Of a stretch of 64,000 nucleotides of DNA, positions 1 through 64,000 are shown piece by piece (position 1 is the stretch's first letter; each line of letters opens with the position of its first letter). The notes under the pieces are model-generated. The model saw only the letters and a list, made by a program, of their open reading frames with translations, had not been told where the DNA came from and did no database searches. A program made the translations under genes and the position numbers. The DNA comes from Methylophaga sp. OBS4 (GTDB taxonomy: Bacteria; Pseudomonadota; Gammaproteobacteria; Nitrosococcales; Methylophagaceae): positions 1 to 64,000 of the forward strand of contig NZ_JAPDMV010000016.1 of NCBI RefSeq assembly GCF_026319305.1, in the 5' to 3' direction.

Positions 1-740
1 CTGCAAGCCTGTATGAACCCCTGCGTAAATGGACCCGTGGCCATCACGCAGCCACACTGGCTGCGGATCGAAAAGCTTTGGGTGAACTCGCATCACGCTT
101 TGATACGTTGGTTAGTAATTTGTTGGCGGAACGCCGTGCGGCCGGTACCAAGAGAGTGGAAGATGTAACCTCACGATTAATGGCCGAAACAGTTGAGGGC
201 AGAAATTTAACGGATGAAGAAATTACCAGCATATTGCGTAATTGGACCGTGGGCGAATTAGGAACGATCTCCGCCTGTGTGGGTATTTTGCTGCATTATC
301 TGGCGGAACATACAGCACTCCAGCAACGCTTACGGGCTGAACCCGAACTGTTGCCTGCGGCAATTGATGAAATACTTCGCATGGACGCACCGTTGTTGGC
401 GAATCGCCGGGTAACGACGTGCCCCACTAAAATAGGCGATCGAGAATTGGATGCCGGTGAACGTCTGACGATTATGTGGGGGTCCGCTAATAGAGATGAG
501 AAGGTTTTTGGTGATCCGGACGAATTCCGGCTGGATCGGAATCCTCAGGACAATCTGCTTTATGGTGCTGGTATACATGTTTGCCCCGGTGCCCCATTGG
601 CAAGAATGGAGCTTCTCTTTTTCGTGGAAGCGTTGCTATCGCAGACGACAGATTTTCAGGCAGTCGCTGATAAACCGGCTGTCCGGGCACACTACCCGAC
701 GGGTGGATATTCTACTGTTCCTTTATATGTCAAATGTTAA
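1..740 (+). CDS. Cytochrome P450, C-terminal part (5' end outside window)
   Basis: The reading frame is open from the left edge and ends at TAA 738-740, so the start lies outside the window. It carries a P450 heme-binding loop, LLYGAGIHVCPG followed by APLARME, with the Cys as axial heme thiolate ligand. The usual first Phe of the FxxGxxxC motif is Leu. An upstream DEILRMD stretch fits the helix K ExxR motif. The I-helix reads VGELGTISA: the oxygen-activating Thr is kept, but the residue before it, normally Asp or Glu, aligns as Gly. The fold predicts a soluble heme monooxygenase; the substrate cannot be told. No redox partner gene follows. Confidence 0.9.
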   Translation, partial: ASLYEPLRKWTRGHHAATLAADRKALGELASRFDTLVSNLLAERRAAGTKRVEDVTSRLMAETVEGRNLTDEEITSILRNWTVGELGTISACVGILLHYLAEHTALQQRLRAEPELLPAAIDEILRMDAPLLANRRVTTCPTKIGDRELDAGERLTIMWGSANRDEKVFGDPDEFRLDRNPQDNLLYGAGIHVCPGAPLARMELLFFVEALLSQTTDFQAVADKPAVRAHYPTGGYSTVPLYVKC

Positions 741-1108
741 AGATGTAGAAAGAAATGGACCTTTTCTCAGATGAATACCTGTCCCTCAATGAGAAAATCC
801 TTTCATGCCACCAGTTTTGCAAAAGCAAAAGGCGGCAGATAATTGAACGATCTGTGTGGCCGCTCATGGTTTGATAATGCGGTAATTTCCCCCTTTTTAA
901 CTGGAGCTAAAAGTAGCGTGAGCCGCGATTCTCGGCTTTATCTCTGTCATAGCGGCTTATAGGAGGGTGCGAAGTTACAGGACTTCGGTTGATTTGACGC
1001 AAGAGTGAGTGCGGATTTGCAGGTTTTATTGTTTTCTATCTTATCAGTATTGCCATTACCTGGTTATCGTATGCAGGACGACACTCACAAGGGTTAAGTA
1101 CGGATGCT
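741..1108. other. Intergenic gap with no supported gene
   Basis: About 370 bases separate the P450 from the convergent membrane-protein gene. No open frame with a ribosome binding site is present. A short translated stretch around 870-890 contains FDNAV, reminiscent of IS3-type integrases, but it cannot be extended and is not called. Confidence 0.5.
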
Positions 1109-1846
1109 TTATTTAACAGAATCCGGGGAGGAATGCGTCAGCAGTTCCAGCTGGGGAATTAGTTCACATTTATTTAATACGTGAAAGATGTAACGTGGTG
1201 AGTCTTGATGAGTGTTGTAACTCATAAAGGGGTCACCCCAAAAGCTCAGCAGTGCTTCGCAGTTGGCCGAGGTCATATTCTCTGCCATGATAAATGAGAT
1301 CGTGAGGGGCAATGACCGCCATTTTGGCTCGCGCACAATCAGACGTTTATCGACGTTTTTAATTCGCTGGGCGAGATCTTCAGTCCACAGTGATTTTTGC
1401 CCCACATCCAGAATGAATTGAATCGAGCTGACATGCCCATTATTGATCGCCGGTAATAACAAGGCATCAAACATCGCCTCTGACTGATACATTCTAAGGC
1501 AGATGTTGTAAAAAACGACATCACCACTCATGTTCTTGAGAAACTGCTCATTCACCGAGCGCAGCCGTCGTGGCCCTATGAGAATAATGTCGGGACTATG
1601 CAGTGTCGATTGTATTTGTTCGACCTTGCCTCGAATTTCATTGACTACCTCAGCACTGGTTTCATTATTTTTACTGTGTCTGAGAAAGTTGATAAACAGT
1701 AGCCCCATTAAAGCCAATATTATCGGTAGTAACACATCGGCATTGGCAATATGCAAAAAATGCAAAATGATCGCAATGATTGCAGCAATGATACCTGCGA
1801 TTGCATCCCACTCATATTTGAGAAAAAGTTTAGGTCTGACTGACAT
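1109..1846 (-). CDS. Unknown inner-membrane protein with soluble C-terminal domain
   Basis: A 245-residue protein. Residues about 12-58 form two hydrophobic segments separated by a short loop. A charged stretch (about 58-85) that could be coiled follows, then a soluble alpha/beta domain beginning DIILIGPRRLRS. I do not recognise the family. The arrangement, a membrane hairpin anchoring a cytoplasmic domain, is seen in small sensors and in stand-alone effectors. No obvious Shine-Dalgarno sequence precedes the ATG. It ends against the P450 gap and lies about 27 bp downstream of nnrS on the same strand, so co-transcription with nnrS is possible. Confidence 0.75.
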   Translation of the reverse strand: MSVRPKLFLKYEWDAIAGIIAAIIAIILHFLHIANADVLLPIILALMGLLFINFLRHSKNNETSAEVVNEIRGKVEQIQSTLHSPDIILIGPRRLRSVNEQFLKNMSGDVVFYNICLRMYQSEAMFDALLLPAINNGHVSSIQFILDVGQKSLWTEDLAQRIKNVDKRLIVREPKWRSLPLTISFIMAENMTSANCEALLSFWGDPFMSYNTHQDSPRYIFHVLNKCELIPQLELLTHSSPDSVK

Positions 1847-1873
1847 AGATGAGACTCATGTGTCGAAATTCTC

Positions 1874-3073
1874 TCAACCCGGCTTCCCGTCAGGCCTTGG
1901 CTTGATAAGGATAGGGGAAAACGAGACAAGAAATAGCCCATAGGCGAGAACCCACAGCACAATACTGATCCACAATAGCAGTTGCGTGTCTTCTGGCCAG
2001 ATGAGTGCGAACAAGACACGGGTGATCGCCGCGGCTAAAATCAAAACAAAACTAACAGTCATGAGAGGCTTGGCAACAATGGGTCTGCCGGTGTGACCCA
2101 GCGAAACACGTGTCATCATACTAAGTATCATTCCAGCCATTGCCCCGACGGTTAAGGCGTGAATAGCCGTGGTGATATTGAGGTTGCTCCCGGCATGATG
2201 CGCCGCAATAAGGGCCAGACCGACAGGGATGAACCAGTACGCGATATGTAATGACCATAACAGCGGATGCCGAAATGTCAGCCATATCTTCCATTGCAGG
2301 GCTCTTGCCAGTAACAGGAGTGCGGCCAGCGCATATAAGCTTGCCAGAAGTGCTTGCGGAATAAGGTTGTTGATGAAAAACAGCTGAAAAATAAAGACCA
2401 GCCACAATGTTCCCAAGGCTGTTCTATCTAACCAGCGTATTCGCGGCGCAGCTTTAGATTGGGTCGCATTGGCGGTAAACATTGGTATTACACGACCGCC
2501 AATTATCGTCATCATCAACGTGATCAGAAGAACAGCACTATGGAAAGCGTTGGTCTGCAATGCAGGGTTTTCTGTCATAACGCCCGCGTAACTCATAAGG
2601 TTACAGATACTGAGAAGTATCAGGACAGCTATCGTGAACAGGTTTCTATATTGCCTTTTCTCAAGCAGTGGCCGGGACAGCAGCCATGCGCTGATGAGCA
2701 AAAAACTTAGATCGATCAGGGCCACCAGCCATATGGGCAACGGTGAGCCAAAGAAAACGGCGATCCGCCCAAGCAGCCACAGTGCGACCAAAAAAACCAG
2801 TTGCACGCCATGCGGTGCCCTAATCCCTGTCCAGTTTTGCACCGCTGTCAGTAAAAAGCCGACAAGTACAGCGCCCACAAAGCCAAAAATCATCTCATGG
2901 CTATGCCAGAAAAGGGTATCGCCAAATGGGGCGAAGCTGAGCAATCCACCAAGGAACAGGCCCCAGATAAGCAAGACAACGATGCTGGTGGCGGCGGCAA
3001 TCAGAAACAGAGGCCTGAAAGCCAATCCGAATAACGCAAAAGATGGAATCTGTTCTCTCGCCTTCTCTGTCAT
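1874..3073 (-). CDS. nnrS: NnrS family heme-copper membrane protein
   Basis: About 400 residues, almost wholly hydrophobic with roughly 12 membrane spans. It matches NnrS proteins: an N-terminal ALFGLAFRPLFL segment, FWHSHEMIFGF with paired His, and further His in later helices (HALTVGAMAGM, SLGHTGRP) that could bind heme or copper. NnrS is known to lessen nitrosative stress from nitric oxide in denitrifiers. Two ATGs are possible, at 3082 and 3073. The Shine-Dalgarno AAGGA lies 1 nt before the first but 10 nt before the second, so 3073 is chosen. An FNR-like half site lies near 3157-3170. The role fits the nitrate reductase genes at the other end of the window. Confidence 0.9.
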   Translation of the reverse strand: MTEKAREQIPSFALFGLAFRPLFLIAAATSIVVLLIWGLFLGGLLSFAPFGDTLFWHSHEMIFGFVGAVLVGFLLTAVQNWTGIRAPHGVQLVFLVALWLLGRIAVFFGSPLPIWLVALIDLSFLLISAWLLSRPLLEKRQYRNLFTIAVLILLSICNLMSYAGVMTENPALQTNAFHSAVLLITLMMTIIGGRVIPMFTANATQSKAAPRIRWLDRTALGTLWLVFIFQLFFINNLIPQALLASLYALAALLLLARALQWKIWLTFRHPLLWSLHIAYWFIPVGLALIAAHHAGSNLNITTAIHALTVGAMAGMILSMMTRVSLGHTGRPIVAKPLMTVSFVLILAAAITRVLFALIWPEDTQLLLWISIVLWVLAYGLFLVSFSPILIKPRPDGKPG

Positions 3074-3156
3074 GAATGCCATGTCCTTACAGCCAGCCTG
3101 AGTCTGTCAAGAGATCACCATAATTAAGACTCTAAAACATCCGTTTACACTGGCTG

Positions 3157-3170
3157 TTTAATTCGATCAA
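3157..3170 (-). promoter_or_regulatory. Possible FNR/Dnr-like site upstream of nnrS
   Basis: The sequence TTTAATTCGATCAA has one perfect FNR half (ATCAA) and one degenerate half, about 90 bp before the nnrS start. FNR or Dnr control of nnrS is known in related bacteria. The match is weak and could be chance. Confidence 0.25.
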
Positions 3171-3248
3171 ATCAGCTTTCTGGTCACAATAAGCTATAGT
3201 TATGAATATGGCAAAGTCAACCGGTGGCGTTGAGTGCAAGGCGGAGCC

Positions 3249-3281
3249 GTCTGGCCATCATCTCCGTACCGATGGCCAGAC
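3249..3281 (-). terminator. Perfect 11-bp hairpin downstream of the small secreted-protein gene
   Basis: GTCTGGCCATC at 3249-3259 pairs exactly with GATGGCCAGAC at 3271-3281 across an 11-nt loop. It lies about 25 bp after the stop of the minus-strand gene 3306-3614. There is no T-run on either side, so it may be a transcript-stabilising hairpin or repeat unit rather than an intrinsic terminator. Confidence 0.5.
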
Positions 3282-3305
3282 AACACCAAAAGCAAAATGC
3301 CGGAC

Positions 3306-3614
3306 TTATTTGTCCCGCCAGTAATCATTGGCAATAGCAATAGTTTTGAATTCAATGGCAACCAATTCGGCCGCGTTCATCAGTAGTAAGGGCTCTTCTG
3401 CATATTTAGCACGAACACGATGCTTGGCAGCACTGTCAGTTTGAATCGAGCCAATGGTTTTTCGAACAATTTTGATAGCCAGTTGCCGGCCTTCATAAGG
3501 TGTTTCTGTGATGAGGCTGGGCATGTAATCCTCGGATGCTTGCATTTCACCGGCTGGCAGGCTGATTGGAGTGAGAAAGAGCGTCATTACAATGCTGGGC
3601 AGGATTTTTTTCAT
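3306..3614 (-). CDS. Small secreted protein of unknown function
   Basis: A 102-residue protein when started at the ATG at 3614, which has GGAG 8 nt upstream. The longer frame to 3674 would run through the operator region and is rejected. Residues 1-24 form a signal peptide (MKK, then a hydrophobic core, ending near the Ala-Gly after SLP). The mature part is about 80 residues, polar, without Cys, and carries no recognised motif. It is divergently paired with an OhrR/MarR-type regulator, and two palindromes lie in its promoter region, so peroxide- or antimicrobial-responsive control is likely. Its job is unknown. Confidence 0.7.
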   Translation of the reverse strand: MKKILPSIVMTLFLTPISLPAGEMQASEDYMPSLITETPYEGRQLAIKIVRKTIGSIQTDSAAKHRVRAKYAEEPLLLMNAAELVAIEFKTIAIANDYWRDK

Positions 3615-3633
3615 GACATGTCTCCGTATTATG

Positions 3634-3660
3634 TTTGTGTACAAAATGTTCGTATACAAA
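3634..3660. promoter_or_regulatory. Paired MarR/OhrR-type operator palindromes
   Basis: TTTGTGTACAAA (3634-3645) and TTCGTATACAAA (3649-3660) are two near-perfect 12-bp palindromes with centres 15 bp apart. They lie between the divergent start codons of the secreted-protein gene and the MarR/OhrR gene. Such AT-rich palindromes with a GTAC/GTATAC core suit dimeric winged-helix regulators. Autoregulation of both genes is inferred. Confidence 0.65.
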
Positions 3661-3713
3661 TATAATGTCTGCAAATCAGGTATGTCAAGTGTTATCGGAG
3701 TGCGATTATTCTA

Positions 3714-4133
3714 ATGGGGCCAATACTTAAAGATCAGGTGTGTTATGCGTTGTATTCAACGAGTGGTATTGTCACGCAGGCGTACAGTAGCTTATTGAAA
3801 CGTTTGAAGCTGACCTATCCTCAATTTGTGGTCATGATGGCGCTGTGGCAAAAGGATGGTGTTTCAGTTACCACACTGGCTCACCAGGTGGGAATCAGTA
3901 AAGCAACATTGAGCCCTATGCTCAAAAACCTTGAAGCAAGTGGCTTCCTTTACCGAAATACTGTTCCCGGCAATGACAGAGTGAAATCGATAGTTTTGAC
4001 TGAGTTAGGGACAAAGTCCGTTACAGAGGGGGAAACAATCGCTAAAGCTGCTTTGTGCGCGACAGGGCTGAGTGATGAAGAAGCCGCTACCTTGATTGGA
4101 TTGTGTAACAAGATAAAAAATAACCTCAGATAA
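3714..4133 (+). CDS. OhrR/MarR-family redox-type transcription regulator
   Basis: A 139-residue winged-helix protein. The N-terminus LKDQVCYALYS followed by LTYPQFVVMMALW matches OhrR proteins, whose equivalent Cys (here C10) is oxidised by organic peroxides to release DNA. The recognition helix region VTTLAHQVGISKATLSPMLK and the wing follow at about 52-90. Length is normal for the family. No ohr peroxiredoxin gene is adjacent; the only divergent partner is the small secreted protein at 3306-3614. Whether C10 senses peroxide, hypochlorite or another oxidant cannot be read from sequence. Confidence 0.85.
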   Translation: MGPILKDQVCYALYSTSGIVTQAYSSLLKRLKLTYPQFVVMMALWQKDGVSVTTLAHQVGISKATLSPMLKNLEASGFLYRNTVPGNDRVKSIVLTELGTKSVTEGETIAKAALCATGLSDEEAATLIGLCNKIKNNLR

Positions 4134-4403
4134 CGGTTTTCCCGAAGCAATGTATCTGATTTTTTATACTGTTTCAGACGATCAGACAGGCTTCATTGGC
4201 ATAGTTCATCAGAGTAGGGCTGTTATCAGCCAATTGGATTAGTACCATTGAAGCATGGCCAAAAAGTTAAAAAGCCTTGGGGTTTATGCCGGGTTGAATG
4301 GTGAAAAGTGGCGCACAGTGAGGCAAGACTGTAATGGAGGTTACGATAAATATATAATAAAAACAATAAGATAAACCCAGGCTTCAAGTGCAAAACCCCT
4401 TGG

Positions 4404-4433
4404 CCCCTGGTTCGGTTCCTGCTGGACCCACCA
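4404..4433 (+). other. tRNA 3'-end-like fragment (T-loop plus CCA)
   Basis: The stretch contains GGTTCGGTTCC, like a T-arm, then TGGACCC-A-CCA, like an acceptor 3' strand with discriminator and encoded CCA. No matching 5' half (GGGTCCA with D- and anticodon arms) lies upstream, and the T-stem pairs poorly, so this is not an intact tRNA. Duplicated tRNA 3' ends are commonly left by tyrosine-recombinase islands. It is directly followed by a strong terminator. Confidence 0.45.
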
Positions 4434-4441
4434 ATAAAATC

Positions 4442-4477
4442 AAAGCCTTAGCATCCAAAAAGATACTAAGGCTTTTT
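4442..4477 (+). terminator. Rho-independent terminator
   Basis: AAAGCCTTAG (4442-4451) pairs perfectly with CTAAGGCTTT (4466-4475). ATC/GAT inside the loop can extend the stem, and a T-run continues to 4477. It sits just after the tRNA-like fragment and about 190 bp before the Amt-family gene. The rest of 4134-4669 holds no gene I can support. Confidence 0.75.
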
Positions 4478-4669
4478 GCTTTTATGGCATGCCAATTCAA
4501 ATTCATCAGCACAATAATAAGCTACACCTTGCTAGACGCACATATTTTTCAGGATACCGTTACTCCTTAAGTGGTAATTACTAGGAGTAATAGACACCCC
4601 TGTTCGTCAGTACTAGAGTCGTTCTTGCCCGGTTGAATTTCACATTCACAATAAATTAAGGAACTTTCC

Positions 4670-6106
4670 ATGGCATTAGATCTCGCAACTCAATTTGCTG
4701 AGCAGGTCACACTGAACCAGCTCGTACAAAACCTTACCTATGCTCACGGCACCGTCGGGGCAATATTCGTCGTTATCGGCTTGCTTTTGATTGACGTTGG
4801 CGGCGTCCGACGACGAAACGCATTCAACGCAACAGTAGAAAAAATGATCGGCTTCTTTATAGGCTTTGCAGCCTATTTCTTAATCGGGTTCGCATTCTGG
4901 GCCTCGCAATATTATATCATGGAAGGTTACACTCTGACCGATACTATCAAGGACTGGTGGGCTGGCGGTGCACTGTCCAACTCGCTTGCCCAAAATGTAG
5001 ATCCGGCAGTGTTTCCGGGCCTGAATAACTTCCAGATCTTCATTTTCTTCCTGGCCTGCTTCGCCGGTATCATCAACGTGCTGCTGCACTTTGCGGTGTC
5101 GGAGCGCATGAAGGCGTCCGCCTATTACATCACGGCGTTCGTTGCTACCATCGTCTCTTCAGTACTCAGCTGGTGGACCTGGGGTTCTGTCGGCCCGCTC
5201 ACCAATTTGGGCTTTCACGACTTCTTCGGCGCTGGCTTTGTGTATCTGTTCCCGGCTGGTATGGCAATGGTCTTTGCCCGCACGCTTTCCCCTCGCCCCG
5301 GCATGTTCTCGGCGCACCCCAAGGTGTCTGAATATCGTGTTCCCAGCCTCGGTCTTGTTACCACCGGCGTCATGATGATCTTTGCCGCGCTGCCGATGGT
5401 GATCCTGTCCTGCCTGTTCTTCTTTGATCCTGAAGCACTGGCGGTGAGTGTGACTATGGCTGATACCAGCGTCGGCATCGCCTTCAACAACTACGGTGCA
5501 GCCTGGGCTGGCGGCGCGATAATGGGTGCTATCCTCGCTTATTCAACCCGCAAGTTCAGCTATCTGCTGCTCGGCCCGCTGGCCGGTTATGTCTCAGGTG
5601 CTTCCGGTTTCGACGTCTATGTGCCTTGGCAGATGTTCCTCGTCGCGCTTGGTTCACCAATCGTAGCTTATGTCATCTATGAGTTCATGCAGAAACGCAA
5701 TATTGATGAACACAAGCTGCTGCCGCTGTTTGCCGGGGTCGGTTCTTATGGCCTTATCATGGTTGGCCTGCTGCATGCCGGTACACCACGCGGTGGCTAT
5801 CTGGGCATCGAGGAAGGCGCGTATGCATTCCAGCATGGTGAGATCGGCATAGTGATGCAGCTGGTCGGCATCGTGGTGTGTCTTGGTTTAGGTATTATCA
5901 CGGCTATGGTGTTGTCTTTCATTCTCAAACACACAATCGGACTGAGCGTGTCGGATGAAGATCAAGCCGAAGGCCTTGATAAAGTCATCTGGGGAATTGA
6001 ACCGGATGTTGATCTGAATTCTGAAAGCAATGCGCCTTCAGTATCGTCAGCCGCAGCATCGGCCACAACCGCTGCATCATCAGCATCTACCTCAACTTCG
6101 TCCTAG
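4670..6106 (+). CDS. Amt-family (ammonium transporter-like) membrane protein lacking twin histidines
   Basis: A 478-residue protein with about 11 membrane spans and a Ser/Ala/Thr-rich tail (about 450-478). Family marks are an N-terminal GGVRRRNAFN segment, VSERMKASAY near 143-152, and a DFFGAGFVY segment with the conserved Asp (D184). In AmtB the last of these segments reads DFAGGxVVH, where His is the first pore histidine; here it is Tyr192. The second pore His region, around 355-365 (AGVGSYGLIMVG), also has no His. Ammonium conduction by the standard twin-His path is therefore doubtful. AAGGA lies 7 nt before the ATG. No glnK gene is adjacent, unusual for amt. Confidence 0.8.
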   Translation: MALDLATQFAEQVTLNQLVQNLTYAHGTVGAIFVVIGLLLIDVGGVRRRNAFNATVEKMIGFFIGFAAYFLIGFAFWASQYYIMEGYTLTDTIKDWWAGGALSNSLAQNVDPAVFPGLNNFQIFIFFLACFAGIINVLLHFAVSERMKASAYYITAFVATIVSSVLSWWTWGSVGPLTNLGFHDFFGAGFVYLFPAGMAMVFARTLSPRPGMFSAHPKVSEYRVPSLGLVTTGVMMIFAALPMVILSCLFFFDPEALAVSVTMADTSVGIAFNNYGAAWAGGAIMGAILAYSTRKFSYLLLGPLAGYVSGASGFDVYVPWQMFLVALGSPIVAYVIYEFMQKRNIDEHKLLPLFAGVGSYGLIMVGLLHAGTPRGGYLGIEEGAYAFQHGEIGIVMQLVGIVVCLGLGIITAMVLSFILKHTIGLSVSDEDQAEGLDKVIWGIEPDVDLNSESNAPSVSSAAASATTAASSASTSTSS

Positions 6107-6468
6107 TCTAACTAGAACGGCCTCCTTCCAAGGCCTTGGCACAGGGTAAGGTTAACTACCCTGATGCCGGGGCCGCGGACGCGGGTCGACATCATGATAC
6201 GCTTTCACCGAGTACACCCACCAATAACGTTAAGATCACAGCTTATGGCTGCAATCGTTGACATCAAGCCTGCAGCTTAGGCTCTCCTCTTCAACCTGTT
6301 ATCCCTTGGCAATCCTGAATCGCCACTTTTTCTCCAGACACTTACCTACCATTCTAACTGCCTTGTATAGCAACCATTAGCTGCTAAAAGATGTGGCAGT
6401 ATTAAAACCGGATTACCCTTGTTTCCCTGAGGGACTGGCACTTGGTTTTCCCGTTGCCGGCATCGCAT
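6107..6468. other. Intergenic gap; weak hairpin only
   Basis: About 360 bases lie between two convergent genes. CAGGGTA (6142-6148) and TACCCTG (6157-6163) form a 7-bp hairpin without a T-run. Nothing else is supported. Confidence 0.4.
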
Positions 6469-8016
6469 TCAACGACAAGTATCAAGTTGCAGCTTTGGTA
6501 AGCCCCAGCCAAAAACCGGATCACGGCCCGTCGCACCCAGATCATCACTTATCTGCCGTAACGTCGCGTAGAGCAACGGGCGGGCTATTGACGGGTTGCG
6601 GTTTACATAAAATGCCGCTACAGCCAGCGCATAAGGTGCAGCATAGGACGTGCCTGAGTGGTACTGACCCGAGGTTTCCAGATCGGCGGTCCAGACATCT
6701 ACGCCAGGCGCTGAAAAGTCGACATAATCACCTTGGTTAGCTGCATCATAGACTTTACCCGCGGCATCAATAGCGGTGATGGCAAACACGCCATTTATGG
6801 CGGCGGGGTAGGCGGGTTTATTGGTTAAATATTCATTACCGGTCGCGGCAAAAAGCAGCATGCCTTGCTGCAAGCTCAGTCGAACAGTGTGTTCCAGCAC
6901 GCGGTTAGCTCTGCTGCCTGAGAGTGAGATATTGACCAGCCGGACCTGCTGGCTGATCAGCCAGTCCAGCGCCTGAACGATGGCGGCTGTGGTGGCGACA
7001 GGGCCGTATTCTGATTGTTCGATAACTCCTGCAGCGTAAATCGAGGCGCCGCGTATAAGTCCCTCAAGAGCGGGATGATTATTATTGCCAAGCAGGATTA
7101 CAGCCAGCGCGCTTGCATGGCTGGCGTCTGTGGCCGGCAGCTGACTGACAAAGGACTGCCTTTGGATGTTTGTATCAACAAGGCTGGGGTGTTCTGCTGC
7201 CACCGGACCATCAATCAGACCGACTTTGAGCTTATCGAAAAAATGAGCCGGGCACTTGTTTAGATGTGGCCAGTTCATCTGCTTTTTAGCATAGAGTCTG
7301 GCGCCTCCCGCCCGGTGGTAATAGTCATTGCGGTCAATGGCAGCATCCGGGAATTGTTGCCGTAAAGTTTCGATAATGCGCTCAAGTGCTTGTTCCGGCC
7401 CTTGTGAAGTAATCAAGCTCAGGGAGAGGCTGGCAAGCCGCTGCTGACTGATGATCTGAAGACCCAGCTGGTTTAATGCGCTGATAACCGCATCGCTGTT
7501 TGTTTCGTCAACCAGAATGAGGACTTCGCCTGCCCGATAAGGTGTTTGAGAGTTAGCTTGTTCGATAGTTGAGCAGCTGTGGATTTGCAGCCCGGTTTTG
7601 GTTAATGGCGAGCTGGGCGTGGCCCTGAAAAACAGCGGGTAGGCCTGAAGTTGATGGAGATAGCGTTTATCCGGCATCGTTAACATGACTTTGTCCGGCA
7701 CCGGCGTGTGTTGTTGCAGCGGAATAAACGTAGCCTCGCTTTGCAAATACCACTGCGAGTTGAAGAGCAAGGTTTTTTGTCTGCTCTTCACCGTGAATGT
7801 TTGTCCGGCAAACAGGCAGCCATTATCAACAAGCGTGAAAAATTGTTGTTGTTCGAGCTGTGTCGGGGCCGGTTGCACGCCAGGGGCAGTCCGTGGCGGC
7901 GTTGTTTGCCGGAAAGTCGGTTCACGGGCTTCGGATGCGCCGGTATTCTGCTCGCGGGTCTCCGCCTGTCCCAGGGACAGGATAAACAGGCCAATCAGCG
8001 CTGCTGACCGTATCAT
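6469..8016 (-). CDS. S8 (subtilisin-like) serine protease, exported
   Basis: 515 residues. A signal peptide (about 1-18) is followed by a linker, a beta-rich region with Cys67 and Cys148, and an N-terminal propeptide-like fold (about 162-232). The subtilase domain runs from about 262. The catalytic triad is visible: Asp269 in GLIDGP, His300 in DASHASALA, Ser457 in SGTSYAAP, with oxyanion Asn394 in ATGNE. The start codon overlaps the anti-sigma stop (ATGA), so the two are translationally coupled. It ends the operon 10407-6469. The target is unknown; context suggests a role in the sigma/anti-sigma circuit or processing of the co-encoded surface proteins. A paralog lies at 19067-20629. Confidence 0.93.
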   Translation of the reverse strand: MIRSAALIGLFILSLGQAETREQNTGASEAREPTFRQTTPPRTAPGVQPAPTQLEQQQFFTLVDNGCLFAGQTFTVKSRQKTLLFNSQWYLQSEATFIPLQQHTPVPDKVMLTMPDKRYLHQLQAYPLFFRATPSSPLTKTGLQIHSCSTIEQANSQTPYRAGEVLILVDETNSDAVISALNQLGLQIISQQRLASLSLSLITSQGPEQALERIIETLRQQFPDAAIDRNDYYHRAGGARLYAKKQMNWPHLNKCPAHFFDKLKVGLIDGPVAAEHPSLVDTNIQRQSFVSQLPATDASHASALAVILLGNNNHPALEGLIRGASIYAAGVIEQSEYGPVATTAAIVQALDWLISQQVRLVNISLSGSRANRVLEHTVRLSLQQGMLLFAATGNEYLTNKPAYPAAINGVFAITAIDAAGKVYDAANQGDYVDFSAPGVDVWTADLETSGQYHSGTSYAAPYALAVAAFYVNRNPSIARPLLYATLRQISDDLGATGRDPVFGWGLPKLQLDTCR

Positions 8017-8594
8017 TTTACGATGTGGGCCGATTCAATAATGGGCTCGGACTTTAATGCTTCCAGGGCCTTTGAGGCCGTCATGCCCGGCGCAATTCTG
8101 TAGAGCCCCAGTGCGGAAGGACCGTCAATGATAGTGGCATCAAGCCGTATTAATAAGGCCCGTATTTCCGCTTCGGTGGCTGTCGGCGAGAATGTGACAT
8201 TGATGATAAGTTCAGGTTTGTCAGCCCCGGATAGCTCATCACCGGCCGGTATAAAAATATCGGGTGTGGGTGATATCAAAGTCACCGTTGTCTGCACCAG
8301 CAGTAACAATGAAGCGGCGATGGCGGCATAGCGCCAGGTTTTAACATTGGTTTTGACTGCTTTGTGGTGTTTGAGGTGATGCTGCAGTCGTTGCAGCCCC
8401 ATTTCACCGGGGCTGTTTTCTTTTTGTGGCTGTCCCTTGATGTTTTGTTGCAGCTGTTGCAGGAAAAGGATTTCATCTGCCAGTTCCGGCTTTGCAGCCA
8501 GGGCCTGTTTAACCTGCAATTTCTCTGCAGCGCTCAGCGTACCATTGACGTAAAAAGGCAGCAGTAATTCTATTTCGGCAGTTTTATCGCTCAT
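8013..8594 (-). CDS. Single-pass anti-sigma factor with protease-propeptide-like periplasmic domain
   Basis: 193 residues. The N-terminal region (about 8-45, LLPFYVNGTLSAAEK) matches the anti-sigma domain of ECF antisigma factors but lacks the HxxxCxxC zinc motif. One membrane span lies at about 86-107. The periplasmic part (about 128-193) has a beta-alpha-beta-beta-alpha-beta pattern, with segments ELIINVTFS, ATEAEIRALL and GPSALGLYRI, like the I9/propeptide fold of subtilases. It overlaps the sigma gene by 11 bp and the protease by 4 bp. GGAGGAG precedes the ATG by 9 nt. Inference: it sequesters the sigma factor and may bind or be cut by the neighbouring protease. Confidence 0.85.
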   Translation of the reverse strand: MSDKTAEIELLLPFYVNGTLSAAEKLQVKQALAAKPELADEILFLQQLQQNIKGQPQKENSPGEMGLQRLQHHLKHHKAVKTNVKTWRYAAIAASLLLLVQTTVTLISPTPDIFIPAGDELSGADKPELIINVTFSPTATEAEIRALLIRLDATIIDGPSALGLYRIAPGMTASKALEALKSEPIIESAHIVK

Positions 8595-9141
8595 GGCTGT
8601 TTACTCCTCCCAGTAGCCGCTGCAGGCATTTTTTCATCGCCTGTCTGGCATGAAACATTCTGGTTTTGACGGTGTTTTCCGGACATTGAACAATTTGTGC
8701 TATTTCCCGGTAGGACATGTCTTCAAAGAAGGTTAATTCCATCACTGCCCGATGATCGGGCTTGAGGGTGCCGATACAGTGATGAACCTGTTCTGACTCT
8801 TCTGCCTGAATAAGGCAGGAGATGGAGGCCGGTGAGTCATCTTCCAGAGTGGTTAAGGTTTCGTCCGATAAACTTTCCGGCCGCGTTTTTCTCATGCGGT
8901 CGACGGTTTTGAAATAGGCAATGCTGAACAGCCAGGTCGACACTTTTGCGCGTTTTTCAAACCGGGCGGCTTTCTGCCAGACCTCCATAAACACTTCGTT
9001 AACGATATCTGCCGCTTCAAACGCATCGGGCAGTTTTGCTTTGATAAAACGAAACAGGCGCGATTCGTAGCGAAGATAAAATTGGGCCAGGGCTTGTTCA
9101 TCACCTGCTGCTATCAGGTCAATCATGTGGCTGTCTTCCAT
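8584..9141 (-). CDS. ECF-type RNA polymerase sigma factor
   Basis: 185 residues from the ATG at 9141, which has AGGAG 8 nt upstream; an ATG at 9168 is also open but has a poorer site. Region 2 includes LYRYESRLFRFIKAKL-like and FxTVDRMRK segments; region 4 (about 130-175) has MELTFFEDMSYREIAQIV and NTVKTRMFHARQAMKK, the helix-turn-helix for the -35 element. Length is typical of ECF (RpoE-like) factors. It is followed by its presumed anti-sigma factor, overlapping 11 bp. Likely targets are its own operon and the surface genes around it; no promoter consensus could be derived by eye. Confidence 0.92.
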   Translation of the reverse strand: MEDSHMIDLIAAGDEQALAQFYLRYESRLFRFIKAKLPDAFEAADIVNEVFMEVWQKAARFEKRAKVSTWLFSIAYFKTVDRMRKTRPESLSDETLTTLEDDSPASISCLIQAEESEQVHHCIGTLKPDHRAVMELTFFEDMSYREIAQIVQCPENTVKTRMFHARQAMKKCLQRLLGGVNSHER

Positions 9142-9213
9142 CGCATCAGCTCCTGATTTATGAGTCATATGCGCTGTGTCCTGACGAAAAAATGACTACA
9201 GCGATACAGCTCT

Positions 9214-10407
9214 TTATGGCGTATTAACACGCTGCAGCGAAGAGACGGCGATAATATTTCCTGCGTTATCAAAGGCTTTAACCTGCCAGACGTAGGAGGT
9301 GCCGGCTTCCAGCCAGTTCATCGACATGGCGGACAAGTTCAAGCTTGATTCTGATGCGGGAACAAGTTTTCCGGTGAGCGGTTTGTCCTCACCGATGAGG
9401 AATAACTCCACCTGATAGGCGTGGGCTTTTTGAACAGTCGTCCAGGAAAATACCGTCTCGGTACTGAGCATAGCGTCCTGGGCGGGTGTAAACGTCTGGA
9501 GTGGCAAAGGGGCGATTACGTGTCCGGTTTCTTCTTTGATGACAAAATAACGCAGAATGGGTACCTCAAATTCTTCTGTTGTTTGTTGAACAGAGAAAGC
9601 CAGTAGATAGAGCCCGTTCAGATCCGTGGGTAACTTGGGACTGACCACCCGCGTCCGTCCTTGCCCTGAACTGACAAGACTCTGGCGAATAACCTTGAGA
9701 ATACGGCCGCTGCCCGCGCCGAGACTGACTGTGGGATCAATGATCCGCCATTCGCCCTGCAGCACGCCGCTACTGGAAAAGGAAATATCTGCAACGGCAC
9801 GGATATCTTCATTAAGTGCAACAATATTGGAGCGTGAATAGTCTTCAAAGGCCAAATCGATACGTTTGATGGTGAGTGCCTGGGCATTATCGCTGCCGGC
9901 ATAAACAGCCAGGCTTCCCGAACCACTGGTTTGGGTATCACTGAAGGTTCTGACCAGTTGAACACTGCCGGCGGGGCTTTCGGCTATTCTCCGTAATTGG
10001 GCGGTATTGAGGGTGATAGATTCGGTCAATGAGACGGTGCTTGTTTCACCGGAAAGCAACACGGAAGTGGTTGACAAGCTGCCACCCAAGGAAGCTATGG
10101 GCGAGCCATTAACCAGTAATGACGCAGAGGGAGAACTTACCAGCCTGGTAAAGGGCCCCGGCCCGGTGCTGTCGGTCTCTGTTCTGTTCACCCGCCAGGT
10201 GACACTGAATGAATACGTATTGTTCAGTGGCGCGGTGATGGCCGAAGGGTTACTGGTGACGGAATTAACATCCGCCCGGGCCGTTGTCAGGGCCAGTTGA
10301 TTAAGCATCAGAGAGAGACTAACGACGACCAGAAAATGGCGCAGTAACCCGTAAAACTGCAAATAGTTGGTATTTGTCTTCATTTGTTGTCTGTGCTGAA
10401 TTTCCAT
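9214..10407 (-). CDS. Exported protein with C-terminal FN3-like domain, function unknown
   Basis: About 397 residues from the ATG at 10407, which has GGAGAG 7 nt upstream; the upstream ATG (10437) and the next one (10383) lack a site. A long n-region precedes a signal core, cleaved near TARA-DVNS. The mature protein is Ser/Thr-rich and beta-predicted; its last 85 residues (AYQVELFL ... YVWQVKAFDNAGN) resemble a fibronectin type III fold. Its start overlaps the 3' end of the outer-membrane barrel gene by about 90 bp, so coupled translation is likely. The sigma gene follows after about 70 bp. A periplasmic or surface adaptor role is inferred only from context. Confidence 0.75.
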   Translation of the reverse strand: MEIQHRQQMKTNTNYLQFYGLLRHFLVVVSLSLMLNQLALTTARADVNSVTSNPSAITAPLNNTYSFSVTWRVNRTETDSTGPGPFTRLVSSPSASLLVNGSPIASLGGSLSTTSVLLSGETSTVSLTESITLNTAQLRRIAESPAGSVQLVRTFSDTQTSGSGSLAVYAGSDNAQALTIKRIDLAFEDYSRSNIVALNEDIRAVADISFSSSGVLQGEWRIIDPTVSLGAGSGRILKVIRQSLVSSGQGRTRVVSPKLPTDLNGLYLLAFSVQQTTEEFEVPILRYFVIKEETGHVIAPLPLQTFTPAQDAMLSTETVFSWTTVQKAHAYQVELFLIGEDKPLTGKLVPASESSLNLSAMSMNWLEAGTSYVWQVKAFDNAGNIIAVSSLQRVNTP

Positions 10408-12376
10408 GATTTCTCTCCATCGCCCCTCGAATTGCAACAGCTATTCCCGGATTATTCTGTGAAGCTGTTATAAACGTCCACCCGATTTCTGCATTAATGA
10501 GCTGTCTATCAGGTGAGTCGTTATCACCGCCAGCAAGGTTCAAATTATAGTTAAATCCCAGATCTAATTTGTTCGGAATAAGCAGCGATAGCAGGCCAAA
10601 GTTCAAATTGGTTGTATAGGTGGTCTCGTTTTGAGTTTGACTTTCAAAAACACCATATTGCAAATCGGTGTTAACCGACAGCCGTGAAGAGGGACGCCAG
10701 CCGGCGCCAACGCTGCTGAAACGGCTGATGGTATCGCCGGAAACCCCGGCATGATCATCAAAGTCAGCGTAGGTATGAGAAGCTGACCAGAACCAGTTTT
10801 CGTAATTAGAACCGCCACCGAAGGTGGTCGAGCTAGCGGCATTGTCTGTGTCGAATCCCTGATAATTATCCGGTGTATCGGCTCTATCCAGTCTGGCGAT
10901 AAAACCGGAAAGCTGAAGATAAGGAGATCCTAACCAGGATAGCTTGCCTTGTTGTGGATCAAAGGCATAACTTCCGCTCCAGGAAGCATTGCGCAGACGA
11001 TCCGTCGGCAGGCCTTCAAGATCCTCTACATTGTTTGTTTCATGGCTGTATTGCAGGTTTGCCGAAAATTTATTCCAGTAAAAATTGCTGTAGGCGGATG
11101 TCATATCTCTATCAGCGGCCATGCCCGGATTCGCCAAACTGGCAAAGAAGGTATCAACCTTTTGATAGGCGATGCCCAGCATCAGATCCGCCGGTTGACT
11201 GTTGAAGCTCAGGTTTTCAAAAGGGCGGGTTTCCAGTAAAAAGTTTAAGGCATTGCTTTTGTCTTCTTCGGTCAATCCCGCCTTTCCATCAGCGTCAAAG
11301 CTTGCCCGTGCATATTCCCCCATCATTCGGAGCTTGCCGCCAAAAAAGCCTTTATCCAGCCCCAGCGACCAGCCAGAACCTTCACTTTCCACATCAGTGC
11401 CGCTGATACCTGTGCCGGCATTTGAGCCCTGTCCTTCGTAGTAGAGACTGGTCAGCTTCAGGGCCTGGGCATCACTGGCAAAAGGTTTAATGCTGGCGGA
11501 AAATCCGTCAAGTCGATTATTGTTATCCGACACACCGGTGAAATGACTATTACCCACAACGGAATCCGGCCTGAAAGCAAAAACCCGGGTTGAAACACGG
11601 TTGTTGACATCGGCCAGCTTCAAAGAGATACCGCGCCGCTGCTGGGCAGAAAAGAGCTGTGAATTCAGGCCAAGACTGTGATGGCCCATATTAAAGCCAC
11701 TGTTTAGCAACGCGCCGCTATGTTTAGCGGCAATCTGGTATTCGCCGATATCAATACTTTCACCGGTCAGGCTCAGGCCTTTTTCAGATTGCAGGAAATA
11801 GTTTGTCTGCGCGTTCACCTGCCAGTTATTACCACTGAATTGCGCACTGGTATTACCGGCGCCGGATAAGATGGTGTGGCGCGGCGCGGCACCGATATTG
11901 GACTGCGCAAAACGCTGGCTCAACTCTACGGAATTGCTGGAACTGAAGGAGCTGGAACGAAGCCACTGTTCGGCAGCAAGGCGCTGCTGCTCGGTCATCG
12001 CCTGTGCTGGTTCTGTTTCCGACCGGTGTTGTTGACCATCAATATTCAGCTGCCATTGCGCTTTTTCTTCCACACGACCGTCAGCCTGGAGAATAACTAA
12101 TCTGACGAGGTGAAGGCCCGGCGCGAGGGGTTCGACAGGCGTATAGGTAAAATTGCTGCCTTCAAAGTCCAGGCCTGCGGTGATATCAATGCCATCAAGC
12201 TCCACCGCCAGTCTGGTCAAGACGCTAATATCCAGATCTTCAGGCAGGTCGATAATAAATAGTTTGGATGAGGTGTCGCCGGTAATCAGTTCGGGCTGCC
12301 AGTCTTGAGCATTGGCGGCATGAGCAATGAACATCATCAACACGACTGCGCAGAGTTTGGAGGTATGAATTTTCAT
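10319..12376 (-). CDS. Outer-membrane beta-barrel protein with N-terminal Ig-like domain
   Basis: 685 residues. A signal peptide (about 1-23, ending ANA) precedes a roughly 90-residue beta domain with an APGLHLVRL strand typical of bacterial Ig-like folds. A linker follows and then, from about 160, many alternating amphipathic strands rich in Tyr, Ser, Asn and Gly, e.g. LDLGFNYNLNLAGG and YQLFAVLRVT at the C-terminus. This is the look of a 16- to 20-strand outer-membrane barrel. No close family is recognised. It heads the operon that continues into the FN3-like protein, sigma, anti-sigma and protease. Confidence 0.8.
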   Translation of the reverse strand: MKIHTSKLCAVVLMMFIAHAANAQDWQPELITGDTSSKLFIIDLPEDLDISVLTRLAVELDGIDITAGLDFEGSNFTYTPVEPLAPGLHLVRLVILQADGRVEEKAQWQLNIDGQQHRSETEPAQAMTEQQRLAAEQWLRSSSFSSSNSVELSQRFAQSNIGAAPRHTILSGAGNTSAQFSGNNWQVNAQTNYFLQSEKGLSLTGESIDIGEYQIAAKHSGALLNSGFNMGHHSLGLNSQLFSAQQRRGISLKLADVNNRVSTRVFAFRPDSVVGNSHFTGVSDNNNRLDGFSASIKPFASDAQALKLTSLYYEGQGSNAGTGISGTDVESEGSGWSLGLDKGFFGGKLRMMGEYARASFDADGKAGLTEEDKSNALNFLLETRPFENLSFNSQPADLMLGIAYQKVDTFFASLANPGMAADRDMTSAYSNFYWNKFSANLQYSHETNNVEDLEGLPTDRLRNASWSGSYAFDPQQGKLSWLGSPYLQLSGFIARLDRADTPDNYQGFDTDNAASSTTFGGGSNYENWFWSASHTYADFDDHAGVSGDTISRFSSVGAGWRPSSRLSVNTDLQYGVFESQTQNETTYTTNLNFGLLSLLIPNKLDLGFNYNLNLAGGDNDSPDRQLINAEIGWTFITASQNNPGIAVAIRGAMERNHGNSAQTTNEDKYQLFAVLRVTAPFSGRR

Positions 12377-12392
12377 ATTCTGTACCCGTGCA

Positions 12393-12426
12393 TAACAAAA
12401 GGCAGAGCACCCTTAGGGTGCCCTGC
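12393..12426 (-). terminator. Rho-independent terminator of the 12485-13867 gene
   Basis: GCAGaGCACCC (12402-12412) pairs with GGGTGCcCTGC (12416-12426) around a 3-nt loop with one mismatch. On the minus strand the stem is followed by CCTTTTGTT. It separates the upstream secreted-protein gene from the barrel-gene operon. Confidence 0.75.
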
Positions 12427-12484
12427 TGATGAGAAAGCTATTAGTGTTTGAGGAAATATCAACATGCTGTCCTTGCACGTGCAT

Positions 12485-13867
12485 TCACTGCGGAATAGCT
12501 CTTAATTGCAGTTGCGCTTCTGGTTCATCCTCGACCGGTTGAATCCTTGTTGGAGAAGGGGCCGGGTCAGGTTTGACAGGTGCCTGAATTTTCTTTAATT
12601 CGGGTTTGATTGCTGCCGGTATCACCCTGCTTGGGGAAGGACTAACCGGGTCAGTATTACCGTTTTGGTGCTGGAACCCGCCCACTTCACCTGGTGAATG
12701 AAACTGTACTTGTGGCTCACAACGGTGCTTGAAAATGGCGGTGTCATAATCTTGCCATTGGCTCCACTCACCTTCATTGGGTTTAACACGTGCCATAATT
12801 TTCATGTTGTGATTCCAAACTTTATTATTTGAAATCGCCATGTAGGAATATTTGTCCTGACTTAGCATCGCATTCAACGGGAAAGTAAAGTTGATATGTT
12901 TACTGTACTGGGAATTAACAGGAATGCTGCTAAATTCGTAATAGGTACCATAATCGGCGTAAGTGTTGCTGACGGGCACGACTTTAAGATCCAAGAGCGC
13001 GGTATCGTTGCCGCTGAATTGCAGATTAATCTGGATTACTGGACTCTCTTTTGGGATGCATTGACCGTAGTGATGCGGGATATTGGGCTGAAAGTCTGCT
13101 TTATCCAATTTCATGGGTAAATTGTTATTGATTTGGTTGGGCATATTGTTCGCCAACTGAGCATTTAAAGTGCCGCTAAGTTTTAATTCCGGATCACCTT
13201 CATATTTAACGACCAGGTAAACCGTTGTGCTGGCAAAACCGGCTTTGCTTGTGTTGGAACCTTTAAGCCTGCACCAGCCAGCCATGGAAACCTTCCTCTC
13301 GACACCGATGTCTTGATCGTTTTGGTAGAAAGAAAGTTTGGTGCCGCCTTGATTGATATGTTGCTGCAACTTTTTGTTGAGTTCTTCCATGGGGTTGAAC
13401 CTGACAGCAGGATGGCCTTGTTTGATTTGAGCAAGCGGCACTTTGAAGGATTCGAAGTTGCCGGCCTCAGAGATTAATCTGCTTTTGCCTTTCCCATAAG
13501 TGGTCGTAGGACCATAAGTCGCGCTATAAAGCGCCTGGGGTGACTGAATGCTGTCAATAAACAAGGAAACGGGGCCAAAGTAGGCTTTGGCTGTGTCATA
13601 TTGAATATCATTGTCTTCTATACAACTGACATGGCCGGCCAGGTTGATTTCAATCTCAGTTTGTTGGGGTTGGATCTGAATCGCATCAATATGCTTATTG
13701 GCGGATACATTTTTTAAGATGACCTGATGATAATTGATGCCATCGATTCCGAGAGATACAGACTTAACATATTCAGATGTTTGATTGGCAAGTGTCTGAG
13801 CGGAAATAAGCAGTGAAAAGCCTATCCCCAGAAAGGTGTGTAGAAATGCTTTTTTCTGGATGTCCAT
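12485..13867 (-). CDS. Exported protein with Pro-rich tail, function unknown
   Basis: 460 residues from the ATG at 13867, with GGAGA 8 to 9 nt upstream; longer forms start within or before that site. A signal peptide (about 1-28, ending TLA) is followed by a largely beta-predicted body with few Cys (CIED, AGWCR, GQCIP, HRCEP), which could form two disulfides. The last 70 residues are rich in Pro, Lys, Gln and Glu, like a spacer or wall-spanning tail. No family is recognised. It is transcribed toward the barrel-gene operon but has its own terminator, so it is a separate unit. Confidence 0.75.
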   Translation of the reverse strand: MDIQKKAFLHTFLGIGFSLLISAQTLANQTSEYVKSVSLGIDGINYHQVILKNVSANKHIDAIQIQPQQTEIEINLAGHVSCIEDNDIQYDTAKAYFGPVSLFIDSIQSPQALYSATYGPTTTYGKGKSRLISEAGNFESFKVPLAQIKQGHPAVRFNPMEELNKKLQQHINQGGTKLSFYQNDQDIGVERKVSMAGWCRLKGSNTSKAGFASTTVYLVVKYEGDPELKLSGTLNAQLANNMPNQINNNLPMKLDKADFQPNIPHHYGQCIPKESPVIQINLQFSGNDTALLDLKVVPVSNTYADYGTYYEFSSIPVNSQYSKHINFTFPLNAMLSQDKYSYMAISNNKVWNHNMKIMARVKPNEGEWSQWQDYDTAIFKHRCEPQVQFHSPGEVGGFQHQNGNTDPVSPSPSRVIPAAIKPELKKIQAPVKPDPAPSPTRIQPVEDEPEAQLQLRAIPQ

Positions 13868-13948
13868 TTTTAAAGTCTCCATATTACGGTTATGAGTTAA
13901 CAAAAGTGGTTCAACTCGTAAGTCGTACTCAGTCCAGGCCGGGTTCAA

Positions 13949-14224
13949 AAAATTTCATATTCTAAATAACGAAGGTGAACGATAACCGGGAGGACTTGCC
14001 AGTTAGTTAACTATAGTTATGCACTTCTTAATTAAAAGCAAGATATTGATCTGTATGTTTTTTTAACCAGCAACCGATGATGAATTTTGGGAGGGGGGCT
14101 TTTCAGATTCAGAAAAATCCTGATTCATAGGGAGAAAAATACGCTATTGCGTGTTGCAGCCATTCACTATCATATGAACCGTAACAGCAAAATAGTTTTT
14201 CTCACGACAATTGGAGATGGCATC
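13949..14224. other. Intergenic region upstream of pqqA
   Basis: AT-rich region between divergent genes. It includes the likely promoter for pqqA and that for the minus-strand gene at 13867; no clear -35/-10 pair was fixed by eye. Confidence 0.3.
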
Positions 14225-14296
14225 ATGTGGACTAAACCAGAATACTCAGATATGCGTTTTGGCTTTGAAGTAACTATGTATATCTGCAACCGTTAA
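14225..14296 (+). CDS. pqqA: PqqA, PQQ precursor peptide (orphan copy)
   Basis: A 23-residue peptide, [10 protein letters not shown] then [13 protein letters not shown]. This is the PqqA pattern (MWxKPxxxDxRxGxEVTxYxxNR) with the conserved Glu15 and Tyr19 that PqqE cross-links to begin pyrroloquinoline quinone synthesis. GGAGA lies 8 nt before the ATG. A strong terminator follows 22 bp later, and pqqB-E are not in the window, so this is a single-gene unit whose processing enzymes must lie elsewhere. Cys21 is uncommon near the end. PQQ serves methanol and other quinoprotein dehydrogenases, which supports a methylotroph host. Confidence 0.9.
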
Positions 14297-14318
14297 TACA
14301 TAGCAAAGCCTTAACCAC

Positions 14319-14351
14319 AAAAAAGCCCGGTCATCATGCCGGGCTTTTTTT
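14319..14351. terminator. Bidirectional rho-independent terminator
   Basis: AAAAAAGCCCGG (14319-14330) pairs perfectly with CCGGGCTTTTTT (14339-14350). Because of its A- and T-tracts it can serve pqqA on the plus strand and the convergent small membrane gene on the minus strand. Confidence 0.92.
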
Positions 14352-14382
14352 ATGTCTGTGATTCCGCTTTGAAATAAGTTGC

Positions 14383-14586
14383 TTATTTTTGGGTCATTTT
14401 CAGATAAAACAGACCGAAAATCAGAAAAAAGAGGCTGGCGATAAAAAGCCGGAACCCCAGAACCGGATCTGCATGGGCGTAAACCATTAGATAAATAAAG
14501 CCGCCCAGGAACACGATGCCGATGGCAATAAAGCTGAGACTCAGGATTAGTCCGATTTTCCGGGGTAATTTTGTATTAACAGCCAT
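14383..14586 (-). CDS. Small two-span membrane protein, unknown
   Basis: 67 residues. Two hydrophobic segments (about 10-35 and 42-62) are separated by a short loop with HADP; the tail is KMTQK. AGGA lies 7 nt before the ATG. It converges on pqqA and shares its terminator. No family is recognised. Confidence 0.75.
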   Translation of the reverse strand: MAVNTKLPRKIGLILSLSFIAIGIVFLGGFIYLMVYAHADPVLGFRLFIASLFFLIFGLFYLKMTQK

Positions 14587-14999
14587 TATTTATTCCTGAA
14601 TATCAGCCCTATTTAAAACTGGTTATATTGTGAAGGGTAGCCTCTGCTTTGTGAACTAATAGCGAAGATCGGTTACCCCGCCCATTTGAGGCCGTGCTTT
14701 AAAGTCTGAATTTTTTGTACAGGGTGAGCCCGACGAGGGATAAGGTTGGGGTGTTTTTCTACCTGAAATTTAAAACAGGCAGAAAATATAATGTGGTTCA
14801 GTTCACATTTTTCCGATGATCAGGTTTAATAGAAGCCAAAGCTGGCGGCCCAGCTATTTAATTGCTAAGCCGCCGGACTGAAGATCAGAAAAAATGATAT
14901 CGCTTATAAAAGGTTAGCCATATCGATATCAGCAGTATAAACAAGTTGACAGACGTTTTAATGATGGTGCTGTAAATGGTTGTTAACAAATAACAAAAG
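14587..14999. other. Intergenic region with no gene seen
   Basis: AT-rich, about 410 bases, between the minus-strand small membrane gene and the promoter at 15000. A second weak -35-like TTGACA is at 14945-14950. Nothing else is supported. Confidence 0.4.
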
Positions 15000-15028
15000 T
15001 TGACTTGCTTTAAATAAAATCTGATACT
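15000..15028 (+). promoter_or_regulatory. Sigma-70-type promoter for the peptide/OmpA/TolC unit
   Basis: TTGACT (15000-15005) and GATACT (15023-15028) are separated by exactly 17 bp. Predicted transcription would begin near 15035, about 48 nt before the peptide ORF and 190 nt before the OmpA lipoprotein. Confidence 0.55.
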
Positions 15029-15082
15029 TCGGGGTAAAGTTTTTTATCACGCAAGTGAGCCGGCTTTCAGGAAGATTTTTAA

Positions 15083-15175
15083 ATGAAGGATTTGATGCAC
15101 CATGCAGCCCCCATGCTGGCTCTGTCCCCAAACTCCGCCCCGGCTGTTCCAGGCCTTGCAGCAAGCGGAGTGTAG
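15083..15175 (+). CDS. Possible 30-residue peptide gene upstream of OmpA/TolC
   Basis: ATG at 15083 is preceded by AGGAAG at 8 nt and opens a 30-codon frame to TAG. The peptide begins MKDLMHHAAPMLALSPNSAP and ends AASGV; it is rich in Ala and Pro, with no Cys. It lies directly downstream of a good promoter and 51 bp before the OmpA lipoprotein. It could be a small secreted or regulatory peptide, a leader peptide, or a chance frame. Confidence 0.4.
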   Translation: MKDLMHHAAPMLALSPNSAPAVPGLAASGV

Positions 15176-15226
15176 CTCTATGTGTTTGTTTGTACTCAAA
15201 CTGTTCCTACAAGGAGAGGCATCAGG

Positions 15227-15772
15227 ATGAACCGTTTATGCCGTTTATATCTGCCACTCATCGTGGCTTTTTTTGTGACGGGTTGTAGCTCTATTCACAA
15301 CAGTATTGGCCCGGACAGAGCCGAGTCAGAGTTGCGTGATTCAGTAGAGGCACCTGTAGAATTGGCGGGTGGCGAATCGCCATTTTGCGCCAAGCCGGAA
15401 ATGGAAATACCGGTAACGCCCGAACTGGTACGGGCACCGGAGCCTTTCAAGGTCAATTTGTATTTCTTGCTGGATAAAGTTGAGTTCACGCCGGAGTCAC
15501 AAGTTGAATCGAAGAAAGTCTACAAGGAAATCATCGACCGTGACTTCAGTGAGATTATTATAGTTGGACATACTGATACGGCTGCCTCAAATGCCTATAA
15601 TGATGCGCTCTCGCAGCGACGTGCCGAGCGCGTTCAACAGGATCTGATCAATATGGGTGTGCCGCGTGATGTGATCAGGATTTCTTCCGAGGGCGAATAC
15701 CGGCTGCTTATCGCCACACCTGATGAAACGGTAGAAGTAAGAAATCGTCGCGTCGAAATAAACGCGCGCTGA
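15227..15772 (+). CDS. OmpA-family peptidoglycan-binding lipoprotein
   Basis: 181 residues from the ATG at 15227, with AAGGAGA 9 nt upstream. The signal peptide ends in a lipobox, VTGC, lipidated at Cys20. The C-terminal half (about 75-181) is an OmpA domain: VEFTPES, IIIVGHTDTAAS, YNDALSQRRAERVQQDL, and final RNRRVEI, with the Asp and Arg that hold diaminopimelate. It lies 16 bp before the TolC-like gene, a pair common in type I secretion loci, where the OmpA protein anchors the outer-membrane channel. Confidence 0.9.
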   Translation: MNRLCRLYLPLIVAFFVTGCSSIHNSIGPDRAESELRDSVEAPVELAGGESPFCAKPEMEIPVTPELVRAPEPFKVNLYFLLDKVEFTPESQVESKKVYKEIIDRDFSEIIIVGHTDTAASNAYNDALSQRRAERVQQDLINMGVPRDVIRISSEGEYRLLIATPDETVEVRNRRVEINAR

Positions 15773-15788
15773 CAGACGGAGTTTAGTG

Positions 15789-17162
15789 ATGGTATATAAA
15801 AACAAGCTGCTGACAGTTTCAGCCTCGATTCTAAGCACCACTCTAATGATGTCTCAACCGCTTCTGGCTCAGACTCTGACCGAGGCAGTTGATAAAACAA
15901 TCCAGAGCAATCCGACGATTCTGGCTGAAACCAATCGCCGCCTGAGTGTCGACAAGACTGTCGATCAGGCGCGGGCCGGTTATTATCCGAAGGTCGATCT
16001 TAATCTGGGTATCGGACGGGAGCGAGCGGAGAACAATGCGACCCGCCCCGGCCATGAGACTTTGACCCGCGGAGAAGCAGGGCTGAGTGCTTCGCAAATG
16101 TTGTATGACGGCTTTGCCACTAAAAGTGCTGTCGAGCAGAGCCAGTCTTTGGCCGAGTCTGCGGGCTTTGGTGTGGCCGACACTGCCGAAACGACCAGTC
16201 TCAGAGCCATTCAGGTTTACCTTGATGTCTTACGCAGACAGGATCTGCTGTCACTGACAGAGGATAATCTTGAAAGCCATGAGAAAATCCATTCACAAAT
16301 TCAACAGCGTGCGGACAGTGGTGTGGGTAATAAGGCCGATGTTGAGCAGACTAAAGCCCGTTTGGCACTCTCACAAGCTAATGTGACAGCGACCAAAGGT
16401 AACCTTGAAGATGCACAAAGCAGCTATTTGCGAGTGATCGGGAACCTGCCTGAGTCGCCTGTTGACCCTGGCGATGAGTGTTGTGATAAAGCGCCGGCCA
16501 CGCTGGATGATGCGATGAAAATTGCTTATAACCAGCATCCGGCATTGCGCTCAGCAATAGCCGGGCACGAAGCTGCGCTGGCCCAGGAACAAGGTGCTGA
16601 AGCGCCGTTCCATCCTCGTGTGGACTTGGAGTTGGGTACCCGTGCCGACAACAATCTGGACGGTGAAAGAGGGCACGAGAAAGAAGCACTGGCCATGGTC
16701 CGTATGCGCTACAACCTGCTTAACGGCGGTGCAGACAAAGCACGTATTGAAGAAACCGGCTTCCTCAGTGAGCAGGCGAAAGAAACCGCTAATATCGCCA
16801 AACGTGAAATAGAAAATGATGTTCGTCTGGCCTGGAATGCGTTGGATACTATTTCCAGTCGCCTGCCGATTCTGGCGCAGCGTGTTAAGTCTGCGGAAAA
16901 AACACGGGATGCTTATCAACAGCAATTCAATCTGGGTCAGAGAACTCTGCTGGATCTGCTGGATACAGAAAATGAAGTTCTGACGGCACGAACTGATTAC
17001 ACCAATGCATACTACGATCAGATTTATGCTTGTTACTGGTTGTCAGAAACCATGGGTAAATTGCTGGAAGTTCTGGAACTGAAAGCACCGGAACAGGCGA
17101 TTACCGTGGCCGGACCTGATAAGCGGAGCAAAGAGGAGACCGCGGTTACTACCGATATGTAG
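15789..17162 (+). CDS. TolC-family outer-membrane channel protein
   Basis: 457 residues, starting at ATG 15789 with GGAG 7 nt upstream. A signal peptide ends near LLAQ-TLTEAV. TolC traits include LTEAVDKTIQSNPTI, LSASQMLYDGFATKSAVEQS, and the repeat half with MVRMRYNLLNGG ... FNLGQRTLLDLLDTENEVLTARTDY. Family members form trimers giving a tunnel through the outer membrane for type I secretion or efflux. The OmpA neighbour favours type I secretion. No ABC exporter or membrane-fusion gene is adjacent, so its partners are elsewhere. A strong terminator follows. Confidence 0.92.
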   Translation: MVYKNKLLTVSASILSTTLMMSQPLLAQTLTEAVDKTIQSNPTILAETNRRLSVDKTVDQARAGYYPKVDLNLGIGRERAENNATRPGHETLTRGEAGLSASQMLYDGFATKSAVEQSQSLAESAGFGVADTAETTSLRAIQVYLDVLRRQDLLSLTEDNLESHEKIHSQIQQRADSGVGNKADVEQTKARLALSQANVTATKGNLEDAQSSYLRVIGNLPESPVDPGDECCDKAPATLDDAMKIAYNQHPALRSAIAGHEAALAQEQGAEAPFHPRVDLELGTRADNNLDGERGHEKEALAMVRMRYNLLNGGADKARIEETGFLSEQAKETANIAKREIENDVRLAWNALDTISSRLPILAQRVKSAEKTRDAYQQQFNLGQRTLLDLLDTENEVLTARTDYTNAYYDQIYACYWLSETMGKLLEVLELKAPEQAITVAGPDKRSKEETAVTTDM

Positions 17163-17189
17163 TCCTTTACAGAACCATAACCTCCTCAC

Positions 17190-17226
17190 AAAAAAGCCCC
17201 AACAGTTTTGCTGTTGGGGCTTTTTT
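17190..17226 (+). terminator. Rho-independent terminator after the TolC-like gene
   Basis: AAAAAGCCCCAACAG (17191-17205) pairs perfectly with CTGTTGGGGCTTTTT (17211-17225) around TTTTG, with a T-run. Confidence 0.95.
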
Positions 17227-17380
17227 GCTTATTAGTTGTTTCGGTATATGCTGATTTGGGTGGCTATCTATATTGCCATGATTGAAGACAAACGTGTCAA
17301 AATAGACAAGTGCAATCTTGCCGATGCCCGGCAGGTCTACCAGCATCCTAGCCGGTATATGCAGCACCACAGCACAACCG

Positions 17381-17395
17381 TTGAAAGAGCACTAG
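17381..17395 (+). repeat. Copy of a 15-nt motif upstream of tpx
   Basis: TTGAAAGAGCACTAG lies about 78 bp before tpx, just before a -35-like TTGACG. The same motif occurs as an inverted pair at 18082-18116, upstream of the next gene. Confidence 0.5.
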
Positions 17396-17472
17396 TTGAC
17401 GGTGCGAACGCCGGATGTAAGGCTCGTAGAACATCATTATTCTTGTAACAAAATCACCAAGAGGATTTAATT

Positions 17473-17967
17473 ATGGCGACAGTAACGTTAAAAGGACAAC
17501 CGTTTAAAACAGCAGGCGAGTTGCCGGCTGTTGGCAGCAAAGCCCCCGGTTTCACCCTGACGAAACAGGACTTATCCGATCTCTCACTGGCTGATTTGTC
17601 CGGGCGGGTGGTGTTGAATATTTTTCCTTCTATTGACACGCCCACTTGTGCGGCCTCCGTACGCCAGTTCAACAGTAAAGCGGCAGCGCTGGCGAACACC
17701 ACAGTGGTGTGTGTATCGAAAGATCTGCCTTTCGCCCTGGGGCGTTTTTGTGGCGCAGAGGGTATTGAAAATGTGGAAGCGGTATCAGCATTCCGCTCCA
17801 ATTTTGCCGAGGACTATGGCTTGACTATTAAAGAAGGTCCGCTGGCAGAGCTGTGCTCACGTGCTGTTGTGGTCATCGGTGAAGACGGCAATGTGCTATA
17901 CACTGAGCAAGTGGCCGAAATTGCTGACGAGCCGGATTACGACAAAGCTTTGGCTGTATTGGCTTAA
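17473..17967 (+). CDS. tpx: Thiol peroxidase (atypical 2-Cys peroxiredoxin)
   Basis: 164 residues, normal for Tpx. The peroxidatic Cys is C59 in DTPTCAASVRQF and the resolving Cys is C93 in GRFCG; FNSKAAAL and SKDLPFALGRF are family signatures. The enzyme reduces hydrogen peroxide and alkyl hydroperoxides using thioredoxin. AGAGGA precedes the ATG. It is a single-gene unit with terminators on both sides. A 15-nt motif and a possible -35 lie upstream. Confidence 0.95.
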   Translation: MATVTLKGQPFKTAGELPAVGSKAPGFTLTKQDLSDLSLADLSGRVVLNIFPSIDTPTCAASVRQFNSKAAALANTTVVCVSKDLPFALGRFCGAEGIENVEAVSAFRSNFAEDYGLTIKEGPLAELCSRAVVVIGEDGNVLYTEQVAEIADEPDYDKALAVLA

Positions 17968-17982
17968 TTATTTCTACCGGTT

Positions 17983-18014
17983 AAAAAAGCCCCGCGAACC
18001 AGCGGGGCTTTTTT
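17983..18014 (+). terminator. Rho-independent terminator after tpx
   Basis: AAAAAAGCCCCGC (17983-17995) pairs with GCGGGGCTTTTTT (18002-18014), loop GAACCA, T-run included. Confidence 0.95.
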
Positions 18015-18081
18015 ATGCCTGTTATGATGAAACTATGTTGTACTGAATGCAGGTTGCGGCTTGAATAAGGATATGATGCGC

Positions 18082-18116
18082 TAGTGCTCTTCCAATATCA
18101 CATTGAAAGAGCGCTA
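18082..18116. repeat. 15-bp-arm inverted repeat before the gene at 18145
   Basis: TAGTGCTCTTCCAAT (18082-18096) faces ATTGAAAGAGCGCTA (18102-18116) across a 5-nt spacer, 13 of 15 positions pairing. The arm is the same sequence as the motif upstream of tpx. It ends 28 bp before the next start codon, so it could be an operator or an mRNA hairpin. Confidence 0.6.
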
Positions 18117-18144
18117 AGAACGTTATAAGCCCATAACAGGTTTT

Positions 18145-18792
18145 ATGACTGACCACGCTTTTTTATTTTCATCGGTCGCAGTGATGGCAGAGTTTCATCC
18201 ACGCGCCAAAGCATTACGTTTCTGGCGTGATGAAGGCAGTGGTCTGCTGCGATCAAGCATTGTGTTTTACGACACACCGTTGCAATCACTGGAACAGCTG
18301 GAAGCGGATATTGCCGTGGTGTCGAGTATGCTGGCGGATGCTGCGCTGCCCGATTTTCATGCCTTTTGCACCGATATAGAAACTATTTTTGAAGGTGGTC
18401 AGCCTTCAGGTCCGGTGGCTTCACTCCAGGAACTGGACTGGCCCAGATTCCGCCGGATATCAGCCTATGCCCAGCACTGGAAACAACGTAACCCGCGCGA
18501 AGTGAATAAATTACTGACTTTTGTGATGGGTATACCCTTATACAGCTGTCTGCTTGGGCAGTTCATTACGCTGCGCCACAATGATACCGAGCAGGAAATT
18601 CTGGCGCAGATTCACGAACCGGGCGTGGTGTATATGATGGGGGTGAATCGGTTTAAACAGTTATTTCGCGAAGAAATAGACACAGCGTTTAATCAGGCAA
18701 AAATGCTGGTGTCGACTTTCCGGGGCACACGAACAGAGGATGCTGCCCGCATCGTAAACGGCATGGTCAACTCAATGGTCAAAAGATCCTAA
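18145..18792 (+). CDS. Cytosolic protein of unknown function
   Basis: 215 residues with no signal peptide or membrane span. The N-terminal third contains a beta-rich SSIVFYDTPLQSLEQLEADI segment. The C-terminal two thirds are helical, with TFVMGIPLYSCLLGQFITL and EDAARIVNGMVNSM. I do not recognise it. The ribosome site is weak. The gene is monocistronic, with an inverted repeat upstream and a hairpin directly after the stop. The shared upstream motif hints at common control with tpx. Confidence 0.7.
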   Translation: MTDHAFLFSSVAVMAEFHPRAKALRFWRDEGSGLLRSSIVFYDTPLQSLEQLEADIAVVSSMLADAALPDFHAFCTDIETIFEGGQPSGPVASLQELDWPRFRRISAYAQHWKQRNPREVNKLLTFVMGIPLYSCLLGQFITLRHNDTEQEILAQIHEPGVVYMMGVNRFKQLFREEIDTAFNQAKMLVSTFRGTRTEDAARIVNGMVNSMVKRS

Positions 18793-18825
18793 AAAGCTGG
18801 ATTATGTCTGGCACAATCCGGCTTT
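18791..18825 (-). terminator. Terminator of the protease/DUF4168 unit
   Basis: AAAGCTGGATT (18793-18803) pairs with AATCCGGCTTT (18815-18825) with one G-T wobble. On the minus strand the stem ends in a TTTTT run, suiting the minus-strand genes. It begins at the last bases of the convergent gene. Confidence 0.75.
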
Positions 18826-18848
18826 GGGTGGATGAAGTGAAATGAAGA

Positions 18849-19079
18849 TCAGTTCATCATTTCCATTACACACTCACGCAATGCGGGATCATCGCGTACT
18901 GCCTGTGCAATCTGGCTGTAGGTTTCAACATCCAAACCGGCACTTTGTACAGCTTGAACCATGGTTTGGCTGGCTTCCTGCTGCAGCGCTGTTGCCTGGT
19001 CAGGATCGTCGGCTTTTTCCAGTTTAGCTGCGTACTCTTCGCGGATAGATTCCAGATCGGCCTGATTCAGTGGTGACAC
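18849..19079 (-). CDS. DUF4168-like small protein
   Basis: 76 residues from a GTG at 19079. The run IREEYAAKLEKADDPDQA, then LQQEASQTMVQAVQSAGL and YSQIAQAVRDDP, matches the C-terminal part of DUF4168 proteins, which are usually exported. Here no signal peptide is present, so the protein appears shortened. The start overlaps the protease stop by 13 bp, suggesting reinitiation. The role of DUF4168 is not known. Confidence 0.7.
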   Translation of the reverse strand: MSPLNQADLESIREEYAAKLEKADDPDQATALQQEASQTMVQAVQSAGLDVETYSQIAQAVRDDPALRECVMEMMN

Positions 19080-20629
19080 ATTTGCTGATTGACCTGCACT
19101 TGTCCCCAGCCATAGCGAGTGTCAAAGCCACGGCTTCCCAGATCCACGGCATTGAATCGCAGGGTTTCAAATAATCTGTCGCGAGAATACCCCGGCTGTT
19201 GGCTGAGATACAAAGCTGCGATGCTGACTGCATGCGGCACGGCTAGAGAGGTGCCTGAACGATACTGTCCGCTGTGTGTTTTCGAGGCCGTCCAGATATC
19301 GACACCGGGTGCTGCAAAATCAATGTAATCACCCTGATTGGCGGAAGCTAATATTTCACCTCTGGCATCAATCGCGGTAATGGTGATAACGCCGGGTAAA
19401 GCAGCGGGATAAGCGGACTTTTGCCGATTTCCGTCGTTACCTGCTGCGGCGAAAATAATTAAACCTTTGTTAATGGCTTGGGCAAACAAGGTGTTGGTGA
19501 CTTTGTTGACATTGGGGCTGGTTAAGGACACATTGACCAGCTGGACCTGTTGTTTGATAAACCAGTCCATCGCCCGGGCAATCGCTTCTGCAGTGGCGAC
19601 AGAGTCCTGCCCACGCACCTGAACTACATTAGCGGCTTTCAAGTTGATAAACGGCACCAAACCCTGAAAACCATGATCCGGCTGACTGCCAACCAGCAAA
19701 ACCGCGATCGCTGTAGCATGATCTTGATCCGGTTTTTGCGAAGGCAGTAAAAAGTTTCTTGTTTTGATGTTTTTTGCCATCAGAGCCGGATGAGTCATAT
19801 CAATATCGCCGTCGAGCATGCCAACGCTGACTTTTATGGTTGATCTCGGTGAACATTCTGCCTGCTCGGGCCAATGCATTTGAGCTGCGGCATGCAATTG
19901 TGGTGACCCGCCACTGGTGTAAAAATGATGGTTAAAATCAATAGCGGCATCGGCAAAAGTTGCCCGCAGTTTTTTGAGTGCTTTATTAAGGTTTCTGTCT
20001 GAGCCGCCTAATACCAGCAATGTCTGGTTGATACTGTTGAGTTGGTGCCGGCGTAACAGCAGATAACCCAATTTCGAACCTTCCTTGATGATTTGATCGA
20101 CAAGCCCTGAATGGACCAGTACCAGGATCTCGCCACTTTCATGGGCTTCTTGCACAGGTAACAGGTGGTGTTTGGCGATCGATGGACACAGTCGCAGTGA
20201 CATACCGGTATTCTGGCTTACATCCGCACCCTCGGCAGCCAGTAATACCAGTGAATATTGCTGCCCGGGTTTGAGCGTGGTGTCACGTGGGATCTGTATA
20301 AGAATTTGCTGTTTGCTGATGCTCAGCAATTTCAATGCAATAAACTGTTTTTCTGCTCTCAACACCAGTCGGTACTTGGATAAGTCCATTAATTGCTCAC
20401 CGGTCAGTTTGAGTACTTCTCCCGGTAAAACACAGCCATGGCGGTCTAGGTTAAACAGCAAAGATTTGCCAGCGACTAAGCGTTTAGACGAAGAGGTGGC
20501 AGTGCCAGGTGAAAATACAGCGCGGGTATCCGTTTCTGCCCCGCGATTCAGCGCCTGAATCGGGGCAACAATCAGAGTCAGGCCGAGCCATAAAGTCAGC
20601 AACGACAAGATGGTCTGCGAAAATTGCAT
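19067..20629 (-). CDS. Second S8 (subtilisin-like) serine protease, paralog of 6469-8016
   Basis: 520 residues with a signal peptide (about 1-26). It has the same architecture as the protease at 6469-8016: a beta-rich N-terminal region with Cys66 and Cys148, a propeptide-like segment (about 165-235), and a subtilase domain with Asp273 (GMLDGDID), His304 (QDHATAIA), Asn398 (AAGND) and Ser461 (SGTSLAVP). The two share DAAIDxNxxxxxxGG, NQGDYxDFxAPGVDxWTA and SGQYxSGTS. It is not next to a sigma/anti-sigma pair; a DUF4168-like gene overlaps its 3' end. It may be a regulon member or a partner of the first protease. Confidence 0.92.
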   Translation of the reverse strand: MQFSQTILSLLTLWLGLTLIVAPIQALNRGAETDTRAVFSPGTATSSSKRLVAGKSLLFNLDRHGCVLPGEVLKLTGEQLMDLSKYRLVLRAEKQFIALKLLSISKQQILIQIPRDTTLKPGQQYSLVLLAAEGADVSQNTGMSLRLCPSIAKHHLLPVQEAHESGEILVLVHSGLVDQIIKEGSKLGYLLLRRHQLNSINQTLLVLGGSDRNLNKALKKLRATFADAAIDFNHHFYTSGGSPQLHAAAQMHWPEQAECSPRSTIKVSVGMLDGDIDMTHPALMAKNIKTRNFLLPSQKPDQDHATAIAVLLVGSQPDHGFQGLVPFINLKAANVVQVRGQDSVATAEAIARAMDWFIKQQVQLVNVSLTSPNVNKVTNTLFAQAINKGLIIFAAAGNDGNRQKSAYPAALPGVITITAIDARGEILASANQGDYIDFAAPGVDIWTASKTHSGQYRSGTSLAVPHAVSIAALYLSQQPGYSRDRLFETLRFNAVDLGSRGFDTRYGWGQVQVNQQMCHH

Positions 20630-20921
20630 GGTTGCCCGATCCTGATATGGAGCCTGTTGTTATGCTGTGGGGAATATTGCATTTCACAGCAGTGCTCAGG
20701 CTTTTCAATGTTTATTAGATACACGCCTGTAAGCCTCCGTACTTTGTGACAATCGTCGGAGCGCAACCTAATCCCTGTTGCCTCACTGTATTTGTTCAGG
20801 GCTATATGCTCTGTATTTTTTTCCGCTATGTCAGTGTTAAGTTTTGTTGAACAAATGCTCATTTACTAGGTGTTAACAGCCCTGGCTGAGCAAGTGACAG
20901 TTTCTGTCAATCATTTCAGCT
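20630..20921. other. Intergenic region
   Basis: About 290 bases between two minus-strand units. TGACAG/CTGTCA (20895-20909) makes a small hairpin just after the aldehyde dehydrogenase stop, without a T-run. No gene is seen. Confidence 0.4.
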
Positions 20922-22373
20922 TCAGGAAATGCCTTTGGATTTGATCACAATCATTTTTTCAATCTGCATATCTCCCATGGTATAAGGGATGCCGCCGGTG
21001 CCAAGCCCTGAGTGTTTCAGACCGGCAAACGGCATCCAGTCAACGCGGAATGCGGTATGTTCGTTAATCATCACGGCTGAAGCAGCGAGTTGTTCTGACA
21101 CATACATCGCGGTATCAATATTCTGGCTATAGACGGATGATTGGAATGCGAACTCCAGTGAGTTGGCCGCGCTGATGGCCTGATCAATATCCTTAAACGG
21201 ATAAACACAAACAACCGGGCCGAATATTTCAGCTGTAGAGACCTTGGCCTGCGCTGGTGGATTAAACAACACCGTGGGTGAATAACAGTTAAAGGGCAAA
21301 CTCTGACCGCCACACAGCAACTCACTACCCATATCCACCGCTTCCTGAACCCATGAAGCAACACGGGTTAATTCACCTTTGCGGATAATCGGACCGACCT
21401 CGGTTTTAGCTGACAGCGGATCACCGACCACCATTTTTTCGGCAGCGGCAGCTAATTTCTCCGCCAGTTCACGGGCAATCGAGTTGTGGGCATAAATACG
21501 CTGTACCGATACACACACTTGGCCGGCATGATAAAAACTGCCTTTGGCCAGACCGGGGATCGCCGCATCGATATCCGCATCCGCCGCGACAATGACCGGA
21601 GCGACGCCACCATGTTCCAGTGCACAACGCGCACCTGGTGCAAGTTTTGAGCGCAGATACCAGCCGACTTTAGCGCTGCCGATAAAGCTGAGAAAAGCCA
21701 CTCTGGGGTCTGTTGCCAGCTGTTCGGCAATATGGTGATTTTCTGTCAATAAAGCCTGACACCACTCGGCAGGCAAGCCTGCTTTGTAAAAGATCTCTAT
21801 CAGGCGGAAACATGACAATGGGGTGTTTTCGGCCGGTTTGACAATAACCGGGCAACCACTGGCGATGGCCGGGCCGACCTGATGGGCGATCAGGTTAAGC
21901 GGGTGGTTGAACGCGCTGATCGCCACCACCACGCCGATCGGTTCTTTACGGACCGTTGTCAGGTGATGTTGAGAAGCGGGATTGATGCCCATCGGAATGG
22001 TGTGTGGGGCATCATTACGCAGCACATCAATACATATGCGAATGCTGTCAATGCAGCGCGCCATCTCCACATTGGAATCTGGCAGCGGTTTGCCGCCTTC
22101 TTCTGCCGCGCCCGCTGCCAGCAGGTCAGCTTGATCTTTCATCATAATGACGGCCCGTTCCAGAATAGCAATACGTTCAACCACGGACAGCCATTTGTTA
22201 CGGTTGTGAAATAAGGCCTGTGCTGTTGCGAGGGCATGATTGACATCGTCGGCATTGGCTTTATCGACCGTGGCGATCAATCGGTCATCATAAGGTGAAT
22301 ACACTTCGGCGGTGGCCGCTTGTGTTTTGGAAAGACCGGCGATCATCACGGGAAAATGAGGAATGGCGTTCAT
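20922..22373 (-). CDS. NAD(P)-dependent aldehyde dehydrogenase
   Basis: 483 residues, the normal length for the ALDH superfamily. SAFNHPLN (Asn156), the nucleotide-site KPAENTPLSC, Glu253 in LEHGG and nucleophile Cys287 in GQVCVSVQRI are present. Glu253 is in EHGG rather than the usual ELGG, as in lactaldehyde- and phosphonoacetaldehyde-type members. AAGGAGA is 8 nt before the ATG. It follows the acetolactate-synthase-like gene by 13 nt, so the two form an operon. The substrate is probably an aldehyde formed by, or linked to, that TPP enzyme, but is not known. Confidence 0.9.
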   Translation of the reverse strand: MNAIPHFPVMIAGLSKTQAATAEVYSPYDDRLIATVDKANADDVNHALATAQALFHNRNKWLSVVERIAILERAVIMMKDQADLLAAGAAEEGGKPLPDSNVEMARCIDSIRICIDVLRNDAPHTIPMGINPASQHHLTTVRKEPIGVVVAISAFNHPLNLIAHQVGPAIASGCPVIVKPAENTPLSCFRLIEIFYKAGLPAEWCQALLTENHHIAEQLATDPRVAFLSFIGSAKVGWYLRSKLAPGARCALEHGGVAPVIVAADADIDAAIPGLAKGSFYHAGQVCVSVQRIYAHNSIARELAEKLAAAAEKMVVGDPLSAKTEVGPIIRKGELTRVASWVQEAVDMGSELLCGGQSLPFNCYSPTVLFNPPAQAKVSTAEIFGPVVCVYPFKDIDQAISAANSLEFAFQSSVYSQNIDTAMYVSEQLAASAVMINEHTAFRVDWMPFAGLKHSGLGTGGIPYTMGDMQIEKMIVIKSKGIS

Positions 22374-22386
22374 ATCGTGGCTCTCC

Positions 22387-24027
22387 TTAAAGAATGCAGA
22401 TTTTTTGTTTCAGACCTTCGCTGAGAATGGAATGATTCAGGGAATAATCGACTTCGAGGTCAATCAAATGAACGCCTTTTGAATTCAGCGCGGTTTCCAG
22501 AATCTTGGCAAACTCAGTATAGCTGGCGGGCCGGTGGCCCGTGGCGCCATACGCATCAGCATATTTAACAAAATCAGGATTGTTAAAACTAAGGCCATAA
22601 TCTTTAAAGCCCATGCTTTCCTGTTTCCATCTGACCATACCATAAGCGTTATCGTTGAAGATCAATACCACCAGATCCAGGTTCAGGCGGACAGCAGTTT
22701 CCAGTTCCTGAGAATTCATCATAAAACCACCATCGCCACAGACAGCCATGACCCGTTGTTCAGGGTGCAGTAATTTAGCCATCATCGCAGTAGGCAAGCC
22801 GGCCCCCATGGTCGCGAGTGCGTTATCAAGCAGAATAGAGTGGTAATAATAACTCTGATAATTACGGGCGAACCAGATTTTATACACCCCATTATCCAAC
22901 GCCAGAATGTCTTCTTCACCCATCAGCTCGCGAATAACTTTGACTGCGCTTTGCGGTAAAACCGGAAAGCGTTCGTCATCACTGTATGCGGACAGGCGTT
23001 CATGAACTTCCTGTTTTACCCGATAAAAATAAGAAAAGTCCCAGTGTTGTTGCAAGGTCAGGCCGGCCCGCAAGCGATTGATAGACGTGGCGATATCACC
23101 GACTACATCCAGTTGCGGGAAATAAACCGGGTCAATTTCGGCGGCATGGAAGTTGATATGAATCACTTGTGCACCGCCGTCTTTCATAAAGAAAGGCGGT
23201 TTTTCTACCTCATCATGACCCACATTAATAATCAGATCAGCGCGATCGATCGCACAGTGAAGAAAGTCTGATTCGGACAGCGCTGCGGTGCCCAGATAGC
23301 TGTCGTGACGTTCATCAATCACGCCTTTGCCCAGCTGAGTGTTGAAAAACGGTATGCCAGTGTGTTCGACGAACTTGGTCAAGGCCACACTGGCTCGTTT
23401 ACGGTTGGCACCGGCCCCGATCAGTAGCAATGGCATGGTGGCTTCTTCAATCATTTTCACCGCGTGCTGGATCGTACGGTTGTCCGCATCAGGACGACGA
23501 ATGGCCTCAACCGTGTAGATGCGTTCATGGGCTTCTTCTGCCGCGATATCTTCGGGTAACTCGATATGCACGGCACCGGGACGCTCTTCTATCGCGATGC
23601 GGAAAGCCTCACGCACAATGGCGGCTACCGTGTTGCCATGCACGACCTGTTTGGTGAACTTGGTGATGGGACGCATCATATTGACCACATCGACAATCTG
23701 GAATAAAGCCTGTTTGCTGGTTTTGATCGGTTTCTGGCCAGTGATGATCAGCATCGGCATGCCACCAAGCTGGGCATAAGCCGCTGGTGTGACCAAATTG
23801 GTGGCGCCGGGACCGAGTGTGGAAAGGCAGACACCGGGTTTGCCGGTCAGCCTGCCGTAGTTGGCGGCCATGAATCCGGCACCTTGCTCATGTCGGGTAA
23901 TAATGAGTTTAATTGATGAATGTTGCAGTGAATCGATAAAATCCAGGTTTTCTTCGCCCGGTATACCGAAAATGTATTCGACCCCTTCGTTTTCCAGCGC
24001 TTTGACGAGTAGGTCTGATGTTTTCAT
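22387..24027 (-). CDS. Acetolactate synthase large-subunit-like TPP enzyme
   Basis: 546 residues from the ATG at 24027, with GAAGGA 6 nt upstream. Family signs: GVEYIFGIPGEEN, the TPP-activating Glu in TRHEQGAGFMA, the middle domain, and the TPP/Mg motif GDGGFMMNSQE ... NDNAYGM. No small regulatory subunit (IlvH/N) follows; instead an aldehyde dehydrogenase gene is 13 nt downstream. Catabolic AlsS-type enzymes act without a small subunit. It may make acetolactate from pyruvate, or be a different TPP-dependent decarboxylase or ligase feeding the aldehyde dehydrogenase. Confidence 0.88.
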   Translation of the reverse strand: MKTSDLLVKALENEGVEYIFGIPGEENLDFIDSLQHSSIKLIITRHEQGAGFMAANYGRLTGKPGVCLSTLGPGATNLVTPAAYAQLGGMPMLIITGQKPIKTSKQALFQIVDVVNMMRPITKFTKQVVHGNTVAAIVREAFRIAIEERPGAVHIELPEDIAAEEAHERIYTVEAIRRPDADNRTIQHAVKMIEEATMPLLLIGAGANRKRASVALTKFVEHTGIPFFNTQLGKGVIDERHDSYLGTAALSESDFLHCAIDRADLIINVGHDEVEKPPFFMKDGGAQVIHINFHAAEIDPVYFPQLDVVGDIATSINRLRAGLTLQQHWDFSYFYRVKQEVHERLSAYSDDERFPVLPQSAVKVIRELMGEEDILALDNGVYKIWFARNYQSYYYHSILLDNALATMGAGLPTAMMAKLLHPEQRVMAVCGDGGFMMNSQELETAVRLNLDLVVLIFNDNAYGMVRWKQESMGFKDYGLSFNNPDFVKYADAYGATGHRPASYTEFAKILETALNSKGVHLIDLEVDYSLNHSILSEGLKQKICIL

Positions 24028-24111
24028 GATGTGTCCTTCTCGGTTTGGTACAAGGTGTCTCATCGATGCTTGTTGTGATTGATTATATAGTGATAAAACA
24101 GCTCACGGCTA

Positions 24112-24921
24112 TCAGTTTATGATGCCGATTTCCACCCGGCGGTTCATAGCCCGCTCTGCATCGGTGTTATTAGCTACCAGTGGTTGGGTGTCGGCATAAC
24201 CTTCAATTCTGAACTGTTCCGGCCGCAGTGCCGGGTGATCCAGTAAAGCATGTACAACCGAGGTGGCCCGGGCCGCAGACAGTTCCCAGTTAGATCGATA
24301 TTGTGCCGAATGCAGCGGGACATTATCCGTGTGGCCAGCTACTACAAACTCGGCATCGATATCTGACAGCGCTTTTGCAATTCGCCTGAGCACCGGTGAA
24401 AAAGCTGATTTCAGTGTAGCCCGCGCAGAGGGAAATGAAGCCTGTTCATTGATACGTATCAGCACTCGGCCTGACAGGCTCTCAAGGCTGAGTAAGCCTT
24501 CACTTATTTCTGCTGACAAGGCTTGTTGCAACTGGTTTTGCAGTGTTTTCAGTTTTGCTGCCTGATAAAAAGCAGCATCGTCCACTTTCAGTGCCTGTTT
24601 GTCATCTACAGTAGTTTGCCGGACTTCTGCCCACGGTGTCGACGCAGGCTTTGCAGCCGAAAATGTCTGCTTGATGACACTGGTGCCTTTGAGGATGTCA
24701 TCAACAGACTCGGGGCGTTGAACGCCAAAAGCATTGTCCATGGAACGCACTACCATTTTGTATTTGAGCGCGTCGATTTCTGCCATTGTTACCAGCATCA
24801 CAAAAAAACATAACAGTAACGTCATCAAATCGGCAAAAGTCGCCACATAACGGGGTATGCCGGAATCCTGACTTTTCTCTCGTCTGTTATTTTGATCTGA
24901 ATCAGTATCGTGTTCGCTCAT
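24112..24921 (-). CDS. MotB-like stator protein (orphan)
   Basis: 269 residues. A charged N-terminus leads into one membrane span with the proton-channel Asp31 in TFADLMTLLLCFFVML, as in MotB/PomB. A plug/linker region follows, then a C-terminal OmpA peptidoglycan-binding domain (about 160-269) with VVAGHTDNVPL and final MNRRVEIGI. MotB works with MotA, but no motA is adjacent and no flagellar gene is in the window. Its partner may be elsewhere, or it may serve a non-flagellar TolR/MotB-type machine. It is divergent from a diguanylate cyclase. Confidence 0.85.
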   Translation of the reverse strand: MSEHDTDSDQNNRREKSQDSGIPRYVATFADLMTLLLCFFVMLVTMAEIDALKYKMVVRSMDNAFGVQRPESVDDILKGTSVIKQTFSAAKPASTPWAEVRQTTVDDKQALKVDDAAFYQAAKLKTLQNQLQQALSAEISEGLLSLESLSGRVLIRINEQASFPSARATLKSAFSPVLRRIAKALSDIDAEFVVAGHTDNVPLHSAQYRSNWELSAARATSVVHALLDHPALRPEQFRIEGYADTQPLVANNTDAERAMNRRVEIGIIN

Positions 24922-25104
24922 CGGGCTTTGTCTGCAAGGAGTATAAGCAGGCTATGCAGTCATTTTTTGTTTGTCAAAAAGTTCATTTTTACAGATTAGA
25001 TTTTTGTGAACTGGCTCACATAACAATCAAGGTTGTTCACGTTCGTTAAAAACAGGCAGAAAACAAAACGGGCTGTGCTATGCTGAGCCAAAAAAGGGGG
25101 GAGT

Positions 25105-26319
25105 ATGCTGGAGTTCCTTGATGCTAAAACGATTTTTGTGCTGACAGCGCTGTTCTCCGCCTTGATCACCGTTGTGTTTTTTTCTATTCATCGTGGCGTA
25201 TACGGTGTTGTCAATGGTGTACTCTCATTTGCCTGGGGATACGGCTTTTTTTCCTTGTTTGCGCTGTTATTGTTTATGCGGGGACTCATTCATCCCCTAC
25301 TAAGTGTAGTACTCGCGGATACGGCTTTGATTCTGGCTTTATTGATGATGGCCGACGGTATCTGCCGAATAAAGAACTACCCGATCCATACCCTTTTTTA
25401 CCGCTGGTATTTGACGTTGTGTTTGCTGATATTCAGCTGGTTTACGTTTATCGATCCAAGTTTTACCGTCAGGGTGCTGGTGGTTATTTTATGTGTCGTG
25501 GTTATCTTCAGCTGGATACTGCTAATGCTGGTACGGCAGTCGTTAAATAGCTGGCGTCTCGGTGAATGGATTTTGTCAGTTGCCTTGCTGGTTTCGATTG
25601 TGGCGGGGGTGCTTTGGGCAATGTTCATGCTTACCGGGCTGGATGATACTACTGCGTTGTCTATTCTTGCCTATCAAGGGACTCAGGCGCACTATTTGAC
25701 CATTAACCTGCTGGCAACAGTATTTATTGCGTTGGGACTCATTGTCATTACCCAGGATGATTTGCGCCGGGATCTGGAAAGATTGGCGTCTTATGATGCT
25801 TTAACCGGGGTGTTGACGCGGAGGGTGATTCTGAATCTGCTGGATAAAGCCATGGCCACAGTTGCACGCTATGGTCAGCCCATGGCATTGATGATTCTGG
25901 ATTTGGATCATTTTAAACATATTAACGACAATTTCGGCCATCGGGTGGGGGATGCCGTACTGGTGCAGGTTATGAAGGCGATTGAGGGAGCTTTGCGTAA
26001 AGATACCTTCATTGGCCGTTATGGCGGCGAAGAGTTTCTGGTGATCATGCCGGATACCAATCAAGCACAGCTGAGAGAAGTCAGCGAGCGTATTCGCCGG
26101 GTAACAGCAGAAACCCGAATCAGACACCAGGATCAGACAATACACTGTACCATCAGTATCGGTGGCCTCATTATTGACGCTGATAATGTTCACTTACTTT
26201 ATGATCCGGTCACATATGCTGATCGGGCGCTGTATCAGGCGAAAGTTCAGGGGCGGAATCAAGTGGTCATTGCTGATGCAGAGTACCTGTCTACTGCTGT
26301 CCTGTCTGAGCCGACATAA
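25105..26319 (+). CDS. Membrane diguanylate cyclase (GGDEF)
   Basis: 404 residues. Seven or so hydrophobic segments fill residues 8-215 and form a membrane sensor region. A GGDEF domain follows (about 228-395) with LTGVLTRR, DLDHFKHINDNFGH and active-site GGEEF at 307-311. No RxxD inhibition site stands five residues before it, so product inhibition may be absent. It should make c-di-GMP from two GTP. GGGGGAG precedes the ATG. The next gene encodes another c-di-GMP protein. Confidence 0.93.
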   Translation: MLEFLDAKTIFVLTALFSALITVVFFSIHRGVYGVVNGVLSFAWGYGFFSLFALLLFMRGLIHPLLSVVLADTALILALLMMADGICRIKNYPIHTLFYRWYLTLCLLIFSWFTFIDPSFTVRVLVVILCVVVIFSWILLMLVRQSLNSWRLGEWILSVALLVSIVAGVLWAMFMLTGLDDTTALSILAYQGTQAHYLTINLLATVFIALGLIVITQDDLRRDLERLASYDALTGVLTRRVILNLLDKAMATVARYGQPMALMILDLDHFKHINDNFGHRVGDAVLVQVMKAIEGALRKDTFIGRYGGEEFLVIMPDTNQAQLREVSERIRRVTAETRIRHQDQTIHCTISIGGLIIDADNVHLLYDPVTYADRALYQAKVQGRNQVVIADAEYLSTAVLSEPT

Positions 26320-26384
26320 GTGCTGTGATGGCGGGTATAATACGAGGCCATACGCAGAAGGGCTATCAATGAACTGCGATCAAC

Positions 26385-29300
26385 ATGGCCCAAACGCCTT
26401 CGATTAGTACCGACTGTCAGGATATGCACTCCAACATCTCTACCAAACTTGCCTTTTACAGTATCCTGACCGTTCTGACGTTACTGCTGTTTATTGCCGC
26501 GGCCTATGTCAACTACAGTATGGTGCAGCGGCACCAAAACCAAGTTTACAACGATACGCAGAAACACCTCAGCCTTTATCACCACCGGCTTTTCACTAAT
26601 TTGCAGAGCCATATGCAAATAGTCCGAGGATTACCCGGTCTGTTTGCAGTGAACCCCGACTTGACACAGGAACAATTCACCCGCGCGGTCAAACACTTGG
26701 TTAACAGCGAATCGGAAATTCGGAATATTGCTGCTGCGCCCGGCATGGTCATTCGTTATATGTACCCCGTTGCCGGCAATGAAAAAGCGATAGGACTGGA
26801 TTATCGACAAACCCCTTTGCAGTTTGAAGCCGCCGATCGTGCCAGACGCACCCGTGAGCTGGTGCTGGCAGGGCCTTTGGAGCTGAAGCAGGGAGGTGTT
26901 GGTTTAATCAGCCGTATTCCCGTTTTCCTGCAAAATGAAACGGGGAAAGAATACTTCTGGGGGCTGATTTCTGCGGTGATTGATGTCAACCGGTTTTTCG
27001 AGAAAAGCGGTCTGCTGGTCGACGATATGCCAATTAAGATTGCCATACGGGGTGCTGACAGCCTTGGCAGGCAAGGTGCCGTTTTCTTCGGTGACGCAGC
27101 GTTGTTCGAAAATCCACGACTGGCGCAGACACTCAAATTACCCGAAGGAGAATGGCTGTTGACCGCCGCACCGCTGGGTGGTTGGTCGCAGTTACCTGAG
27201 AATATCTGGCAAAAACGTATTCTGGTTTATGGTACGGCCATGGCTTTATTTCTGCTGCTGGCGATGTTTGTTCGTTTTATTTTTGCGGCGTCGCTTGCTA
27301 ACCATAAATTCCGCAACCTGATTGAGAGTTCCCCCGTTCCTTATGTGCTGTTGGATGGTAAAAAACAGATCAGTTTTATAAACCGTGCTTTTACTGAAAC
27401 CTATGGCTATCGCCTTGATCAAATCCGGGCGATGAAAAGCTGGTGGGATGTGACTGCGGCACCGCTGCGTTACCAGGAAGAATTCAAGGCCTATTTAAGA
27501 CGGTTCAGCCGTCAGGCGAATAGCAGTAATAAGCCATCGATGCCGATGGAGGTTGAGTTACACACCAAGCAGGGGCAACGCAAAGTGGCGCTGCTGAGCA
27601 CTTCAGTTATGCAAGACACCTTTGAAGATGAAATGCTGCTGGTGATCTATGACATCACTGCGCGTAAGGAAGCTGAAGAACAGTTACGTTTCTCATCGAG
27701 GGTATTCAATCAGGCACAGGAAGGCATCATTATTACCGATACCAGCGGTGCTATCACCGATGTGAACCCGGCGTTTTGTGATATTACCGGCTACAGCCGG
27801 GAGGAAGTGATAGGTCAGGGACCTGAAATCCTCAATTCCGGCAAACACTCTCCGGAGTTCTTCAGCAAAATGTGGCAGTCGATCATCGAACACGGCTACT
27901 GGCAGGGAGAAGTCTGGAACCGGCGTAAAAATGGTGAGTTGTATGCTGAATTATTGACGATATCAGCATTGAGTGATGATGATGGCCTCTGCCGTCATTT
28001 TGTCGGACTGTTTTCAGATATTACTCAAACCAAACAACAGCAGGAAACACTGGAATTGATGGCACATTATGATGTGCTGACCAAACTGCCTAACCGGGTA
28101 CTGTTTGCAGATCGTTTTTCCCAGGCGGTGGCACATAGCAAACGGACGGAAACCTTGTTGGCCGTGTGTTTTCTGGATTTGGATAATTTCAAGCCGGTCA
28201 ATGACACTTATGGGCATGAAGTAGGGGATCAGCTGTTGATTGAGGTGGCACAGCGATTGAAAGCCAATGTCCGTGATGAAGATACCATCTCGCGTTTCGG
28301 CGGTGATGAATTTGCCATTCTGTTTCGCGATGTCGGGTCGCAATCAGAGTGTGAGTTTATGCTGCAGCGTATCCATGAATCACTGGCCCGACCATACAGT
28401 GTTAACGATCTCAATGTCGAAATAAGCGCTTCCAGTGGTGTGACTTTCTATCCGACGGATAACGCAGATCTGGATACTTTATTGCGCCATGCCGATCAAA
28501 CCATGTATCAGGCCAAGTTGTCCGGTCGCAATACCTACAAACTGTTTAATCCGGCGCACAATCGCCAGACCATGGAAAAACAGCAATGGTTGCAACAGAT
28601 TCGACAAGGCCTGGAACAAGGGCAATTCCGGCTGTTTTACCAGCCTAAAGTCAATATGAGAACCGGCCAGGTATTTGGTATGGAAGCGCTTATCCGTTGG
28701 CAACATCCGGACAACGGCCTGCTCTCACCCGTGCAGTTTCTGCCATTGGTGGAAGGCTCGGATCTGGAAATTGATATAGGCAACTGGGTTATTCATACAG
28801 CCCTATCTCAACTGCAGAGCTGGCATGATGACGGTCATATATTGGAAGTGAGTGTTAACGTAGCATCCTCACATCTACAGTCGGCGGACTTTATTGACGA
28901 TGTGGAGGCCGCACTGGCCGCCCATCCGGGTTTGGACTCCCGCTACCTGCAACTGGAAATTGTTGAAACCAGTGCACTGGGAGATATTGGTGCGATTACC
29001 AAGGCCATCAAACTGTGCCGTGAAGTGCTGGGGGTTTCCGTTGCTCTGGATGATTTCGGTACCGGTTATTCGTCCCTGACGCATTTACGTCATCTGACAG
29101 CCAGTACTATTAAAATCGATCAGAGTTTTGTCCGCGATATGCTTGATGACCCTCAGGATTACACTATTGTTGACGGGGTCAGCGGTCTGGCTGATGCGTT
29201 CAACCGGCAAGTGATTGCGGAAGGTGTTGAGACTAATGAACATGGTCTGATGCTGTTAATGATCGGCTGTGATCTGGCACAAGGCTTTGGCATAGCCAAA

Positions 29301-29783
29301 CCGATGCCGGCAGAGGATGTGCCTGGCTGGCTGGAGGCATATCAGCCGAACCGGTACTGGATGACATGTGCAGCCCAACCGCTTTCTTTACGTCAACGTG
29401 CTCTGAAATTGTTCAGCCTGATATCAAACCGCTGGTATCAGAGCTTTATTAGCAGTATTCAGCAGCAGCCGGAAACAGTTGAACACTGGCCGATCATGGC
29501 GCCCAGGAAATGCCACTGCGGCAGCTGGATACAACGGGTTCGGTCACAGGGATGGTTCGATGTCTTGTGGCTGGACAAACTTGAAGCAAGTCATGATCGC
29601 TGGCATGCATTGGCTTATGAGTTACGCGAGACCTTCCTGGCCGGCAATGATGAAGCCGCCCGCGAAGCACTAGCCGAGCTGGAGCGATTGTTTGACGATA
29701 TGCAAAGACTGGTGGAAGCGGCGATGCAACCGGCAACAAACCTTGCAAAACGTAGCCTTCAGCCGGATAATCAAACCCAGTAA
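26385..29783 (+). CDS. CHASE-PAS-PAS-GGDEF-EAL protein with C-terminal zinc-binding-like domain
   Basis: 1132 residues. A membrane span (about 22-45) and periplasmic CHASE domain precede a second span (about 283-305). Two PAS domains, a GGDEF domain with intact GGDEF and RxxD site (RDED), and an EAL domain follow. The EAL domain keeps MEALIRW, DDFGTGYSSL, IKID and AEGVET, so both c-di-GMP synthesis and breakdown look possible. The last about 100 residues (KCHCGSWIQ ... SHDRWHALAYEL) resemble a CZB zinc-binding domain. The ATG at 26385 lacks a good ribosome site; 26424 is an alternative. The HDOD gene follows after 19 bp. Confidence 0.92.
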   Translation: MAQTPSISTDCQDMHSNISTKLAFYSILTVLTLLLFIAAAYVNYSMVQRHQNQVYNDTQKHLSLYHHRLFTNLQSHMQIVRGLPGLFAVNPDLTQEQFTRAVKHLVNSESEIRNIAAAPGMVIRYMYPVAGNEKAIGLDYRQTPLQFEAADRARRTRELVLAGPLELKQGGVGLISRIPVFLQNETGKEYFWGLISAVIDVNRFFEKSGLLVDDMPIKIAIRGADSLGRQGAVFFGDAALFENPRLAQTLKLPEGEWLLTAAPLGGWSQLPENIWQKRILVYGTAMALFLLLAMFVRFIFAASLANHKFRNLIESSPVPYVLLDGKKQISFINRAFTETYGYRLDQIRAMKSWWDVTAAPLRYQEEFKAYLRRFSRQANSSNKPSMPMEVELHTKQGQRKVALLSTSVMQDTFEDEMLLVIYDITARKEAEEQLRFSSRVFNQAQEGIIITDTSGAITDVNPAFCDITGYSREEVIGQGPEILNSGKHSPEFFSKMWQSIIEHGYWQGEVWNRRKNGELYAELLTISALSDDDGLCRHFVGLFSDITQTKQQQETLELMAHYDVLTKLPNRVLFADRFSQAVAHSKRTETLLAVCFLDLDNFKPVNDTYGHEVGDQLLIEVAQRLKANVRDEDTISRFGGDEFAILFRDVGSQSECEFMLQRIHESLARPYSVNDLNVEISASSGVTFYPTDNADLDTLLRHADQTMYQAKLSGRNTYKLFNPAHNRQTMEKQQWLQQIRQGLEQGQFRLFYQPKVNMRTGQVFGMEALIRWQHPDNGLLSPVQFLPLVEGSDLEIDIGNWVIHTALSQLQSWHDDGHILEVSVNVASSHLQSADFIDDVEAALAAHPGLDSRYLQLEIVETSALGDIGAITKAIKLCREVLGVSVALDDFGTGYSSLTHLRHLTASTIKIDQSFVRDMLDDPQDYTIVDGVSGLADAFNRQVIAEGVETNEHGLMLLMIGCDLAQGFGIAKPMPAEDVPGWLEAYQPNRYWMTCAAQPLSLRQRALKLFSLISNRWYQSFISSIQQQPETVEHWPIMAPRKCHCGSWIQRVRSQGWFDVLWLDKLEASHDRWHALAYELRETFLAGNDEAAREALAELERLFDDMQRLVEAAMQPATNLAKRSLQPDNQTQ

Positions 29784-29802
29784 AAAGCGAGGTAATGGAC
29801 TG

Positions 29803-30669
29803 ATGTTAGCGAACATGGAAGCTGGCGCACAGCAAATTATTCAAGAATTTCGTATTCCCCCCAAACCCGCTATTTTGATTGCTTTGCAACAGGAACTCGC
29901 CAAAGATGACGCGGATCCGGTGGATTTTGCTGATGTCATTGCCCGCGATGTCGCGTTGTCAGCAGTCGTTCTGAAAACGGTGAATTCGCCGCTGTTCGGG
30001 CTCAGCCGTGAGTTGTCCGATATCCGCCAGGCTGTGATTTTACTGGGTGGCGACAAGCTTAAGCATGTGGTGACTTTTTTCACTTTGCGCCAGTCTCTGA
30101 GCGGCCGGGCCGCGATCTCTCTGGAAAAATTCTGGGACAACGCAATGGAAGTTGCAAACATATCAGGAATCGTAGCCAGGCATCTTGCGTCCCAAATTAC
30201 CTGTCAGGCTGACATGCTCTATGCGTTTGGGTTATTCAGGGATTGTGGTATTCCACTGATGGCGATGAAGTATGCGGATTACAAAACGGTGCTGTTTGAG
30301 GCCAATCATGCGCCTCATCATGTGTTTACTGACATTGAAGACGACCATTATCAAACCAATCATGCTGTGGTGGGGTATTTTGTGGCCTCATCCTGGAACC
30401 TGCCGAAATCTCTTTGTGAATTGGTTTTGAGGCATCACGATCCCGAATTTATGCAAGATACCCAAGTGAGTCACAGCCAGAAGGATTTGTATGCGCTGAT
30501 TAAAATTGCATCTGATGTCCTGACTCAATACAAATACGGCAAACTTGACTCTGAATGGCCTATGGTTGAGGACTCGGTGCTGGCCCATTTTCAGCTCAGC
30601 GAACTGGATCATTGTGATCTGCTGGCAGATATCAAGGACGAATACGACTCTCAATTTGGCGCGCTCTGA
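29803..30669 (+). CDS. HDOD-domain signalling protein
   Basis: 288 residues from the ATG at 29803, with GAGGT 9 nt upstream; a longer frame overlapping the previous gene is not needed. The HDOD domain fills most of the protein: IPPKPAILIAL, IARDVALSAVVLKTVNSPLFGL, IRQAVILLGGDKLKHVV, then a degenerate HD site (ANHAPHHVF, LVLRHHDPEF). HDOD proteins are regulatory and often act with c-di-GMP enzymes. It is probably co-transcribed with the gene before. Its last 19 bp overlap the convergent gene's end. Confidence 0.88.
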   Translation: MLANMEAGAQQIIQEFRIPPKPAILIALQQELAKDDADPVDFADVIARDVALSAVVLKTVNSPLFGLSRELSDIRQAVILLGGDKLKHVVTFFTLRQSLSGRAAISLEKFWDNAMEVANISGIVARHLASQITCQADMLYAFGLFRDCGIPLMAMKYADYKTVLFEANHAPHHVFTDIEDDHYQTNHAVVGYFVASSWNLPKSLCELVLRHHDPEFMQDTQVSHSQKDLYALIKIASDVLTQYKYGKLDSEWPMVEDSVLAHFQLSELDHCDLLADIKDEYDSQFGAL

Positions 30670-31079
30670 CAGGCTTTTTGCAGAGCGACACAGACCGTTT
30701 CCACCTCTTTCAGATTGATTTTTGCCTGCGCCACCCGTTTGCTGTCGATAATCATCATCAATCCGCTGATACCGATCAGGCTCGCTACCACGCCGGCAAC
30801 GCCGCCAATCAACCAGGCACAAACAACAGCCAGCAGCATTAAGGTACAAAGTTGAATGATCATAAATTGGGCGGAGAATTTTTCCTTTTTTGCCCGGCTT
30901 AACCGGGTTTGCCAGGCCTGTTTCAGCGTAGCAAGCTGCTGGGCGGTGAGCTTATCATTATCAAGCTCATGGCAGAACTCAACGCCGATAAGTTCATTAT
31001 TGTGATTGCGTGAGACCAGCGACACGGCTTCAGCTGTGGTGAGCCGTTCATTAAAGATGGCTTGTGCTCGATCTACCAT
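30651..31079 (-). CDS. Unknown protein with central membrane hairpin
   Basis: 142 residues. A soluble N-terminal part (about 1-65, with a basic LSRAKKEKF) precedes two hydrophobic segments at about 70-110 with a Gly-rich turn. A soluble tail follows (KRVAQAKINLKEVETVCVAL). AGGGAG lies 6 nt before the ATG. It overlaps the end of the HDOD gene, tail to tail. No family is recognised. Confidence 0.7.
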   Translation of the reverse strand: MVDRAQAIFNERLTTAEAVSLVSRNHNNELIGVEFCHELDNDKLTAQQLATLKQAWQTRLSRAKKEKFSAQFMIIQLCTLMLLAVVCAWLIGGVAGVVASLIGISGLMMIIDSKRVAQAKINLKEVETVCVALQKACQSAPN

Positions 31080-31239
31080 GTAACGCTCCCTGAACAGGTA
31101 GTATGAGGCCTTTATTTTTACAGGTTTTGAGGGCCGTCATAAGGGTGGCTTTTCCTGACTTGGCAGGGCATAACAGGAAACTAAATTTGTAGCTGAATAG
31201 TCCATAAAGTTAGTTAATTTGCTGGCTTTTGGAGGCAAT

Positions 31240-31782
31240 ATGAGAATTCTCCTACCCATGGTTTTGCTGATGCTGACCGCCGCCTGCAGCACCGTGCCCG
31301 AGTCGATTAAAAATGCCCCTGAGCCTGATATACAGCTTACTCAGGTATTCAACCAGGCGAGTAACTATCAAGGTGGAAAAGTACGTTGGGGCGGACAAGT
31401 GGTTAAGGTTGAAAATGACGATGAGGGCGCCATTATTCACATTGCCCAGTTCCCGCTTAACAGTTATGGCAGACCGATCACAGATAAAGACAGTGCCGGC
31501 AGATTTCTGGCCCGCAGCCAGGTTTTTGTTGACCCGTATATTTACAAACGCGGTACGCTGGTGACCGTGGCGGGACATGTTTCATCTGAGAGAACCGTGA
31601 CAATCGACAAAAAACAGCTCAATCTGCCGCTAGTTAGTATCACGGAAATTTATCGTTGGACGGTGGCGCAATACCGTGATCCCTATTACGGCTACGGGCA
31701 CCCGTATTATTATGATTCCTTCGGTTACGGGAGGTATTATTATCCGTACCGGCATTATCACCACGGCTACTACTGGTGGTAA
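31240..31782 (+). CDS. Slp-family outer-membrane lipoprotein
   Basis: 180 residues from the ATG at 31240, which has GGAGG 4 nt upstream. The signal peptide ends in a lipobox, LTAAC (Cys16). The core (GGKVRWGGQVVKVEN, TLVTVAGHVSSERT, LPLVSITEIYRW) matches Slp lipoproteins, which are linked to starvation and stationary phase. The C-terminal 30 residues are extremely Tyr- and His-rich (DPYYGYGHPYYYDS and so on), a low-complexity tail longer than in enterobacterial Slp. Confidence 0.85.
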   Translation: MRILLPMVLLMLTAACSTVPESIKNAPEPDIQLTQVFNQASNYQGGKVRWGGQVVKVENDDEGAIIHIAQFPLNSYGRPITDKDSAGRFLARSQVFVDPYIYKRGTLVTVAGHVSSERTVTIDKKQLNLPLVSITEIYRWTVAQYRDPYYGYGHPYYYDSFGYGRYYYPYRHYHHGYYWW

Positions 31783-31972
31783 AGCCTGAAGCAGCTGATT
31801 TCGATCAAGATCCCGGAGAGACCCGGGGGCCAGAATCGTCCATAATGGTATGGTATTGATCGAACCGGACGGTTTTTATAACCTTTAGATTCCGGTATAA
31901 ACAGGCTCCCATCTTGCTGTTGTTTAAGCGGCAAATAAACACGGCTGCCAAAACAGGGGAATACTGATAACC

Positions 31973-32605
31973 ATGCCAACAGAATTCCAATGTGAATTGA
32001 TTTCCTGGGCCCGGATCGTCGATCTGGTCACCAAACTCGCCGTTCAAATCCGTCATCAGGGTTTTCAGCCCGATATTATCATTGCTATCGGTCGTGGCGG
32101 CTATGTGCCTGCACGATTGTTGGCTGATTATCTGGATGTAATGGATCTGACTGACATCAAGATTGTGCATTACCACGCTGCCGATAAATTGCCGTTAACC
32201 ACGGTCAAATTCGGACTCAGTGCCGATGTCAGTAACAGGAAAGTGCTGGTGATCGATGATGTGAGTGATAGCGGTGATACCTTTACGGTTGCCATCGAGC
32301 ATATTCTGCAAAGATCAACGCCGACATGCATCTGTACCGCGGTATTGCATCATAAAACCACATCCCGCTTTGTGCCTGACTTTTATGCGGCGAAACTGGC
32401 CAAATGGCGCTGGCTGATCTATCCCTGGGCCCGAGTCGAAGATATCAGCAGTTTTGTTGCTAAACTGGCACCGTGTCCGGATAATCGGCAGGATGTGGCT
32501 GCATACCTGAAACAGGCTTATGGCATTCAGGTACCGGATAAGCTGCTTAATTATGTATTGCAGCAGCAAGCAGAGGATAATCGGGAGAAAAGCGCAACAG
32601 GCTAA
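31973..32605 (+). CDS. Type I phosphoribosyltransferase
   Basis: 210 residues. The PRPP-binding motif VLVIDDVSDSGDT is clear, and IIIAIGRGGYVPARLLADYL forms the N-terminal Rossmann part. The pattern suits the xanthine-guanine or hypoxanthine phosphoribosyltransferase branch. A C-terminal helical extension (about 165-210) ends the chain. It lies about 80 bp before the aldolase gene on the same strand. Base specificity cannot be set by sequence alone. Confidence 0.88.
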   Translation: MPTEFQCELISWARIVDLVTKLAVQIRHQGFQPDIIIAIGRGGYVPARLLADYLDVMDLTDIKIVHYHAADKLPLTTVKFGLSADVSNRKVLVIDDVSDSGDTFTVAIEHILQRSTPTCICTAVLHHKTTSRFVPDFYAAKLAKWRWLIYPWARVEDISSFVAKLAPCPDNRQDVAAYLKQAYGIQVPDKLLNYVLQQQAEDNREKSATG

Positions 32606-32688
32606 TACGCCTGTGTTTGATAAACAGACGGGGCCGTTAGATCCTAACGGCATCAGAACGATAAAATTCATTTTCCTGGGAGGCCGAC

Positions 32689-33726
32689 ATGGATACAACA
32701 GATATGCTGGAAGCCACCATCAACGATATTGTGCAAAAAGGGCGCGGCATTCTGGCCGCCGATGAAAGCACACCTACCATTACCAAGCGCTTCAATGCGC
32801 TCAATATCGAATCTACCGAGCAAAGCCGTTGTGCCTGGCGCAGTCTGCTGGTCACCACACCAGGTGTGGGCGACTACCTCAGTGGTGTCATCTTCTACGA
32901 GGAGACATTGCAGCAAAAAACGGCCAATGGCTGCACGGTTGGCGAGGCGGCCTGGCGACAGAAAATCGTGCCCGGCATCAAGGCCGACAAAGGCGTAATC
33001 GATTTGGCCTTATCGCCTGGCGATAAGATCACGCAGGGGCTGGACGGACTGGCGGAGCGTTTGCAGTCATATAAAAAACTGGGCGCACGTTTTGCCAAAT
33101 GGCGCGAAGTTTACCCTGTCGGACCATCTACGCCGACCCAGCATGCCATCGAAGCCAAGGCCGAAATGCTGGCGCGTTATGCCGCGGTCTGCCAGTCCGA
33201 AGGGGTGGTGCCGATAGTCGAGCCGGAAGTGCTGATGGATGGCGATCATGATATTGATCGCCATGCCAGGGTGACCGAAGCAGTTTTGCATGCCGTTTTT
33301 CATGCCTTGCATCGCCACCATGTGGTACTGGAGCTGATCATTTTGAAGCCGAACATGGTGCTGCCGGGTAAAGACTGTTTGCAGCAAGCCCCGCCGGATG
33401 AGGTCGCAGCGGCAACCTTGAAAGTACTTAAACATACGGTGCCGGCTGCTGTGCCGACGATTAATTTCCTGTCCGGCGGCCAGGAAGCGGAAGAAGCGAC
33501 GGTCAATCTCAATGAAATCAACCGGCAGGGAGCAGGATTGCCGTGGCACCTGAGTATTTCCTATGGCCGTGCATTGCAGCAGCCCGCCATGCAGATCTGG
33601 CAGGGCAAAGACGAAAATGTGCCTGCCGCCCAGCAGGCACTGTTTAAGCGTGCACAACTTAATCATTTAGCCATGCTGGGCAGATATGAACCGGCAATGG
33701 AGGACGTGTCATGGGCGCATCTATAA
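32689..33726 (+). CDS. Class I fructose-1,6-bisphosphate aldolase
   Basis: 345 residues, the animal/plant-type class I enzyme. Schiff-base Lys220 is in LIILKPNMVLPGK; Lys137 in FAKWREVY, LAADEST near the N-terminus and IVEPEVLMDGDHD are also conserved. It cleaves fructose bisphosphate to glyceraldehyde phosphate and dihydroxyacetone phosphate without a metal. GGGAGG is 5 nt before the ATG. It serves glycolysis, gluconeogenesis and, in methylotrophs, the ribulose monophosphate cycle. It converges on pycB with a 10-bp gap and no visible terminator. Confidence 0.95.
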   Translation: MDTTDMLEATINDIVQKGRGILAADESTPTITKRFNALNIESTEQSRCAWRSLLVTTPGVGDYLSGVIFYEETLQQKTANGCTVGEAAWRQKIVPGIKADKGVIDLALSPGDKITQGLDGLAERLQSYKKLGARFAKWREVYPVGPSTPTQHAIEAKAEMLARYAAVCQSEGVVPIVEPEVLMDGDHDIDRHARVTEAVLHAVFHALHRHHVVLELIILKPNMVLPGKDCLQQAPPDEVAAATLKVLKHTVPAAVPTINFLSGGQEAEEATVNLNEINRQGAGLPWHLSISYGRALQQPAMQIWQGKDENVPAAQQALFKRAQLNHLAMLGRYEPAMEDVSWAHL

Positions 33727-33736
33727 GCCTTTGAAC

Positions 33737-35527
33737 TTATTCGATTTCGATTAAGACTTCTCCTGGCGTTACCCGGCCACCTTTTGTGACATGCAGGGCC
33801 TGCACCGTGCCAGAGATATTAGCCAGCAATTCGGTTTCCATTTTCATGGCTTCCATGATTAGCAGCGCCTGCCCGGCTTCGACGTGATCACCTTCGCTGA
33901 CCAGTATCTCGACCACGTTGCCGGGTAATGGCGCGGTGACATGGCCGGGCAAGGTGGCTTTTTTACGGCCACCACCGCCTTCACTGACATATTCATTAAG
34001 CGCTTCAAAAGTGACTTCTTCCGGCATGCCGTCAATAGAGATGTAGAACTTGCGTTTACCGCCTCCGACATCACCGACACCGGTAATGGCGATATCATAA
34101 CTTTCGCCATGAACATCCACTTTGAATTCGGTAGCGATGGTTTCCCTGCTTTGATTACCGTCCGTAACGGGCAACAAGGGTTCGGGGTTTAAGCTGCCAT
34201 TTGCACGTTGCTGTAAAAATTCACGGCCCAGATCCGGGAACATGGCATAGGTCAGCACATCTTCTTCGGATTGTGCCAGCTCACCGATTTCAGCACGCAA
34301 TTTATTTAATTCGGGGGACAGGGCGTCGGCCGGGCGGGAGTCGATGATTTGTTCATTACCGATGGCTTTTTTCTGTAATTGCTCGTTAACCGGTGCCGGG
34401 GGACGACCATATCCGCCCTGCAAATAACGTTTCACCTCATTGGTGATGGTTTTGTAGCGTTCGCCGGCCAGCACGTTATACACCGCCTGAGTACCGACAA
34501 TTTGTGAAGTGGGGGTGACCAATGGCGGATAACCCAGATCTTCACGTACGCGCGGGATTTCGGCAAACACTTCACGAATGCGATCTAAAGCATTCTGTTC
34601 TTTCAACTGGTTGGCCAGATTCGACATCATGCCACCCGGAACCTGGTTGATTTGTACCGAGACATCTTCGCGGGTGAACTCACTTTCAAATTGATGGTAT
34701 TTTTTGCGAACTTCGCCGAAATAGTCAGCAATTTCGGCTAATAGTTTGAGATCGAGCCCTGTATCCCATTCAGTATTTATCAATGCCGCCACCTGCGATT
34801 CGGTGGCCGGATGGCTGGTGCCCCAGGCAAAGGAAGAAATGGCGGTATCGATCCGATCCGCGCCGGCTTCAATGGCTTTCAGCTGGCATTGTGCTGCCAG
34901 CCCGGAGGTGGCATGACTGTGAATCACCAGCGGCAAGTCAACTTCTGCTTTGATAGCTTTGACCAGGTCATAAGTCGGATACGGCGCCAGCAGACCGGCC
35001 ATATCTTTAATGGCAATGGAATCCGCACCCATATCACGTAGATCTTTGGCCTGTGTCACAAACAGTTCTGCGGTGTGCACCGGGCTAGTGGTGTAACAAA
35101 TGGTGCCTTGAGCATGTTTGCCGGTGTTTTTCACCGCCGTGATGGCGGTTTCCAGGTTGCGCAGATCATTGAGGGCATCAAAGATCCGGAAGACATCAAT
35201 ACCGTTGTCGGCGGCACGTTCGACAAAAGCACTGACCACATCGTCGGCATAATGGCGATAACCCAGCAGGTTCTGTCCGCGCAGCAACATTTGCAGCCGA
35301 GTGTTGGGTAAGGCCTGTTTGAGCTGACGCAGTCTTTGCCAGGGATCTTCTTTAAGAAAACGCACACAGGCATCAAACGTCGCGCCGCCCCAGACCTCCA
35401 GCGACCAGTAACCCACTTTATCCAGCTTGTCACAAATCGGCAGCATATCGTCAGTATGCATGCGGGTCGCGATCAGCGACTGATGGGCATCACGCAGAAT
35501 AACGTCGGTAATTTGTATCGGTTTCAT
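33737..35527 (-). CDS. pycB: Pyruvate carboxylase subunit B (carboxyltransferase plus biotin domain)
   Basis: 596 residues. The carboxyltransferase TIM-barrel begins ITDVILRDAHQSLIATRM, with GADSIAIKDMAG and VIHSHATSG. The C-terminal biotinyl domain carries MEAMKME, with the biotinylated Lys near residue 561. GGAG lies 6 nt before the ATG. With PycA it makes oxaloacetate from pyruvate and bicarbonate. An oxaloacetate decarboxylase alpha subunit would look alike, but no membrane beta or gamma subunit genes are here and PycA is next door. It is downstream of pycA by about 110 bp on the same strand. Confidence 0.92.
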   Translation of the reverse strand: MKPIQITDVILRDAHQSLIATRMHTDDMLPICDKLDKVGYWSLEVWGGATFDACVRFLKEDPWQRLRQLKQALPNTRLQMLLRGQNLLGYRHYADDVVSAFVERAADNGIDVFRIFDALNDLRNLETAITAVKNTGKHAQGTICYTTSPVHTAELFVTQAKDLRDMGADSIAIKDMAGLLAPYPTYDLVKAIKAEVDLPLVIHSHATSGLAAQCQLKAIEAGADRIDTAISSFAWGTSHPATESQVAALINTEWDTGLDLKLLAEIADYFGEVRKKYHQFESEFTREDVSVQINQVPGGMMSNLANQLKEQNALDRIREVFAEIPRVREDLGYPPLVTPTSQIVGTQAVYNVLAGERYKTITNEVKRYLQGGYGRPPAPVNEQLQKKAIGNEQIIDSRPADALSPELNKLRAEIGELAQSEEDVLTYAMFPDLGREFLQQRANGSLNPEPLLPVTDGNQSRETIATEFKVDVHGESYDIAITGVGDVGGGKRKFYISIDGMPEEVTFEALNEYVSEGGGGRKKATLPGHVTAPLPGNVVEILVSEGDHVEAGQALLIMEAMKMETELLANISGTVQALHVTKGGRVTPGEVLIEIE

Positions 35528-35638
35528 TGTTTTCTCCAGCTTGGTGCTCTTTCAAGTTGATATTGCTGTATTTCGTTGGTTCTGTCAGCGTTCATGGGTA
35601 GGCGCAGCTCGCCGTGAATGGCTGTCCCTTTGTAAGAG

Positions 35639-37054
35639 CTACCAGCCTGTATGGGCTGCAATGGCAGTGGCCAAAGCCAGCGCAACCGCGCTGGGACGTC
35701 GTTTATCGGAATAGTTCAGCAGTTCGGGATGGGCCGGTACAAAACTGGTGTTGAACTGGCCGCTACGGAAATCCGGATGGTTAAGGATTTGTTTATAGTA
35801 ATTGGCCGTAGTTTTAATACCGTGCAGACGCATATCATCCAGCGCCCTCTGACCGCGGTTTAGCGCGTCTTCCCAGTCCAAGGCCCAGACCACCAGTTTC
35901 AGACACATGGAATCAAAATAAGGCGGGATGTCATAGCCGGTGTAAATGGCGGTATCCACCCGTACGCCCGGCCCCCCCGGTGCATAATAATGGGTGATGC
36001 GGCCAAAGCTGGGTAAAAAGTCGTTTTTCGGATCTTCGGCGTTAATACGAAACTGTAAAGCAAAGCCGCGGTACTGTATGTCCTGCTGGCGATAACTCAA
36101 GGTTTGTCCGGCAGCAATGCGAAGCTGCTCGCGCACGATGTCCACGCCGGTGATTTGCTCGGTAATGGTGTGTTCGACTTGCACCCGGGTGTTCATTTCC
36201 ATGAAATACACTTCATTGCCGGTGAGCAGAAATTCAACGGTACCGGCATTTTCATAACCTACGGCTTTGGCGGCACGCACGGCCAGATCACCGACATAAT
36301 CACGTTGTTCCGGCGTCAGTTGGGGGCTGGGCGCAATTTCAATCAGCTTTTGATTGCGCCGCTGGATAGAGCAGTCACGTTCGTACAAATGGATAACATT
36401 ACCCTGGCTGTCGCCCAGGATCTGCACTTCAATATGGCGCGGGTTGATGATGCACTTTTCCAGAAAGACTTCTGCCGAGCCGAAAGCCTTAGTGGCCTCG
36501 GAAATAACCCGCGGATATTGTTGGCGCAGCTCGGCCGCACTGTCACAGCGGCGAATACCACGGCCGCCGCCGCCGGAAGTGGCTTTAATCATCACCGGAT
36601 AGCCGACTTCCTCGGCTAAAACCAAAGCCTCTTCCAGGCTGGCCAGGTTGCCATCCGAGCCGGGTGTAATCGGCACACCGGCGGCGCGCATGCTGTCGCG
36701 AGCGGCGGTTTTATCACCCATACGTTCGATAACCGTCGACTTGGGGCCGATAAAGGTGATGTTGTTTTTTTCACAAAGGCGGGCGAATTCTGCATTCTCA
36801 GACAGAAAACCATAGCCCGGATGAATCGCATCACAACCCGTTTCCACGGCCAGATTCACGATGCGCAGCGGATCCAGATAACCCGCCAGGGGATCTTCAC
36901 CGAGCGAAAAGGATTCATCGGCACGTTTGACGTGCAAGCCATAACGATCCGGTTCGGTATAGATCGCTACTGAACGAATACCCGCTTCGGCACAGGCACG
37001 TATGATTCGTACGGCAATTTCGCCCCGGTTGGCGATTAACACTTTTTTCAACAT
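35639..37054 (-). CDS. pycA: Pyruvate carboxylase subunit A (biotin carboxylase)
   Basis: 471 residues from the ATG at 37054, which has GGGAG 7 nt upstream. MLKKVLIANRGEIAVRII, the Gly-rich ATP loop ATSGGGGRGIR, ERDCSIQRRNQKLIE and EMNTRVQVEHTITE are the biotin carboxylase marks. The enzyme uses ATP and bicarbonate to carboxylate biotin on PycB. A LysR gene is divergent, the same order as pycR-pycA-pycB in Pseudomonas. An AccC role in fatty-acid synthesis is possible but less likely, since no accB is here. Confidence 0.93.
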   Translation of the reverse strand: MLKKVLIANRGEIAVRIIRACAEAGIRSVAIYTEPDRYGLHVKRADESFSLGEDPLAGYLDPLRIVNLAVETGCDAIHPGYGFLSENAEFARLCEKNNITFIGPKSTVIERMGDKTAARDSMRAAGVPITPGSDGNLASLEEALVLAEEVGYPVMIKATSGGGGRGIRRCDSAAELRQQYPRVISEATKAFGSAEVFLEKCIINPRHIEVQILGDSQGNVIHLYERDCSIQRRNQKLIEIAPSPQLTPEQRDYVGDLAVRAAKAVGYENAGTVEFLLTGNEVYFMEMNTRVQVEHTITEQITGVDIVREQLRIAAGQTLSYRQQDIQYRGFALQFRINAEDPKNDFLPSFGRITHYYAPGGPGVRVDTAIYTGYDIPPYFDSMCLKLVVWALDWEDALNRGQRALDDMRLHGIKTTANYYKQILNHPDFRSGQFNTSFVPAHPELLNYSDKRRPSAVALALATAIAAHTGW

Positions 37055-37125
37055 GGGCTGGCTCCCGATTTGGTCTGTTATCAAGCGTAGAGTAAAGGGA
37101 GTATAAAGAAAAATTGATATAATTT

Positions 37126-37138
37126 TTATCAGTGATAA
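37126..37138. promoter_or_regulatory. LysR-type operator between pycA and its regulator
   Basis: TTATCAGTGATAA is a perfect 6-1-6 palindrome in an AT-rich stretch between the divergent genes, 33 bp before the LysR start. It fits the T-N11-A rule for LysR sites. Autoregulation and pycA control are inferred. Confidence 0.6.
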
Positions 37139-37171
37139 GTTTTAGCTTATATATAGATATAAAGGTGAGTT

Positions 37172-38122
37172 ATGTCGCTATCTCTTCAACAATTAATTAG
37201 TCGACTGTCCTTTCGCCAATTACAGGTTTTTCAGGCGGTTTATCAGCAGCAGGGTTATCGAAAAGCGGCAGAATCGCTGGGGCTCACCCAGCCCGCGGTC
37301 AGTTCGCAAATTCGTAAACTTGAAGATGTGCTGGGACAGCCTTTGTTCGAATATGTGGGCAGGAAGCTCTATTGCACGCGTGCCGGTGAGCGGGTGGCGG
37401 AGTGTATCAATGCCGTTTTTGACCAGGTGCAGCATTTGCAAAGTGATCTGCACAGTCTGCAAGGCAGATTGTCCGGTGATTTGAGATTAAGCGTGGTCAA
37501 TACCGTGCAATATGTGGTGCCGTATTTACTGAAAGGTTTCCTGCAAATGCACCCGGCGGTTAACGTCAATGTCCGTGTTGTGAATCGTGCCAGAGCTCTT
37601 GAACAACTGAACAGCAACACGGATGACCTGGTGATGATGGGGCTGGTGCCTAATGATCGATCATTATCATCGTTACCGTTTTTGGATAATGAGTTAATCC
37701 CGGTAATGTCGGCAGAACACCCGCTTGCGGGGAGAAAGCAACTGCCCGCCCAGCAGTTTCTCAATGCTAATCTCTTGCTGCGTGAGCAGGGATCCGGCAG
37801 CAGGCTGGCTTTGGAACAACATTGCCAACATTATCGGCTCAGCCTGCAACCTTATATGGAGTTGGGTTCGAACGATGCGATTAAATATGCGGTGCTGGCG
37901 GGATTGGGCGTCGCTGTTTTACCTAAACTGAGCGTATTGTCGGAACTGAAGCTGGGTACGCTCAAAACCGTCTCGATAAAAGGTTTTCCGCTACGCCGCT
38001 CATGGTGTCTGGTTTATCCTTCAGGCAAACATCCTACCCCGGTAACACAAGCTTTTCTGGATTATGTGCAGCAGAACCTGAAAGAAATCAACGATTACTT
38101 TAAACAGCTGGGTGAATCGTGA
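37172..38122 (+). CDS. LysR-family regulator (PycR-like)
   Basis: 316 residues. An N-terminal winged helix-turn-helix (about 13-72) reads LSFRQLQVFQAVYQQQGYRKAAESLGLTQPAVSSQIRKLE; an effector domain resembling periplasmic binding proteins follows (about 100-300). AAAGGTGA precedes the ATG. It is divergent from pycA with a palindromic site between. The sequence resembles both CbbR and PycR regulators; the gene order favours control of pyruvate carboxylase. Confidence 0.92.
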   Translation: MSLSLQQLISRLSFRQLQVFQAVYQQQGYRKAAESLGLTQPAVSSQIRKLEDVLGQPLFEYVGRKLYCTRAGERVAECINAVFDQVQHLQSDLHSLQGRLSGDLRLSVVNTVQYVVPYLLKGFLQMHPAVNVNVRVVNRARALEQLNSNTDDLVMMGLVPNDRSLSSLPFLDNELIPVMSAEHPLAGRKQLPAQQFLNANLLLREQGSGSRLALEQHCQHYRLSLQPYMELGSNDAIKYAVLAGLGVAVLPKLSVLSELKLGTLKTVSIKGFPLRRSWCLVYPSGKHPTPVTQAFLDYVQQNLKEINDYFKQLGES

Positions 38123-38465
38123 TCAAGGGGCTGTGAGCGGTTAAGCCGGAAGGCATATATCAATACTATCGGCGGTTAAAAAAACCGGAATATAAAATCT
38201 CTGCACGGTTTTACTGTCGCGGCAAGTGACGAATGCAGAACCTGGATTTAAGAAAGGTAAAGAGGGATAACCATCTGCCGATAAAGAAAAAAACGGCTTG
38301 CCGATAATGTTTTAGAGGCGTTTTTAATTCCGTTACGAAAGGAACGATTTGCAAAAGGCGGAAAATTCATCTATTGATAAGCTTAACAGAAAAAAGCCAC
38401 CGGCAAGAGTGGTCAGCAGTTATGTAGTTAGCGGGCGAAAATGTTAATTACCAAAGGAGAGAGAG
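38123..38465. promoter_or_regulatory. Regulatory region upstream of the Flp pilin gene
   Basis: No gene is seen in these 343 bases. TGCCGATAA occurs twice in direct orientation (38276-38284, 38299-38307), 23 bp apart, as for two operator turns. A possible sigma-70 promoter is TTGCAA (38349-38354), 17-bp spacer, TATTGA (38372-38377). Confidence 0.35.
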
Positions 38466-38666
38466 ATGTCTACAGTAAATGTTAAACAGATCGTTATGCA
38501 GTTTCTTCGCAATGAAGAAGGGGCCAGCGGTATTGAATATGCACTTGTGGCCGCAATGGTCGCGGTGGCTCTGGTTGCTTTTGTTCCAGGAATTAACACA
38601 GCAATAAAAGGTATATTCCAACAAATCCAGGATGCGATTTCTACTTCTACTGAAACAACCCCGTAA
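38466..38666 (+). CDS. flp: Flp-family type IVb major pilin
   Basis: 66 residues. The type IVb prepilin motif EEG-ASGIEYALVAAMVAVAL is present, with cleavage after Gly19 and the typical Glu (+5) and Tyr (+6). A hydrophobic helix and short Ser/Thr-rich tail follow. AAAGGAGA lies upstream. It is the single pilin gene at the head of the Tad locus; pili of this type hold cells to surfaces. Confidence 0.95.
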   Translation: MSTVNVKQIVMQFLRNEEGASGIEYALVAAMVAVALVAFVPGINTAIKGIFQQIQDAISTSTETTP

Positions 38667-38708
38667 TTTTTAGTCTGTTAATTAGCTATTAGTTATCGAC
38701 TTAACACT

Positions 38709-39218
38709 ATGGTAGTGCCATGGTTAATTGGCTTGTGGGCGTTTTGCTGTGGTTTCTTTGACCTTACTCAACGCCGGCTGCCGAATATGCTGACTTTAGG
38801 GATGCATGTGCCTGCCCTGTTGATTCTGTTAATCACTGGACAAGGGGCGCTGGGTGCTTCGTGGTTTTCCTGTCTGTCAGCCTGGGGGGTAGCAATTATT
38901 TTAACTTTACCTGCCTATGCTATGAAATGGCTGGGCGCCGGCGATGTAAAGCTGCTGGCGGCAATAGGATTGTTATGCGGGTTACCGGTACTACTGTTTT
39001 GTTTTGCCATCGCCGGCCTGCTGGCCGGTACGCTGGTGCTGGCCTGGAGGTCCGCTGAATACTTAGTGCCGTACCTGAACCTGTATTTGGCAAGGTTCCA
39101 ACTCAATGTGCCGCCTGCGCCTGTTATGCAGGGCCGGATATTGCCGTTTGGCAGTTTATTGGCAATAGGTCTGGTATCAAGCCTATTGTTGAATGTTCAT
39201 ATGAGGACAGGCTGGTGA
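38709..39218 (+). CDS. cpaA: Type IVb prepilin peptidase (A24 aspartic)
   Basis: 169 residues, about six membrane spans. The two catalytic Asp are D18 in CGFFDLTQRRLPN and D79 in LGAGDVKLLAAIG, the GxGD signature of family A24. It lacks the methylase domain of PilD, as TadV/CpaA enzymes do. It would cut Flp and TadE-like pseudopilins. It overlaps the next gene's start region. Confidence 0.93.
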   Translation: MVVPWLIGLWAFCCGFFDLTQRRLPNMLTLGMHVPALLILLITGQGALGASWFSCLSAWGVAIILTLPAYAMKWLGAGDVKLLAAIGLLCGLPVLLFCFAIAGLLAGTLVLAWRSAEYLVPYLNLYLARFQLNVPPAPVMQGRILPFGSLLAIGLVSSLLLNVHMRTGW

Positions 39219-39712
39219 TGCGTTGCCGGACAATACCTCATAGACCCTGTTTACCGGCACAGCAGTCAGGTGCGGCGGCGATTGAGGCGGCGCTAATGTT
39301 TGTGATTTTCTTCGTCTTGTTCTACGCCATTGTCAGTTATTCGCTGCCCATGCTGATGAGCCAGGCGTTTCATCATGCTGCCGCTTCAGGCGCGCGGGCT
39401 GCGGTAGCTGTGGAACCTGATGGTTTTGCCACAACCAGTGATTATATCGAGCAAGGTGTGACGCCGCGGGTGCGGACGGTGGTCGGCGAAACGCTGAGTT
39501 GGTTACCGTCCATCGCGCAGGCGGCGGTGTTGGGTGAGGCCAATCAGAACGTCGGAATAAACTTTGTGCCAGCGACAGGAGCGCTGACGGTGACGGTCAT
39601 TTATTCGAATTACCGCAGCGCGCCGATGATTCCTGTATTAACGCTGCCCGGTATTGGTGATGTGCCCCGGCTGCCTGAGCACTTGAGCGGACAGGCGGTG
39701 GTGATGTTGTGA
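39218..39712 (+). CDS. tadE: TadE-like pseudopilin
   Basis: 164 residues from the ATG at 39218, which shares its A with the previous TGA; a GTG three bases earlier is also possible. QQSGAAAIEAALMFVIFFVLFYAIVSYS gives a cleavable pseudopilin N-terminus with the expected Glu. The rest is a periplasmic beta-rich domain. TadE/TadF proteins are minor parts of the Tad pilus. Only one such gene is seen besides TadG. Confidence 0.88.
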   Translation: MRCRTIPHRPCLPAQQSGAAAIEAALMFVIFFVLFYAIVSYSLPMLMSQAFHHAAASGARAAVAVEPDGFATTSDYIEQGVTPRVRTVVGETLSWLPSIAQAAVLGEANQNVGINFVPATGALTVTVIYSNYRSAPMIPVLTLPGIGDVPRLPEHLSGQAVVML

Positions 39713-39800
39713 GGCGTATTGATAGGTAGTTTCAAGTAGTTGATTAACAACGCAGGCTGATGGTGGAAGTCCGGCCTGATGACAGGGAAAGGAGAACAGG

Positions 39801-40784
39801 ATGAGCAGTTCGACTTTACGTATGGTGGCAATTTTACTGGCTTTGGGCGCTGCGGTTCTTGGCTATCTGGGATATCAGGCGGGTCGGACACCGGCAGCCG
39901 CAGTCGCGCCGGTATCGGCAACTGTCCAACAGGAACCGGAGCGTGTAGCTGTGCTCATTGCTGCCCGCGATATTGATGCCGGAAAAACGATAGGGCAGGA
40001 CGATGTCACCACCCAGTTTGTCAGCAAGGCTGTGATAGGCGTTTATCAACAGAGTGGCGACGTGATCGGCCGCGAACCGCGGATGACGATCGCCGCCGGA
40101 GAAGTGCTCATCGAGGATCACTTTCACAATGACAGTCCGTTGGTACAGAGTATCCGCCCCGGAGAGCGCGCTGTTGCGGTCAGGGTGGATGAGGTGATTG
40201 GCACCGGGGGCTTCATTCAGCCGGGTGATATTGTTGACGTGCTGTTCTATCTGCAAGCCGGGCGGGAAACCGGCAAAAACAGTTCGGCGCAGTTACTGCT
40301 GCCGGACATCCGGGTACTCGCTTTTGGCAACACTGTCGATATGCTTGATCGGGATGCCATCCGCAAAAAATCCCGCGCCCATCTCGCTAAGGCAGAAGAG
40401 GGAAAAACTTTGCTGCCGGAGGGCAGCAAAGCCCCTGATCAGGATGACCCAACCGGTAAAAAAAGCAAAACAGCTGTGCTGGCGGTAGCGCGGGATGCGG
40501 TATCAAAACTGTTGCTAGCGGAATCGAGCGGTCGGATCAGACTGGCTCTGCATGGAGCTGACTCGCCTGCAAAACAACCTGACAACCCTGCTTTTTTACC
40601 CGCAACCGCAGCGAAATCCCAGGGTAATCCGCACTACCTGGTGACCTTGAAAACCCTGACCGCAACGCCGGTGGTGCCAAGCCAGACGACCGCGCGCCGG
40701 GTTGCTGCGCCAGCCGCCAAGCCAAAAGTTTTAGTTCACAGAGGCAGTGCCGCCACTGCCGTTACCGTAGAGCAGGAGAATTAA
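39801..40784 (+). CDS. rcpC: Flp pilus assembly protein RcpC/CpaB
   Basis: 327 residues. An N-terminal membrane anchor (about 7-25) precedes a SAF domain (about 48-110, VLIAARDIDAGKTIGQDDV) and RcpC core (RPGERAVAVRVDEVIGTGGFIQPGDIVDVL). A long charged insertion and tail of Pro/Ala/Lys follow. AAGGAGA lies upstream. It is thought to help gate the secretin or touch peptidoglycan. Confidence 0.93.
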   Translation: MSSSTLRMVAILLALGAAVLGYLGYQAGRTPAAAVAPVSATVQQEPERVAVLIAARDIDAGKTIGQDDVTTQFVSKAVIGVYQQSGDVIGREPRMTIAAGEVLIEDHFHNDSPLVQSIRPGERAVAVRVDEVIGTGGFIQPGDIVDVLFYLQAGRETGKNSSAQLLLPDIRVLAFGNTVDMLDRDAIRKKSRAHLAKAEEGKTLLPEGSKAPDQDDPTGKKSKTAVLAVARDAVSKLLLAESSGRIRLALHGADSPAKQPDNPAFLPATAAKSQGNPHYLVTLKTLTATPVVPSQTTARRVAAPAAKPKVLVHRGSAATAVTVEQEN

Positions 40785-40785
40785 C

Positions 40786-42177
40786 ATGCGCAAACCCTGT
40801 TGCAGTCAGCGCCATTGGCCAAGGATTGGGCTGGCCACGGTCTGCTTCTGGTTTGTATTTGCTTTTACCTCTCTGGCGGTACGCGCCGAGATACCGCTAT
40901 TGAAGCTGGAGGCGGGCAGCCAGCACAGTTATCTATATGGCCAGCGTATTGCCCGTGTGGCAGTGGGTGACCCCGAGATTGCCGATGTCACGGTGATAGA
41001 TAAAAGCCAGTTATTGATCACGCCCAAAAAGCCGGGAGCGACCAGTCTTAAAATATGGGCAGACGGCAACAGCAAACAACCGGAGGAAGTCAGCCTGCTG
41101 GTAACGGTGTCAGACGGACTTGCCGCCCATGGTCTGGACACGCTCGGCGACTCTGATCTGGCGATTGAGGCAGCCGGCGGCGAACTTAGGTTATCAGGGG
41201 AAAGTGCATCGCTGGAACAGCACGCCGGTGTGCGGGGTATGCTGGGTTTTGATGCCGATAATGGGGTCGATGCTACGACCTTGAATTATGACGCGCAGGT
41301 GCAAATCGATATCAAGATTGTTGAAATCAGCAAGAACCGGCTGCAGTCGGCAGGTTTTTTTCTGGGTAAGAATAATGACAGCCGTACCCGTGCGCTATCG
41401 TCACCGGGTAATATCAGTGGTGTCGAGACCGGTCAGAATGGCAATTTCTCCTTGCTGAGCAGCAGTGGTTTTCTGCCCAACAGCGATGCGTTTAATTTTA
41501 TCTATGGTCGGGCGACGGATGGTTTGTTGGGGGTGATTTCCGTGCTGGAGGGCAATGGCTTTGCCTATACGCTGGCAGAACCGTCGCTGATGGCGATGAG
41601 CGGTCAGAGTGCGAATTTCCTGGCCGGGGGTGAGTTTCCGGTGCCGGTGCGCGGTGCTAGCGGTACCGATAACAGTGTGACGATCGAATACAAGGAGTTT
41701 GGGGTGCGCCTGTCTTTGACGCCGACGGTGCTGGATCCAAACCGTATTGCCCTGAAAGTGGCGCCGGAAGTCAGTGAACTCGACTTTAATGCCGGTATCC
41801 AGAGCGGCGGCGTGGCGGTACCGGCCTTGCGGGTGCGGCGTACCGATACCAGCGTGGCGCTGGGTGATGGTGAAAGCTTTGTTATCAGCGGCCTTATCAG
41901 CCAGAACACGCTGGCCAGCGTCGATAAGGTCCCCGGCCTTGGAGACATCCCGATTATCGGTGCGTTTTTCCAATCCAAGCAGATTGATCGCAATGATCGG
42001 GAACTGCTGATGATCGTGACGCCGCACTTGGTCAGACCTTTGGCGCGTGATGCTGCGTTGCCGGCATTGCCGGGCGAAAAATACCGTAATTATGAACGCA
42101 ATTTCTTTGAGTTTCTGTTCATGGAAGATGGCAGCTTTGCCGACAGACAACCCGTTTCAACTGGATTTTCAAAGTAG
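40786..42177 (+). CDS. rcpA: Tad secretin RcpA/CpaC
   Basis: 463 residues. The signal peptide (about 1-35, ending VRA) precedes the pilus N-domain (YLYGQRIARVAVGDPEIADV). The secretin domain (about 225-425) has FLAGGEFPVPV, EYKEFGVRLSLTPTV and VPGLGDIPIIGAFF ... RELLMIVTPHLV. It forms the outer-membrane ring for Flp pili. AGGAG is 7 nt before the ATG. Its gene begins 1 bp after rcpC. Confidence 0.95.
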   Translation: MRKPCCSQRHWPRIGLATVCFWFVFAFTSLAVRAEIPLLKLEAGSQHSYLYGQRIARVAVGDPEIADVTVIDKSQLLITPKKPGATSLKIWADGNSKQPEEVSLLVTVSDGLAAHGLDTLGDSDLAIEAAGGELRLSGESASLEQHAGVRGMLGFDADNGVDATTLNYDAQVQIDIKIVEISKNRLQSAGFFLGKNNDSRTRALSSPGNISGVETGQNGNFSLLSSSGFLPNSDAFNFIYGRATDGLLGVISVLEGNGFAYTLAEPSLMAMSGQSANFLAGGEFPVPVRGASGTDNSVTIEYKEFGVRLSLTPTVLDPNRIALKVAPEVSELDFNAGIQSGGVAVPALRVRRTDTSVALGDGESFVISGLISQNTLASVDKVPGLGDIPIIGAFFQSKQIDRNDRELLMIVTPHLVRPLARDAALPALPGEKYRNYERNFFEFLFMEDGSFADRQPVSTGFSK

Positions 42178-42182
42178 CCGCC

Positions 42183-43391
42183 ATGAGTAAATCAGCTAAA
42201 CGTTCTTATATCGTCATCCCCGATAACGAGGCACAGCTCAGCTGGCTCCAAGACGTATTGTCTGGAGAGGGAGAGGTGATCGAGTCCGATATTTCGTCAA
42301 TCGAGCGGGTCAGACAGTTGCTGGATCTCACCGGATCCCAGGTGGTGTTTGTCGGTTTATCGGAAGCAAAACTGCGAGAGAGCACGGCTTTTATTGAAGA
42401 TCTGGTGACACTGAAAACCATGTTGCTGGTAATAGCCGTTGCCGACAAGGCCGATAATGAGCTGTTGCTGAATGCGATGCGGGCCGGGGCGCGGGAGTTT
42501 ATTACCACCGGCACCCGCCATAATGAAGTGATGCGGCTGATACAACGGCTGCAACTTCGGGCACCGGTGTCGCAACACAGCACCCTGGAGCGAGGCAAAG
42601 TGACTTCGTTGATCAGCGCCCGGCCGGGCTCTGATTCACCGATGCTGGCCTTGCACCTGGCGCTGGCGCTGCAACAAGAAGACGAGAAAGCGCTGTTATT
42701 GGATCTGGGCACACCGGCCGCCGACACCCTTATCTATCTGGGCATCAATGCGCCATACAGTTTCATTGACGCGGTGCGCAGTTTGCGCCGGCTGGATGCC
42801 ACCCTGATCGACAGCGCGTTTGCCAAGCATGAAAGTGGCTTGAAGCTGTTGGCGCTGCCGGAGGAACATACTGGCATGGGTGAGGTGACCTCAGCCGATA
42901 TTTATGTGCTGCTCGGTGTGCTGAAGCAGTATTTTACTCATATCATCATCAATCTTGGCGGCGTGCCTTACTCCGATTTCCTGCATTTGCTGGTCAGTAA
43001 CTCCGAAACCACGCTGGTGGTGCTGGAACAGAGCGTGCCCAGCTGCAAACAGAATATGCAGCTCATTCGCAAGTTGTCTCAGGCTCAGATTGAGATGTCC
43101 AAGGTGAAACTGGTGGTCGATCATTACCTGCCCAGTCTGCCGCCCGATGCGGAAAACCTGGCACGAGGGCTGGATATCAGCCTGCTGACCACCTTGCCTT
43201 CATCCGGTATGGCCAGACTCAAGATGATGAATTCGGCCGAAAGCCTGTTCGAGTGTGCACCGCGCGACCCCTACACGATTTCAGTGAAAAAAATGGCCCG
43301 CCGGATTAATTCCGGCGAGTTGAATGCCACGACAGAAAGCAGCAGGAAAGGATGGTTTTCCTGGCTCAGGTTACGCAAAAAAACGGCATAG
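42183..43391 (+). CDS. tadZ: TadZ/CpaE-type ParA-like pilus localisation protein
   Basis: 402 residues. A receiver-like N-domain (about 8-125) is followed by a ParA/MinD-type domain. Its expected deviant Walker A (KGGxGKST) reads SARPGSDSPMLA, with no signature or catalytic Lys, so ATP turnover is doubtful, as in some TadZ proteins. TadZ marks the pole or site of pilus assembly. No ribosome site is visible; a 5-bp gap after rcpA suggests coupled translation. Confidence 0.9.
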   Translation: MSKSAKRSYIVIPDNEAQLSWLQDVLSGEGEVIESDISSIERVRQLLDLTGSQVVFVGLSEAKLRESTAFIEDLVTLKTMLLVIAVADKADNELLLNAMRAGAREFITTGTRHNEVMRLIQRLQLRAPVSQHSTLERGKVTSLISARPGSDSPMLALHLALALQQEDEKALLLDLGTPAADTLIYLGINAPYSFIDAVRSLRRLDATLIDSAFAKHESGLKLLALPEEHTGMGEVTSADIYVLLGVLKQYFTHIIINLGGVPYSDFLHLLVSNSETTLVVLEQSVPSCKQNMQLIRKLSQAQIEMSKVKLVVDHYLPSLPPDAENLARGLDISLLTTLPSSGMARLKMMNSAESLFECAPRDPYTISVKKMARRINSGELNATTESSRKGWFSWLRLRKKTA

Positions 43392-43400
43392 GAGCCGGTT

Positions 43401-44699
43401 ATGACATTCCAGTATCCGCACTACGACTTCAGTCTGAAAAACAGCCAGACTTATCAGGACATCAAGTATGCCTTGCATCGTTATCTGATTGCCCGGGTTG
43501 AAGAAGACAAAGTGCCGGTTGGTGACTGGTCGGAGCAGCAGCTGACCAATTATGTTTACGACCATGTCACGGAGTATGCCAATCAAAGCCAGCTGGCGGT
43601 CAGCGGTCAGGATCTGGATGATCTGACCGAGGAAATGGTCAATGAACTGGTCGGCTACGGCCCGCTGCAAACATTGCTGGCCGATGACACTATCAGCGAT
43701 ATCATGGTCAACGGCGCTTACCATATTTTCTATGAGAAAAACGGCCAGGTTCAGGAGTCTTCGCTGCGTTTTATCGATGACGAACATGTGTTGCGGGTCA
43801 TTCGGCGGATTATTGCGCCGATGGGGCGGCGACTGGATGAGTCCAGTCCGATGGTTGATGCGCGGCTGCCCGACGGCAGCCGGGTTAACGCAATTATTCC
43901 GCCGTTGGCTTTGGATGGTCCTTGCGTGTCGATACGTAAATTCCGCCGTGAAATGCTGCGCGAAACTGATCTGCTCGTCTACGGTTCGGTCAGTCAGGAG
44001 CTGCTGGACTTTCTGGTTCAGGCCGTCAGGGTGCGTTGCAATATCATGGTCAGCGGTGGCACCGGTACCGGTAAAACCACGCTGCTCAATGTATTAAGCC
44101 GGTTTATTGACCCGGCCGAGCGCCTTGTCACTATCGAGGATGCCGCGGAGCTGCAGCTGGGGCACAAACATGTGGTGCGGCTGGAAACCCGTCCCCCGAA
44201 TGTTGAGGGCCATGGCGAAGTGCGGGCCCGCGACCTGGTTCGAAATGCCCTGCGGATGCGGCCTGATCGCATCATTCTGGGTGAGGTGCGCGGCGAGGAA
44301 GTGCTGGATATGCTGCAGGCGATGAATACCGGTCATGACGGCTCGATGAGTACCATTCATGCCAACAATACCCGTGATGCACTGATCCGACTGGAAATGC
44401 TGGCTTCGCTGGCCAACTTCCGCGGCGGGCCGGAGGTAGTCAAGGGCATGATTGCCAGCGCGGTGGATGTGCTGGTGCATATTTCACGTTTTTCTGACGG
44501 TACCCGCCGCATCACTTCGGTCACCGAAATTACCGGTCATCGTGACGGGCAGTTCATGATGAACGAGCTGTTTAGTTATGATGCCGGGCAACATAATCAT
44601 GTCCGTGCCGGATTGCGGCCGGCAAATCAGAAGTTTTCATCAACTTCGCTGCATCGCCAAAGCGAGGTTAACGGCTTGGAGGGCGGTGGTTTTGTCTGA
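43401..44699 (+). CDS. tadA: Tad pilus ATPase TadA/CpaF
   Basis: 432 residues. Walker A is [12 protein letters not shown]; the Asp box, Walker B ([14 protein letters not shown]) and His box ([13 protein letters not shown]) of secretion ATPases follow. It powers Flp pilus extension (and retraction in some bacteria). AGGAG is 6 nt before the ATG. The last 8 bp overlap tadB. Confidence 0.96.
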
Positions 44700-45597
44700 C
44701 TTGGTCGTGCTTATCTATCTGGCCGCGATAGTGCTGGTGTCACTGGCCTTGCTGGCGGTGTATAAAAGCGGCGCGCAAGAATTGAGCGAAAAAACCACAC
44801 GGCATTTCGCGGAATCAGCCAATATCGCGATTGGCGGTCACGAAAGCCGGGGAAAACGCCAGCGCGCCAACCGCATTCAGCAATTGTTCTGGCGTGCCGG
44901 GGTCGAGCCCTCGCAGTGGCATATTGTCAGCTTGACCATGCTGGCCTGTTTACTGACCCTCATTGTCGCCGCGATGCAGGGCATACTGGCTGCCTTGCTG
45001 ATGCCGTTGCTGTTGGCGGCCCTTGTCTATTTCTGGCTCTGGCACAAGGGGCAAAGCCGCATCAAGGCGATTATTTTTCAACTGCCGTTGTTTCTGGATC
45101 AGGTGTTGCGGGCGCTGAGTACCGGCCGCAGCATGGAAAGTGCCCTTGGCCTGGCGACGCAGGAAGCCGCGCAACCGCTCAAGGATATTTTTGAACGCGT
45201 ACTGCGGGCCAATCAACTGGGTAAGGATCTCGGGCAAGCCATCCAGGAAACGGCGGAGCTGTACCGGGTTCAGGAGTTGTACCTGATCTCGTTGGCCATT
45301 CGTGTCAATCGCAGTTACGGCAGCAGTGTGCGGGAATTGCTAAATAATATCGTCAAAATGATCCATGATCGCGAAGCGACCCGTCGTGAATTACGTACAT
45401 TGACCGGCGAAACCCGGGTCACCGCCTGGGTGCTGGGTCTGCTGCCAATTATGATTGCCGGTTACATCGTCATGATGAATCCGGGTTATATGGAAACTAT
45501 GTGGGAAGACAGTGCCGGCCGGATTATGCTGGTGGCGGCCCTGCTATTTCAGGCCATTGGGGCATTTGCCTTGTGGCGGATGATCAAGAGTATATAG
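44692..45597 (+). CDS. tadB: Tad inner-membrane platform protein TadB
   Basis: About 301 residues if started at TTG 44692, where GGAGGG stands 8 nt upstream; no ATG suits and a GTG at 44686 is too near the site. Membrane segments flank a GSPII_F-type domain (about 150-275) with FQLPLFLDQVLRALSTGRSMESAL and GSSVRELLNNIVKMIHDRE. It forms the platform with TadC. Confidence 0.92.
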   Translation: MSDLVVLIYLAAIVLVSLALLAVYKSGAQELSEKTTRHFAESANIAIGGHESRGKRQRANRIQQLFWRAGVEPSQWHIVSLTMLACLLTLIVAAMQGILAALLMPLLLAALVYFWLWHKGQSRIKAIIFQLPLFLDQVLRALSTGRSMESALGLATQEAAQPLKDIFERVLRANQLGKDLGQAIQETAELYRVQELYLISLAIRVNRSYGSSVRELLNNIVKMIHDREATRRELRTLTGETRVTAWVLGLLPIMIAGYIVMMNPGYMETMWEDSAGRIMLVAALLFQAIGAFALWRMIKSI

Positions 45598-45605
45598 GTG
45601 AAGTC

Positions 45606-46532
45606 ATGCCGGGATGGATCCTCGTGTTAGTTATTGTCACTTTGCTGCTGTCGGCATTGTTGCTGGTGATGGCGCAATATTACGCCCGCAGCATTGACAA
45701 CAGGGCCCAGCGCCGCTTTTATCAATTGTTGGAGAAGAATTCCGGTGATGGCGCGATAGAAAACAGCTGGGTAAACGGCGTTGTGCGTCGGATGGGACAG
45801 GGCCGGCTGGTTCGCTGGTTGCCGAAAATAGAGCATCCGGAAACCATTCAATTGCTGAAACAAGCGGGCTGGTACAGCTATAGAGGCCGGGTGTTGTTTC
45901 ATCTGGCTGGTCTGGTCGTACCGGCTTTAATCATGTTCATCATTATTGTCTACGCCTTGCTGACACAGGGCGGGTTTAATGCAGAGAGCTGGGCGCAACT
46001 GTTTATTGCCGGCGTGCTGGGCTATCTGTTGCCCAAGCACCTGTTACGCCGGGCGGCCAAGTCCCGCCGCAACCGCCTGTCACGGGAAATGCCTACCGCC
46101 ATACATTTGTTACGCATGTTGTTTGACGCCGGCTTGTCGACGGAGCATGCACTGCGCGTGTTGCAAAAAGAGGGGCGGCTGCTGACGCCGGATCTGTCCG
46201 GAGAACTCATCGCCGTACTCAGGCAGATTGATGCCGGCCTCGATCCGGCCGATGCCTTGAGCGAAATGGCGGCACCGCTGGAAGTCAATGAACTGAGCGA
46301 TACCGTTGCTATTCTCAAGCAGGTCAGCCGTCATGGCGGCAATATCCGCGAAACGCTGGTCAAATTTGCCCAGCTGATGGAGGAGCGCCAGCTGTCAGCC
46401 TTGCGGGAATACGTCAATGTGCTGTCCGGCAAAATGTCGGTGGTGATGATGGTGTTTTTGTTCCCGGCATTATTGATTTTTCTGGCGGGGCCGGGGTTCA
46501 TAGCGCTGGCTAAGGGGTTGATGACTTTATGA
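45606..46532 (+). CDS. tadC: Tad inner-membrane platform protein TadC
   Basis: 308 residues from ATG 45606, with AGGTGA upstream. It begins with a membrane span, then PETIQLLKQAGWYSYRGR, and a GSPII_F domain (REMPTAIHLLRMLFDAGLSTEHALRVL, SDTVAILKQVSRHGGNIRETLVKF). It pairs with TadB. Its stop overlaps tadD (ATGA). Confidence 0.93.
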   Translation: MPGWILVLVIVTLLLSALLLVMAQYYARSIDNRAQRRFYQLLEKNSGDGAIENSWVNGVVRRMGQGRLVRWLPKIEHPETIQLLKQAGWYSYRGRVLFHLAGLVVPALIMFIIIVYALLTQGGFNAESWAQLFIAGVLGYLLPKHLLRRAAKSRRNRLSREMPTAIHLLRMLFDAGLSTEHALRVLQKEGRLLTPDLSGELIAVLRQIDAGLDPADALSEMAAPLEVNELSDTVAILKQVSRHGGNIRETLVKFAQLMEERQLSALREYVNVLSGKMSVVMMVFLFPALLIFLAGPGFIALAKGLMTL

Positions 46533-47218
46533 ACAAGCTGCGGAATTTTAGTTTACTTATCACGTTGTTGCTCAGCGCCTGCGGACATTCACAACATAGT
46601 CCCTACACGCAGACAGAGCCCGATACTCAGCGCCAGCTCTGCGGCGGCCGGTTGGATGCCGGTACCTCTATCAAGCTGGATTTGATAACGCAGTTGATGG
46701 ATGAGGGAAGATTGCACGCGGCGCTCGCGCATCTCGACAATTTGGACTCCGACTCGCTGCATAGCCGCTATCTGCGCGCCGAAATTCTGCGCCGGTCAGG
46801 CAGGGATCAGGAGGCCAAACCTTATTACCAGGGTCTGCTCGATACCTGCATGGTGGGCAGCGGTTATCACGGTCTGGGCCTGATTGCCGGCAGGGATGGT
46901 CAACTGCAAACGGCTTTGGACTATTTGCAGTCAGCAGCCGAACGGTTGCCGGTCGATGCCAGGGTCAGAAATGACTTTGGCTACGCCTTGCTGCTGGACG
47001 GGCAGTTCGAGCGGGCACGCCGGGAATTTCTGACCGCAATGGAACTGGATGAAAAAGCGAATCTCGCGCGGGCCAACATGGTGATGTTGTTATATGTGTC
47101 GGACGACGGCAAAAAAGCGGAAGCCTTTGCCAGCCGAATCAGCATGGATGCCGATACGCTGGCGCAGTTACGTGAGCAATCGGCAATCATCAAAACATCG
47201 ATAGCGGTAGCCAATTAG
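46529..47218 (+). CDS. tadD: TadD-like TPR lipoprotein
   Basis: 229 residues. A lipobox LLSAC (Cys18) ends the signal peptide. At least three TPR units follow (AALAHLDNLDS, YHGLGLIAGRDGQLQTALDYLQ, NDFGYALLLDGQFERARREFL). TadD proteins help pilus secretin assembly. It overlaps tadC by 4 bp. Confidence 0.9.
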   Translation: MNKLRNFSLLITLLLSACGHSQHSPYTQTEPDTQRQLCGGRLDAGTSIKLDLITQLMDEGRLHAALAHLDNLDSDSLHSRYLRAEILRRSGRDQEAKPYYQGLLDTCMVGSGYHGLGLIAGRDGQLQTALDYLQSAAERLPVDARVRNDFGYALLLDGQFERARREFLTAMELDEKANLARANMVMLLYVSDDGKKAEAFASRISMDADTLAQLREQSAIIKTSIAVAN

Positions 47219-47249
47219 ACCAATATTCCGAGGGACAGGGGAGCCAATC

Positions 47250-47513
47250 ATGTTGACTAGATATTCGATTATTCTCGCCTTGCTGCTGGCCAGTGCTGCG
47301 ATACTGGCTGAACAAACGGCGGACACTACACTTTCTGGCGAACAAACCCGGAGCTGGCTGCAATTACAGTCGAGCGGTGCCGCTGCCTCGCGGCAGCGGC
47401 AGACAGTTTCCGGACCGGCAGCCGCCAAAATTTATCAGCGTTACCTCGACAGTTTCAGCTACCCAATCCCGCAGTATTACACCGGCGATGAAGCCGGCTC
47501 GGCCCGGCGTTAA
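47250..47513 (+). CDS. DUF3613-type small exported protein of the Tad locus
   Basis: 87 residues. A signal peptide (about 1-20) is followed by GEQTRSWLQLQSSGAAAS and AAAKIYQRYLDSFSYPIP, the DUF3613 pattern. Members occur in tad clusters of proteobacteria; their job is not known. GGGGAG is 6 nt before the ATG. Confidence 0.85.
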   Translation: MLTRYSIILALLLASAAILAEQTADTTLSGEQTRSWLQLQSSGAAASRQRQTVSGPAAAKIYQRYLDSFSYPIPQYYTGDEAGSARR

Positions 47514-47541
47514 GTTGACGGCCGGCTTGTTGGGAAGGCAT

Positions 47542-49272
47542 ATGGCTTTACAGTTAACCATACCGCCGCCAGACAAGCAGCGCGGGGCGTTGGGCATGAT
47601 GGGCGTTTTGACTCTGCTGTTGGGAATTTTATTCGCGGCACTTGCCATCGACACCGGCAGATTGATGCTTGAGCAACGCCATTTGCAGACCGTTGCCGAT
47701 ATGGCGGCGCTGGACGCATCAGCCCAAGCGGGGCACTGCGGCGAAGGTAATATCACTGCCGTGGAAGCACTGGCGCAGGCCAGCTCCATGCGCAACGGGC
47801 ATCTGACGGGAGCTGGTGAGACGCTGGATGTCAGTCTGGGTAATATCGATACCGGCAGTGCCGGTCTCAGACAATTCACCATTGTCGCACCGGAGCAGGC
47901 GACGGCCGTGTGGGTGATGGCCGGTAAAAGCGTTGCGGCCAGTTTTTTTGCCGGTGGCCTGATGGGAAACCAGGTCAATCTGCAGGCCACCGCCGTGGCA
48001 GAGCGGCAGGGTCTGGCGGGATTTTCTGCCGGTAGCCTGACGGCTTCGATCAGCTCTGAAGATTCGGCGCTGCTGAATAGCCTGCTCGGCGATATTCTCG
48101 GTTCTTCAGTCAATCTCGATTTGATTGCTTACCAGGGCATTGTCGCGACGGATGTGACCTTGTCGGATCTTGTTGAAGCGACAGCAGGCGTGGGTACCGT
48201 TGACGAATTGCTGGCGGCCGAAATGAGCCTGGCGGAATTGCTGCAAGTGTATGCCGATGCGGTCAATGCCGCTGAAGTCGCTAATGTCGACGTAATTGCG
48301 GCCATGCAGACCTTGATTGATGCCAATGTTGCGATGCCGGCGGATATCCTTGTCGGCGACATTCTGGCTGTAACTTCGCTCGATGAGGAAGCCGCGCTGT
48401 CGTCCAGCGTTAACCTGCTCGATTTGATTACGACTACGGCGCTGATTGCCAATGGCAACAATGCCATCACCTTGCCGCTGGCGGTCAATCTGCCGGGGGG
48501 GCTGCTTAATGTTAATACCCAACTTAAAGTGATCGAAGCGCCGCAAATCGCTATCGGCCCGCCGGGCAAGGATGCCGACGGTAACTGGCAAACGGCCATT
48601 AAGACCGCACAGATTGAACTCGACACGCAGATCCAGAGCACGATAAGTTTAGTGTTGGGACAGGCAGAGGTGTCGCTGGCTTTGCGGGTTAATATCGCCC
48701 AAGGTGAGGCCTGGTTGCAAAGCATCCGCTGCCGGACTCTGCAGAGTCCGGCCTCTCTAGTGACAATTGGCGCCCAGCCGGGCATTGCCTCCGTTGCTCT
48801 GAGTCATCCAACCGATCCTTTCGCGCCTGCTGATGCTATCAAGGTGTCGCTGTTGGGCATTCCGGTTGCCGAGGTGCCGGTGGCGCTGAATCTGCCAGTT
48901 CAGAATCCGGCTCCATCGGAGTTGGTTTATACAGTCAGTGCTGATGAGCCTCTGCCACAGATGCAGTCGGTAGCGAGCAATGCCGGCGACAGTCTGGCTA
49001 ACGGCCTCAGCGGGGTGGACAGTCAGCTGGAGGTCGGGCCTGCCGAGGTATTGTCGCTGAGTACGGCAGAAATGTTGCTGCTGGGCCCGTTGCTTGGGCA
49101 ACTGCTGGACGATATAGAAGGCACCTTGCTGACAGAACTGCTGTCGCCGCTGTTGACGCAGCTGTCCACGGGGACTTTCAATCCCTTGCTGAACCTGTTG
49201 GGCATTCAGGTTGGCGCCATGGATGTGCAACTGATTTCGCTGGAGATTGAGCGGCCCGAGCTGAAACGTTAG
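47542..49272 (+). CDS. tadG: TadG-like pilus-associated protein
   Basis: About 576 residues from ATG 47542 (GGAAGG close upstream); an ATG at 47488 would add 18 residues and overlap the previous gene. The Tad N-terminal domain (RGALGMMGVLTLLLGILFA, LAIDTGRLMLEQRHLQTVADMAALDAS) anchors it. A long, Ala/Leu/Ser-rich periplasmic region follows, without the VWA domain of some TadG proteins. It ends the locus and its last 4 bp overlap the convergent diguanylate cyclase gene. Confidence 0.87.
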   Translation: MALQLTIPPPDKQRGALGMMGVLTLLLGILFAALAIDTGRLMLEQRHLQTVADMAALDASAQAGHCGEGNITAVEALAQASSMRNGHLTGAGETLDVSLGNIDTGSAGLRQFTIVAPEQATAVWVMAGKSVAASFFAGGLMGNQVNLQATAVAERQGLAGFSAGSLTASISSEDSALLNSLLGDILGSSVNLDLIAYQGIVATDVTLSDLVEATAGVGTVDELLAAEMSLAELLQVYADAVNAAEVANVDVIAAMQTLIDANVAMPADILVGDILAVTSLDEEAALSSSVNLLDLITTTALIANGNNAITLPLAVNLPGGLLNVNTQLKVIEAPQIAIGPPGKDADGNWQTAIKTAQIELDTQIQSTISLVLGQAEVSLALRVNIAQGEAWLQSIRCRTLQSPASLVTIGAQPGIASVALSHPTDPFAPADAIKVSLLGIPVAEVPVALNLPVQNPAPSELVYTVSADEPLPQMQSVASNAGDSLANGLSGVDSQLEVGPAEVLSLSTAEMLLLGPLLGQLLDDIEGTLLTELLSPLLTQLSTGTFNPLLNLLGIQVGAMDVQLISLEIERPELKR

Positions 49273-50387
49273 GTACCCGTTGCTTCCTCTTGCATCAGGC
49301 TTGAGCGGAACCAGACCACTTGATTGCGGCCGGCAGCCTTGGCTTCGTAAAGGGCGGTGTCCGCCAGCTTGACCGGGTTATCCACACTTTGTTCGCCGCG
49401 GGCATACAAGGTTACCCCGCCAACGCTGATGGTGACATGACCCAGCGCCGAATCCTGGTTTTCTAGCTGCAGGTTTTCCACGGCTTGCCGCATCTGCTCG
49501 GCAATATGGTAGGCATCGTCGCGAGTCGTTTGATTCAAAAGAACGACGAACTCCTCGCCACCATAACGTGCGACCAGATCGGTGGCACGCTTGGCTGATG
49601 TGCTTAAGGTCTGGGCGACCATGGCCAGACACTTGTCACCATCCTGATGCCCATAGCGGTCATTGAACTTTTTGAAATAGTCTATATCGATCATGATGAT
49701 CGACACCGGGAAACCGCCGCGTCTCGCTTGGGCCCAGACTTGTTCCAGCATTAGATCAAAACGTCTGCGATTGGCGAGGTGGGTGAGCTTGTCCTCGCCG
49801 GCATCATTCTCCAGGCCGAAGCGGGCCATCAGATCATCCATCAGATCGCGCCGGCGTTGAATCGCGGAATAGTAAAGGGCCAGAATCATCAGCATGACGG
49901 CAGGGAGCAGTTTCCATCCCGGCATTTCATTTGATAACGCCAGAGTAATGATAAGCGGTAGGGTCAGACCCGCGAGAAATGCCGCATAGATCGGGGGGTA
50001 AGCACTGAGACGCAATAACTCGCTGGCGGCGATCACACTGAGCATCACGATCAGAAACAACCGTGTGGAAGAAGATAATTCCGGGATCAGTAAAGCGGTG
50101 AGACCAAAACTTAACCCGACTGCTATCGAGGCCATGGTGACGGAATCAATATTCTGCATTTTCAGGCTGTTGACGACCTGTTTGCTGAATCGCTGACCCA
50201 ATCGCCACTGCCAGATGCCGGCCGTCAGCGTCAGTAACAGCCAGACAAAAAATGTGAGGCGGGGCAGTTCGAAAAAGAGGTATATCGAAAGCAACACGAT
50301 AAAACCGCAGTGCTGGACAAACGTCAGCGTCGGATGGCGGTGAAGTTCACGGAACAGGTGTGTGGAGAGCTGGTGTGGATCGATCAA
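49269..50387 (-). CDS. Membrane diguanylate cyclase (GGDEF) with intact I-site
   Basis: 372 residues. About six membrane segments (25-190) precede a GGDEF domain with DKLTHLANRRRFD, MIDIDYFKKFNDRYGH and active GGEEF. RATD stands five residues before GGEEF, an intact RxxD inhibitory site. It converges on tadG with a 4-bp overlap. Whether it governs the pilus is unknown but plausible. Confidence 0.93.
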   Translation of the reverse strand: MIDPHQLSTHLFRELHRHPTLTFVQHCGFIVLLSIYLFFELPRLTFFVWLLLTLTAGIWQWRLGQRFSKQVVNSLKMQNIDSVTMASIAVGLSFGLTALLIPELSSSTRLFLIVMLSVIAASELLRLSAYPPIYAAFLAGLTLPLIITLALSNEMPGWKLLPAVMLMILALYYSAIQRRRDLMDDLMARFGLENDAGEDKLTHLANRRRFDLMLEQVWAQARRGGFPVSIIMIDIDYFKKFNDRYGHQDGDKCLAMVAQTLSTSAKRATDLVARYGGEEFVVLLNQTTRDDAYHIAEQMRQAVENLQLENQDSALGHVTISVGGVTLYARGEQSVDNPVKLADTALYEAKAAGRNQVVWFRSSLMQEEATGT

Positions 50388-50658
50388 GCGCTGTTCTCCC
50401 TGATATTGCTATAGTTGCCGAGCAAGCTATAAGTCCCGTTATATTTGCCTCAGATGACAGGTTGCAACGTATGCCGGACCTGCCACGTGTTTTTGGCTTA
50501 CGTTAACAGATAACGCATTCTCTCAACAGCATGCTTGCAGGGCAATGTTAAAAGCACCTGATTGAAAAACTTCTGAAGCTTTCTGCAGCACTTGTCTAAG
50601 GATGACACCGTCAAACTTGTGGGGTGGCTGAGCTGGGTGTGGCGATTATTGCCGAGAC

Positions 50659-51666
50659 TCAGCCACCGGTCGCATTCATAAAGCGAACTATCTGTACAGC
50701 GCCATCGACTGAAAAATTATGTTGTGCCGGCTTGGCTTGCAGGGCTTTGAGCAGGGCTTTCTGTACCGGTGTATCCGTAGTTGGATAACGTCGGATCAGT
50801 GCACGCATATCCAGCGAATTTTCCTGCCCCAGACATAATAATAATCGCCCTTCGGCGGTCAGGCGAACGCGGTTGCAGGTGGCACAGAAGTTGTGTGAGT
50901 GAGGAGAAATAAAACCAATGCGGCTTTGTGAATAACCTTTAACCCGTACATAGCGCGCCGGGCCACCACTATTTTCAGTGCTGGCTATCAGGTGATGCCG
51001 TTGACTGATAAGTGCCCTGACCTCGTCACTGGAGCAAAAAGACTCACCTCGTGAGCGGCCAACATTTCCCAAGGGTATTTCTTCAATAAAACTGATATCC
51101 AGCCCCCGCGCCAGCACGTAGTCAACCAGATCCGGTACTTCATTGGCATTACGCCCTTTCATCACCACCACATTCAGTTTGATACGCTCAAAACCGGCCT
51201 GGCTTGCTGCATCAATACCCGCCAGTACCTGAGGCAGGCTACCCGTCCGGGTAATGGCTTTGAATTTATCCGCATCCAGACTATCCAGGCTGATATTCAG
51301 GCGTTTGACCCCAGCCGCAGCCAGCGGCCCGGCCAGCTTGGTTAACTGCGACCCATTGGTCGTCATTACCAGTTCACGAAGGCCGGGCAATGCGCTGATT
51401 CTGCCACAGAGATCGACAATTCCTCTTCGTACCAATGGCTCGCCACCGGTAAGACGAATTTTCTTTACCCCCCGGTTGACAAAAAATGCGGCTAAACGCT
51501 CAATTTCCTCAAGACTGAGTATCTGCGGCCGGGGTAGAAAAGTCATGTTTTCAGCCATACAATAGACGCAGCGAAAATCACAGCGGTCCGTTACCGATAT
51601 GCGCAGATAGTCAATCCGCCGTCCCAGTCCATCTATCAATCCATCCGGCATCTGTATGTCAGCCAT
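50659..51666 (-). CDS. moaA: GTP 3',8-cyclase MoaA (molybdenum cofactor)
   Basis: 335 residues from ATG 51666; a TTG at 51714 with GAGGA 7 nt upstream and an ATG at 51651 are alternatives. The radical SAM cluster is CDFRCVYC, with [10 protein letters not shown]. The second cluster has [18 protein letters not shown]. The C-terminal Gly-Gly (NATGG) needed for the reaction is present. It turns GTP into the first intermediate of molybdopterin, needed by NarG in this window. It is not beside other moa genes. Confidence 0.95.
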
Positions 51667-51889
51667 GGCCTCTATTCTCGTTGTTGCATTAGTAGGGATT
51701 GCCACGCATTGCAAGCGGGAATCCTCAATATCTGCAGTGCCCAGCAGCCACCTTATATGGCTTTATTTCCAGTCCGAGGCGCTTGAATCCTCTACCTGCT
51801 TCAATGCTATGAAAACCATATTGACTGACGGTTGTTTTTTTAAGCAGCAAGCCGCCTGTCACGCGCCAGAGATCGTCTTTACACCTTTT

Positions 51890-52279
51890 TTAAGCACCTT
51901 CTTCAGCGGTTGTACTCTGCAAGTGTTCCAGCTTCTGTTTTATCTCTGTCTCAAGATTATTAGCTTGCTCCAGGTTGCAATCCTCGCCATAGCGTTTACG
52001 CAAACCAAAATCGCTCAGGGTCAAATGTAAATCAGGTTCCACATCAATATTTTGAAGACAGGCAAGCGAGCAATGCATTTTGCAGCCATCGATTGCCACG
52101 ATCAGGCGTCCGGAGCGAGCAAGTCGTACCATTTTCGGCACTTTGCCGCCTACGCCGGCGATACAGGACATTTCCGCAGCCTCTGAACGATCCAGGCGTA
52201 GCGCCAAGGTGTTAGCCAATTGAGCCACATTCGAGCAACCGGAACAGGAATACACTAAAGGTAATTGCTTGGAAGACAT
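51890..52279 (-). CDS. DGC-type putative zinc-binding protein
   Basis: 129 residues. YSCSGCSNVAQLANTLAL and AIDGCKMHCSLACLQ match the DGC family, rich in Cys (five within the two motifs) with its namesake Asp-Gly-Cys. AGGAGGG is 4 nt before the ATG. It is divergent from narX and shares a promoter region containing a perfect FNR-type box, so it may be induced without oxygen. The function of DGC proteins is not settled. Confidence 0.85.
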   Translation of the reverse strand: MSSKQLPLVYSCSGCSNVAQLANTLALRLDRSEAAEMSCIAGVGGKVPKMVRLARSGRLIVAIDGCKMHCSLACLQNIDVEPDLHLTLSDFGLRKRYGEDCNLEQANNLETEIKQKLEHLQSTTAEEGA

Positions 52280-52451
52280 GCAACCCTCCTGTCTATGTTT
52301 GGATAATAAAGACCTGGGGCCTGTTGATCTTTCATATTCACCACTGCTGGGGCGGGCAAACTTTCAGCATGACCGACCATTTGCATAATAACTTTTCGAA
52401 AAAAATAACTCTGACAAATAGCCATTTTACGGTAACGATATCTTCCCATCC

Positions 52452-52465
52452 TTGATCAAGATCAA
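52452..52465. promoter_or_regulatory. Perfect FNR-type box between the DGC gene and narX
   Basis: TTGATCAAGATCAA fits TTGATNNNNATCAA exactly. A -10-like TGTAAT at 52488-52493 lies at the right distance for a class II FNR promoter (box at -41.5, start near 52500) reading toward narX. Confidence 0.8.
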
Positions 52466-52558
52466 TAACCGGCCTGATCCATCACGTTGTAATGGTGCTA
52501 ATTTAGTTTGCATAGGTGTAAGCTATTTAGGGTAAAGGTTTTCTCAAAAGGCCCCTCG

Positions 52559-54484
52559 GTGTTAAAACTGAAAATTCGCGAAAAAATCACCGGCTTATTG
52601 GTGTTTTATTTTTTATGTGCCCTGATTGCCATCGGCTCTACACTTTTTGTTTCATGGAAACTTGAAGGTGGTGCTGCTGCTATCAATGATGCCGGCAGAG
52701 AACGAATGCGCTCATACCGTATTGCCTATCTGCTGGGGCAACAGGTGCATTACCCGTCTCCTGAGTTGCAGCAGGCTCTCGCTCAAGAAATAATCTTTTT
52801 TGAAAACACGCTGGTCGAATTGCAAAACGGTAATCCGCAACGACCGCTATTTATTCCCGAAGATCCTGTTATAAGAGAGCAGATGATCCTGCTGCGTGAT
52901 GCTTGGTACAACACGATGAAACCAGGTATTCAAAAGATTCTCGATAGCCCGGCAGCAAAGCAGAAAGATACGCTTTTGACCGACTATCGGCCCATGATGG
53001 AAAATTTTGTGGAAGAGATTAATGAACTGGTCTCATTGATGGAAAAAAGCTCTGCACACTACACAACCAAGCTGCGTTACATACAGATTGCACTGATGGT
53101 TGTCGCGTTACTGGGATCCATTTTATTGGAGTATATATTTTCGTTGCTGCTGGTACGGCCGGTGCAAAGGATAAACCAGGGTTTACAGAGCATGGGAAAG
53201 GCCGATTTCAGTGTACGTCTGCCAACACTTAGTAATGATGAATTAGGTGAAGTGGCGCGGGGTTTTAATCAGATGGCGGAAAAGCTCCAGGACATATACA
53301 CCACGCTGGAACAGCGAGTAGCTCAGAAAACTGACAGTATCAAAGTTAAGAATCGTGAACTTGGCGCGCTATACAAAGTAGCGGCTTTTCTGAATTCAAG
53401 TACTTCAGCAGAGCCTTTATGTGACAGTGTATTGAAGCAGATGATGGCGCTGACAGGAGCCCGTGGTGGCGTGGTGCGCTTAACCGATCCCAAGGGAGAA
53501 CAACTGCATGTGGTCGCGGCCCAGGGTGTCAGCAAGACATTCCTGGAAAATGAAACTTATCTGTCGGTGGGTTCCTGTATATGTGGTGAAGTTGCACAGA
53601 ATGGTGTTGCTGTAAGTTCCGATTTGAAACATTCCAGGCTTCATACTTGCAATAAGGAAAATTTCCGTGCCGTTTCGGCTATTCCTATTCGCTCTAACCA
53701 ACGCATTCTTGGCTCGCTCAATTTATTATTCAATATGGAACGGATTCTGCCACCGGCAGAAATACGGCTGCTTGAATCGGTGGGATTGCATCTTGGCGTT
53801 GCTATCGAAAACCAGCGCCTGGTTGCTCGTGAACGAGAAATGGCCGTGTCTGAAGAACGTAATTTACTTGCACAGGAACTGCACGACAGTATTGCCCAGT
53901 CACTTGCTTTTCTGAACATACAAGTTCAGTTGCTACAAAATGACCTGAGTAATGAAAAAATTCCCGAAGCGCTGCAAGTGGTTGATCAAATTCGTGAAGG
54001 CGTGCAAGAAAGTTACGATGATGTGCGTGAACTGCTGGTACATTTCCGTACCCGATTAAAACATGCTGATCTGGAAGGCGCTATCGCCAGCGCATTGGAA
54101 AAATTCGAGGGACAGGTCGGAATCCGTACATCTTTTGAACATTCTGGTCCAACCCTGGACCTGCCACCGGAACATGCGTTGCAAATTCTACATATATTGC
54201 ATGAATCACTTTCTAACATTCGTAAGCATTCCGGCGCATCACAAGTCAGTGTGGAGCTCCGTACGGAAGGACAATGCAGCCTTACGGTGAAGGACAATGG
54301 TAAAGGTTTTAACATCGAGGAAAAAAATGATGATACTCACGTCGGTATCTATATTATGCGAGAACGTGCCCATCGTTTCGGTGGTGAACTCGCTATCTCA
54401 TCTGCAAATAATCAAGGTACCGTCGTTAGCCTCTCCTGGCGGCGGCCTGTTACTTTAACTACGGAGCAACGCAGTACAGCATGA
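52559..54484 (+). CDS. narX: Nitrate/nitrite sensor histidine kinase NarX
   Basis: About 641 residues from GTG 52559, which has AAAGG 7 nt upstream; a TTG at 52508 is the other choice. One span (13-33) leads to the periplasmic P-box-like INDAGRERMRSYR, which binds nitrate in NarX. A second span (174-199), HAMP, a GAF domain with SCICGE, and a HisKA_3 domain with His442 in AQELHDSIAQS follow; the ATPase domain ends with DNGKGF and GIYIMRERA. It overlaps narL by 4 bp. Confidence 0.93.
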   Translation: MLKLKIREKITGLLVFYFLCALIAIGSTLFVSWKLEGGAAAINDAGRERMRSYRIAYLLGQQVHYPSPELQQALAQEIIFFENTLVELQNGNPQRPLFIPEDPVIREQMILLRDAWYNTMKPGIQKILDSPAAKQKDTLLTDYRPMMENFVEEINELVSLMEKSSAHYTTKLRYIQIALMVVALLGSILLEYIFSLLLVRPVQRINQGLQSMGKADFSVRLPTLSNDELGEVARGFNQMAEKLQDIYTTLEQRVAQKTDSIKVKNRELGALYKVAAFLNSSTSAEPLCDSVLKQMMALTGARGGVVRLTDPKGEQLHVVAAQGVSKTFLENETYLSVGSCICGEVAQNGVAVSSDLKHSRLHTCNKENFRAVSAIPIRSNQRILGSLNLLFNMERILPPAEIRLLESVGLHLGVAIENQRLVAREREMAVSEERNLLAQELHDSIAQSLAFLNIQVQLLQNDLSNEKIPEALQVVDQIREGVQESYDDVRELLVHFRTRLKHADLEGAIASALEKFEGQVGIRTSFEHSGPTLDLPPEHALQILHILHESLSNIRKHSGASQVSVELRTEGQCSLTVKDNGKGFNIEEKNDDTHVGIYIMRERAHRFGGELAISSANNQGTVVSLSWRRPVTLTTEQRSTA

Positions 54485-55143
54485 AACCGATACGCATCCT
54501 CATTATTGACGACCACGCCCTGTTTCGTAGTGGTATCAGGTTATTGTTACAACGCCAGAATGGTTTCGAAGTCGTCGGAGAAGCCGGCAATGGTCTGGAA
54601 GGGGTTAAATTGGCCAAGCGCCTTAATCCTGATGTTGTCTTGCTTGATTTACATATGCCGGGAATGGGGGGAGTGGAAACTATTCCTCTGCTAAAAGAGG
54701 TAGCACCGCATGCCCAGGTGGTGATGCTAACGGTATCCGAAGATGCTGAAGACTTGTTGGATGCCCTTCATAGTGGCGCCCGCGGCTATCTATTGAAGAA
54801 TATCGACACCGATTACCTACTTGACTCCATCCGTCGTGCCAACAACGGTGACTCGGTAATGTCTACTGAAATGGCCAATAGACTGGCAGATGCCATGCGT
54901 GCTTTATCAGCGGGAAACAATAAAAAAACAGTCATGGATACCAATAAGCTTTCACCCCGGGAGCGGGATGTGATTGTCATGTTGGCACAAGGTGCCAGCA
55001 ATAAAGAAATTGCACGCAATCTGGATTTAGCTGAATCGACAGTCAAAATTCATGTGCAAGGCATACTGCGTAAGCTCAACCTTGCCAGTCGGGTTCAAGC
55101 CGCCGTATTTGCGGTAGAAAATGGTTTGGTGGATAAAAAATAA
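54481..55143 (+). CDS. narL: Nitrate response regulator NarL
   Basis: 220 residues. The receiver has DDH near the N-terminus and phosphorylatable Asp56 in LLDLHMPGMGG. A linker and LuxR-type helix-turn-helix follow (LSPRERDVIVMLAQGASNKEIARNLDLAESTVKIHVQGILRKL). It is translated together with narX (ATGA). Expected targets are the narK-narG genes downstream. Confidence 0.94.
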   Translation: MKPIRILIIDDHALFRSGIRLLLQRQNGFEVVGEAGNGLEGVKLAKRLNPDVVLLDLHMPGMGGVETIPLLKEVAPHAQVVMLTVSEDAEDLLDALHSGARGYLLKNIDTDYLLDSIRRANNGDSVMSTEMANRLADAMRALSAGNNKKTVMDTNKLSPRERDVIVMLAQGASNKEIARNLDLAESTVKIHVQGILRKLNLASRVQAAVFAVENGLVDKK

Positions 55144-55533
55144 TCTTTTTTCAATCCGAGTATACCGGCTCCGGCTTATTACCCGAGGTCACCTTTTTAT
55201 CCCGCTGATTTTCTGACAAATGCAGTAATCGTCAACCTCTCGTGACACCGAAAGATAAATAGCTCCTAAGCTAAGCCCCTAAGTCAGAAGCGGAACATAA
55301 CCGCCAAAATTCTGATGAGCTATATCCGCTGGCTAAAGATAAAAATTGAAACCGGGATTTAATTTTACTGAGTCATTTTTGGCGAAATGTAGATTAATGT
55401 TTTACTGAAGCACTCGGGGTTTCATCTCAGTTGCTCAAAGCTTGAGGGACCTCCACGAATAAAGCAGATGGTTACTGTACAAGTTGGCCTGCCCCCATAC
55501 TCTGCGTGGGAACTTGGTGGAAATTTTTATAAA

Positions 55534-55815
55534 TCCGCAGATTACGCAGAGGGACGCAGATTAAGAACAAGTCTTTTATGTTACAGACTTCCGACACCAA
55601 AGTTGAGTAACAGGGCTTTTTGAAACCCGAATGCATTGAGATGGTTGAACCTGATCCGCCTCTGAACGAGACGAAATCAGCTTTGTAGAAGGTCTTGAGC
55701 TGCTTACTCCGATAGCGGATTGGAAATGAATCGTCATTGCCGCGCCGATAATGATATAGGTTTGCTCATCTCTTGGAATAATCTGCGTAACCTGCGGATG
55801 GACCTCGCAATGACG
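55534..55815. repeat. Inverted-repeat-bounded dispersed element
   Basis: Two inverted copies of a 17-nt module about 230 bp apart, plus nested GTCATTGC/GCAATGAC arms, suggest a small non-coding repeat element or remnant. Similar GTCATTGCGAGG modules are common intergenic repeats in many genomes. Confidence 0.5.
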
Positions 55816-56103
55816 ACCTTTTGTACATTATGGGCGTTGCGGGGTTCCTACGGAGGACCGTGATAACCAGCCGGAAATTCTTTGGACTTCGTGGGGCTCC
55901 ATCATGTTCAAAGCTCTGTCTCATTAAATGAAAAAGCCACCTGCCCACGAACGGACATTTTAGGTTCTCTCCGGCATAGATTGCCTCTACCCGAGTTACA
56001 GTTTGTTGCAATTTGTCGCCGCCCCTAGGCCAAAAGAACTAGTCCTTTTAATTGTTGAACCTATGCTTCTGACGAATATGCTCGGCATCTACATAAGCCT
56101 AAT

Positions 56104-56121
56104 ATTGGACCATGTTCCAAT
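56104..56121. promoter_or_regulatory. Palindrome just before narK
   Basis: ATTGGA-CCATGT-TCCAAT is an inverted repeat with 6-bp arms, ending 14 bp before the narK start. It may be an operator or a hairpin near the ribosome site. Confidence 0.3.
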
Positions 56122-56135
56122 TCAGGTAATTCGTG

Positions 56136-57401
56136 ATGGCGACACAACAATACAAAGCTTGGTCAGTAGTTATTGCAAGCACACTCTCTTTTACTGTGTG
56201 CTTCATGATCTGGATGATGTTTGCTGTTATTGGTATCCCTATTAAAGAAACACTCGGACTCAATGAAACCGAGTTCGGGATATTGATTGCCACCCCTGTT
56301 CTGACCGGCTCTTTAATGCGACTACCGCTTGGCATGTGGACTGACAAATTTGGCGGACGCATTGTTTTTTTCGTGCTGATGCTATCCACGGTCATACCAA
56401 TCTGGATGCTCTCCTACTGCACACAGTTTTGGCAATATCTGGTTGTAGGTTTGTTTGTTGGCCTGGCTGGCGGATCATTTACCGTAGGGATTGCCTACTG
56501 TGCGCATTGGTTCCCTAAGAATAAACAAGGATTGGCAATGGGGATTTTCGGCGCTGGCAATACTGGCGCCGCAGTCACCAAACTGGTTGCACCGCTTATT
56601 GTAGTGGCATACGGCTGGGTTATGGTGCCACAGGTTTACGCAATTCTCATGCTGGTAACAGCAATATTATTCTGGATTTTTACCTTTTCCGACCCCGAAC
56701 ATAAGGTAGCCAAAACCGTCACCATACGGGAACAGTTGGCAGTACTCAAAGACCCCAAGGTCTGGAGATACAGTCAATATTATTCGATCGTTTTCGGTGG
56801 CTATGTCGCCTTGGCACTGTGGATGACCAAATATTACATTACTGAGTATGGTTTCGATCTGGAAACCGCTGCGCTGATGGCGGCCGCGTTCAGCATACCG
56901 GGTGGATTGCTGCGAGCTATGGGGGGGCATTTTTCGGATAAATTCGGTGCCCATACCGTGACCTGGTGGGTATTGTGGGTCTCGCTGATTTGCCTGTTTT
57001 TTCTATCCTATCCACAAACCCAAGTCAGCATTCTCACTGTAGATGGCTCACAGACTTTCCATGTCGGTCTGAATGCGACCTTGTTCACCATCATCATGTT
57101 CACTTTGGGTATCGCTTTTGCTATAGGCAAGGCTTCGGTGTTCAAGTACATCTCAGACGACTATCCGGGCAATATCGGCGTGGTGTCAGGCGTAGTCGGT
57201 CTTATGGGTGGCATGGGCGGCTTTCTGCTTCCCGTAATGTTTGGCGCATTGGTAGATTTTACCGGTATCCGCTCATCCGTCTTCATGTTGATGTTCGGCA
57301 TCATTTGGGTGTCATTGCTGTGGATGTACTGGACCGAGGTTCGCCCTGCCAAACTCGGCAGCCCTCGACTGTCACGCCACCAGTTAGAAAGTCTAAATTA
57401 A
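56136..57401 (+). CDS. narK1: Nitrate/nitrite MFS transporter (NarK1-type)
   Basis: 421 residues, about 12 spans, from ATG 56136. The nitrate-porter traits are GLAGGSFTVGIAYCAHWFPK, GIFGAGNTGAAVTKL and the later GGLLRAMGGHFSDKFG and VVGLMGGMGGFLLP. The shorter NarK1 class is thought to be a proton-nitrate symporter. A second transporter gene follows after 12 bp, the common NarK1-NarK2 pair of denitrifiers. Confidence 0.93.
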   Translation: MATQQYKAWSVVIASTLSFTVCFMIWMMFAVIGIPIKETLGLNETEFGILIATPVLTGSLMRLPLGMWTDKFGGRIVFFVLMLSTVIPIWMLSYCTQFWQYLVVGLFVGLAGGSFTVGIAYCAHWFPKNKQGLAMGIFGAGNTGAAVTKLVAPLIVVAYGWVMVPQVYAILMLVTAILFWIFTFSDPEHKVAKTVTIREQLAVLKDPKVWRYSQYYSIVFGGYVALALWMTKYYITEYGFDLETAALMAAAFSIPGGLLRAMGGHFSDKFGAHTVTWWVLWVSLICLFFLSYPQTQVSILTVDGSQTFHVGLNATLFTIIMFTLGIAFAIGKASVFKYISDDYPGNIGVVSGVVGLMGGMGGFLLPVMFGALVDFTGIRSSVFMLMFGIIWVSLLWMYWTEVRPAKLGSPRLSRHQLESLN

Positions 57402-57413
57402 GGAGTTCATAAA

Positions 57414-59024
57414 GTGACGATCAATGTTAAAGAGTGGGATGTTGAGGACCATAAATTTTGGGAATCAACGGGTAAACGGGTTGCCTACCGTAACTTGTGG
57501 ATTTCAATACCTTGTCTGCTATGTGGTTTTGCCGTATGGCTGATGTGGGGAATGATCAGCGTACAGATGTTGAATCTCGGTTTCCCTTTCAGCAAAGAAG
57601 AATTATTCACGCTGACTGCGATTTCAGGTCTGGCAGGGGCGACGATGCGTATTCCGTCTTCCTTTTTCATCCGTTTGGCTGGCGGGCGTAATACCCTTTT
57701 CCTGACGACTGCAATGCTGATCACGCCGGCAGTCGGCACCGGCATTGCGTTGCAGCACCCGGAATGGCCATTGTGGGTGTTCCAGTTACTGGCACTGTGG
57801 TCTGGTGTGGGGGGCGGCAATTTTGCCAGTTCAATGAGTAACATCAGTACCTTTTTCCCGAAACGTTTGCAGGGAACCGCACTGGGATTAAATGCCGGAC
57901 TCGGTAACTTCGGTGTGACAACGATGCAAATCTTGATTCCATTGGTGATGACCGCCGGTGTCTTCGGGGCTCTAGGTGGCGATCCGGTGGCGCTGGTCAA
58001 AGACAGTGGCTGGATTCTGGGCAAGATTGAAGCGGGCACACCCACGTTCATTCAAAACGCTGGTTATGTGTGGGTGCTATTACTGCTTCCGCTGGCAATT
58101 GCGAGCTGGTTCGGTATGAATAATCTGCTTTCGATTTCATCCGATATTGGCGGTACGCTGGTTGCCTTTCTCAAAATCACCTGGCTGTACACACTGACTT
58201 TTATACCGGCCATTATCGGCCTGTACTTCTATCTGCCTGCACCGACCGGACTGGGTGTTTTGAACATGTGGGTCGCTTTGCCATTGATTATGGTGAGTAC
58301 GCTGCTGATGATGAAGCTGGCTGCCTTCGGCACCATGAAGGAAAACATCCAGAAACAGTTTGCGATCTTCAGTAATAAACACACATGGTCCATGACCGTT
58401 CTCTATGTGCTGACTTTTGGTTCCTTCATCGGCTTCTCTATGGCGTTGCCATTGTCGATCACCATCATTTTCGGTGAAAAACATATCTACGATGTTGCCA
58501 GCCAAACATGGCTCCACGTCAGGAATCCGGATGCACCTTCCGCACTTACTTATGCCTGGATCGGACCTTTCGTCGGAGCGCTGATCCGCCCCGTCGGCGG
58601 CTGGATCTCGGATAAAGTAGGCGGCTCCATTGTTACTCAGATGGTCTCTGCAGTCATGGCACTGGCGTCAGCCTATGCGGGATTTGTGATGATGCAGGCT
58701 TACCAGTCCGCGACACCTGAAATTTACTTTACTCAATTCCTGGTGGTGTTTGTCATCCTGTTTGCTGCCAGTGGCATAGGCAACGGTTCTACTTTCCGTA
58801 CCGTAGGGATGATTTTTGATCGCGTACAGGCTGGACCGGTACTGGGCTGGACTTCAGCGGTAGCGGCTTATGGTGCCTTTATCGCGCCGGCAATCATCAA
58901 TGAGCAGATCAAGGTTGGCACACCACAAATTGCCATGTACGGCTTCGCAATATTCTATGCATTGTGTTTGGTATTGAACTGGTGGTTCTATCTGCGTCCT
59001 GGCGCTGAAATCAAGAACCCTTAA
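57414..59024 (+). CDS. narK2: Nitrate/nitrite MFS transporter (NarK2-type)
   Basis: 536 residues from GTG 57414, with AAGGAG 8 nt upstream. WLMWGMISVQMLNLGFPF, AGATMRIPSSFFIRLAGGRNT, WSGVGGGNFASSMSNISTFFPK and the long middle loop mark the NarK2 class, thought to exchange nitrate for nitrite. It supplies NarG, encoded 39 bp downstream. Confidence 0.93.
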   Translation: MTINVKEWDVEDHKFWESTGKRVAYRNLWISIPCLLCGFAVWLMWGMISVQMLNLGFPFSKEELFTLTAISGLAGATMRIPSSFFIRLAGGRNTLFLTTAMLITPAVGTGIALQHPEWPLWVFQLLALWSGVGGGNFASSMSNISTFFPKRLQGTALGLNAGLGNFGVTTMQILIPLVMTAGVFGALGGDPVALVKDSGWILGKIEAGTPTFIQNAGYVWVLLLLPLAIASWFGMNNLLSISSDIGGTLVAFLKITWLYTLTFIPAIIGLYFYLPAPTGLGVLNMWVALPLIMVSTLLMMKLAAFGTMKENIQKQFAIFSNKHTWSMTVLYVLTFGSFIGFSMALPLSITIIFGEKHIYDVASQTWLHVRNPDAPSALTYAWIGPFVGALIRPVGGWISDKVGGSIVTQMVSAVMALASAYAGFVMMQAYQSATPEIYFTQFLVVFVILFAASGIGNGSTFRTVGMIFDRVQAGPVLGWTSAVAAYGAFIAPAIINEQIKVGTPQIAMYGFAIFYALCLVLNWWFYLRPGAEIKNP

Positions 59025-59063
59025 GCCACCCTGAAACAAACGATTTTAATTGGAGCAAACAAT

Positions 59064-62000
59064 ATGAGTCATTTTCTAGACCGCTTGAATTTTTTCGACA
59101 AGGTCAAGGAGACTTTCTCCAACGGCCATGGCATCGTCACCAATGAAGACCGCCAGTGGGAAAGCGCCTATCGCCACCGTTGGCAACACGACAAGATCGT
59201 GCGTTCTACGCACGGCGTAAACTGCACGGGAGGTTGTAGCTGGAAAATTTTCGTTAAAAACGGCCTGGTGTCGTTCGAAATGCAGCAGACTGACTATCCC
59301 CGCACCCGTGATGATCTGCCTGATCATGAACCCCGCGGCTGTCAACGCGGCGCTTCATACTCTTGGTATCTATATAGCCCGCACCGTATCAAGCATCCGA
59401 TGATACGAGGACGTTTACTTGATTTATACCGGGCTGAACGTAAAACCGGTAAAGATCCGGTAGAAGCATGGGCTGCAATCCAGGCCGATGAACAGAAACG
59501 CAAGCAGTATACAGCCGTGCGCGGGCTGGGGGGCTTCGTCCGGACTGACTGGGACGAAATAACCGAAATCGTAGCTGCTGCTAACGTATACACCATCAAG
59601 AAATGGGGACCTGATCGTATTTACGGTTTCTCTCCTATTCCTGCGATGTCAATGATTTCTTATGCCGCCGGTTCACGTTATTTGTCGATGATTGGTGCAG
59701 CATGCGGTTCGTTTTATGACTGGTACTGCGATTTGCCAGCCGCTTCTCCGCAGACTTGGGGAGAGCAAACCGACGTACCGGAATCAGCCGATTGGTATAA
59801 CTCAACATATATCATCATAACCGGCGCTAATCTGCCAATGACCCGTACGCCGGATGCGCATTTTGCTTCTGAAGTCCGTTACAAAGGGGCCAAAATCGTG
59901 GCCATGGCACCTGACTATGCCGAATTCTGCAAGTTCTCAGACTTGTGGATGCCGATTCGCCAGGGCACTGACTCCGCCGCATTCCTGGCAATGGGCCACG
60001 TTGCATTGAAAGAGTACTACATCGATAAGCAGGATCCTTATTTCCAGGAATACGCCCGCAAGTACACCGATCTGCCGATGCAGGTCATGCTACGCAAACA
60101 TGGCGATGCTTATGTTTCTGATCGGTTCCTGCGTGCGTCCGACTTCGACAACGCTTTAGGCGAGACTAACAATCCGGACTGGAAGACTATTATTTATGAT
60201 GAAGTCAGCAAATCCTTTGTGGCACCTAACGGTTCTATCGGTTTCCGCTGGGGTGAGGATGGTAAGTGGAATCTGCTGCCGAAGAATGCAGCAACTCAGG
60301 AAGATATCGTCGCCGAACTGAGCTGCATCGACAATCTAGACAGTGTGGTGTCAGTCGGTTTCCCTCATTTCAATCAGGATGAAGACGATCTGCTGTTTCG
60401 CAACGTGCCGGTACGCAAGGTTAAACTTGCCAATGGCGAGGAAGCGTTAGTCGCTTCAGTCTTTGATATGCAGGTAGCGCAATACGGTATTGATCGGCAA
60501 TTGGGTGGCGACAATGTTGCACGATCCTATGCTGATGCCGATGTCGCTTATACCCCGGCGTGGGCAGAAAAAGTAACCGGTGTCAAAGCTGCGGATATCG
60601 AACGTACGGGGCGTGAATTTGCTTATAACGCTTCCAAAACCAAAGGCAAATCCATGGTCATCATGGGTGCAGCCATTAATCACTGGTACCACAACGATCT
60701 GGCTTATCGTTCGATCATGAACCTGCTGCACATGTGTGGTTGTGTAGGTCAGTCTGGCGGCGGTTGGGCCCACTACGTGGGTCAGGAAAAACTACGTCCG
60801 CAAGCCGGTTGGGCGCCAATCGCCTTCGGCGCTGATTGGAACCGGCCGCCGCGTCATATGAATTCTACTTCGTACTGGTATTTTCATACTGATCAGTGGC
60901 GTTATGAAACAGTAAAAGCCGATGACTTGCTGTCACCAGCCGGTAAAGGCAAGTACAAAGGTTATTCGCTGGCCGACTATAACGTCGCCGCCACCCGTAT
61001 GGGCTGGCTGCCAACCGCGCCACACTGGAATGCGAATCCGCTTGAATTGGTGGCTGATGCTGAAAAAGCCGGCGCGAAAGATGAAGCCGGTATCAGCCAG
61101 CATATCGTCGACAGGCTCAAAACGGGTGAACTGGATGTATCTTTTGCCGATGTGGACAATCCGGTCAACTGGCCTCGTAATCTGATTGTCTGGCGCGGCA
61201 ACCTGATCGGTACTTCCGCCAAGGGGCATGAGTATTTTCTCAAACACTTGCTGGGCGCACAGAATGGCGTATTGCAGGAATCCGGTGCCGGCCGTGACAA
61301 CAAGGAAGTGAAATGGCATGAGGAAGCGCCCACCGGTAAGCTGGATCTGATGGTGGACATAAACTTCCGCCTGAATTCCACCGGTGCTTATTCCGATATT
61401 ATTCTGCCGACTGCTACCTGGTACGAAAAGAACGATCTCAATACGACTGACATGCATCCGTTTATTCACCCGCTGTCAGAAGCTGTGAGTCCGGGCTGGC
61501 AATCAAAATCCGACTGGCAGATTTTTAAATCCATCGCCAAAACTTTCTCGGCACTGGCTGAAAAGCACTTGGGAACCGTCAAAGATGTCGTAGCTTTGCC
61601 GATGCAACATGATTCGGCCGCTGAAATGGCTCAGCCATTCGGCTATGTATCTGACTGGAAGAAAGAAGGGCTGGAACCTATCCCGGGCAAAACCATGCCA
61701 ATCCTTAAGGTGGTCGAACGCGACTATGCCAATACTTACCGCAAGTTTATTGCACTTGGTCCGCTGATGACCAAGCTCGGTAACAATATTAAAGGTATCG
61801 ACTGGAACACCGATCAGGAATACGAAGAGTTAAAGCAGTACAACAAAACCGTTAAAGAGCCCGGTATTTCCTATGGTATGCCGTCACTGGAAGAAGATAT
61901 CAGTGTCTGCGATGCGGTAATGCGTATGGCTCCAGAAACTAACGGTGAAGTGGCACACAAATCCTGGTCAGCACTGTCCGTGAAAACCGGCATCGACCAT

Positions 62001-62819
62001 CATCACCTGTATGTCGGTCGTCATGAAGACAAGATTACCTTCAAAGATATTCAGGCACAGCCACGCAAGATTATTACGGCACCAACCTGGTCAGGTATCG
62101 AGTCAGAAACAGTGTCTTACACCGCTGGCTACACCAATATCCACGAGCACATCCCGTTTCGTACCTTAACCGGTCGTGCCCATTTCTATCAGGATCATGA
62201 GTGGATGCTCGACTTTGGCGAAGGGTTCTGCGCTTATCGTGGACCGCTGGATATGAAGGCTCAGGAGGTCATTCCGGCTACGGTCAGGGCCAAGCCCCAC
62301 CTGGTGCTCTCATGGATTACGCCGCATTCCAAATGGGGGATTCACTCCACCTATCAGGATAATCTGCGCATGCTGACGCTATTCAGAGGGGGGCCGTACG
62401 TATGGGTGTCAGAGACCGACGCACAGTCGATTGGACTTGAAGACAATGACTGGGTTGAGGCGGTTAACGGCAACGGTGCGACGATGGCGCGTGTAGTGGT
62501 ATCGCAGCGCGTCCCTCGCGGTATGGCGATGATGTACCACGCACAGGAAAAGAACGTGAATGTACCAGGATCGTCTTCCACTGGTAAGCGGGGTGGCATC
62601 CTGAACTCCGTCACCCGCGTCATTATTAAACCAACCAACATGATCGGTGGTTATGCACAGCTCTCGTACAGCTTTAATTACTACGGGACTGTAGGTTGCC
62701 AGCGTGATGAACAGGTGGTTCTACATAAGATTGCGGATCAGGATATTGACTGGTTAGAACGTCCGCTGACAGCGGAGCGGGAAGCACAACGTAACCCAAT
62801 AGGGGTCGGTAAACGCTAA
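59064..62819 (+). CDS. narG: Respiratory nitrate reductase alpha subunit NarG
   Basis: 1251 residues, full length. The FS0 cluster ligands are His50, Cys54, Cys58 (HGVNCTGGCSW) and Cys93 (PRGCQRG). The molybdenum ligand is Asp223 in YCDLPAASPQTWGEQ, and WYNSTYIIITGANLPMTRTPDAHF follows. It binds the bis-MGD cofactor and reduces nitrate to nitrite on the cytoplasmic side of the membrane. GGAG is 8 nt before the ATG. It is followed by narH after 31 bp. Confidence 0.97.
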   Translation: MSHFLDRLNFFDKVKETFSNGHGIVTNEDRQWESAYRHRWQHDKIVRSTHGVNCTGGCSWKIFVKNGLVSFEMQQTDYPRTRDDLPDHEPRGCQRGASYSWYLYSPHRIKHPMIRGRLLDLYRAERKTGKDPVEAWAAIQADEQKRKQYTAVRGLGGFVRTDWDEITEIVAAANVYTIKKWGPDRIYGFSPIPAMSMISYAAGSRYLSMIGAACGSFYDWYCDLPAASPQTWGEQTDVPESADWYNSTYIIITGANLPMTRTPDAHFASEVRYKGAKIVAMAPDYAEFCKFSDLWMPIRQGTDSAAFLAMGHVALKEYYIDKQDPYFQEYARKYTDLPMQVMLRKHGDAYVSDRFLRASDFDNALGETNNPDWKTIIYDEVSKSFVAPNGSIGFRWGEDGKWNLLPKNAATQEDIVAELSCIDNLDSVVSVGFPHFNQDEDDLLFRNVPVRKVKLANGEEALVASVFDMQVAQYGIDRQLGGDNVARSYADADVAYTPAWAEKVTGVKAADIERTGREFAYNASKTKGKSMVIMGAAINHWYHNDLAYRSIMNLLHMCGCVGQSGGGWAHYVGQEKLRPQAGWAPIAFGADWNRPPRHMNSTSYWYFHTDQWRYETVKADDLLSPAGKGKYKGYSLADYNVAATRMGWLPTAPHWNANPLELVADAEKAGAKDEAGISQHIVDRLKTGELDVSFADVDNPVNWPRNLIVWRGNLIGTSAKGHEYFLKHLLGAQNGVLQESGAGRDNKEVKWHEEAPTGKLDLMVDINFRLNSTGAYSDIILPTATWYEKNDLNTTDMHPFIHPLSEAVSPGWQSKSDWQIFKSIAKTFSALAEKHLGTVKDVVALPMQHDSAAEMAQPFGYVSDWKKEGLEPIPGKTMPILKVVERDYANTYRKFIALGPLMTKLGNNIKGIDWNTDQEYEELKQYNKTVKEPGISYGMPSLEEDISVCDAVMRMAPETNGEVAHKSWSALSVKTGIDHHHLYVGRHEDKITFKDIQAQPRKIITAPTWSGIESETVSYTAGYTNIHEHIPFRTLTGRAHFYQDHEWMLDFGEGFCAYRGPLDMKAQEVIPATVRAKPHLVLSWITPHSKWGIHSTYQDNLRMLTLFRGGPYVWVSETDAQSIGLEDNDWVEAVNGNGATMARVVVSQRVPRGMAMMYHAQEKNVNVPGSSSTGKRGGILNSVTRVIIKPTNMIGGYAQLSYSFNYYGTVGCQRDEQVVLHKIADQDIDWLERPLTAEREAQRNPIGVGKR

Positions 62820-62850
62820 GCGTTCCGGACAGGATTATTAGGAGAATCAC

Positions 62851-64000
62851 ATGAAAGTACGCGCACAATTCGCTTTTGTTTTTAATTTGGACAAATGCAT
62901 TGGCTGCCACACTTGCTCGGTAACCTGCAAGAATGTCTGGACCAATCGTAAAGGTGTTGAATATGCCTGGTTCAATAATGTTGAATCCAAGCCCGGCATC
63001 GGCTATCCCAAGCAATGGGAAAATCAGGAAAAATGGAAGGGCGGCTGGGAGCTGAAAAACGGCAAGCTGGAACTTAAGTCCGGCAGCCGTGCCTCGAAGC
63101 TAAAGAACATCTTCGCCAACCCCGACCTGCCAGAGATTGATGACTACTACGAGCCGTTCAGTTACGACTATGCCCATCTGAAAAAAGCACCTCTGTCCGA
63201 GGCCGCGCCGACCGCACGGCCTATCTCGCAGATAACGGGCAAGTCGATGGAAAAAATCACTTGGGGTCCAAACTGGGAAGACGATCTGGCTGGCGAGTAT
63301 GCCAAGCGCAGCCAGGATCAGAACATGAACAACATCCAAAAAGAGATGTATGGACAGTTTGAAAATACTTTCCACATGTACTTACCCCGTATCTGCAATC
63401 ACTGTCTCAATCCGGCCTGCGTTGCCTCCTGTCCTTCCGGTTCGATGTACAAACGGGAAGAAGATGGCATCGTACTGGTGGATCAGGACAAGTGTCGCGG
63501 TTGGCGCATGTGTGTAAGTTCTTGCCCGTATAAAAAAGTGTTTTACAACTGGGAATCAGGAAAAGCGGAAAAATGCGTCGGTTGTTATCCTCGCGTCGAA
63601 TCCGGCATGCCGACGGTTTGCTCCGAATCCTGTGTTGGTCGTATCCGTTACAACGGCATCATGCTGTATGACGCTGACCGCATTGAAGAACTGGCAAGCG
63701 TAAGTGACGAGGAAGATTTGTACGAGGCGCAATGCCGTATATTCCTCGATCCGAACGATCCAGAAGTGATTGCAGCAGCTCGTGCAGAAGGCATTAATGA
63801 CGACTGGATAGAAGCAGCACGCAAATCACCGATCTGGAAGATGGCTATGGACTGGAAGATCGCTTTTCCCATCCATCCGGAATTTCGTACGCTGCCAATG
63901 GTGTGGTATGTACCGCCACTGTCACCAGTGCAGTCGCAGCTTGATCAGGGAAATCTGCCAGTCGGACCGGACGGTGCTATTCCGCTGGCTGGTTCTATGC
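62851..64000 (+). CDS. narH: Respiratory nitrate reductase beta subunit NarH (3' end outside window)
   Basis: 383 residues are visible before the window ends. Cluster ligands include Cys16, Cys19, Cys22 and Cys26 (CIGCHTCSVTC), CNHCLNPACVASCP, CRGWRMCVSSCP and CVGCYPRVESG ... CSESC. Trp in CRGWRMC replaces a Cys, giving the 3Fe-4S cluster as in other NarH. It passes electrons from NarI to NarG. GGAG is 6 nt before the ATG. narJ and narI would be expected next. Confidence 0.97.
   Translation, partial: MKVRAQFAFVFNLDKCIGCHTCSVTCKNVWTNRKGVEYAWFNNVESKPGIGYPKQWENQEKWKGGWELKNGKLELKSGSRASKLKNIFANPDLPEIDDYYEPFSYDYAHLKKAPLSEAAPTARPISQITGKSMEKITWGPNWEDDLAGEYAKRSQDQNMNNIQKEMYGQFENTFHMYLPRICNHCLNPACVASCPSGSMYKREEDGIVLVDQDKCRGWRMCVSSCPYKKVFYNWESGKAEKCVGCYPRVESGMPTVCSESCVGRIRYNGIMLYDADRIEELASVSDEEDLYEAQCRIFLDPNDPEVIAAARAEGINDDWIEAARKSPIWKMAMDWKIAFPIHPEFRTLPMVWYVPPLSPVQSQLDQGNLPVGPDGAIPLAGSM

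Follow-up and report, generated by a model that had tools for sequence, protein, structure and literature searches.

In the Amt/Mep/Rh family, the twin-histidine motif of the pore is the hallmark, and debate over what it does continues through engineered mutants. What is carried by a natural member of the family that lacks both histidines? This question is raised by a gene in the stretch of Methylophaga sp. OBS4 DNA analyzed here (the window, 64,000 nucleotides), to which we give the working name amtY. Genes of this kind are automatically annotated as 'ammonium transporter'. The gene and the signals preceding it are:

4670..6106, plus strand: amtY, encoding a predicted Amt/Mep/Rh-fold permease of 478 aa without twin histidines (ORF, PF00909, AlphaFold2 model, VIA-align)
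4658..4663, plus strand: Shine-Dalgarno-like AAGGAA, 5' of the amtY ATG (direct reading)
4442..4475, plus strand: terminator-like hairpin followed by a T run, between the MarR gene and amtY (inverted repeat I4)

The reading frame is intact, running from the ATG at 4670 to a stop codon that ends at 6106. Ratios of dN/dS between 0.04 and 0.17 against five orthologues, calculated with synonymous sites near saturation (a sixth pair was saturated), indicate purifying selection. As an earlier note on this DNA had stated, no glnK lies next to amtY in the window. ARAGORN found no tRNA genes 5' of amtY, and Rfam gave no matches with E up to 1 over positions 3000-7000. Loosened ARAGORN settings produced weak hits only, one ahead of amtY and two elsewhere, which were not believed. 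A perfect 12-bp direct repeat, ACCCACCAATAA, is present on both sides of amtY (4426-4437 and 6216-6227), with two matches against 0.28 expected when one mismatch is allowed; it might be a trace of the arrival of amtY away from the dmm cluster described below, or a product of chance. A row of three on the minus strand beside amtY (window 6469-9168) comprises the gene of an ECF sigma factor, an ORF of 193 aa without a match and the gene of a subtilase.

By sequence and predicted fold, AmtY is a member of the Amt/Mep/Rh superfamily. Its score against Pfam PF00909 (Ammonium_transp) is 111.4 bits, above the cut-off of 23.2. The AlphaFold2 model (mean pLDDT 80.7, pTM 0.83) is matched by VIA-align along almost its entire length to solved Amt structures, with Z of 41-44 against bacterial and archaeal Amt structures and 33-37 against Rh proteins (37 for Nitrosomonas Rh); the first unrelated family, the urea transporters, follows at about 13.9. 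The match to AmtB (2ns1) has a Z of 42.3 and an rmsd of 2.5 Å over 384 residues at 19% identity. No second domain, such as a sensor or C-terminal signalling domain, was found in a Pfam profile search, and the C-terminal tail is short and poorly conserved, with pLDDT under 50 at residues 451-478. Against the NCBIfam ammonium transporter model TIGR00836, AmtY scored 112.5 bits, below the cut-off of 343.3. This cut-off alone decides little because some Amt proteins with both histidines also miss it (185-192 and 334 bits). AmtY has neither of the twin histidines, H168 and H318 in AmtB, and so falls outside the ammonium transporter family as defined by that motif and the NCBI cut-off.

The pore residues were compared in an alignment of E. 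coli AmtB (taken from the genome record), 70 full-length AmtY proteins including that of the window, and 12 other Amt proteins. The 70 are what remains of 73 AmtY proteins after removal of three truncated ones (L100, L104, L105). The relevant codons are:

5243..5245, plus strand: Tyr192, at the place of AmtB His168 (MAFFT, hhalign; Tyr in 70/70 full-length relatives)
5729..5734, plus strand: Phe354 and Ala355, at the place of AmtB His318 (alignments)
5219..5221, plus strand: Asp184, equivalent to AmtB D160, kept (70/70)
5180..5182, plus strand: Trp171, equivalent to AmtB W148 of the periplasmic binding site, kept (70/70)
5060..5062, plus strand: Phe131, equivalent to AmtB F107 of the Phe gate, kept (70/70)
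4793..4795, plus strand: Asp42, at AmtB Y32 (70/70; Glu in the 12 other comparison Amt proteins)

MAFFT and the profile-profile method hhalign place Phe354 at the H318 position, where Phe is found in all 70 proteins, and one ungapped HMMER alignment places Ala355 there. Residue 355 varies among AmtY proteins (L, I, A, F or V); Phe354 is invariant. All 13 comparison Amt proteins carry histidine at both pore positions. The second Phe-gate residue, AmtB F215, is also kept as Phe251, in a region where the alignment is less sure, and the set of F131, F251, W171 and D184 is present in 69-70 of the 70 relatives. Further changes are from AmtB W212 to Leu241 and from N216 to Phe252. Replacement of both pore histidines is thus fixed in AmtY. 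These results agree with the earlier note, which had read Tyr192 at the His168 position, seen no histidine in the second region and recognized Asp184 as retained; no alignment placed a histidine at either pore position, the result named beforehand as counting against its reading. The fixed loss also supports its suggestion that ammonium may not pass through this protein in the usual way. AmtY resembles AmtB in predicted fold and in D160, W148 and F107, and differs from it and from other Amt proteins in lacking both histidines, in having Asp42 where these have Tyr or Glu, and in its genomic partners.

Fungal Mep1 and Mep3 likewise show a natural change at the first pore histidine, there to Glu, according to excerpts of PMC3647058. 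That residue is acidic, whereas in AmtY both positions are changed, the first to an aromatic residue and the second to Phe354 or Ala355. It could be argued that AmtY is a normal ammonium transporter that lost its histidines by accident, or that the gene is decaying, in line with the automatic annotation. This is scarcely credible: the presence of Tyr and Phe in 70/70 relatives from two classes contradicts it, as do the purifying selection on amtY and the TIGR00836 score.

Within the genus of the window, AmtY is encoded by 8 of 24 genomes, counting the window's, with identities of 79-86%, and a search of 34 further relatives gave no match. Three of 72,556 plasmid records carry AmtY (68-71% identity). 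A named genome collection yielded 69 loci at 59-86% identity, hosted by Methylophaga, Methylohalomonas, Methylonatrum, a Methylophilaceae bacterium, many Rhodobacterales and a few unexpected taxa. A tree built from 55 Amt proteins, 31 of them AmtY, unites these 31 (SH-aLRT 100) on a stem of approximately 6 changes per site, and placement of their root is uncertain because this stem is so long. Judged from these sequences, AmtY is a single long-stemmed clade of Methylophaga-like methylotrophs and Rhodobacterales. AmtY was also seen in records labelled Gaiellales (L098), Enemella evansiae (L106) and Methylophilaceae (L041), and in L106 the neighbours of amtY are 97-99% like Ponticoccus genes. 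These three cases may reflect lateral transfer, or mislabelled or contaminated assemblies.

Within the genus, AmtY follows trimethylamine dehydrogenase (TMADH). Of the 24 genomes, the 8 with AmtY all encode this enzyme, at 85-87% identity, and none of the other 16 does; among genomes at least 90% complete, it is present in 6/6 with AmtY versus 0/11 without. In Methylophaga clusters, the gene order is TmoP, TMADH, an Fe-S protein, an LRV-repeat protein, ETF beta, ETF alpha, a lumazine-synthase-like gene, dmmDABC, a TorF porin, a PAS protein, a NarX/NarL-like pair, an EutQ-like cupin and AmtY, which puts TMADH and AmtY at opposite ends of the island. Four genomes without AmtY (G002, G005, G014, G008; loci L137-L140) have a colinear cluster from which both TMADH and AmtY are absent, while TmoP, dmmDABC, the PAS/NarX/NarL genes and the EutQ-like cupin are retained in the same order. 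One deletion cannot explain this joint absence because the dmm and regulatory genes in between are kept. In the window genome, amtY (contig C12) and the TMADH-dmm cluster (C6) lie apart, yet both have been retained. When mapped on a DmmC tree, the AmtY/TMADH state changes four times, three of them on well-supported branches; three to four independent changes are too few for a strong sign test.

A second TMADH-like gene was noticed at G000:C9:6785-8986 (L117:6776-8986), with 65% identity to the TMADH query and a nearby cupin gene that is 61% identical to the cupin of a Paracoccus amine cluster. It is perhaps a dimethylamine dehydrogenase.

The dmm genes that adjoin amtY initially suggested dimethylamine as the main substrate. 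An AmtY that imports dimethylamine or monomethylamine, the products of trimethylamine oxidation, would fit the presence of DmmC (dimethylamine monooxygenase) in all 8 AmtY genomes of the genus and in 59 of the 69 AmtY genomes overall (20 within the locus; 39 of the 49 others, which were searched genome-wide). It would also fit several loci in which dmmDABC is the nearest enzyme set (L037, L053, L086). However, DmmC is encoded in 16 of the 24 genus genomes, and 8 of these 16 lack AmtY and TMADH alike; of the 10 AmtY genomes without a DmmC match, 9 have trimethylamine monooxygenase (Tmm) or a close TMADH. We lowered this reading because half of the DmmC genomes of the genus do without AmtY while TMADH matches it exactly, and now regard it as unlikely, though not negligible. 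Tmm was rejected as a universal partner in the genus, where it occurs in 10 of 24 genomes but only in 4 of the 8 with AmtY; it does hold as a partner in Rhodobacterales.

Outside the genus, the gene keeps company with methylated-amine oxidation. In Paracoccus and Ponticoccus, it is located among tmm, tdm, dmmABC, mgs/gmaS and mgd. Across the 69 loci, within a distance of 10 kb at most and often less owing to contig ends, Tmm is found in 34, DmmC in 20, Tdm in 17, MgsC in 10 and TMADH in 1, with at least one of the five in 48. Genome-wide, 67 of the 69 have Tmm or a close TMADH. In the other two, neither Tmm nor TMADH was found in L098, a Gaiellales MAG, and Tmm, the one of the two searched there, was not found in L046. 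In L041, amtY directly precedes a TMAO-permease gene and TMADH. These enzymes were identified by their scores to reference models: Tmm by 843 bits to NF058570 (cut-off 675), TMADH by 1486 bits to the solved trimethylamine dehydrogenase 1djn, and the TmoP-like permease by 810 and, in L041, 850 bits to NF053774 (cut-off 690). Pfam gave the names of DmmA and the DmmC-like haem N-demethylase. The TMADH query also found matches at 39-48% identity in Rhodobacterales, which we did not accept as TMADH. They were left out because solved histamine dehydrogenases also match TMADH, far more weakly than TMADH itself does, and such paralogues are to be expected.

The association was also examined in 248 Rhodobacterales genomes of the family of L076, a sample whose centre genome (G084) was picked for having AmtY. 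AmtY occurs in 6 of them, Tmm in 56 (including all 6 with AmtY) and DmmC in 37 (including 5 of the 6). Hypergeometric probabilities for co-occurrence with AmtY, which ignore kinship, are 1e-4 for Tmm and 3e-4 for DmmC. Most Tmm genomes do without AmtY (50/56 in this family and 6/10 in the genus), so AmtY is optional for trimethylamine use. Taken together, the distribution of AmtY agrees more closely with trimethylamine oxidation, carried out by two unrelated enzymes, than with dimethylamine oxidation.

Some of these clusters also hold Amt proteins of the usual type (L036:22882-24255, L053, L086, L055, L104), which share the Amt family and the clusters with AmtY. In contrast to AmtY, they keep both histidines (confirmed in L036 by alignment and in L055 by translation), and the AmtY stem separates the two groups in the tree, which does not include L055. 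By tblastn, a twin-histidine-group Amt and a histidine-free Amt were seen in one methylated-amine cluster in L053, L055, L086, L104 and L106. Such pairing suggests a division of labour.

AmtY might still move ammonium, as a channel or an exporter that lets out the excess NH4+ arising when methylated amines are used for carbon. AmtY shares its conserved Asp, Trp and Phe-gate residues with ammonium transporters. In the excerpts available, twin-histidine variants of AmtB become channel-like conductors of hydrated NH4+ and K+ (PMC9040831, PMC10433425), and AmtB with both histidines changed to alanine loses transport of ammonia and methylamine (PMC3647058). The ammonium function keeps some probability because AmtB without twin histidines thus lost uptake in one study and was channel-like in others. 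However, the hydration-raising variants described in those excerpts are acidic or alanine, whereas the AmtY replacements are aromatic (with Phe354 on the likelier alignment). Dimethylamine users also release NH4+, yet the four dmm-bearing clusters without TMADH have no AmtY. In addition, the window genome has three further Amt genes, each with both histidines. We judge export or leakage of ammonium to be distinctly unlikely as the function of AmtY.

In the same genome, a single 774-aa ORF (L113:7322-9646, contig C21) combines EutB and EutC of ethanolamine ammonia-lyase and stops a few bases before a twin-histidine Amt gene (L113:9650-11020). The two are possibly an ethanolamine-ammonium pair.

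The gene order in Methylophaga brings up a different role, namely that of a sensor (transceptor) signalling the presence of trimethylamine to a regulator, with little or no flux. In favour of this, amtY adjoins the PAS protein and NarX/NarL-like two-component system there, and Amt receptors are among the solved relatives (8qj3, 6eu6). Sd-Amt1 (8qpf) and the sensor Amt 6eu6 are among the solved folds closest to the AmtY model, with Z of 43.9 and 41.6. Proteins of this type carry a C-terminal signalling part. Such a part, typical of the transporter-sensors Ks-Amt5 and Sd-Amt1, is absent from AmtY, whose tail is short, poorly conserved and modelled with low confidence and in which no sensor domain was found. 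Ks-Amt5 also keeps the twin histidines, according to excerpts of PMC10433425, and AmtY does not. Different regulators are found near amtY in Rhodobacterales. The sensor is the less likely because the NarX/NarL-like system exists without AmtY, persisting in genomes that lack it, and we consider this role very unlikely. Of the two options left by the earlier note, a sensor or a carrier of another solute, the second has thus gained from the link to two trimethylamine-oxidizing enzymes and the first has lost ground.

The TorF-type porin, PAS protein, NarX/NarL-like pair and EutQ-like cupin accompany dmmDABC in many Methylophaga genomes (L038:4346-9595, L137-L140), although the TorF gene is not beside dmm in L137-L139. 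They are a candidate amine-sensing regulatory set.

Because AmtY occurs almost only in bacteria oxidizing trimethylamine, the amine that smells of fish, it is probably a door for methylated amines and not for ammonium. A methylated-amine permease, most likely for trimethylamine, is the reading that we favour, at slightly better than even chances. What the analysis shows is membership of the family, a predicted Amt fold, the invariant loss of the two pore histidines and the genomic company of the gene; substrate, direction, deprotonation and energetics are what we infer in the following scheme. An Amt-fold permease of the inner membrane would take up methylated amines, most likely trimethylamine. 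Trimethylammonium would bind on the periplasmic side, at the aromatic site that AmtY retains from Amt (Trp171, Phe131 and the region of Phe251), and be deprotonated with the help of the conserved Asp184. The neutral amine would then cross a pore lined by Tyr192 and Phe354 in place of the two histidines. Having no N-H to donate to a histidine pair and needing more room, trimethylamine would be well served by a pore with aromatic walls and a single phenolic OH. Once inside, it would be oxidized by TMADH in Methylophaga and other Gamma- and Betaproteobacteria or by Tmm in Rhodobacterales. It is an evenly balanced proposition that AmtY is a natural Amt-fold transporter of a tertiary amine in which Tyr and Phe, standing in for the twin histidines, make a pore for trimethylamine.

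Some considerations weigh against trimethylamine uptake by AmtY. Neutral trimethylamine can diffuse through membranes. In addition, the TMADH and dmm clusters also contain a TmoP-like permease of the APC (amino-acid-permease) family, a TMAO permease by name, which could bring in the amine instead. In the genus, TmoP persists in clusters without AmtY and TMADH. Further points against are the transport loss of AmtB with alanines in place of both histidines, the distance between amtY and the TMADH-dmm cluster in the window genome, the majority of Tmm genomes that do without AmtY, the exceptions L098 and L046, and the small number of independent changes within the genus. A parallel to the aromatic pore proposed here is TmaT, a sodium/trimethylamine symporter whose substrate site is an aromatic box, as described in excerpts of PMC11708041; it is a BCCT protein, unrelated to Amt in fold and mechanism. 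Among open-licence PubMed Central papers, in the excerpts available, none were found on twin-histidine loss in these proteins or proposing that an Amt carries trimethylamine. Published text excerpts do already place some amt gene with such clusters, without distinguishing AmtY from the twin-histidine type.

AmtY offers a ready experiment on the role of the histidines, because it is a natural and conserved family without them for which another substrate is strongly suggested. If the trimethylamine reading is true, AmtY would be, to our knowledge, the first known Amt with a main substrate other than ammonium. Some 'ammonium transporter' annotations in methylated-amine clusters would then be wrong. 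AmtY would also provide a candidate importer for trimethylamine, a climate-relevant marine amine, and would be the missing trimethylamine importer of TMADH methylotrophs and of part of the Roseobacter group.
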